A stretch of 23,766 bases of DNA, taken from IMG/VR virus record IMGVR_UViG_3300047175_000135, positions 1-23,766 of that record, one strand, 5' to 3'. This document shows positions 1-23,766 of this stretch, piece after piece (within the stretch, counting starts at the first letter, position 1; each line of letters begins with the position of its first letter). The notes beneath the pieces are model-generated. The model saw only the letters and a program-made list of their open reading frames with translations, ran no database searches and had not been told where the DNA came from. The position numbers were made by a program, and so were the translations under genes. The stretch is from a virus.

Positions 1-152
1 CCGCCAGGAGTCTTCTCATCGCGCAAGTAAATCGCGCAGAGCAGCTCCCGATTCGCAATCTCGTACCCCGACAGGTCGCCTACCTTGTCGATAATGGCCT
101 GTTTGAGCGGGTCGCGATCGTCTTCGATGCGTTTCAAGGATGCAGCGGGCAT
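1..152 (-). CDS. Hypothetical phage protein, N-terminal part (cut by left edge)
   Basis: An open frame starts with ATG at 152 and runs off the left edge without a stop. Fifty residues are visible, beginning MPAASLKRIEDDRDPL and containing an acidic and basic helix-like stretch. The start follows an AGAGGT ribosome-binding site about 6 nt upstream, which lies in the last codons of the upstream 67-aa gene. It is the last visible gene of the leftward head operon. I do not recognise a family; its position downstream of the portal suggests a virion or head-assembly role, but that is inference from context only. Confidence 0.65.
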   Translation of the reverse strand, partial: MPAASLKRIEDDRDPLKQAIIDKVGDLSGYEIANRELLCAIYLRDEKTPG

Positions 153-156
153 TCAA

Positions 157-360
157 TTACCTCTTGTCGAGCAGTGTTTCTATGTCGGGACCGTAATGTT
201 CGATGATTCGCTTGAACGCGTCGATTTGTCCCACGAATTTCTGGTAATCATCCATCGTCTTGACGGCCATCCCAGACCCCAAAATGTCTTTCAGGCGCTG
301 AATTTCCGCCGTCAAAATCTTGTTCAGCTCGGCGTGAAAGCGATTGCTGATGGTCTGCAT
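157..360 (-). CDS. Small hypothetical phage protein, 67 aa
   Basis: The 67-residue product is strongly helical and charged (MQTISNRFHAELNK at the start, LLDKR at the end), with no membrane segment, signal or cysteine motif. It has the look of a small soluble helical-bundle protein. Its stop lies 4 nt before the next start, so the two genes are probably co-translated. Upstream, between it and the 346-aa gene, lies a short perfect hairpin (382-396). The frame reads as coding because it abuts its neighbours tightly on the same strand. Function unknown; placement downstream of the portal suggests a minor head or assembly protein. Confidence 0.7.
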   Translation of the reverse strand: MQTISNRFHAELNKILTAEIQRLKDILGSGMAVKTMDDYQKFVGQIDAFKRIIEHYGPDIETLLDKR

Positions 361-381
361 TGTTCCACGAATAACCGAAAG

Positions 382-396
382 CGGCTATTTTAGCCG
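382..396 (-). other. Small perfect hairpin between head-operon genes
   Basis: CGGCTA and TAGCCG arms are separated by a 3-nt loop; the arms contain the TAA stop of the 346-aa gene. On the minus strand the bases after it are only mildly T-rich, so it is at best a weak terminator. It could instead be an RNA-stability or pausing element between the 346-aa and 67-aa genes. Confidence 0.35.
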
Positions 397-1430
397 TACG
401 CCCTAGCCTTCTCCAACCGACCGTTGCCACCGCCCGCGCCGTCCTTGATCGGGTACGCCGCGCCACCACTCGCATAGGCCTGCGCCTTCTCAAGCCGGCC
501 AAGACCGCCGCCGGCACCGGATTCGATGGGGTACGCGCGACCGCCAGACTTCCTGGCCATCGGCATGCCAGCCGGTGGCGCCATCGGCGGCGCGGCGCCA
601 ACGCCCGCAGGCATCACTGGCGGCGGGGGACCCTGATGCATGCCCACCGGACCACCGGGCGGCGGCATGGGCATCGGCGGTCGCGGCGCGAAGGCGCCCG
701 CACCGGAGGGGGCGATGATGATGTTGACGTTCATGCCTTTTTTGGCGCGGCCACCTTTGGCTCGAGCCATCCGACTTGACCCGGGCGCGCGCGACCCGCG
801 TCCCGGCGCCGAAAATCCTTCCCTGCCTTCGGGAGACATGGGCGCATGACCTTTGGCCAGTTCCGCCGCATTCTCGGCGTCGAACTCCTTGGCCGGCAGC
901 GGGCGCCGATTCGCCATGACTGCGCTCCAATCGGTCTTGCCGCCCTTGGCGCGGGCAATGCGGCCGCCTTGGGGACGCGTGCCGCCGTAGGAGGCACCCC
1001 CGCTGGCCTTCCCAACCCGACCGCCACCACACTTCGCGCACTTGCAGCCCATCTCGTGGATGAGTTTGCGATCCTGCGCCTCGTCGGCGTGGACCCGCCC
1101 CCCTTTCTTCATCCCGCCGACGTGCTTCGTGCCGACTCGAGACTCGTTCGCTTCCTTGACGTTGCGGTTGATGAGGGAGGTTGCGGTGAGGGCGCCGCCG
1201 CTGGCGCGCGGCTTGCGCCCCGCATGCGCCGCAGCCTTGGCACCCTCAACCTTCCCACCGCGCTTGAACTGCCGGCGTGAAATGGGTCGCATGCCCGTCT
1301 GCACGTCAGCATGCATCGGTTCCGGGGGCGTCCAACTCGAGGCATCGACCTTCTGATGCGGGTCGGTGGTCGTCATGCGCGAGACCTTCGACTTAGCGTC
1401 CGATCTCGCCTTCTCGGCCATTGCGCTCAT
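390..1430 (-). CDS. Gly/Lys/Pro-rich phage protein with C-terminal 25-aa repeats, probable virion-associated
   Basis: The 346-aa product is low-complexity and very basic. Short GG-R/K-V motifs (KRGGKV, KKGGRV, ARAKGGR) recur throughout. A Cys cluster, CKCAKCGGG, sits near residues 128-136 and could bind metal. A Pro/Met-rich stretch occupies roughly residues 245-295. The C-terminus carries two near-identical 25-residue repeats built on YPI-x-x-GAGGG-x-GRLEKA-x-AY. The start is ATG 1430 with a GGAG site 7 nt upstream, 29 nt after the portal stop. I recall similar GAGGG-x-x-RLEK C-termini in uncharacterised phage proteins next to portals, but no function. The repeats suggest a binding or scaffolding role. 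An alternative is a DNA- or RNA-coating basic protein. Coding is secure; function is not. Confidence 0.8.
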   Translation of the reverse strand: MSAMAEKARSDAKSKVSRMTTTDPHQKVDASSWTPPEPMHADVQTGMRPISRRQFKRGGKVEGAKAAAHAGRKPRASGGALTATSLINRNVKEANESRVGTKHVGGMKKGGRVHADEAQDRKLIHEMGCKCAKCGGGRVGKASGGASYGGTRPQGGRIARAKGGKTDWSAVMANRRPLPAKEFDAENAAELAKGHAPMSPEGREGFSAPGRGSRAPGSSRMARAKGGRAKKGMNVNIIIAPSGAGAFAPRPPMPMPPPGGPVGMHQGPPPPVMPAGVGAAPPMAPPAGMPMARKSGGRAYPIESGAGGGLGRLEKAQAYASGGAAYPIKDGAGGGNGRLEKARAYG

Positions 1431-1459
1431 AGATGCTCCATGGAGGGGTGCGCCAAAAT

Positions 1460-3862
1460 CTACTCCCGCTTCAAGCCCTTGTCCAACGTCCCAATGATCT
1501 TGTTGGTCTTGGACCCCGCTTTCGACACATCAACCTGCTTGCCCGACTCGCCCGCCGTCGGCGCCGTAATGACCGCTTTGGCGAGCCCGATCGCGGCGTC
1601 GCGCTCCTTGGCCTCCCGGTCGTGGTCTCGATTGCTGTTCTCGACCTGGGCGGTGCGCTCCTTCAGGGCCACTTCGCGTTCGCGGGTATGAGCGTCCAGC
1701 ACCTTCGCTTGTGCAGTCGCAACATCCAACAGCGACTCCTCTTCCGGCGGCGGAATGACCCCCGGGGCATCCTGCTTGGGCGCGTAGTGGCCGGCGGCGA
1801 TCTTCGCTTCGACCTCCTTGACTTTGGTCTGCGCTTCGGTCGTTTTGGCGTTGGCCTCCGCGACTTTGGCATCCGCAGCTTTCTTGTCGTTCTCCATCTC
1901 GGCCATCATCTGCTGCATCTGCGGCGGCGGCTGCGCCTGCGCCTGTTTCGGCACCATGAACTGCGCCGGGTTCGCCCAGCCAATGGCGCGCACCGCCGCC
2001 GTGACGATGGCTACCGGGTCCATCAAGGTCGGCGCCGCCTGTTGCAGTTGCATCAGGCCCTGCACCTTCATCACCCGCTGACCCATGCTGGCGGTGTTCG
2101 GGTCGGCCTGCGGCACCAAATCGCAATTGGTGGCAGCCTGCATGAATTTCGTCACGTCCCAGATGGTCTTCGAATTTTTCGCCTTGCATTTGCTGTTGAC
2201 GAAGCTCTCCGGATGCTCCTTGAACACGTCGACCAGCAATTGGAATTCTTCCGATTGAGCGCTGTGCAGTCGCTTGTGGACCGAATTCATGACCTTCACG
2301 GCTTGGTCGATCAGCGCAAGAGTCGTGCCAACCGGCGCCTCCGCGCGCCCTTCGCCGACCTGGAGCTCGGACGTGCCGCCCACGCGCTGACCGGTCTCGA
2401 CCATGTTCTGCACCAGCGACATGAGCGCTGGCTGGCCCGCCGTGTTGTAGGGCAACTCCATGACCGCTTGATTGATCGGCATCCCTTGGGTGTCGATCGG
2501 CGCGCCGCCACCTGGGGGCACGCGGAAGATGTTCGTGTTCTGACGCGTGCCGCTCTTGGCGTACAAAAAGCCCGGAAAATTCGCAAACATGCCGTTGTCC
2601 AGCATCTCGCGCCACGCCGCAGTGACCGCGTTCGTGGTGTTGCCCAAAATGTGCAGCAAGCCGATGTCGTAGAATCCGAACCCCGGCACAAAGGTGTACT
2701 TGACGTATCGCTTGCGGGCGGTGGGAAGTCTTTTGTCGCTCTCGTTGTAATTGCGCGTGACGGCCAAAATCTCTCGAGAGGATCGATCCAAGGTCACCAG
2801 CCACGGAATTTCCAATCCGGTCTCTTGGCCCTTGATCCGGTGTTCGAACCCCTTGATGTCCAGTTCGCAGCAGACCTCGTAAATCTCGCGGTCCCGATCA
2901 TCGGGGCGGAAATTATTGAGCGTCAAGCCCTGTTGGCTTTGCTTTTCCTCTTGGACCGCATCTTTGGTCGTCGGCACAGGTTCCGACAACACTACGTCCC
3001 GGTAGACGCCCAAAATCTGCAGGCGTTTGACCGTCGAGGGGCGCAAATACGTGCGATGCGTGACGCGCCTGGCGTTCGCGAGGTCGGTGGCCGACTGGTT
3101 GACAATGATGTCATCGGCGTCGACTGACTCGGAGACCGGTCGATTGCGCAGCGGGCAGAAATAGACCTTTTTGAACGTCGTGCCGCCGAATCCCAACAAC
3201 AGCAACATCCGATCGGTGTCGGGGTAGTACTCGGTTGCCACCGCCGTCAGGTAATGATTCATGTCGCGTTCGTAGTCGTTCGCGAGCTCGTCGTCCTTCA
3301 ACTCGGCGTTGTTGTCGTCGTTGCGAATTTTGACCGGCCCGTCGGTCGGCAACAGCTCGGAGCGCGCGTTCGCTTGGAATCGCAGCACCGCCTCCAACAG
3401 CAGCGGATGGCGCACCTTCGACATGCCCTCGACCGGCGCGCCATCGCTGGCGCCTGCGACGTTGGGCAGTTCGATTTTGAGGCCCAACAGTTTGATACCC
3501 AACGCGCGGTCTTCGATCCACTCCTTGCGGCTGGTAATGTCCTGGTCGATGCCGCGGATCAGATCCTCGGTGATGCGCGAGAGTTCGCTGGGGTCGATCT
3601 TGTCAGCCAGGTTGTCGAACCAACCTTCCGGACCGTCGTTCGCCGCTTCGTTGCTGCCCAGCGGCTTGCCGTTGAGCGACACCGTGACGCTGCCGTCGCC
3701 GTGCGTGATGCGCAGGATGTTGCCTTTTTCATCGACGTCGGGGGAATCCGGCGCATCGCCCGCGAGTTGGACAATGATCTTGGCAGGGTCTGGATCCTCG
3801 GCTCCCGGCGGCGGCTGCGTCAGGCGAAGATTCGCATTGCCCAAGCCGGGGACGGCGCTCAT
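1460..3862 (-). CDS. Portal protein (P22-type, ~800 aa)
   Basis: This is the large protein encoded directly downstream of the terminase block, where the dodecameric portal ring that receives DNA and docks the terminase is expected. The first ~100 residues are acidic. A long alpha/beta core follows, with features typical of large P22-like portals: HPLLLEAVLRFQANARSELLP near residue 165, a DDE-LAND-YERDMNHYL helix near 200, and a conserved GPGF-like turn (FVPGFGFYDIGL) near 410. The C-terminal ~150 residues form a Gln/Ala/Glu/Lys-rich probable coiled coil preceded by a proline-rich linker, matching the barrel or tail extension of P22 portals. I chose the second ATG (3862) because its ATGA overlap with the upstream stop fits every other junction of this operon; ATG 3868 is also possible. 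Family assignment rests on length, context and motif memory, not a search. Confidence 0.85.
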   Translation of the reverse strand: MSAVPGLGNANLRLTQPPPGAEDPDPAKIIVQLAGDAPDSPDVDEKGNILRITHGDGSVTVSLNGKPLGSNEAANDGPEGWFDNLADKIDPSELSRITEDLIRGIDQDITSRKEWIEDRALGIKLLGLKIELPNVAGASDGAPVEGMSKVRHPLLLEAVLRFQANARSELLPTDGPVKIRNDDNNAELKDDELANDYERDMNHYLTAVATEYYPDTDRMLLLLGFGGTTFKKVYFCPLRNRPVSESVDADDIIVNQSATDLANARRVTHRTYLRPSTVKRLQILGVYRDVVLSEPVPTTKDAVQEEKQSQQGLTLNNFRPDDRDREIYEVCCELDIKGFEHRIKGQETGLEIPWLVTLDRSSREILAVTRNYNESDKRLPTARKRYVKYTFVPGFGFYDIGLLHILGNTTNAVTAAWREMLDNGMFANFPGFLYAKSGTRQNTNIFRVPPGGGAPIDTQGMPINQAVMELPYNTAGQPALMSLVQNMVETGQRVGGTSELQVGEGRAEAPVGTTLALIDQAVKVMNSVHKRLHSAQSEEFQLLVDVFKEHPESFVNSKCKAKNSKTIWDVTKFMQAATNCDLVPQADPNTASMGQRVMKVQGLMQLQQAAPTLMDPVAIVTAAVRAIGWANPAQFMVPKQAQAQPPPQMQQMMAEMENDKKAADAKVAEANAKTTEAQTKVKEVEAKIAAGHYAPKQDAPGVIPPPEEESLLDVATAQAKVLDAHTREREVALKERTAQVENSNRDHDREAKERDAAIGLAKAVITAPTAGESGKQVDVSKAGSKTNKIIGTLDKGLKRE

Positions 3863-4029
3863 GGCCATTCATGCCACTGGTAGAGCGTGTATTCGCCATC
3901 GAATATCCGCTGCTCAATTAGGTCGCCGCGCAGCACGCGCCCTTCGCTCGTGACCGGGATGTAGCTAATCCCTGCATCCGGCGTGCCGTACTCCGCGATG
4001 TCACGAAAGGCGATGGAAACTTCGATCAC
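3859..4029 (-). CDS. Small hypothetical protein, 56 aa (GTG start)
   Basis: A 56-residue frame begins with GTG at 4029, overlapping the TGA of the 77-aa gene (GTGA), and ends in a TGA that overlaps the portal start region. The product runs from MIEVSIAFRD to QWHEWP and looks like a small beta-rich soluble protein. It exactly fills the space between two coupled genes, and the frame is open across the whole gap, which supports coding. No family recognised; its position just before the portal hints at a head-assembly accessory. Confidence 0.6.
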   Translation of the reverse strand: MIEVSIAFRDIAEYGTPDAGISYIPVTSEGRVLRGDLIEQRIFDGEYTLYQWHEWP

Positions 4030-4259
4030 AGCGCGTCCAATATCCGCAGCGTGCGAGAGAATTCCTTGACAAACCGGTCAATGCCTTCCATAGCCGCCGT
4101 ATTATCATCTTTCGCGACAATTTGGTAGATGCGCACATAGGCGTGGGGCGGTTTTCCGGTCACCGTCACCCGGAAAATGTGCGGTCGCTGGTGCGTGGGG
4201 ATCAAATCGACGATGGCCTCGCACAGCGGGAGCGCTTCTCGGGGGTCAAGGATGGTCAT
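4026..4259 (-). CDS. Small hypothetical phage protein, 77 aa
   Basis: The product (MTILDPREALPL...) is a compact alpha/beta protein with no membrane segment. It includes a PHIFRVTVTGKPPHAYVRIY stretch that reads like two beta strands. The ATG overlaps the preceding stop as ATGA, and its own TGA overlaps the next GTG start, so it sits in a translationally coupled run between TerL and portal. I do not recognise a family. Tight coupling and protein-like composition make the gene credible. Confidence 0.75.
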   Translation of the reverse strand: MTILDPREALPLCEAIVDLIPTHQRPHIFRVTVTGKPPHAYVRIYQIVAKDDNTAAMEGIDRFVKEFSRTLRILDAL

Positions 4260-4513
4260 CCCCTGGCACCCGCGAACCGTTCGACATTACCAGCCACCCA
4301 CGATGCGGCGCGCGCCAGCCACCCCTGCACTTCAAGCCCGGAACAGCGGTACCCCCACCCGTACACACTGACATTCTGCGTGTCGTGACCCAAAACCAAA
4401 ATGCAACTGAGGTTTTTCTCGGGGCTTTTTTCCACCGAATCGGCCATGGCGCGCAATTGACGAGCAATGTCCGTCATATCGGTCACCGGGATCGGCACTA
4501 CGGTCACAGACAT
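4256..4513 (-). CDS. Small hypothetical phage protein, 85 aa
   Basis: The frame is open further upstream into the TerL gene, but ATG 4513 is the likely start. It has a GGAG site about 9 nt upstream and lies 13 nt after the TerL stop. The 85-aa product (MSVTVVPIPVTDM...) has an N-terminal helix (TDIARQLRAMADSVEK) and a beta-rich middle (CILVLGHDTQNVSVYGWG). It ends by ATGA overlap with the 77-aa gene. No family recognised. The middle part resembles small phage proteins that read out an oxyanion-like VLGHD turn, but I would not assign a function. Confidence 0.72.
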   Translation of the reverse strand: MSVTVVPIPVTDMTDIARQLRAMADSVEKSPEKNLSCILVLGHDTQNVSVYGWGYRCSGLEVQGWLARAASWVAGNVERFAGARG

Positions 4514-4526
4514 CCGCACTTTCTCC

Positions 4527-6152
4527 TCACACCGGGTACAACGCCTCATTTTGCCGGCCAGGATACACTTTGAGCGATTCGATCTCGGCCAACCGCTCCG
4601 GGCCTCGAGTGAGCATACCCATTTCACGCAATTTTCGCAGTCCCATTGACACGCAGTCCACCAAATCGTCGCGTCTCACGTTTTTGCCGCCAAATGCGGC
4701 CGCCTCGTCGATCACCATCTGCGCCCACGGGCGATCCGGCGCGTAAACCATCCCTTCGGCAAACAAATGCTGCACCGAATAGAGCCTGGCAGTCTTGTCC
4801 TGCGACTTCGGGTCGAACAACACCACGGAAAACTTCTCATTCGAGTACAGGCGCCTGATTTCTTGCGCGACCGAGATGCCCGCCGCCTTGTTTTCGATCA
4901 GCAGCATGTCCAACTTCATCGCAATGGCCGTTTTTGCGACTCGCTGCACCAGTTCGTGCAACTCCAAATGGTCCCGCCACGCGTGCATCATGATTGCATT
5001 GGGCGCACCCTCGTTGTAGACCCGATCAATGAACATCGGCCGGCCGTCCGCATCAATTGAGCGGTTCGCTTGCGCGTTCTGATCCCCCGAAAAGACGCCC
5101 CAGCAAATCATCGCCGAGTAGTCGTTCAAGGTTTTTGTCGTATAGGCCGTATCCAAGCACCCTAAATTGAATTCGGTGGGCGGAAACGTGTCGCGTTCCC
5201 ACAATTTCCAGTAATCCTTCTTGATGATGCCGCCGCCCGCAGGCTCGGGACGCTGCTGCAACTGGCCCGCAGCGATATACGGACCCATCGTGCGTTCCAA
5301 AAACGTGAGTTGCTTGTCTGGAAACCTGGCCGGCCACAGTAATTCGCCCTCGACGGTGCGCGGATCCTTCCAGCCGATGGTCGTGATGAACGATCGGTTC
5401 GACTCGTAGCGCGCCGGCAAGCACAGGTGAGTCCATTCGCCGACGTTCTGCTCCAGAATGTGGCCCGTGAGATCGTTTTCTCCCAGCCGCTGCTGGATGA
5501 TGACGTACGCGCCCGTCGACATGTCGTTCAGACGCGTGGGCATCACTGTATCCCACCATTCAATGGTGGTGAGCGTGGTCGCCTCGCTGGACACTTCGTT
5601 GGCGGCGTTGGGATCGTCGATGACGATGATGTTGCCACCCTCGCCCGTGACGCCGGCGCCGATGGAAGTGATCAATCGCTCGCCGCCTTGGTCGTTGGAA
5701 AATCTGGATTTGGTGTTTTGATCGCTGGTGAGTTGAAATCTGGACCCCCATCGCTCTTGATACCAGTTGGACTCAATCAATCGGCGGCACTTCACCGAGT
5801 CTCGAAGTGACAATTTGTCGTTGTACGAGGCGTACAAGAACGGCACGCCAGGACCGGACGTCGCGCTGCGCTGTGACTGCGCCCACGCCCACGGGGCGAA
5901 AGCAACCGACGTGACAGACGATTTGCCATGCCGTGGCGGGACGTTGATGATCAGTTTTTGAATCTGCCCGTCGACCACCGCCTGCAGATGCTCGCAGATC
6001 GCGTCGATGTGCCAGCCGTCGACCCATGGACTGGAATCCATGTACTTCCACGCGGCCTTCAAAAACTCATACAGCGACTCTTCGCAATCGGCTCTGTCCA
6101 AGTCCAAAAGCTGGAGTCGGGGGTCGATGGATTTGCCTAGCGTGGGGAGCAT
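4527..6152 (-). CDS. terL: Terminase large subunit (ATPase and nuclease)
   Basis: TerL powers DNA translocation into the procapsid through the portal and cuts concatemeric DNA. Numbering from ATG 6152 (541 aa), the Walker A motif VPPRHGKS is at 71-78 and Walker B IIVIDD at 175-180. The C-terminal RNase H-fold nuclease shows the expected acidic triad: D334 (LDTAYTTKTLNDYSA), E420 (LLIENKAAG) and D496/D499 (RRDDLVDC). The N-terminus (DPRLQLLDLDRADCEESLYEF) fits the family. The frame continues upstream to a TTG at 6221, which would overlap a low-confidence ORF. ATG 6152 has GGAGG close by (only 2 nt spacing) and matches the usual N-terminal boundary, so I prefer it. Downstream come three tiny genes and the portal, the standard packaging order. 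Confidence 0.95.
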   Translation of the reverse strand: MLPTLGKSIDPRLQLLDLDRADCEESLYEFLKAAWKYMDSSPWVDGWHIDAICEHLQAVVDGQIQKLIINVPPRHGKSSVTSVAFAPWAWAQSQRSATSGPGVPFLYASYNDKLSLRDSVKCRRLIESNWYQERWGSRFQLTSDQNTKSRFSNDQGGERLITSIGAGVTGEGGNIIVIDDPNAANEVSSEATTLTTIEWWDTVMPTRLNDMSTGAYVIIQQRLGENDLTGHILEQNVGEWTHLCLPARYESNRSFITTIGWKDPRTVEGELLWPARFPDKQLTFLERTMGPYIAAGQLQQRPEPAGGGIIKKDYWKLWERDTFPPTEFNLGCLDTAYTTKTLNDYSAMICWGVFSGDQNAQANRSIDADGRPMFIDRVYNEGAPNAIMMHAWRDHLELHELVQRVAKTAIAMKLDMLLIENKAAGISVAQEIRRLYSNEKFSVVLFDPKSQDKTARLYSVQHLFAEGMVYAPDRPWAQMVIDEAAAFGGKNVRRDDLVDCVSMGLRKLREMGMLTRGPERLAEIESLKVYPGRQNEALYPV

Positions 6153-6198
6153 TGCCTCCAATATAAACGAAGCCCGTGACGTGGGCCAATCGCCGGCA

Positions 6199-6414
6199 CT
6201 AATTTTCTCCGGGCGCCACAACAGTTAACGATTGCTGCTCGGCCGCCTCAATACAATGGGAAAGGCGGCGAACCCTCTCTTGGAATTCTACTTCGGCGGA
6301 TTGCCAATGAGCGGCGCGCCTGCACTCGCCATGCGCCTCACCTAATCGATGTCGCCATCCGGTTTCGGGGCCGCTGCCTGCGCCTTGGCCTGTCCCAATT
6401 GAAACGGCATCCAC
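6199..6414 (-). CDS. Possible small ORF upstream of terL (uncertain)
   Basis: Between the 95-aa gene and terL an open frame ends at 6199. Its C-terminal half (HWQSAEVEFQERVRRLSHC) reads like a real charged helix, but the only ATG (6414) lies 73 nt inside the upstream gene and has no clear ribosome-binding site. The gap 6222-6341 otherwise has no gene. The frame might be a translated remnant, or chance. I list it at low confidence and assign no function. Confidence 0.3.
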   Translation of the reverse strand: MDAVSIGTGQGAGSGPETGWRHRLGEAHGECRRAAHWQSAEVEFQERVRRLSHCIEAAEQQSLTVVAPGEN

Positions 6415-6629
6415 TCCGCGTACACGCCATCGGTCGGCGGCGTCTCGCCCTCGGCGAGGATCTTGACCGAATTCAATGCGAACGGCAGTCCGTGGTGATT
6501 CGTGCCTCCGACATTGATGGTGCCATCCTCATTGACGAAGGCGACGAGCGCGGCTTCTGGCTGTGAGCCACGCAGTGCGTGTGTGCGCTGACGGATCCAA
6601 ATTACTCGGCCGACTGTTGGGGTGATCAT
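6342..6629 (-). CDS. Conserved-type small phage protein, 95 aa
   Basis: The product begins MITPTVGRVIWIRQR and contains a DGVYAEWMPFQLGQAK stretch. I recall the combination of an N-terminal PTVGRVVW-like strand and a late YAEWMPYQ motif from a widespread small phage family of unknown function, often encoded near terminase or lysis genes. This is memory of a pattern, not a search. The ATG overlaps the preceding stop (ATGA). The C-terminus is Ala/Gln/Pro-rich and ends in acidic residues. Beta-rich soluble protein; function unknown. Confidence 0.8.
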   Translation of the reverse strand: MITPTVGRVIWIRQRTHALRGSQPEAALVAFVNEDGTINVGGTNHHGLPFALNSVKILAEGETPPTDGVYAEWMPFQLGQAKAQAAAPKPDGDID

Positions 6630-6847
6630 CGAACTCTCCTATGTTTGTCGCTATTGGGACACGATGCAAAATGCGAAACGTGTTTGGTGGTATCGAATTC
6701 TTCATCTCCCGGATCGACCGAGTCGGCATCGACCGGCATCACATTTTGCTTGGCTGTTTTCATCCAGATGATCTGTGCGTTGCAGGTTCGGCAGCGCCGG
6801 ATGCGACGTTCGTGTTCTTCGTCGTAGTCGTCGTCGTCGAAGCTCAT
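6626..6847 (-). CDS. Small zinc-binding-like phage protein, 73 aa
   Basis: The N-terminus is very acidic (MSFDDDDYDEEHERR). It is followed by CRTC at about residues 19-22, an IIWMKT segment, MPVDADSVDPGDEEFD, and a C-terminal HVSHFASCPNSDKH with His and Cys that could complete a metal site. I recall this layout (CxxC, then MPVD, then HFATCP) as a common small phage family, presumed zinc ribbon, without known function. Start and stop both overlap neighbours by 4 nt, placing it firmly in the TerS-TerL operon. Confidence 0.8.
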   Translation of the reverse strand: MSFDDDDYDEEHERRIRRCRTCNAQIIWMKTAKQNVMPVDADSVDPGDEEFDTTKHVSHFASCPNSDKHRRVR

Positions 6848-6993
6848 GCGTTGGCCCGCGCTGCCTTCGCAGCGATCTTACAACACTCCTTGCACCACGC
6901 CAGCAGTTTCCCCGGATAGCCCGCGCGCTTGTAGAACTCCGACTCCGCTTTGGTCTGGCCACACTTGCCGCATTTCTTTTTGGCGTCGCTCAT
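6844..6993 (-). CDS. Small zinc-finger-like protein, 49 aa
   Basis: A 49-residue frame starts with ATG at 6993, overlapping the TerS stop, and ends at 6844-6846, overlapping the next start. The product (MSDAKKKCGKCGQTK...) has CxxC at residues 8-11 and a second CKEC-C cluster near residues 36-40, with many lysines between. This is the pattern of a small treble-clef or HNH-remnant zinc finger such as those found near phage terminases. No catalytic His is evident. Likely a nucleic-acid-binding accessory; that is inference. Confidence 0.72.
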   Translation of the reverse strand: MSDAKKKCGKCGQTKAESEFYKRAGYPGKLLAWCKECCKIAAKAARANA

Positions 6994-7586
6994 ATCTCGG
7001 GCGACTCCTCATCCGGGGTGAGCGGCTCGCCATCGCCTCCGTTGGCGATGCGAACCAGCATTGCGCGCATTTGCTGGCGCTCCTCGTATGTCAACTTCGA
7101 GGAATCAATCACGGGCGTCTGCCTGGTCGTGTCCTCGAACTCGACCTTCTTGGTCGCGGGCTTGAATTCCTCGCCGCCGCGGCGCTCCAAGAGCTGCATG
7201 CCGACCTTCGCGTTGTTCGGGTCCGTGAGACTGGTGGCGATCCGCATCATGTTCTTGCTGATGGCCACCACCGCGTGCGCCTTGCCCTCGTCCAATTCGG
7301 TCTGGTAATAGGTGACGACGGTCGACGGCGAGCAGCACAGCAGCGTCGCGATGTATTTGGGCTCAAGGCCCAGCACCGCGTGCTCGCGCACCATGTTCGC
7401 GAAAATGGGCGATGGGTGTTCGCCCACGGTACGCAAAATCTCGATGCGCTCCTCATACTCGCGACGCACCAAGTCCATGCGCTCCTTGAACCACATTGCG
7501 AGCAGTTCGCGCTCGGAACCTTGCGCTTCGGCGACCACCGGCATGCCGTCGGGGACTCGTGGTTTGCGTTTGCGACCGGAGGCCAT
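6990..7586 (-). CDS. terS: Probable terminase small subunit
   Basis: TerS recognises the packaging site and hands DNA to TerL. The 198-aa product (MASGRKRKPR start) has a basic N-terminus. A helix-turn-helix-like segment lies near residues 70-95 (MVREHAVLGLEPKYIATLL then SPSTVVTYY), followed by an alpha-helical stretch (EGKAHAVVAISKNMMRIAT) and an acidic tail. This architecture is typical of small terminases, and the gene is four genes upstream of terL on the same strand with all junctions coupled. A GTG at 7598 is in frame four codons upstream but lacks a ribosome-binding site; ATG 7586 has a weak GAGTAGAG. Function is inferred from fold pattern and position; another HTH protein cannot be excluded. 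Confidence 0.75.
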   Translation of the reverse strand: MASGRKRKPRVPDGMPVVAEAQGSERELLAMWFKERMDLVRREYEERIEILRTVGEHPSPIFANMVREHAVLGLEPKYIATLLCCSPSTVVTYYQTELDEGKAHAVVAISKNMMRIATSLTDPNNAKVGMQLLERRGGEEFKPATKKVEFEDTTRQTPVIDSSKLTYEERQQMRAMLVRIANGGDGEPLTPDEESPEI

Positions 7587-7614
7587 CTCTACTCGCACGG
7601 GGCGGCCAGCGGTG

Positions 7615-7821
7615 TCACTTCGGCGGCGCCGGGGTCGGGGCCATCAGATCGTAGCCCCCCGCCGTCCCCACCGTGCGCGCCCACTTCCCGCGGCGCTCCA
7701 GCAGTCCGCGCACGTAACTGCTCAACGTGTGCTGCGACTCCCATGCCTCGAGCTCCAGCGCCGCCTTGAGTGCCGGCGAGACCTGGATCACGACCGGGAC
7801 GCGTTTCTCGCCGCGGGGCAT
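7615..7821 (-). CDS. Small ribbon-helix-helix-like protein, 68 aa
   Basis: After a basic start (MPRGEKR) the product has a strand RVPVVIQVSP followed by two helices (ALKAALELEAWESQ and LSSYVRGLLERRG). This is the beta-alpha-alpha order of CopG/Arc-type ribbon-helix-helix DNA-binding proteins. The C-terminus is Pro-rich and probably disordered. It starts 2 nt after the 96-aa gene stops and precedes terS. It could regulate the late operon or help bind the packaging site. The fold call is from pattern only. Confidence 0.65.
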   Translation of the reverse strand: MPRGEKRVPVVIQVSPALKAALELEAWESQHTLSSYVRGLLERRGKWARTVGTAGGYDLMAPTPAPPK

Positions 7822-7823
7822 GT

Positions 7824-8114
7824 TTACTCGGTGACCGCGGGCTCAGGCACAGCGCGCTTCGGTGGCTCGCGTTCGGTCAAGTTGATCGCTGGTGTCGTCA
7901 CCTGCTTAATGTCGAGCTGTTCCGGTGCCACGGCGTCTAAGACCTCGAAGTCGCCGGCCTTCATCGCCTGGAACATGTCGTCGGTCGACAACGGTTCCGC
8001 GTGGTACGCCTCGTTTGCGAACGCCTTCACCGCACCGTTCAAATTGTTGGCGCGCACATAGCGCACGACGTCCCCAGCAATGCGGTCACGGACGACGTAA
8101 ATTCTGCTTGCCAT
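7824..8114 (-). CDS. Hypothetical phage protein, 96 aa
   Basis: ATG 8114 has one of the best ribosome-binding sites of the region, AGGAGG about 9 nt upstream, placed inside the upstream gene. The product starts MASRIYVVRDRIAGDVV, a beta strand plus RYVRANNLNGAVKAFANE, then a helix and a Pro/Glu-rich tail. I recall similar 'VYVVRD...RYIRA...A' small phage proteins of unknown function. It overlaps the upstream 117-aa gene by 29 nt, an exception to the 4-nt overlap rule here, so its strong site probably gives independent initiation. Confidence 0.78.
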   Translation of the reverse strand: MASRIYVVRDRIAGDVVRYVRANNLNGAVKAFANEAYHAEPLSTDDMFQAMKAGDFEVLDAVAPEQLDIKQVTTPAINLTEREPPKRAVPEPAVTE

Positions 8115-8439
8115 AGAAAATCCCCTCCTGTAGTGCTCGTTCTCGAAACCGTTCGATGGCCGCGACGGTGAGCGCCACGTTCAGCGCCATCCACTCGGCC
8201 TGTTCCGCCCGATCGTCCATGGGTGCCGGCGGGATCTTGCGCAGCACCTTGTGCGACACCGCAAGGCGGTCACCGAGCGGCATGCCAGAGACGTGCCAGT
8301 AAGGACTCCAATATGGGTCGTCGACATGCTCGCACTGCGCCACCAGCACCACCGTTAGGCCGATGTACTCCCGCGCGAACGGCGGCATCGTTCGGTGCGA
8401 AATGATCACCGCCATGTCGCCGGGGGTGAGATCGCTCAC
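8086..8439 (-). CDS. Hypothetical phage protein, 117 aa (GTG start)
   Basis: The GTG at 8439 overlaps the previous TGA (GTGA). The N-terminal half (MSDLTPGDMAVIISHR) is beta-rich, with a YWSPYWHVSGMPLG segment resembling a small SH3-like barrel. The C-terminal half is helical (MALNVALTVAAIERFRERA). The gene ends inside the 96-aa gene by a 29-nt overlap. No family recognised. Part of the run of small genes at the promoter-proximal end of the late operon. Confidence 0.72.
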   Translation of the reverse strand: MSDLTPGDMAVIISHRTMPPFAREYIGLTVVLVAQCEHVDDPYWSPYWHVSGMPLGDRLAVSHKVLRKIPPAPMDDRAEQAEWMALNVALTVAAIERFRERALQEGIFYGKQNLRRP

Positions 8440-8666
8440 TTCAGCAACTTCCGGCGCGGCACATGATCGATCGTCACGCCCTTGCGGCCTATCTGATTGA
8501 CGCCGATGTCGTGGCCACAGGCCAGCGTGTTCATCATGATGCGATCCACCGCCTCATTAATTTTCCTGATCAGTTCGCGTTCCATTTTTGGTGTGATAAC
8601 CACGTCATCCGGCACGGTCAAGTTTTGCATGTGGTAGGTGGTGTAGTGGTATTTGATCTCGCTCAC
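8436..8666 (-). CDS. Hypothetical phage protein, 76 aa (GTG start)
   Basis: The product (MSEIKYHYTTYHMQN...) has an N-terminal strand, a helix ELIRKINEAVDRIMMN, and a C-terminal GHDIGVNQIGRKGVTIDHVPRRK that looks beta-hairpin-like and basic. Start GTG and stop both overlap neighbours by four bases (GTGA). No domain is recognised and there is no signal peptide. Credible as coding from coupling and composition. Confidence 0.72.
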   Translation of the reverse strand: MSEIKYHYTTYHMQNLTVPDDVVITPKMERELIRKINEAVDRIMMNTLACGHDIGVNQIGRKGVTIDHVPRRKLLK

Positions 8667-8857
8667 GCCACCGCCTCCGTTTGCCGCAAGAATTCCCGCG
8701 CGATGTCGAAAGCGGCCGCCACCACTGCTGAGTTGTGCAATGTACCGCCCGGCGCGACAATCGACTGCCCACCCGCCAGCAACCCATGCAGCGCCACGCC
8801 GGCCACCACGATGGTCAGGTCTTGGCGTTTTATTTCGGTCAGCATGTCGGAGGTCAT
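8663..8857 (-). CDS. Hypothetical phage protein, 64 aa
   Basis: The product (MTSDMLTEIKRQDLT...) has a short hydrophobic, glycine-containing centre (IVVAGVALHGLLAGG) and a C-terminal helix (VVAAAFDIAREFLRQTEAVA). The hydrophobic stretch is too short and Gly-rich for a confident membrane helix. ATGA overlap upstream and GTGA overlap downstream tie it to its neighbours. Function unknown. Confidence 0.7.
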   Translation of the reverse strand: MTSDMLTEIKRQDLTIVVAGVALHGLLAGGQSIVAPGGTLHNSAVVAAAFDIAREFLRQTEAVA

Positions 8858-9042
8858 TTCTTCAGCTCAATTTGAATCGTCTCAAGCGCGTCCTCGCTCA
8901 GTTTGCATTCCTGCAGGCCCATGGCGTCACGCGCGCAGGCCGCCTCTATATCCATCTTGTCGAGCTCACGGTGCAGCTGGTAGATGGCCTCCTGCCAGGT
9001 AATGAGGCCATCCTCGACCATTTCTTGGGTGGGGCGGATCAC
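8854..9042 (-). CDS. Hypothetical phage protein, 62 aa (GTG start)
   Basis: The frame is open further upstream, but the upstream part is Arg/Gly-rich shadow of the neighbouring gene. GTG 9042 overlaps the previous TGA exactly as GTGA, so I take it as the start. The product (MIRPTQEMVEDGLITW...) is almost entirely helical and acidic, with a probable amphipathic helix pair (EAIYQLHRELDKMDIEAAC). No family recognised. Confidence 0.68.
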   Translation of the reverse strand: MIRPTQEMVEDGLITWQEAIYQLHRELDKMDIEAACARDAMGLQECKLSEDALETIQIELKK

Positions 9043-9221
9043 TGCGCGCGTTCCCCCAACGAGCACGTAAATGTCACCCGCGGATGCTCGCGCCCCGCCG
9101 CCAGGCACTGCTCGACCGTGTCGAACTGCCCCGCGATGACGGCCTGCGCGCCCTCGACGGACGAGCCGTTCGATCCCACGTAGCTGGTCGGAAGCCACAG
9201 AATCAGGATGAATTTCAGCAT
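9039..9221 (-). CDS. Small protein with N-terminal hydrophobic segment, 60 aa; first gene of the leftward operon
   Basis: I choose ATG 9221 (MLKFILILWLPTSYVG...) because the sequence upstream is poor protein. A GAGG site is about 9 nt upstream and a promoter candidate ends some 35 nt further up. The first ~15 residues are hydrophobic after a lysine, so the protein may be exported or membrane-anchored. The remainder has two cysteines (EQC, FTC) that could form a disulfide outside the cytoplasm. I recall similar short 'MLK-LL-W-P-VGSNG' phage proteins of unknown function. Stop overlaps the next GTG (GTGA). Confidence 0.62.
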   Translation of the reverse strand: MLKFILILWLPTSYVGSNGSSVEGAQAVIAGQFDTVEQCLAAGREHPRVTFTCSLGERAQ

Positions 9222-9264
9222 CGATGAGTCCTCACTGCGGGGGCGACCGTGTTCATGTCGCATC

Positions 9265-9293
9265 GTTATAATGCAACTCACTGCGGATTGCAA
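9265..9293 (-). promoter_or_regulatory. Candidate sigma70-type promoter for the leftward packaging operon
   Basis: On the minus strand TTGCAA (9288-9293) and TATAAC (9265-9270) are separated by exactly 17 bp. Transcription would start near 9258, about 35 nt before the first gene of the leftward operon at 9221. Matches are 4/6 and 5/6 to consensus. Not experimentally supported; read from sequence only. Confidence 0.55.
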
Positions 9294-9660
9294 CGGCTAC
9301 ATCGTCGGCGCAGGACGCGACCACTCAATGCCCTCTTGCGAGAGCCCCTTCGCATCGTACATGGCCCGATCATGGCGACCGGATGAATCGACCCAGGTTT
9401 TTCTGGTATGGAATTGGGAGGTTTGCCAATTTTTTTGGCGCGATTTTGGGTGGGACCCCTTTTTGAGAATTTTTTGGGGTTTTTTGCGGGTGTCGGAGCG
9501 TTGCGCAGACCGGGTACATAGAGGCTCGAGCGCCAGGAAAAAAGGGGGTACCCGGGGGTCGAAAGCGTGGCCGCTGCGCGCCGGCCGCGTGGTCCGGGAG
9601 CTGTCGGTCCATCTGCGCGCAGACTCGGCTACGCGCGTCCGCGCCAATTTAACTTAATAA
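9294..9660. other. Non-coding stretch with phased T-tracts and a GC-rich palindromic block; possible packaging (cos/pac) or curved regulatory DNA
   Basis: No convincing gene lies here; open frames on the minus strand have no ribosome-binding site and low-complexity products. Plus-strand T-tracts start at 9430, 9444, 9460, 9470 and 9480; the last three are spaced 10 bp apart, as expected of intrinsically bent DNA. They alternate with G runs. At 9538-9560 comes an A6-G5 run followed by a GGTACC-centred GGGTACCC palindrome. The stretch is located upstream of the probable terS-containing operon, where packaging sites can occur, so a cos or pac site is one reading. A nucleoid-protein-bound control region is another. 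Both are inference. Confidence 0.3.
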
Positions 9661-9662
9661 CG

Positions 9663-9692
9663 ATTATGCGAAGGTACGGCGCAGCAATCCAA
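9663..9692 (-). promoter_or_regulatory. Weak candidate leftward promoter
   Basis: TTGGAT (9687-9692) and CATAAT (9663-9668) on the minus strand are 18 bp apart. It would transcribe the non-coding T-tract region before reaching the leftward operon, giving a leader of about 430 nt. Weaker than the candidate at 9265-9293 and possibly chance in this AT-richer patch. Confidence 0.25.
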
Positions 9693-9755
9693 TAGAATCA
9701 GTGACTTAACACGCTCCGAGATAGCAGTCATTCGCAATAACTCGCCATTCACAAG

Positions 9756-9776
9756 TTATCCACACAGTTATCCACA
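9756..9776 (+). promoter_or_regulatory. Pair of perfect DnaA boxes (plus orientation)
   Basis: TTATCCACA occurs at 9756-9764 and again at 9768-9776, both exact matches to the consensus DnaA box, 12 bp from start to start. The second ends 2 nt before the stop of the 104-aa gene. Together with the oppositely oriented pair at 10226-10245 they suggest that host DnaA acts here in replication initiation or transcription control. Confidence 0.8.
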
Positions 9777-9778
9777 GA

Positions 9779-10093
9779 TCAATCGACGGCGAGTTCCGGC
9801 CGAGGCCGCGCCTGATCGGCAATGAATTGCTTGCACTCATACTCGCACGGCCGGCCGGACGCTCGGCTCACAGCATCAGCTGCGCGCCGGTAATCGGCTG
9901 CAGAGCCTTCCTGGCGCGCCGGACGCTCGGCAAGCCAATACATAGCAGCTGCGCCGCAGATCGCCGCTATAACCGCGCCTCGAGGCGTCAGCCGGCCCAT
10001 TAATCGCCAGATCAGCTCTCCGCAGACCCAGATAACCCGCAGCACCATGACGCACAGGCCAATCAGTACGGCGGCCGGAATGACGTATTGCAT
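9779..10093 (-). CDS. Small membrane protein, 104 aa
   Basis: The product has two likely membrane helices: residues ~4-30 (IPAAVLIGLCVMVLRVIWV) and ~40-55 (AVIAAICGAAAMYWLA). A short Arg-containing turn lies between them, and a soluble ~48-residue C-terminal tail has two cysteines and many charged residues. It is the only gene in a 1.35-kb control region and lies between two DnaA-box pairs. The ATG at 10093 has no clear Shine-Dalgarno, which lowers confidence. A two-helix phage membrane protein could be holin-like, spanin-like or superinfection-related, but no lysis gene is adjacent, so I assign no function. It is the best-scoring frame across this interval to my eye. Confidence 0.5.
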   Translation of the reverse strand: MQYVIPAAVLIGLCVMVLRVIWVCGELIWRLMGRLTPRGAVIAAICGAAAMYWLAERPARQEGSAADYRRAADAVSRASGRPCEYECKQFIADQARPRPELAVD

Positions 10094-10171
10094 AGCAGCA
10101 TGCCTTCAAAAACGACATGAATACGCTCTTTTTTGCCGATCCGGTAGCGTAAAGAGCGGTTCCGCGGGCCA

Positions 10172-10222
10172 ACCACAACATATAGTGTCTCATACCCGCT
10201 CCGACCACAAGATATAGTGGTT
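10172..10222. repeat. 16-bp direct repeat ACCACAANATATAGTG, period 32 bp (operator-like)
   Basis: ACCACAAC-ATATAGTG at 10172-10187 and ACCACAAG-ATATAGTG at 10204-10219 differ at a single base. The 32-bp spacing is three helical turns. The second copy also contains an inverted pair ACCAC/GTGGT (10204-10208 with 10218-10222). The copies lie just left of a DnaA-box pair. Likely binding sites for a regulator or replication protein; no such protein is identified. Confidence 0.55.
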
Positions 10223-10225
10223 TCC

Positions 10226-10245
10226 TGTGGATAACCTGTGGATAA
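10226..10245 (-). promoter_or_regulatory. Pair of perfect DnaA boxes (minus orientation)
   Basis: TGTGGATAA at 10226-10234 and 10237-10245 are exact reverse complements of the DnaA consensus, 11 bp start to start. They point toward the plus-oriented pair at 9756-9776, and a visibly AT-rich segment (about 10280-10338) follows on the right, as in origins where DnaA opens adjacent DNA. Confidence 0.8.
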
Positions 10246-10298
10246 CTTTGCTGCGTCGCCGAAAGTGTCTACCGTAACTGATTGAATATGAATGATTA

Positions 10299-10423
10299 AT
10301 GACACATAGACACATATGACACTATATATAGACACTAATACGGGCGCGCGCACACACGCGCACACGCGCACACGCGCACATAGGGCTATTGGAAATCGGC
10401 ACCTTGATGTGTCTATGTGTCAT
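10299..10423. repeat. 17-bp perfect inverted repeat flanking an alternating tract; GACAC iterons
   Basis: The arm ATGACACATAGACACAT (10299-10315) is exactly complementary to 10407-10423, with a 91-bp spacer. Within and around the arms the pentamer GACAC or its complement recurs: GTGTC at 10265, GACAC at 10301, 10309, 10318 and 10331, and GTGTC at 10409 and 10417. GACAC also occurs inside the -35 region at 10452. These look like iterons or operators for a sequence-specific protein, placed between the DnaA boxes and the rightward promoter. Confidence 0.6.
10344..10382. repeat. 39-bp perfectly alternating purine-pyrimidine (GC/CA) tract
   Basis: From 10344 to 10382 every even position is a purine and every odd position a pyrimidine, built of GC and CA steps with an imperfect CGCGCACA repeat. 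Such tracts can flip to left-handed Z-DNA under negative supercoiling. It sits in the spacer of the 17-bp inverted repeat. No ORF here is credible. Confidence 0.75.
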
Positions 10424-10450
10424 ATCGCCAACAAGATCAGAGGGTTAGGA

Positions 10451-10480
10451 TTGACACACTCAACATTAAGCAAATGTAAT
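10451..10480 (+). promoter_or_regulatory. Candidate sigma70 promoter for the rightward radC-like operon
   Basis: TTGACA (10451-10456) is a perfect -35 hexamer; TGTAAT (10475-10480) is a 5/6 match to -10 with an 18-bp spacer. Transcription would begin near 10487 and give a leader of about 85 nt before ATG 10573. The inverted-repeat arm at 10407-10423 lies just upstream, in an activator or operator position. Confidence 0.6.
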
Positions 10481-10572
10481 GCAAATACTATTGACAGGCA
10501 TTGCTATACGCAAGCGGATATAAGAAAATAGCGGCTACTGGCAAACACGCCAGGTAGGAGAGGACAGCACAC

Positions 10573-11052
10573 ATGCAATTATTCGTAGCAGACCCAACTG
10601 GCAATTACATGCCAGCAAAAGACTCGCAAGTAATCGAGGCAGCTACAGCTGCAGTCGGACGCGCGCTTAGGCGCGGTATTAAATTCTCATCGCCCGCTGT
10701 CGCACGCAAATACCTGCCAGCGATGTTAGGTGCGCTTGAGCATGAAGTGTTTTGCATTGCGCATCTTGATAAGCGCCATAGGCTGATTGCATTCGAGGAA
10801 ATGTTTCGCGGCACAATCGACGGTGCATCCGTATTCCCGCGCGAAGTAGTCAAAAGCGCGCTTAGCCACAATAGCTCCGCATTGATGCTAGTTCACAATC
10901 ACCCGTCGGGCGTGTCTGAGCCGTCGACTGCCGATGAATTGATAACGAAGCGCCTACAGGAAGCCCTCGCGCTGGTAGACATACGGATCATCGACCATTG
11001 CATAGTTGCGGCCGACAAAGTGTTTTCGTTCGCTGAGCAAGGAATGATTTAA
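10573..11052 (+). CDS. RadC-family JAMM/MPN-domain protein
   Basis: The 159-aa product matches the C-terminal RadC (UPF0758) domain. The expected order is present: E58 of EHEVF, a strand pair, PREVVKSALSHNSSALML (about residues 89-106), HNHPSG at 108-113, D121, and a late RIIDHCIVAADKVFSF. The His-x-His...Asp plus upstream Glu is a complete JAMM metal site, so a metallo-hydrolase fold is intact. Full RadC proteins have an extra N-terminal helix-hairpin-helix region, which is absent, as in the YeeS-like versions on mobile elements. ATG 10573 follows GGAG at suitable distance. The biochemical role of RadC proteins is unsettled (the name comes from a mis-mapped allele). First gene of the rightward early-type operon, beside the origin-like region. 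Confidence 0.88.
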   Translation: MQLFVADPTGNYMPAKDSQVIEAATAAVGRALRRGIKFSSPAVARKYLPAMLGALEHEVFCIAHLDKRHRLIAFEEMFRGTIDGASVFPREVVKSALSHNSSALMLVHNHPSGVSEPSTADELITKRLQEALALVDIRIIDHCIVAADKVFSFAEQGMI

Positions 11053-11061
11053 ACCCTTACT

Positions 11062-11088
11062 AATGCGCGCCAGATAGTGGCGCGCATT
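11062..11088 (+). other. Intergenic hairpin 1 (10-bp perfect stem)
   Basis: AATGCGCGCC (11062-11071) pairs perfectly with GGCGCGCATT (11079-11088) around a 7-nt loop. There is no U-run after it, so it is not a standard intrinsic terminator. A TTACAACGGAG ribosome-binding segment follows about 10 nt later. The same layout recurs at 12472-12497. Confidence 0.7.
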
Positions 11089-11115
11089 GTTGAGTGTTTA
11101 CAACGGAGCATGCAC

Positions 11116-11343
11116 ATGAAATTCGACACGGCAACAATTAATGGCGACGACGGCACCAAAGCCGGATTTGACTTAAACTTGACAATCCTAGAGCGCGATG
11201 ACGGCAAATTCTTCATCGCTGCGCCAGATCACAATCTAGAACCGGTGTTCGATTCCCACGAGGCGTGCGAGGAATACATCCTCACCAGCTATAGCGCGCC
11301 AATCTGGGATCTGCGACTGCAACTACGCGGCGTGCAATTGTAA
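11116..11343 (+). CDS. Hypothetical protein, 75 aa
   Basis: Several ATGs are in frame; ATG 11116 is best placed, 7 nt after GGAG (11105-11108). The product (MKFDTATINGDDG...) looks like an alternating beta protein with a central helix (SHEACEEYIL). It has no cysteine pair motif and no membrane segment. It follows hairpin 1, which may modulate its expression. No family recognised. Confidence 0.7.
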   Translation: MKFDTATINGDDGTKAGFDLNLTILERDDGKFFIAAPDHNLEPVFDSHEACEEYILTSYSAPIWDLRLQLRGVQL

Positions 11344-11350
11344 CCGCGCT

Positions 11351-11437
11351 ATGAACGATAACACCACAATCAGCACTTTTCAGCTTTTCGAGATGTTCCC
11401 CGATCAAGGATATGAAAATGCTAACAGGTATCGTTAA
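11351..11437 (+). CDS. Possible 28-aa ORF overlapping the next gene
   Basis: ATG 11351 opens a 28-codon frame whose product contains STFQLFEMFPDQGYENA, which reads like protein. It ends at 11437, 17 nt beyond the start of the next gene, and has no obvious ribosome-binding site. The FELFPD-like motif reminds me of the N-terminus of IS1595-type transposases, so it may be a fragment, or a leader peptide for the following gene. Low confidence. Confidence 0.25.
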   Translation: MNDNTTISTFQLFEMFPDQGYENANRYR

Positions 11438-11810
11438 GGCTACGCGAGCGCACTATGCCGCGCTTCAGCACAGGCCCAGTCCGGAGCGCGAAGCACTAGA
11501 CTTCGAAGTGTCGACCGACACATCTGTATTGCTGGCCGGAACTATTCACGTAAAAACGAAAGTGTTTGGCATTCCCTATAATTTCACTACGCTTAAAGTG
11601 TCGAATGCACGGCGCAAGGCGGAAGTGACAAAACTCACGAATCGCTTGCAGTCGATGTACCCTGAATCAACGCACATACACTGCGCGTATCGGCATGATA
11701 GCGGCGCCGCGCGAATCACAATGCGGTCTATGACGCACAGTCGGCCGGACGCGTCGCACGTCGCCATGCGCGATAAATGCATTAAGCATTGGACTGCGCG
11801 TCATGAATAA
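11418..11810 (+). CDS. Hypothetical protein, 130 aa
   Basis: Two ATGs (11412, 11418) lie close together; AAGGA is 1 nt from the first and 7 nt from the second, so ATG 11418 (MLTGIVKATRAHY...) is the likely start. The protein is basic and His-rich toward the C-terminus (RSMTHSRPDASHVAMRDKCIKHWTARHE). A central beta-rich part (AGTIHVKTKVFGIPYNFTTLKV) is followed by a helix. A basic C-terminus suggests nucleic-acid contact. No family recognised. The downstream gap to 11865 contains only a ribosome-binding site and leader. Confidence 0.68.
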   Translation: MLTGIVKATRAHYAALQHRPSPEREALDFEVSTDTSVLLAGTIHVKTKVFGIPYNFTTLKVSNARRKAEVTKLTNRLQSMYPESTHIHCAYRHDSGAARITMRSMTHSRPDASHVAMRDKCIKHWTARHE

Positions 11811-11864
11811 GACGCAAGCTAGCGCCATTGTCGGAGCTATCACCAACATTAGGAGAATCAACCA

Positions 11865-11993
11865 ATGAACGAATATCACACCGTTGTCTATCACTCTAGC
11901 GCTTGGGAAGGCATGGTATCGCGCGGCTATATCACTGCGTTTGTAGAGGAACTGTGCGGCGTACGCGTCGCATTCATGTTGTTTGTCCGCTAG
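11865..11993 (+). CDS. Hypothetical small protein, 42 aa
   Basis: ATG 11865 follows AGGAG at an ideal distance (AGGAGAATCAACCA leader). The product starts MNEYHTVVYHSSAWEG and ends VAFMLFVR; it is mildly hydrophobic and ends abruptly. A nearly identical leader (AGGAGAATCGACC) precedes the next gene, suggesting a duplicated translation-initiation cassette. The short length and abrupt end could mean a truncated gene. Function unknown. Confidence 0.55.
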   Translation: MNEYHTVVYHSSAWEGMVSRGYITAFVEELCGVRVAFMLFVR

Positions 11994-12003
11994 ATACTTG
12001 CGT

Positions 12004-12031
12004 AATGGCCGTGCGACGTCGCGCGGCTATT
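12004..12031 (+). other. Intergenic hairpin 2 (12-bp stem, 4-nt loop)
   Basis: AATGGCCGTGCG (12004-12015) pairs with CGCGCGGCTATT (12020-12031) around ACGT; ten Watson-Crick and two G-U pairs. It starts with TAATG and ends in ATTG like hairpins 1 and 3, but with different interior sequence. No U-tract follows. It lies 11 nt after the stop of the 42-aa gene and about 35 nt before the next start. Confidence 0.7.
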
Positions 12032-12065
12032 GCGGAAACATCTAACACCACCAGGAGAATCGACC

Positions 12066-12461
12066 ATGTCAACTCGCGCTGTATATACCTTCATCGGCGA
12101 GGATAAGGAAACACATCACGTCTATAAGCACCATGACGGTTATCCGTCTGGCGCTGCAGATGCAATTGCAAATGCACTCCCGTATGCATGGCCATTGCCG
12201 CGTTTTGAGCCTGACGAGTTTGGAGCGGCATTCGTTGCTGGAAACAAGTCCCAAGGTGGCGGAGTGCGTCTTACGCGGCATTGGGATAATCACGGTGACC
12301 TTAAATACCGTTACGAGATATCGCTCCGTAACAGTCGGCTGCGCATCGTCGCGTACAGCGCCACCTATGGCGTTGCGCCAGACTACAAGGTTACATGGGA
12401 GAAAATCTACGCGGGAGACTTGGCAGGATTCGCCGAGTTCGCAAAGCGCGCTGCAGCGTAG
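12066..12461 (+). CDS. Conserved-type phage protein with HHDGYPSGAA motif, 131 aa
   Basis: ATG 12066 follows AGGAG at good distance and gives MSTRAVYTFIGED. The product then has VYKHHDGYPSGAADAI near residues 20-35, AWPLPRFEPDEFGAAFVAGNK near 42-62, GGGVRLT and WDNHGDLKYRYEI. I recall this block order from a common phage and prophage family of unknown function whose members begin MSTRA and carry a YxHHDGYP signature; this is recall, not a search. Probably an intracellular early protein. No catalytic site is evident. Confidence 0.82.
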   Translation: MSTRAVYTFIGEDKETHHVYKHHDGYPSGAADAIANALPYAWPLPRFEPDEFGAAFVAGNKSQGGGVRLTRHWDNHGDLKYRYEISLRNSRLRIVAYSATYGVAPDYKVTWEKIYAGDLAGFAEFAKRAAA

Positions 12462-12471
12462 GCGCTTCATT

Positions 12472-12497
12472 AATGCCAGCGCACGCAGGCTGGCATT
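12472..12497 (+). other. Intergenic hairpin 3 (9-bp perfect stem)
   Basis: AATGCCAGC (12472-12480) pairs with GCTGGCATT (12489-12497) around an 8-nt loop. It lies 10 nt after the preceding stop and is followed by GTGGAG and then CTTACAACGGAGG, closely paralleling the sequence after hairpin 1. No U-tract follows. Confidence 0.7.
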
Positions 12498-12528
12498 GTG
12501 GAGGCACTTACAACGGAGGATAGGAAAA

Positions 12529-12798
12529 ATGGAAAACTACACGACAATAGCCGGCCGATGCATCACGCGCGGCGGAATTCCCTTTGTGACGCTGCAGAAA
12601 TGCGCCGACGTCTCACCGACCGACGCGGACACTTTCGCGCGCGCGGTCCCCCAAGTAATAAATTCACTGCGGGATGTGTGCGATACGGTCCAGCAGATTC
12701 TAGACAATTGGAGTGCTGGCGATTTGGCCAATGCGGTTAACAACGCGGAAGAGGCCATGCAAACCGCGCGCACGATTTTGGCAACCATAGGAGGATAG
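12529..12798 (+). CDS. Hypothetical helical protein, 89 aa
   Basis: ATG 12529 follows a GGAGGATAGGA leader. The product begins MENYTTIAGRCITRGG, then is almost wholly helical (ADTFARAVPQVINSLRDVC, IQ/Asn/Ala-rich NAVNNAEEAMQTARTILATIGG). The early segment (IPFVTLQKCADVSPTDADTFARAVP) resembles a short phage family seen near early genes, function unknown. It ends 4 nt before the next start. The leader is unusually rich in GGA triplets, relevant to the CsrA homologue encoded later in the window. Confidence 0.75.
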   Translation: MENYTTIAGRCITRGGIPFVTLQKCADVSPTDADTFARAVPQVINSLRDVCDTVQQILDNWSAGDLANAVNNAEEAMQTARTILATIGG

Positions 12799-12802
12799 GA
12801 CA

Positions 12803-12994
12803 ATGCGCACACAGACAAGTATCGACCTTCGGACGGCTCGCGAGCATGCGGCCGACCTGGGTGTTGAATGCACAATCGAGGTCAACGGTGCCGGCGACGA
12901 ATGGACGATCATCATGGACACGGGCGAAGTTGAGCACGCGGCGGGACTGCCGCGCGTCTTGGCCATCCTTTCCGCGTATGCGGTGCAATCATGA
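12803..12994 (+). CDS. Hypothetical protein, 63 aa
   Basis: ATG 12803 is preceded by AGGAGGATAGGACA, with several GGA triplets. The product (MRTQTSIDLRTAREHAADLG...) has one helix, a beta-rich centre (CTIEVNGAGDEWTIIMDTG) and a second helix (LPRVLAILSAYAV). This alpha-beta-alpha layout is compact and soluble. Its TGA overlaps the next ATG as ATGA. No family recognised. Confidence 0.75.
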   Translation: MRTQTSIDLRTAREHAADLGVECTIEVNGAGDEWTIIMDTGEVEHAAGLPRVLAILSAYAVQS

Positions 12995-13077
12995 TTAACC
13001 CCATGGTCTGGTACTGGCTGGCGTCTGCCGCCATCGTCGTGGTCTGCGCGGTGGCGATAATGGAGGATCGGCAATGA
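12991..13077 (+). CDS. Tiny single-pass membrane protein, 28 aa
   Basis: A 28-codon frame starts at 12991 (ATGA overlap with the preceding stop) and ends at 13077 (overlap with the next ATG). The product (MINPMVWYWLASAAIVV...) is one hydrophobic helix, then a short charged end EDRQ. Its last codons also contain the GGAGG Shine-Dalgarno for the next gene. Exact coupling on both sides makes it a credible microprotein. Confidence 0.6.
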   Translation: MINPMVWYWLASAAIVVVCAVAIMEDRQ

Positions 13078-13304
13078 AGTCTTGTCATCTCGAGATGGGC
13101 TACCACGACGCCTATATGGCGGGTCAGCACAAAGCGGACCGCGACCATTACATACAGAACGCGCGCGTTGAAATGGTGCCCGAATGCAAAAGCCATTGGG
13201 TGATGGCCGCTCGCCGCTCACACCGCAATTACCTGAAATCCTTGCGGATGGCGCTTAACTCAAGCAACGGGGGAAAATCATGGTACGCGAATCTCATACG
13301 CTAA
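13074..13304 (+). CDS. Hypothetical basic protein, 76 aa
   Basis: ATG 13074 has GGAGG 7 nt upstream. The product (MKSCHLEMGYHDAYMAGQHK...) is rich in His, Arg and Lys and helical, ending in SWYANLIR. It overlaps the next gene by 25 nt. The basic, His-rich composition suggests RNA or DNA contact, but no family is recognised. Confidence 0.7.
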   Translation: MKSCHLEMGYHDAYMAGQHKADRDHYIQNARVEMVPECKSHWVMAARRSHRNYLKSLRMALNSSNGGKSWYANLIR

Positions 13305-13576
13305 CCTGCCCGCAATGCGCCGGCACAAAGCGAGCGCATTTTGATAACCCCAAGAATTGGGCTATCGCCGGATATGATCCAGCGACCTCGACTGTCCCTT
13401 GCGACAATTGCGGCGGACAATACCAGTTCGAGGCTCCCACAGGCCTAGTCCCGCCGCGGCGCGACAATGGCGAGCGGTGCTTGCACGCGTATACGGGCCG
13501 CAAAATCGGCAATTGCCTGTACGAGTACACTTGCACGCATTGCGCAGATCGGCACACTATCGATTCTGGCGACTGA
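13280..13576 (+). CDS. Small zinc-ribbon-like protein, 98 aa
   Basis: The product has CPQC at residues 10-13, CDNC at 41-44, and a C-terminal CLYEYTCTHCADRH with two more cysteines and histidine; a further single C lies near 67. This gives two probable zinc sites resembling treble-clef or rubredoxin-like knuckles. The centre includes VPCDNCGGQYQFEAPTGLVP. It is the last gene of the rightward operon, 24 nt before an intrinsic terminator. Likely nucleic-acid binding, by analogy with small zinc-knuckle phage proteins. Confidence 0.75.
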   Translation: MVRESHTLTCPQCAGTKRAHFDNPKNWAIAGYDPATSTVPCDNCGGQYQFEAPTGLVPPRRDNGERCLHAYTGRKIGNCLYEYTCTHCADRHTIDSGD

Positions 13577-13599
13577 GTTTCCCTCGTGAGTGAGTGTTA

Positions 13600-13629
13600 G
13601 CGCGTCGCATGCCGGGCGCGCATTTTTTT
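13600..13629 (+). terminator. Intrinsic terminator of the rightward 10573-13576 operon
   Basis: GCGCGTC (13600-13606) pairs with GGCGCGC (13615-13621), one G-U pair, loop 8 nt, then A and seven T (13623-13629). It lies between converging genes; the last Ts form part of the primase stop codon on the other strand. Only the plus orientation has the U-tract. Confidence 0.8.
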
Positions 13630-15814
13630 ATTCGGTGCGCTCGAGCTTCTTCCATTTGCGGCCGCTCGAGTCCTTGATTTGGACCCAGTTATTTTCCCGC
13701 ATGATCCTGGCAATGCGCCGCTTTTCGGAATCCGTCTGGCGCGCGAGCGGCAGATCGATCGCATCCTTCAGGATTCGCGCGGACGTAATATCGATGCGCC
13801 GCCCTGTGCGTGTCGTTTCGGCCCAGAGCTCCGTCACGTAATCGATCACGGCATCGGACCATAGGTCTGGCGTCGCGCGCTCGAGCTGTTCGGCGTCCGC
13901 GCTCCCCGGGACCTGCCACCAAGACGCGCCCCCTCGATATCTTTGGACAGCTTCGGCGAATATCTGCTCACGCTGAGCCCGCAGCCCGTCTAAATCGATT
14001 TCCTTGCAGCGGAGCGGCCAAAATCGGCGCCGGCCGCGCGTGTCCTGCAGGTAATCGTCCGTCTCGGAGGTGGCCGCAAATATGGCCGTACGAGGATGGT
14101 CCTCGACATGCCGGCCGTAGGAGGCGCGGTAACTGTCGTTGCGGATGGCGATTGTCGCCAGAATTTGCGAGTGTTCCCGCTTTGAGAATCCGGTCATGTC
14201 GGGAATTTCGACCAGCCATCGGCCTTGGATACCCTGCAGAAAATCCTTATCTCCGAATGCACGGTCAAGCGCCACATACCAGGGCGCGCCCAAGGCCTCC
14301 AAAAACGATGATTTGGACAGACCTTGCGTGCCCTCCAAAACGGGCAGCGTGTCAGCCTTGCAGCCTGGTACGAAGGCTCGAGCGACCATCGAAATGGGCC
14401 AATTGACGCCAACAGCTTGCGTGTATTCTGTGCTGGCGACGCCCAAGGTATCTGACAGCCAATGCGGCAGCCTTTCTGTGCCGTCCCATTGGATTGAACT
14501 TAACCAATCGGTCAGCGAATTGCGCGCGTTGACTCGAGCCGCATGGGAGACGGCCGCCGCGACCAGCATCACGTTGAATTTTGGGAGTTTGAGCCCTTGC
14601 TGAATTTTCACCGTCAGGTCGACGTCATCGGCATCTGTCCACGGCAGTTCGGCTCCGCGTAGCCCATGCATGACCTTGCCCGTGAACAGGTCGAGCCAGA
14701 TTTTGCCGCGCAGCTCGGGGTGCATCTGGATAATCAAGCTGGCATTCGCCACGGTGGCGTGCGGCTGGCCTCCCTCGTTAGAGTCCAGTCCCATGCTAGA
14801 CCAGCTGACGAACGCCGAGCCGTGGGTCTCAGCGGCGGCCGGGAGCGTCTCAGCTTTGCGGGGTTTCGGTTCGCGTTTTGGCGGTTTCGTTTCCGCCGGC
14901 GTCTCAACGGTGGTCACATGCTTTGTCGCCCATGTGGCGATCGCCGCGGCATCCCACCCGGCGGCGACAGCGTCGGCCACGTCCCAGCCGTCCGCTTGGC
15001 CATTCGGCTGTATCACGCGCACGCGCCGGGCAATCGGCAGCAGCAGTGCGGCGAGCTCGGCCGCGGCTTTCTTGCCCGGTTCGTCGGCATCCGGCCAGAT
15101 CAGCACGTCCCGATCCGCCAAAACGCTCCAATCCGATTTGCGCACCGCCTGCGCGCCACCGGCCCATGTGACTACTTGGTAACGTAGAAGGGTCTGGGCG
15201 GCGAGCTCGGCGCATTTCTCGCCCTCGACGACCAAGACGGAGCAGTCGTTGCGGGCTGCGGACTCGGGTGCGTAATACAGGGGTTTTGGATCCGGATAGC
15301 CTTTGGCGACCCACCGGCCGCCGCGCCACGTATACGGGCGGAAGCTTTTGCCGTCTGGTGTGTCCCACCGGGCGACCCAAAACGCGTTGCCATAGCGATA
15401 AACGGCGCTTGGCGCCCCTAAACGCCGATCCTCAGGGATTGGTGGCGCATCGCGCGGGATCGGCTCTGCAGGCATCTCCGGAGGTTTTACGGGGGGCAAG
15501 ACGGTCCCCTTTGGCGCATGCGCGCCCACCATTTCGGCCACCGCACCCAATGCCACGATCTGCTCCACGTGATTTAAGGCCGCGTAGAGGCTGACGAGGT
15601 CGCCGCCTTTCTCGTCACCTGAGCCATGTAAAAACGCGCCCGTGGCGAGGTTGACCTTCCACGAGTCGCCTAGGCCTCCGTTGGCGCGTCGCTCCCCATG
15701 CCACTCATTTCCAACCTTTTTTCCGCCAAGCCATTGGGGCAGAAGCACCATCGCCATTGCTAACGCTTGGGCTGCAACATCCTCGAATCGAACGGATGCT
15801 GGCACGCTTTTCAT
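13628..15814 (-). CDS. Primase-helicase (TOPRIM-like plus VirE/D5-like P-loop ATPase), 728 aa
   Basis: This fusion should prime and unwind phage DNA. The N-terminus (residues ~35-80, WKVNLATGAFLHGSGDEKGGD) matches the region that follows the zinc domain in phage primases, but no Cys cluster is visible. A TOPRIM-like domain has VVEGEKC at 195-201 and WPDAD at 240-244. After a Lys/Pro-rich linker (~305-330) comes the VirE/DUF-type ATPase domain: IQWDGTERLP near 441, P-loop GTQGLSKSS at 495-503, Walker B LVEIPDM at 534-540, and a DTRGRRRFWPL block at 591-601 that supplies an arginine near the active site. The P-loop has Ser where the usual Gly precedes Lys. The start ATG overlaps the 44-aa gene by ATGA; no strong ribosome site, so coupling is likely. 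Confidence 0.9.
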   Translation of the reverse strand: MKSVPASVRFEDVAAQALAMAMVLLPQWLGGKKVGNEWHGERRANGGLGDSWKVNLATGAFLHGSGDEKGGDLVSLYAALNHVEQIVALGAVAEMVGAHAPKGTVLPPVKPPEMPAEPIPRDAPPIPEDRRLGAPSAVYRYGNAFWVARWDTPDGKSFRPYTWRGGRWVAKGYPDPKPLYYAPESAARNDCSVLVVEGEKCAELAAQTLLRYQVVTWAGGAQAVRKSDWSVLADRDVLIWPDADEPGKKAAAELAALLLPIARRVRVIQPNGQADGWDVADAVAAGWDAAAIATWATKHVTTVETPAETKPPKREPKPRKAETLPAAAETHGSAFVSWSSMGLDSNEGGQPHATVANASLIIQMHPELRGKIWLDLFTGKVMHGLRGAELPWTDADDVDLTVKIQQGLKLPKFNVMLVAAAVSHAARVNARNSLTDWLSSIQWDGTERLPHWLSDTLGVASTEYTQAVGVNWPISMVARAFVPGCKADTLPVLEGTQGLSKSSFLEALGAPWYVALDRAFGDKDFLQGIQGRWLVEIPDMTGFSKREHSQILATIAIRNDSYRASYGRHVEDHPRTAIFAATSETDDYLQDTRGRRRFWPLRCKEIDLDGLRAQREQIFAEAVQRYRGGASWWQVPGSADAEQLERATPDLWSDAVIDYVTELWAETTRTGRRIDITSARILKDAIDLPLARQTDSEKRRIARIMRENNWVQIKDSSGRKWKKLERTE

Positions 15815-15945
15815 ACTTTCGCGCCCTTTTTCATGGCACGAAGATAATCCTTGCGCTTGACTCGGTATTGGCGGTTGTACTCGCTTACCCGAGCCCGGTC
15901 TTGGGATGCAAACTTGACGGTCGCGGGGACCGTTGACTTGGCCAC
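15811..15945 (-). CDS. Tiny basic protein, 44 aa (GTG start)
   Basis: A 44-codon frame starts with GTG 15945, 9 nt after the ribbon-helix-helix gene stops, and ends in TGA overlapping the primase ATG. The product (MAKSTVPATVKFASQD...) is very basic toward the end (RQYRVKRKDYLRAMKKG). Its TGA overlap gives translational coupling to the primase, which itself lacks a good ribosome site. Could be a nucleic-acid-binding microprotein or simply a coupling ORF. Confidence 0.6.
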   Translation of the reverse strand: MAKSTVPATVKFASQDRARVSEYNRQYRVKRKDYLRAMKKGAKV

Positions 15946-15954
15946 GGGGCGCTC

Positions 15955-16137
15955 TTACGTCGGGCGCTCAATGGGTGACTCACGCATCCGCTTTAAGTGA
16001 TCCTCAACCAGGCGCTCAATCGCCGCGGAACGATTACCGTTGCAGATGCGCCCCAATTCGTGGTGAATACGGGGGGACAGGTTCACGTTGATAGAGATTC
16101 TGCGGCCCTCTTCGAGGCGCGGTCGACGATCTGCCAT
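15955..16137 (-). CDS. Ribbon-helix-helix (CopG/Arc-type) regulator, 60 aa
   Basis: The product has a basic N-terminus then a strand RRISINVNLSPRIHHELGRI, a turn GNRS and a helix AAIERLVEDHLKRM. This is the beta-alpha-alpha order of CopG-like repressors, which dimerise and read DNA with the paired strands. ATG 16137 has GGAG 7 nt upstream. A promoter candidate (16191-16219) and a TGCGT/ACGCA inverted pair (16163-16176) lie just upstream, so autoregulation of this gene and the downstream primase is plausible. Targets are not identified. Confidence 0.75.
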   Translation of the reverse strand: MADRRPRLEEGRRISINVNLSPRIHHELGRICNGNRSAAIERLVEDHLKRMRESPIERPT

Positions 16138-16162
16138 TGATAACTCCGTCTATCTTTTAATC

Positions 16163-16176
16163 TGCGTGCATACGCA
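16163..16176. promoter_or_regulatory. Operator-like inverted repeat upstream of the RHH gene
   Basis: TGCGT (16163-16167) and ACGCA (16172-16176) are complementary with a 4-nt spacer. The site lies between the candidate -10 box and the start codon of the ribbon-helix-helix gene, where a repressor could block transcription. Short arms, so chance is possible. Confidence 0.35.
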
Positions 16177-16190
16177 TTTGCGGGTGTGTG

Positions 16191-16219
16191 AATGTAGGAC
16201 TTGCACTGACAGGCGTCAA
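16191..16219 (-). promoter_or_regulatory. Candidate internal promoter for RHH, 44-aa and primase genes
   Basis: TTGACG (16214-16219) and TACATT (16191-16196) on the minus strand have a 17-bp spacer. The -35 overlaps the stop codon of the methyltransferase gene. It would let the RHH-primase part be expressed apart from the upstream helicase block. 5/6 and 4/6 matches. Confidence 0.4.
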
Positions 16220-16965
16220 CTATTCCCGGGGTGATAGATCCGGGCGATATGGCGCGAAATGGGCTCGGGGATTTTGGCGATCAGGGCGCTGGCCATTTTG
16301 CGTTTCGGGCTGCGAGATGACTGATTGCGCATGGCGCTTGCGTCCTCGCTAGGACCAAACCAATCGCCGCCGCATTTGACCCCCGAATCCCGAAAGCACC
16401 GCCCCGGACCCTCGGCATAGCCCGGGGTGCCGTGCTTGCTCCAATCCAAGCCGGGGACTTTGACGCCGCGCTTCATCGTCATCGGCATCAGCGCGGGCAC
16501 GTCGCCCCAAAAGTGGAAGGAGCCGTAATTCCAACGGGACCGCCCGACCCAAGGCTGCGCGCCGCGGACATTCTCCACCACCATCGGGACATGCCGGCCG
16601 GCCGCCGCGCACGCCTCGCGCTGAATCCGAAAGCAAGCGTCGAACAGGCGGGTGAGGTCTTTCACATCTCGCGTCCCGTCATGGTATTCCGCCGCGCGCT
16701 GCTTGGCGACCTGCCACGGCATCGCCATATAGCTGTATTCCTGGCAGGGCGGCGAGGCGACGATCAGGGACGCATTCTTGAACTGGCTACCGTGGAGCGT
16801 CAGCACGTCCTGAATCACGAGCTGCACATGCTCGGGCCGGTCCCTTCCGAATTGGGCGCACATGTCTTCGATGTCGAACCCTACGACGTCAAACCCCTCT
16901 GCGACCAGACCTTCCGCCCAGCCATGAAGTCCGGTAAAAAGATCAATTGCCAGCGGCTTAGACAC
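16216..16965 (-). CDS. C5-cytosine DNA methyltransferase-like protein
   Basis: It should transfer a methyl group from S-adenosylmethionine to cytosine C5 in a specific DNA sequence. Motif I is AIDLFTGLHGWAEGL (6-20); the catalytic motif IV is SPPCQEYS with Cys74; motif VI is VVENV at 129-133. At 249 aa it is short for the class and the target-recognition part is compact, as in small phage enzymes. The start is GTG 16965, required because motif I begins at residue 6; it overlaps the VRR-NUC stop by 8 nt. No restriction endonuclease is adjacent, so it is probably an orphan enzyme protecting phage DNA or marking it; that is inference. Confidence 0.88.
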   Translation of the reverse strand: MSKPLAIDLFTGLHGWAEGLVAEGFDVVGFDIEDMCAQFGRDRPEHVQLVIQDVLTLHGSQFKNASLIVASPPCQEYSYMAMPWQVAKQRAAEYHDGTRDVKDLTRLFDACFRIQREACAAAGRHVPMVVENVRGAQPWVGRSRWNYGSFHFWGDVPALMPMTMKRGVKVPGLDWSKHGTPGYAEGPGRCFRDSGVKCGGDWFGPSEDASAMRNQSSRSPKRKMASALIAKIPEPISRHIARIYHPGNS

Positions 16966-17335
16966 CTTGAATGATCAACCCCGCATCCTCGACCGACCGC
17001 GCGACGCCGGCGCGGCCGCCCATGCGATTGACAGTCTCGATGAACGCCTGCTGCTCTGGCGTTGGCTGCTTGCGACCGACCTTGCCCTCGATGGCGACGA
17101 ATATAGCGTGAGCAGGCCACTCATATCCGGGTCCACCGGTTGTCGTCCAGCCAATGAGATCGCTGGTGCCCTCATTCGCCAGTCGGATGGGATACCACGG
17201 CGCCAAGATCAGTCGCCCAGGCGTGCGCTCGATGACCTTTCCCTGATATGCCATTCCACTATTCACCCTGAATAATCGCGTATCGCCGCGGCTGTGCGCG
17301 GTCAGGATGTCGGTGTAGAGTTTGGTCTCGCTCAT
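16958..17335 (-). CDS. VRR-NUC domain nuclease (Holliday-junction resolvase-like)
   Basis: Stand-alone VRR-NUC proteins are small PD-(D/E)XK nucleases found in phages, thought to cut branched DNA. The 125-aa product shows the expected pattern: N-terminal helix with E3 region (SETKLYTDILTAH), FRVNSGMAYQG, the catalytic Asp of GTSDLIGW, then FVAIEGKVGRKQPTPEQQAFI. In the last segment E-x-K is the second catalytic pair and the PTPEQ block is characteristic. The C-terminus has GGRAGVARSVEDA as usual. ATG 17335 overlaps the preceding stop by 4 nt. It lies between helicase and methyltransferase, a replication and repair setting. Confidence 0.85.
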   Translation of the reverse strand: MSETKLYTDILTAHSRGDTRLFRVNSGMAYQGKVIERTPGRLILAPWYPIRLANEGTSDLIGWTTTGGPGYEWPAHAIFVAIEGKVGRKQPTPEQQAFIETVNRMGGRAGVARSVEDAGLIIQGV

Positions 17336-17513
17336 AGCGGCGGTGCCTTATCACTAAATTCTCTGTGTAAAACATCGCGCCATTCACCTTTTCCTGTCGG
17401 AAGCGCACATTCGTTGTAACTTTCCCACCATTGCATCAGATACGAGCGACCACGCTCCGTATCAAAAAAACGCAGATGCGCGGTTGGTCGCCAGGTGAGT
17501 TTGGTCTCGCTCA
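17318..17513. repeat. 17-bp exact direct repeat at two neighbouring gene starts
   Basis: GAGTTTGGTCTCGCTCA occurs at 17318-17334 and 17497-17513. On the minus strand it encodes the first residues (M/V)SETKL of both the VRR-NUC protein and the upstream 60-aa protein. It therefore looks like a small duplication or a recombination joint. Distance 179 bp. Confidence 0.7.
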
Positions 17514-17514
17514 C
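17332..17514 (-). CDS. Hypothetical protein, 60 aa (GTG start)
   Basis: GTG 17514 gives MSETKLTWRPTAHLRFFDTE, sharing its first six residues with the VRR-NUC protein downstream. The rest (YLMQWWESYNECALPTGKGEWRDV) contains a WWES...GEWRDV block that I recall from small phage proteins of unknown function. The open frame extends upstream, but that part is shadow of the helicase end. GTGA overlap upstream and ATGA overlap downstream. Function unknown. Confidence 0.65.
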   Translation of the reverse strand: MSETKLTWRPTAHLRFFDTERGRSYLMQWWESYNECALPTGKGEWRDVLHREFSDKAPPL

Positions 17515-17549
17515 GGCGCCACATAGCGCACGTATTGCAAAAATTTCAC
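17511..17549 (-). CDS. 12-codon bridging ORF between helicase and 60-aa gene
   Basis: GTG 17549 overlaps the helicase TGA (GTGA), and its own TGA (17511-17513) overlaps the next GTG (GTGA). The product would be MKFLQYVRYVAP. A GAGGAGTGAGG ribosome-binding stretch lies immediately upstream. It exactly fills the 31-nt gap and preserves the stop-start chain seen at nearly every junction. It is either a microprotein or a device to carry reinitiating ribosomes to the next gene. Confidence 0.4.
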   Translation of the reverse strand: MKFLQYVRYVAP

Positions 17550-18952
17550 GCCTCACTCCTCGCCCGCTTCTTCGCCATCCGGGCCTCATACACATGCTTC
17601 GCCCAGTCGGGCTTATAGCCTTTCATCTTCGCGAACCTCTCCAAATCTGTGAGTGTCGTCGCCCGGCCCTGCTCGCGCCGCTCATGCCGGCGTTGAATTT
17701 CCTCTGCCGTGATCTCCTGCAGCGCCCCGGGCCGCTCCTCCAATTCCTGGCGCGGCTTGGTTTCAAATATCGCGCCGCACTCCGCGCACTGCGTCGCTCG
17801 AGCGCCAAACGCCGCGAAGCATTTCGGGCAGACGCGCACACCGGCCTCTTTCTTTTTCTTCTTCGCCGCGTCCATCGACAGTTCCCAGTGCCGGTCCTCA
17901 TCGGGCATGCCGTGGCGCTGGGTGTTGCCGACGTGGTCCAACAAAATTGCGTGCTGTTTGCCGGGAGCTGGCCGCAAGATGCGCCCGACCTGCTGCAAAA
18001 ACAATCCCACCGACGCCGTCGGTCGCAGCATGATCCCGGCGTGCGCGCCGGGGACGTCGAAGCCTTCGGAAAATAAATCGCAGCTGGCCAGCACTTTGAT
18101 GCGCCGCTCGCGAAAATCCTGCACCACCATGCGCCGCACTTCCCGGTCTGTGCCGCCATCCAACGCAGCGGCGGCGACGCCTTCCTTGCGGAATCGATCC
18201 GCGACCGCATGCGCGTGCGAGACCGATGTGCAAAATGCCAGCGCGGGCACCCAGTCCGCGTGCTGCTTATAGTGCGAGTAGGCATCACCGGTGATGGCGG
18301 GCGAATTCATCAGTGCATCGGCCTGTTCGGTCTTGAACTCTCCCGCGCGCACCAACAAGCCGGACGTGTCGACGGTCGGCGGCGCAAAGATTTTGGCGCG
18401 CACCAGATAGCCGTCGGCAGTCAATTGCTGCGGCGTAGGCCCCAAGATCAGATGGTCGAAGTGTGCTGAAAGTCCGCGCCCATCCAATCGGCATGGCGTC
18501 GCGGTGACTCCCAAAATCTTCGCATCCGAATACTGCCGCAAGATGGTCGACCAGGAATTGCCGCCAGCGCAGTGGTGCGCCTCGTCGCAAATCACCAGCG
18601 TTGGCGCAGGATACGAATCAAGCCGCCTGACCAGAGTCTGCACGGATGCAACTGCAACGGCATTGTTGCTGGCGCGAAAGCGTCCGGCGCTGCGATTGTA
18701 GCCCGCAGCGATGATATCCGGCGTGACGTCGAACGAGCGCAGTGCTTGGACGATCTGATCGACCAGTTCCACGCGGTGCGCCAAAATCAGCACGCGCTTG
18801 CCGCGAGCTTCTGCAGACTGCGCCATCGCAGAGAACAAAACAGTCTTGCCCCCACCGGTCGGCAGCACATACAAGGGAGCCTTGAATCCATTGATATAGG
18901 CGCGCTTGATGGCGTCGATGCCGCGTTGCTGGTAGGGGCGTAGGGTGATCAT
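17546..18952 (-). CDS. SF2 DEAH-box helicase with C-terminal zinc ribbon
   Basis: It should unwind or remodel branched DNA using ATP. Motifs in order: Q-like LRPYQQRGI (4-12), Walker A PTGGGKT at 31-37, HRVELVDQ (motif Ia) near 59, DEAH at 123-126, TATP at 150-153, and SEGFDVPG near 295. QQVGRILRP (motif VI) follows at 320-328. A Lys-rich linker (about 363-369) leads to a zinc ribbon CPKC (375-378) and CAEC (389-392), then a basic helical tail. This is the architecture of phage RadD/YejH-like and UvsW-like helicases (468 aa). ATG 18952 overlaps the 76-aa gene by ATGA. Its VRR-NUC and primase neighbours support a replication or branch-processing role. Confidence 0.92.
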   Translation of the reverse strand: MITLRPYQQRGIDAIKRAYINGFKAPLYVLPTGGGKTVLFSAMAQSAEARGKRVLILAHRVELVDQIVQALRSFDVTPDIIAAGYNRSAGRFRASNNAVAVASVQTLVRRLDSYPAPTLVICDEAHHCAGGNSWSTILRQYSDAKILGVTATPCRLDGRGLSAHFDHLILGPTPQQLTADGYLVRAKIFAPPTVDTSGLLVRAGEFKTEQADALMNSPAITGDAYSHYKQHADWVPALAFCTSVSHAHAVADRFRKEGVAAAALDGGTDREVRRMVVQDFRERRIKVLASCDLFSEGFDVPGAHAGIMLRPTASVGLFLQQVGRILRPAPGKQHAILLDHVGNTQRHGMPDEDRHWELSMDAAKKKKKEAGVRVCPKCFAAFGARATQCAECGAIFETKPRQELEERPGALQEITAEEIQRRHERREQGRATTLTDLERFAKMKGYKPDWAKHVYEARMAKKRARSEA

Positions 18953-19179
18953 CGTGGAGGGAATCCGAATAGAGAATCGCCGGACGGTTCCTCGTATACC
19001 ACCACAGCACCCTCTTTGATCGCCAGATCAGATACCGCAATGCACAGGGCGCCTTTCGTGTTGAAGAACAGTCGCGCGACGAACCGTTGGTCTTCTCCGA
19101 GATAAAGCCTTCCCAATTGAAGCGGCGATACCTCGTCTTTGTCGAAGTCAACCGGAAATGGGATCGGGACGTCTTTCAT
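18949..19179 (-). CDS. Hypothetical protein, 76 aa; first gene of the leftward replication operon
   Basis: The frame extends upstream into the divergent control region, but ATG 19179 (MKDVPIPFPVDFDKDEV...) is the sensible start. No Shine-Dalgarno is visible in front of it, unusual for this window; the message may be leaderless or weakly translated. The product is beta-rich (LGRLYLGEDQRFVARLFF, CIAVSDLAIKEGAVVVYEE). Its stop overlaps the helicase start. No family recognised. Confidence 0.7.
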   Translation of the reverse strand: MKDVPIPFPVDFDKDEVSPLQLGRLYLGEDQRFVARLFFNTKGALCIAVSDLAIKEGAVVVYEEPSGDSLFGFPPR

Positions 19180-19259
19180 ATAGCCGCTATTGCATTTGAT
19201 TAATCGTGGGTGTAGATTGCACGACAACAGCCGCTATTGCAACAACGGAGTAAATCAAG
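19180..19259. promoter_or_regulatory. Divergent control region with 13-bp direct repeats
   Basis: This 80-bp gap separates the leftward helicase-primase operon from the rightward recombination operon. AGCCGCTATTGCA occurs at 19182-19194 and 19229-19241 (period 47). A rightward promoter candidate is TTGCAT (19190-19195), 17 bp, TAGATT (19213-19218). A leftward one is TTGTCG (19222-19227), 17 bp, ATTAAT (19199-19204). The two overlap, so use of one could exclude the other. The repeats are probable regulator sites. Promoter matches are weak (4/6). Confidence 0.45.
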
Positions 19260-20159
19260 ATGGAACAAGGCATCTACAACCTTCCCGCCGATCAGTACCA
19301 CGCAGACCCCGCGCCGACCGCATCGCTATCGTCGTCGATTGCGAAGATTTTGTTGGATCAATCGCCCCGCCACGCGTGGATGGCGCACTCGCGATTGAAT
19401 CCAGCATACACGCGCGAGGAGGATTCCCGGTTCGACTTGGGGTCCGCCGCGCACATGATGCTGCTGGAGAGGCGCACCGATAAAATCGTCGTGGTGAATG
19501 CGAACGATTGGCGCACCAAGGCCGCGAAAGAAGAGCGCGATGCGGCACGCGCGGCCGGCTGCTATCCCATCTTGGCGCGGCACTACGATGACGTGTCGAA
19601 CATGGTCGCCGCCGCGATCGTATTCCTGCAGAGGACAGAACTTGGCGACATTTTGGACACTGGCGATACCGAGCGCACGGTGCTGTGGCAGGAGTCCCCG
19701 CACCCAGGGCTACTGAGGCACGTCCCTAGCGACATCTGGTGTCGCTGCCGTCCGGACCTCATGTCCGCTGACCGGCGCATCATTCTTGACTACAAGTCGA
19801 CCGCGAGCGCCGCGCCCGACGACTTCGCCAAGCAGATCGGCCGCATGGGCTATGACCTGCAGGCCGAGTTCTACACGCGCGGGCTGGAGGCGATCACCGG
19901 GCGCGAGGATACGGTGTTCGTGTTCTTGGCGCAGGAGATCACGGCGCCATACGGGTGTTCGCTGGTGGCGTTGTCTGCCGCGTATCGCGCGGTCGGGCTT
20001 GCCAAGGCGAACGAGGCGATCAAGCGGTGGCGCACCTGCGTGCTCGCGAACTCGTTTCCAGGGTACAGCCCGCGGATCTCGTATGCGGAGCCGAAGCCGT
20101 GGGACTTGGCGCAGGCGGAAGAGTTGACGGGTGAGACGCTTGCGGCAGACGAGGAGTAG
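19260..20159 (+). CDS. PD-(D/E)XK exonuclease (RecE C-terminal / DUF3799-like)
   Basis: Phage exonucleases of this family resect double-stranded ends to give single strands for annealing. The 299-aa product shows MEQGIYNLPADQYH at the start and SLSSSIAKILLDQSPRHAW (about 22-40). The core helix GSAAHMMLLE is at 61-70, and E145 lies in a strand. The catalytic block has D166 (CRPDL) and D177-x-K179 (ILDYKST), followed by Q192/Y198 and Q201-x-x-x-Y205 in the supporting helix. All are expected of lambda-exonuclease/RecB-type folds. ATG 19260 follows ACAACGGAG. It leads an operon with an SMC-like ATPase and a Sak4-like recombinase, consistent with a phage recombination set. Confidence 0.9.
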   Translation: MEQGIYNLPADQYHADPAPTASLSSSIAKILLDQSPRHAWMAHSRLNPAYTREEDSRFDLGSAAHMMLLERRTDKIVVVNANDWRTKAAKEERDAARAAGCYPILARHYDDVSNMVAAAIVFLQRTELGDILDTGDTERTVLWQESPHPGLLRHVPSDIWCRCRPDLMSADRRIILDYKSTASAAPDDFAKQIGRMGYDLQAEFYTRGLEAITGREDTVFVFLAQEITAPYGCSLVALSAAYRAVGLAKANEAIKRWRTCVLANSFPGYSPRISYAEPKPWDLAQAEELTGETLAADEE

Positions 20160-20164
20160 GGCCC

Positions 20165-20548
20165 GTGGGCATGTACACCGAACTTCATTACAACGTGCTA
20201 TTGCGTCGCGATACTCCGCAGTCTGTCATTGACGTGCTTGAGTACATGTTAGATAACGATCTGCCGCAGCCGTCACTCCCGGATCATTGGTTGTTTAGGA
20301 CCGAACGCTGGAAAGTCATGTTGCGCATGTCCAGTGCTTCTTTTGCGGCACCGACTCATTCTGAACTTACCAAGGAACCCGGTGGATACTATGTGTTGAG
20401 CGTTTGCTGCAATCTCAAGAATTATAACGAAGAGATTGAAAAGTTCGTTGATTGGATGGATTCATATGTTGCTGCTTTCAAAGGAGACTTTCTTGGATAT
20501 TCGCGTTACGAAGAATCGGAAGATCCAGATATCATCAGGAAGAAATAA
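20165..20548 (+). CDS. MGMYTEL-type hypothetical protein, 127 aa (GTG start)
   Basis: GTG 20165 gives MGMYTELHYNVLLRRDTP; GGAG is 8 nt upstream. ATG two codons later is possible, but the MGMYTEL start is the form I recall for this bacterial and phage family of unknown function. The product has DTPQSVIDVLEYMLDN early, a central beta-rich part with YVLSVCCNLKNYN, and an aromatic end (VDWMDSYVAAFKGDFLGYSRYEES). Codon use and AT content look richer in A/T than the flanking genes, suggesting separate acquisition. Function unknown. Confidence 0.78.
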   Translation: MGMYTELHYNVLLRRDTPQSVIDVLEYMLDNDLPQPSLPDHWLFRTERWKVMLRMSSASFAAPTHSELTKEPGGYYVLSVCCNLKNYNEEIEKFVDWMDSYVAAFKGDFLGYSRYEESEDPDIIRKK

Positions 20549-20559
20549 GGAGACGACGA

Positions 20560-21855
20560 ATGAAAATCATCAGTTTGCAGGCCGAGAACTTCAAAAAACT
20601 CCATGCCATCGAAATCACGCCCGACGGCAACTTCGTGCAGATCACCGGCAAAAACGGGCAAGGCAAGTCAAGCACGCTGGATGCCATCTGGGTGGCGCTG
20701 GCCGGCATCGGTGTCGCGCCCAAGGAACCCATCCGCAAGGGCGCGCAGTCGGCGAAGATCCGCTTGGACTTGGGCGAGATCGTGGTCACCCGCCACTTTA
20801 AGCGGGCGGATGCGGGCGAGTTCACGACGCAGCTCACCGTCGAAAGCGCCGATGGCGCCAGGTTCCCGTCGCCCCAGCGGATGCTGGACGGCCTCTTGGG
20901 CGCGCTGTCGTTCGATCCGCTGGCGTTCTCAAGGATGGACGGCAAGCAGCAGTTCGACGCGCTGCGCAAATTCGTGCCGGGTGTGGACTTCGATGCCATC
21001 GACCGGGCGCAAGCGGGTGACTATCAGCGGCGCACCGACATCAACCGACGGATGAAGGATGCGAAGGCGGCTGCGGACAATATCCGCGTTGCCGACAAGC
21101 CGCCCGTCGAACAGACCGATGAATCGGCCTTGGTCGCGAAGCTGAAAGAAGCAGGCGATCATAATGCGGACGTCACGATGCGGCGCGCCAACCGGGAGAA
21201 GATGGCCGAGCAGATTGAAGCCGAGCAAGGAAAACTCGCGAACCTCGTGGAGACCATCCGCGTCATGCAATTGCAGGCTGACCAACTGGGCAAGTCCATT
21301 GAAGAGCGGACGATCAAATTGGGTACTGCGCCTGAATTGCCGGCGCTGATCGACACGGCGGCAGTGGCCGAAGAGTTGAACGTCGCTCGTACCAACAACC
21401 GACTGTATGCGACGTGGACCGCGCACACGAAGAACCGGGTTGACCTTCTGGCGCTCGCCAAGAAATTGGAGCAGGAGTCGGCTGACCTGACAGCCGCCAT
21501 GGCGCAGCGGCTCAAAGACAAGCAGGCGGCGATTGCGGCGGCGTCGCTGCCCATCCAAGGGATCAGTTTCGGCGAAGGCACTGTCCTCTTGAACGATGTG
21601 CCTTTCGATCAGGCCAGCGATGCGGAGAAACTGCGCGCGAGCGTTGAGATGGCCATGGCCGCGAACCCGAAACTGCGGGTGATCCGCATCCGCGACGGCT
21701 CGCTGTTGGACGAGGAAGGGCTGAAACTGGTCGCCGAGATGGCCGACAAGCGAAACTGCCAAGTGTGGCTTGAGCGGGTCGATGGGTCCGGCAAGGTGGG
21801 CATTGTGCTGGAAAACGGGGCGATCAAGGTGCCGGTGCTGGAGGATGCGCAGTGA
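20560..21855 (+). CDS. SMC/RecF-like P-loop ATPase, 431 aa
   Basis: The frame is open upstream, but ATG 20560 after AGGAG is the true start because the SMC-type N-terminus MKIISLQAENFKKL begins there. Walker A GKNGQGKSS is at 30-38. A helical coiled-coil-rich middle (about 150-325) is shorter than in Rad50/SbcC. The C-terminal half of the ATP site has a signature-like QASDAEKLRASVEMAMA (351-367) and a Walker B-like LRVIRIRDGSLLDEEGL (372-388). This resembles short phage AAA_23 proteins found with exonucleases. Likely works with the upstream nuclease on DNA ends, like an SbcCD-type pair; that is inference. Confidence 0.88.
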   Translation: MKIISLQAENFKKLHAIEITPDGNFVQITGKNGQGKSSTLDAIWVALAGIGVAPKEPIRKGAQSAKIRLDLGEIVVTRHFKRADAGEFTTQLTVESADGARFPSPQRMLDGLLGALSFDPLAFSRMDGKQQFDALRKFVPGVDFDAIDRAQAGDYQRRTDINRRMKDAKAAADNIRVADKPPVEQTDESALVAKLKEAGDHNADVTMRRANREKMAEQIEAEQGKLANLVETIRVMQLQADQLGKSIEERTIKLGTAPELPALIDTAAVAEELNVARTNNRLYATWTAHTKNRVDLLALAKKLEQESADLTAAMAQRLKDKQAAIAAASLPIQGISFGEGTVLLNDVPFDQASDAEKLRASVEMAMAANPKLRVIRIRDGSLLDEEGLKLVAEMADKRNCQVWLERVDGSGKVGIVLENGAIKVPVLEDAQ

Positions 21856-22109
21856 GCGACGACATGGTGGCATCAATCGGTCTCGTCGAATACCTTTCGC
21901 TTGACGCGGAGTTGAAGAACCTGAGAGCACGCAACGAGAAACTGACGGCCGCTCTCAAGGTGTGCCATCAGGCACTCATAGAGACCGTGCATGCGCAGGA
22001 AGTCGGCGCATCTTGGTATACGCACGGTGCTGACGGCCTATATCGGCAGGTCAACATGTGGGTCCGCAAAGGTCTCGCGGCGATTGCCTCTGTTGGGGTG
22101 TCAGCATGA
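21852..22109 (+). CDS. Hypothetical protein, 85 aa, N-terminal coiled coil (GTG start)
   Basis: GTG 21852 overlaps the ATPase TGA (GTGA) and its TGA overlaps the next ATG. The product (MSDDMVASIGLVEYLS...) has a Leu/Glu/Lys heptad stretch (LDAELKNLRARNEKLTAAL) typical of a short coiled coil. A region with WYTHGADGLYRQVNMWVRKGL follows. Probably an oligomerising accessory of the recombination operon. No family recognised. Confidence 0.72.
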   Translation: MSDDMVASIGLVEYLSLDAELKNLRARNEKLTAALKVCHQALIETVHAQEVGASWYTHGADGLYRQVNMWVRKGLAAIASVGVSA

Positions 22110-23023
22110 GCTTCCAATTCAAACCCGCGATCCGAGAATCGGTCGGCCTGCTGATCGGCCTCGCGGGCGGCACAGGATCTGGCAAGACTTTCTCTGCCAT
22201 GCGCCTCGCCGCCGGCATTGCCGGGGACAAGCCGTTCGCGGTCATAGACACCGAGGCGCGTCGCTCGCTGCACTACGCCGACCAGTTCCGCTTCGACGCG
22301 GGCGATCTCGCCGCGCCGTTCAGCCCGCAGTCCTACGCGGAGGCGATCTTGGCCGCGGATGCGGCGAAGTACCCGGTGATCGTGGTCGACTCCATGTCGC
22401 ACGAGTGGGCCGGTGAGGGCGGCGTGCTGGAGATGCACGAGGCTGAACTCGACCGCATGGGCGGCGAGGACTACAAGAAACGCGAGGCTGTGAAAATGGC
22501 CGCGTGGATCCGCCCCAAGATGGATCACAAGAAAATGGTCCAGCGCATGCTGCAGATCCGCGCGCACTTGATTCTGTGCTTTCGCGCCGAAGAGAAGGTC
22601 GACATGGTGCGCGATGAGAAGACCGGCAAGATGCTGATCGTGCCGAAAAAGTCGACCGTGGGCTTGGATGGGTGGATGCCGGTATGCGAAAAAAACCTCC
22701 CCTACGAGTTGACTACGTCGTTCCTCTTAACTGCGGACGCGCCAGGAATGCCGAAGCCCATCAAACTCCAAGAGCAGCACCGCGTGATGTTCCCGCTCAA
22801 TCAGCCCATCGACGAGGAGTCGGGCCGGCGCGTGGCGGCGTGGGCGGCGGGCGGTGTGGTCAACGACGGCCAGGTTGAGGCGATCAAGCGGCAAACGACG
22901 CTGGACGACCTTAAGACGACCTTTGAGGTCGCATACAAATCCACCAAGAACGCGGAGGCTCGAGGGCGCTACAAGCAGGCCTACGACCACCGCAAGGCGC
23001 AGCTGGAGGCGCCGACGATATGA
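22106..23023 (+). CDS. Sak4-like RecA-fold ATPase (AAA_24 type), 305 aa
   Basis: Sak4 proteins are phage RecA-core recombinases that act with single-strand-binding proteins in annealing. ATG 22106 (ATGA overlap) gives [21 protein letters not shown]. Walker A GGTGSGKT is at 21-28 and Walker B VIVVDS at 91-96, followed by [11 protein letters not shown] later strand, [13 protein letters not shown], matches the sensor strand of this family. The C-terminal ~80 residues contain a Gln/Lys-rich helical tail that ends in LEAPTI. An alternative is a generic phage NTP-binding protein of the same family; the distinction is functional, not visible. It forms a recombination set with the exonuclease and SMC-like ATPase. 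Confidence 0.85.
22996..23013 (+). promoter_or_regulatory. Hairpin with GGA in its loop overlapping the csrA Shine-Dalgarno
   Basis: GGCGC (22996-23000) pairs with GCGCC (23009-23013) around the 8-nt loop AGCTGGAG, whose GGA is 23005-23007. The same GGAGG (23005-23009) is the only Shine-Dalgarno for csrA at 23020. CsrA proteins bind GGA exposed in hairpin loops and block ribosomes there, so this is a textbook autorepression layout. It also encodes the last residues of the upstream protein. Confidence 0.6.
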
Positions 23024-23199
23024 GCCTAATCCTCACCCGCCGCCCTGGCGAAGTCATCGTCATCGGCGACGACATCCGCGTGCGCGTGGTTTCCGTCAGC
23101 GGCCGTCAAGTCAGCCTTGGCATTGAAGCGCCAAAAGATGTACAAGTGGACCGGGAGGAAATCCGGCTCCGAAAGCAGGCTGAACAGAAGAGGGCGTGA
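23020..23199 (+). CDS. csrA: CsrA/RsmA-family RNA-binding translational regulator
   Basis: The 59-aa product ([20 protein letters not shown]...) aligns by eye over its whole length with bacterial CsrA, which dimerises and binds GGA-containing RNA hairpins to repress or stabilise mRNAs. It has one extra residue after Met. The RNA-contact residues are kept: the N-terminal LILTRR segment (Arg7, Arg8) and the late V-x-REEI segment (Arg45-Glu46-Glu47), plus [16 protein letters not shown]. The C-terminus is shorter than in E. coli. ATG 23020 overlaps the upstream stop region. CsrA genes are known in some phages and prophages. Expected action is on phage or host mRNAs; targets here are inferred from GGA-rich leaders. 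Confidence 0.93.
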
Positions 23200-23369
23200 T
23201 GGCAAAGAAGAAATCCGACGGCGTACCAAAATCGGTGTCTGCCTACATGGCGGCCATCGGGGCCAAGGGAGGCGCCAAAGGCAAGGGCGTCCCGAAAAAG
23301 CGTAGCGCGCGCCACTACGCGAAGATGGCAATCAAGCGCCAAATCAACCGCGAACTGGACGACATTTAA
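23199..23369 (+). CDS. Tiny very basic protein, 56 aa
   Basis: ATG 23199 overlaps the csrA stop by one base (TGATG). The product starts [20 protein letters not shown], then a Gly/Lys linker (GAKGGAKGKGVPKKRSARHY), then an amphipathic helix ending NRELDDI. With about a third Lys/Arg it probably contacts nucleic acid. Tight coupling to csrA suggests joint expression. No family recognised. Confidence 0.68.
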   Translation: MAKKKSDGVPKSVSAYMAAIGAKGGAKGKGVPKKRSARHYAKMAIKRQINRELDDI

Positions 23370-23380
23370 AGGGAGGTTAT

Positions 23381-23527
23381 ATGTGGAATGTTTTTGTGTT
23401 GACGTTTAAATTGCTGATGCTTGCGGGCGCTGCTTTGTTCGCGCTTTGGCTGATCAGCGCCGTCATCGGCGCTGCCGTGGTCGCGCGTCACCGCCGCAGC
23501 AAGCGCAGTTACAGGGATAGGCGATGA
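23381..23527 (+). CDS. Small single-pass membrane protein, 48 aa
   Basis: ATG 23381 has a strong ribosome-binding site (GGGAGG, 5 nt spacing). The product (MWNVFVLTFKLLMLAGAALF...) has one long hydrophobic helix, about residues 4-34, followed by an Arg-rich cytoplasmic tail (RHRRSKRSYRDRR), so an N-out orientation is likely by the positive-inside rule. Its stop overlaps the next ATG. No function recognised. Confidence 0.7.
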   Translation: MWNVFVLTFKLLMLAGAALFALWLISAVIGAAVVARHRRSKRSYRDRR

Positions 23528-23766
23528 ACTTTCAGATCAAGAATCGATTCACGGCAGCCGTCATGTTCGAGTGCGAGTTGAGCGTCGAGATGGAAACCGC
23601 CAGCTACAGCCTCAAATTGGGCTTCGCCGTGAAGGCGGCGTACAAGGCGGGTGTCAACCTCGCGGGTGCCTACCTCGCGGGTGTCAACCTCGCGGGTGCC
23701 GACCTCGCGGGTGTCAACCTCGCGGGTGCCGACCTCGCGCGTGTCAACCTCGCGGATGTCAACCTC
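23524..23766 (+). CDS. Pentapeptide-repeat protein, N-terminal part (cut by right edge)
   Basis: ATG 23524 overlaps the previous stop. After a ~40-residue non-repeat head (MNFQIKNRFTAAVMFECELS...), the product turns into A(G/D)(V/A)(N/D/Y)L pentapeptides: AGVNL, AGAYL, AGVNL, AGADL and so on. These build a right-handed quadrilateral beta helix. Some such proteins mimic DNA and bind gyrase, but most phage members have no known role. The head resembles those I recall on phage pentapeptide proteins. Eighty-one codons are visible; the gene continues outside the window. Confidence 0.85.
   Translation, partial: MNFQIKNRFTAAVMFECELSVEMETASYSLKLGFAVKAAYKAGVNLAGAYLAGVNLAGADLAGVNLAGADLARVNLADVNL
23641..23766 (+). 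repeat. 30-bp tandem repeat (minisatellite) in the pentapeptide gene
   Basis: Four successive 30-bp units (23641, 23671, 23701, 23731), each two 15-bp half-units of the form CTCGCGGGTG(T/C)C, are nearly identical at the DNA level including third codon positions. Units at 23671 and 23701 differ by one base. The array runs off the right edge. Confidence 0.85.

Follow-up and report, generated by a model that had tools for sequence, protein, structure and literature searches.

What do three long hairpins, each filling a gap between genes of one viral operon, do for the message that would contain them, and are they copies of one element? The window analysed here covers an entire IMG/VR virus record (23,766 bases), in which no end repeats were found. 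Its minus strand carries portal and large-terminase genes at the left and, further right, genes for a VapE-like primase/helicase, a methyltransferase and a helicase; an exonuclease VIII-like gene and an SbcC-like gene lie on the plus strand at the right end. A rightward operon of small genes, the first of which is RadC-like, lies between 10573 and 13576, and three of its gene gaps hold one long hairpin each (E1, E2 and E3).

10573–11052, plus strand: RadC-like JAB-domain gene, 5' of E1 (Pfam PF04002, E 3e-41)
11050–11100, plus strand: hairpin E1, 51 nt (-28.3 kcal/mol, z -7.7)
11098–11108, plus strand: TTACAACGGAG, end of E1 and Shine-Dalgarno of the 11116 gene
11116–11343, plus strand: 75-aa gene 3' of E1, no family found
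11865–11993, plus strand: 42-aa frame, 5' of E2
11991–12044, plus strand: hairpin E2, 54 nt (-32.8 kcal/mol, z -6.2)
12052–12057, plus strand: Shine-Dalgarno region CAGGAG of the 12066 gene, 3' of E2
12066–12461, plus strand: 131-aa gene between E2 and E3, unnamed MSTRA...HHDGYPSG family
12458–12511, plus strand: hairpin E3, 54 nt (-31.6 kcal/mol, z -4.7)
12508–12518, plus strand: TTACAACGGAG, end of E3 and Shine-Dalgarno of the 12529 gene
12529–12798, plus strand: 89-aa gene 3' of E3, no family found

Build and placement of the three hairpins

An earlier sequence-only reading had placed hairpins with common TAATG...ATTG ends at these three sites, and our analysis recovered all of them with those ends. 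The stems were present but longer than the 10, 12 and 9 bp first given: the inner stems alone measure 12, 15 and 10 bp, and the whole elements 51, 54 and 54 nt. E1 consists of an outer stem (TAAAC/GTTTA), a middle part (CTTA/TGAG), the inner 12 bp and a 5-nt loop; E2 of an outer stem (TAGAT/ATCTA), a 2x2 mismatch, TT/AA, a G.G mismatch, the inner 15 bp and a 4-nt loop; and E3 of an outer stem (GTAGG/CTTAC), a middle part (GCTTC/GAGGC), a 2x2 mismatch, the inner 10 bp and an 8-nt loop. The helices contain 23, 25 and 23 opposed positions, respectively, with similarly placed mismatches, and are the three longest among the inverted repeats listed for the window.

The hairpins had been described as starting just after a stop codon; instead, the stop codon sits in the outer stem, and TAATG begins 11–12 nt past its first base. 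The first triplet of E1 is the stop codon TAA (11050–11052) of the RadC-like gene, that of E2 is the stop codon TAG (11991–11993) of the 42-aa frame, and E3 includes the stop codon TAG (12459–12461) after one extra pair. On the other side, the Shine-Dalgarno of the next gene begins 3–8 nt 3' of each stem. As noted earlier, TTACAACGGAG follows two of the hairpins, and no U-tract was found 3' of any of the three stems, where CAACGGAG, ACACCACC and AACGGAGG stand instead. The gap at 11811–11864 in the same operon contained no hairpin of this kind.

Comparison with shuffled sequences revealed that none of 200 shuffles reached a minimum free energy as good as those of E1–E3, and that hairpins this strong, seen three times in the 3.06-kb operon, occurred with a mean of 0.018 and a maximum of 1 in 1000 dinucleotide shuffles. 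TAATG..ATTG alone was weakly informative (5 occurrences across the window vs 1.8 expected), and the folding energy of E1–E3 was itself ordinary when compared with G+C-rich coding parts of the window; their unusual feature is the long, almost unbroken helix that fills a gene gap. Among the three copies, 6 of 18 pairs differed at both bases yet still paired, and only 2 of 500 shuffles gave as many. The suspected structured RNA with paired changes is supported by this count and by the family to which a model of the three copies led.

Two other parts of the region are worth recording. The protein encoded at 12066–12461 belongs to a family with an invariant MSTRA start and an HHDGYPSG motif, present in at least 38 viral contigs (L011–L048) and five genome contigs; the window member matched nothing in Pfam or PHROG, and the protein encoded at 11412–11810 had no relative in IMG/VR. 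The untranslated stretch at 10175–10430, between divergent operons, contains TATAGTG/GTGTCTA-type repeats with inverted copies (GACACATAGACACATATGACAC ... GTGTCTATGTGTCATA) and a CA/CG-rich simple repeat, and looks like an operator or origin region.

Related hairpins in two other contigs

A covariance model built from E1–E3 only (R1) was searched over 56 sources (0.65 Mb), and its best match outside the window was L044:7380 (22.1 bits, E 0.05). L044 (IMGVR_UViG_3300046725_000025) is a phage contig chosen for its relative of the 12066–12461 protein (37% identity), which is located amid that contig's hairpins. Searching relatives with a model of the three copies, the check originally proposed, found a match, but at this E value the link is weak.

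Analysis of L044 revealed six clear hairpins with the layout of E1–E3, at about 5364, 5654, 7387, 8048, 8907 and 9764, besides a degenerate one at 9359 and further, weaker copies. Their consensus is TRACRCTTGNACY..stem..RGCTKGAATYGTTA, followed in each of the six by GGAGCTGAA and a start codon, and the start region GGAGCTGAAC is itself conserved. All six fold into an outer stem, a mismatch, UU/AA, G.G, 2 bp, C.C and an upper stem of 10–12 bp. In their alignment 97.5% of cells pair, 10 of 20 pairs are changed on both sides (no shuffle was equal) and pairing is lost once the partner is slid along, a statistic that is partly expected for copies that had been found as hairpins. A sequence pattern leaving most of the upper stem free then identified a single copy (2331–2375) in L200 (IMGVR_UViG_3300044500_000058), which opens at the stop codon (TGA) of a 52-codon frame, retains an intact upper stem and reaches 45 bits when scored by the L044 model; because of that free upper stem in the search pattern, L200 is a cleaner check than L044.

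The reverse search used a model from the L044 copies (R2). Over 0.65 Mb, L200 excluded, its best match outside L044 was E1 of the window (19.8 bits, E 0.14); run unfiltered on 23 kb, R2 found E1 (E 0.005), E2 (0.01) and, weakly, E3 (3.3), with exact register. Although the link between window and L044 is reciprocal, it is weak, because the shared hairpin shape and Shine-Dalgarno feed the model scores; by sequence, common descent and convergence on one design are both possible. Loci totalling about 1.9 Mb were scanned with a descriptor combining stop codon, hairpin, Shine-Dalgarno and open frame, and only the window and L044 gave at least three hits in one record. The element, earlier called specific to this operon, is thus known from three contigs: the window with three copies, L044 with a family of six or more and L200 with one.

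Over these ten copies, the helix spans 21–25 stacked positions, of which 1–3 are mismatched. What stays constant is a length of about two helical turns, the placement from stop codon to Shine-Dalgarno and a mismatch-bearing lower stem; upper-stem sequence and loop (3–8 nt) vary. The stop codon of the upstream frame lies inside the element in 9 of the 10, the exception being L044:8907, where that frame stops 32 nt earlier and TGAC is kept. Stop-to-start distances are narrow (63–81 nt), and E1–E3 and the L044 copies end 3–18 nt 5' of a Shine-Dalgarno.

Other searches gave no relatives. About 75 loci were collected through proteins related to RadC, TerL or the 12066 protein, and whole-record model searches (R1 on 13, R2 on 50 of them) produced no convincing match. 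The window had no match in Rfam 15 at the gathering threshold, and at E up to 5 the 10200–13700 region gave one weak match, not at the hairpins. Nucleotide searches found nothing for the hairpin region in annotated phages or for the L044 region in phages and plasmids, and BLAST of the elements against named phages returned short chance matches only. Window-type DNA patterns in IMG/VR likewise gave chance matches only; the first L044-type pattern matched 34 stretches there, with copies only in the L044 contig itself, and the L044-type pattern had no exact match in the species-genome collection. A genome scan with protein alignment yielded five loci, none with the hairpin family.

Several features around the elements were recorded separately. 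The conserved TAATG of E2 and E3 (window 12003 and 12471) is a second in-frame stop codon 12 nt past the first, absent in E1 and L044. A role for TAATG as overlapping stop and start codons or as the start of a leader peptide was dropped, as it is not kept in L044, and stop-codon read-through into the next gene was dropped in view of random frames and in-frame stops. L044 5290–5367 is a 25-codon frame with a MTLVLLACAISG-like hydrophobic start, whose stop codon is exactly the one in the first clear hairpin; it possibly encodes a very small phage protein. The L044 gaps 5905–5975, 7037–7085 and 9359–9445 hold hairpins off the consensus; those at 7037 and 5905 have a common GGCCG/CGAAACGCGCA...GCGCGT design and may represent another class of hairpin in front of the same start sequence. 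In L200, tandem TGACA...TGTCA repeats (CAAGTGACAAAAATTGTCACTTTCTGACACGAATTGTCAG...) at 1915–1980, 5' of the hairpin-bearing operon, are likely operator sites.

Likeness to known elements

Integron attC sites form an imperfect hairpin after each gene, with a conserved lower part, a variable upper stem and often a stop codon inside, and the present hairpins likewise have a constant lower part, a variable upper stem and a stop codon inside. However, the attC core boxes GTTRRRY/RYYYAAC (compared by eye with the consensus) are absent from the window copies and not general in L044: the L044 right ends are mostly GTTAACC, and the window ends are TAAAC/GTTTA, TAGAT/ATCTA and GTAGG/CTTAC. In the window, moreover, it is the top strand that folds better, as RNA, which also differs from attC.

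The descriptor applied to phage T7 picked the hairpin at 6414–6452, before gene 1.3, known as RNase III site R1.3. The T7 RNase III sites resemble the present hairpins in lying between early genes, several per operon, with a Shine-Dalgarno shortly 3' (6414–6452), but their stems are shorter or broken by a bigger internal loop, and the stop codon is not where they begin. Cleavage has been demonstrated at the T7 sites and is a prediction for the present hairpins.

In the SAS/ESAS system of Cluster K mycobacteriophages, a 13-bp start-site sequence occurs in 11–19 copies, about half of them after imperfect 17-bp inverted repeats; its authors considered RNA hairpins poorly supported and preferred an explanation by DNA-binding proteins (PMC3203893). 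Similar repeats occur in Microbacterium phages of clusters EF and EG (PMC7302621). The likeness comprises several copies per phage, a position before non-structural genes, gene orientation and an imperfect inverted repeat 5' of the start, and in L044 also the conserved GGAGCTGAAC and the hairpins before many genes. ESAS arms, however, follow one consensus per subcluster, whereas the upper arms found here differ but still pair, and the element includes the upstream stop codon. TM4, our ESAS yardstick, has nearly alike arms in its two clearest repeats, in agreement with its authors' view. No 13-mer of the SAS kind (GGGATAGGAGCCC) was common to the three window copies, E1 and E3 sharing TTACAACGGAG and E2 having CACCAGGAGAATC. 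Because two defining SAS/ESAS features were tested and not found, we do not place the window in that system.

Candidate functions

Our best guess is that E1–E3 are a repeated structured RNA element that would act in cis on the polycistronic message. Among specific functions, we tentatively put first an intercistronic RNA processing or stability site of RNase III type, because the duplex length fits, the enzyme has a minimum of about 22 nt and the descriptor matches in T7. The two-turn helix would be a double-strand-specific processing site for host RNase III or a similar enzyme; a cut would split the operon message, the downstream piece would start just 5' of a free ribosome-binding site, and the upstream piece could end in a protective stem, as at the T7 intergenic sites. 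A nuclease measuring duplex length fits because the helices are almost equally long, although their loops and the sequences of their still-paired upper stems differ. Published work puts the smallest RNase III target at about 22 nt of duplex and names RNAs of phages T7, T3 and lambda as substrates (PMC5371410); the span of 21–25 positions agrees with a duplex of about 22 or more. Several copies per operon, placement in gene gaps and the lack of a U-tract also favour processing. RNase III alone, however, leaves unexplained the conserved lower-stem mismatches (C.U, G.G and C.C in L044 and L200) and the built-in stop codon. The gap at 11811–11864 without a hairpin also speaks against processing, as do the different internal loop of the T7 sites and the resistance of several long duplexes to RNase III in vitro, where 8 of 19 were not substrates (PMC5371410).

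The built-in stop codon counts instead for a role in translation, which we consider possible but less probable than processing: the hairpin might insulate or couple neighbouring genes, keep the start region free of upstream pairing, bring the stop codon near the next Shine-Dalgarno, or bind a phage protein that controls initiation. Consistent with this are the stop codon inside 9 of 10 copies, the Shine-Dalgarno within 3–8 nt in the window and the narrow stop-to-start distances of 63–81 nt. The lower mismatched arm (11–13 nt) would also approximate the footprint of a terminating ribosome, the fixed mismatches suggest a bound factor, and the conserved L044 start region GGAGCTGAAC recalls the Cluster K start-associated sequences (PMC3203893). 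On the other hand, the Shine-Dalgarno lies outside the hairpin and is therefore not sequestered, no candidate binding protein was found, and a bound factor alone would not set the upper-stem length. A broader proposal, about as tentative as the translational one, is a new structured-RNA class: a stop-codon-anchored, modular intercistronic hairpin, set between genes as a unit by phages of different lineages, whose mismatched lower stem would be read by a factor (ribosome, nuclease or phage protein) while the upper stem is free.

A DNA-level element, whether a repeated operator, a recombination site or a mobile palindrome with an incidental RNA form, is unlikely. In the case of ESAS, precisely positioned repeats of phage operons were interpreted as DNA-binding sites (PMC3203893), and the L044-type sequence occurs in L044 and L200, contigs without detectable shared genes around it. 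We rate it lower because the upper arms differ between copies with pairing kept, of which a duplex operator has no need; furthermore, every copy lies in a gene gap, in one orientation. The gene-strand fold of E1–E3 is more stable than the reverse-strand fold, and over the ten elements opposed G.U outnumbers A.C by 21 to 3, favouring gene-strand RNA (sign test p 1e-4, supportive only, with non-independent copies and a register taken from the RNA fold). Conserved mismatches, G.U over A.C and gene-strand orientation together point to mRNA rather than a DNA operator.

Still less probable is graded expression along the operon by means of a transcription pause, attenuator or Rho-linked partial terminator. 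Strong hairpins between genes would suit it, but the combination of G+C-rich stem and U-tract that marks an intrinsic terminator was not found in E1–E3, all three of which lack the U-tract and have a Shine-Dalgarno directly 3', and long imperfect two-turn helices are unlike the usual terminator shape. That the hairpins are unrelated, by chance or independent origin and without common function, is very improbable: the window has three copies only, their sequence likeness is short and neither the window model nor the L044 model matches the other contig strongly (E 0.05 and 0.14, respectively, in searches of about 0.65 Mb), but 0.018 such hairpins were expected in the operon, each of the two models has its top outside hit in the contig of the other, the copies have in common their position at stop codon and Shine-Dalgarno, and the L044 consensus recurs in L200 with its stem intact.

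Reports of recurring inverted repeats at the starts of phage genes date back to 2011. The upper arms that vary while pairing is held indicate that, in these phages at least, the RNA hairpin joined to a stop codon is what selection keeps, and the order of stop codon, two-turn helix and ribosome-binding site provides a search rule for other phages. The hairpins resemble punctuation that phage messages can use repeatedly, probably as a signal for cutting or insulation.
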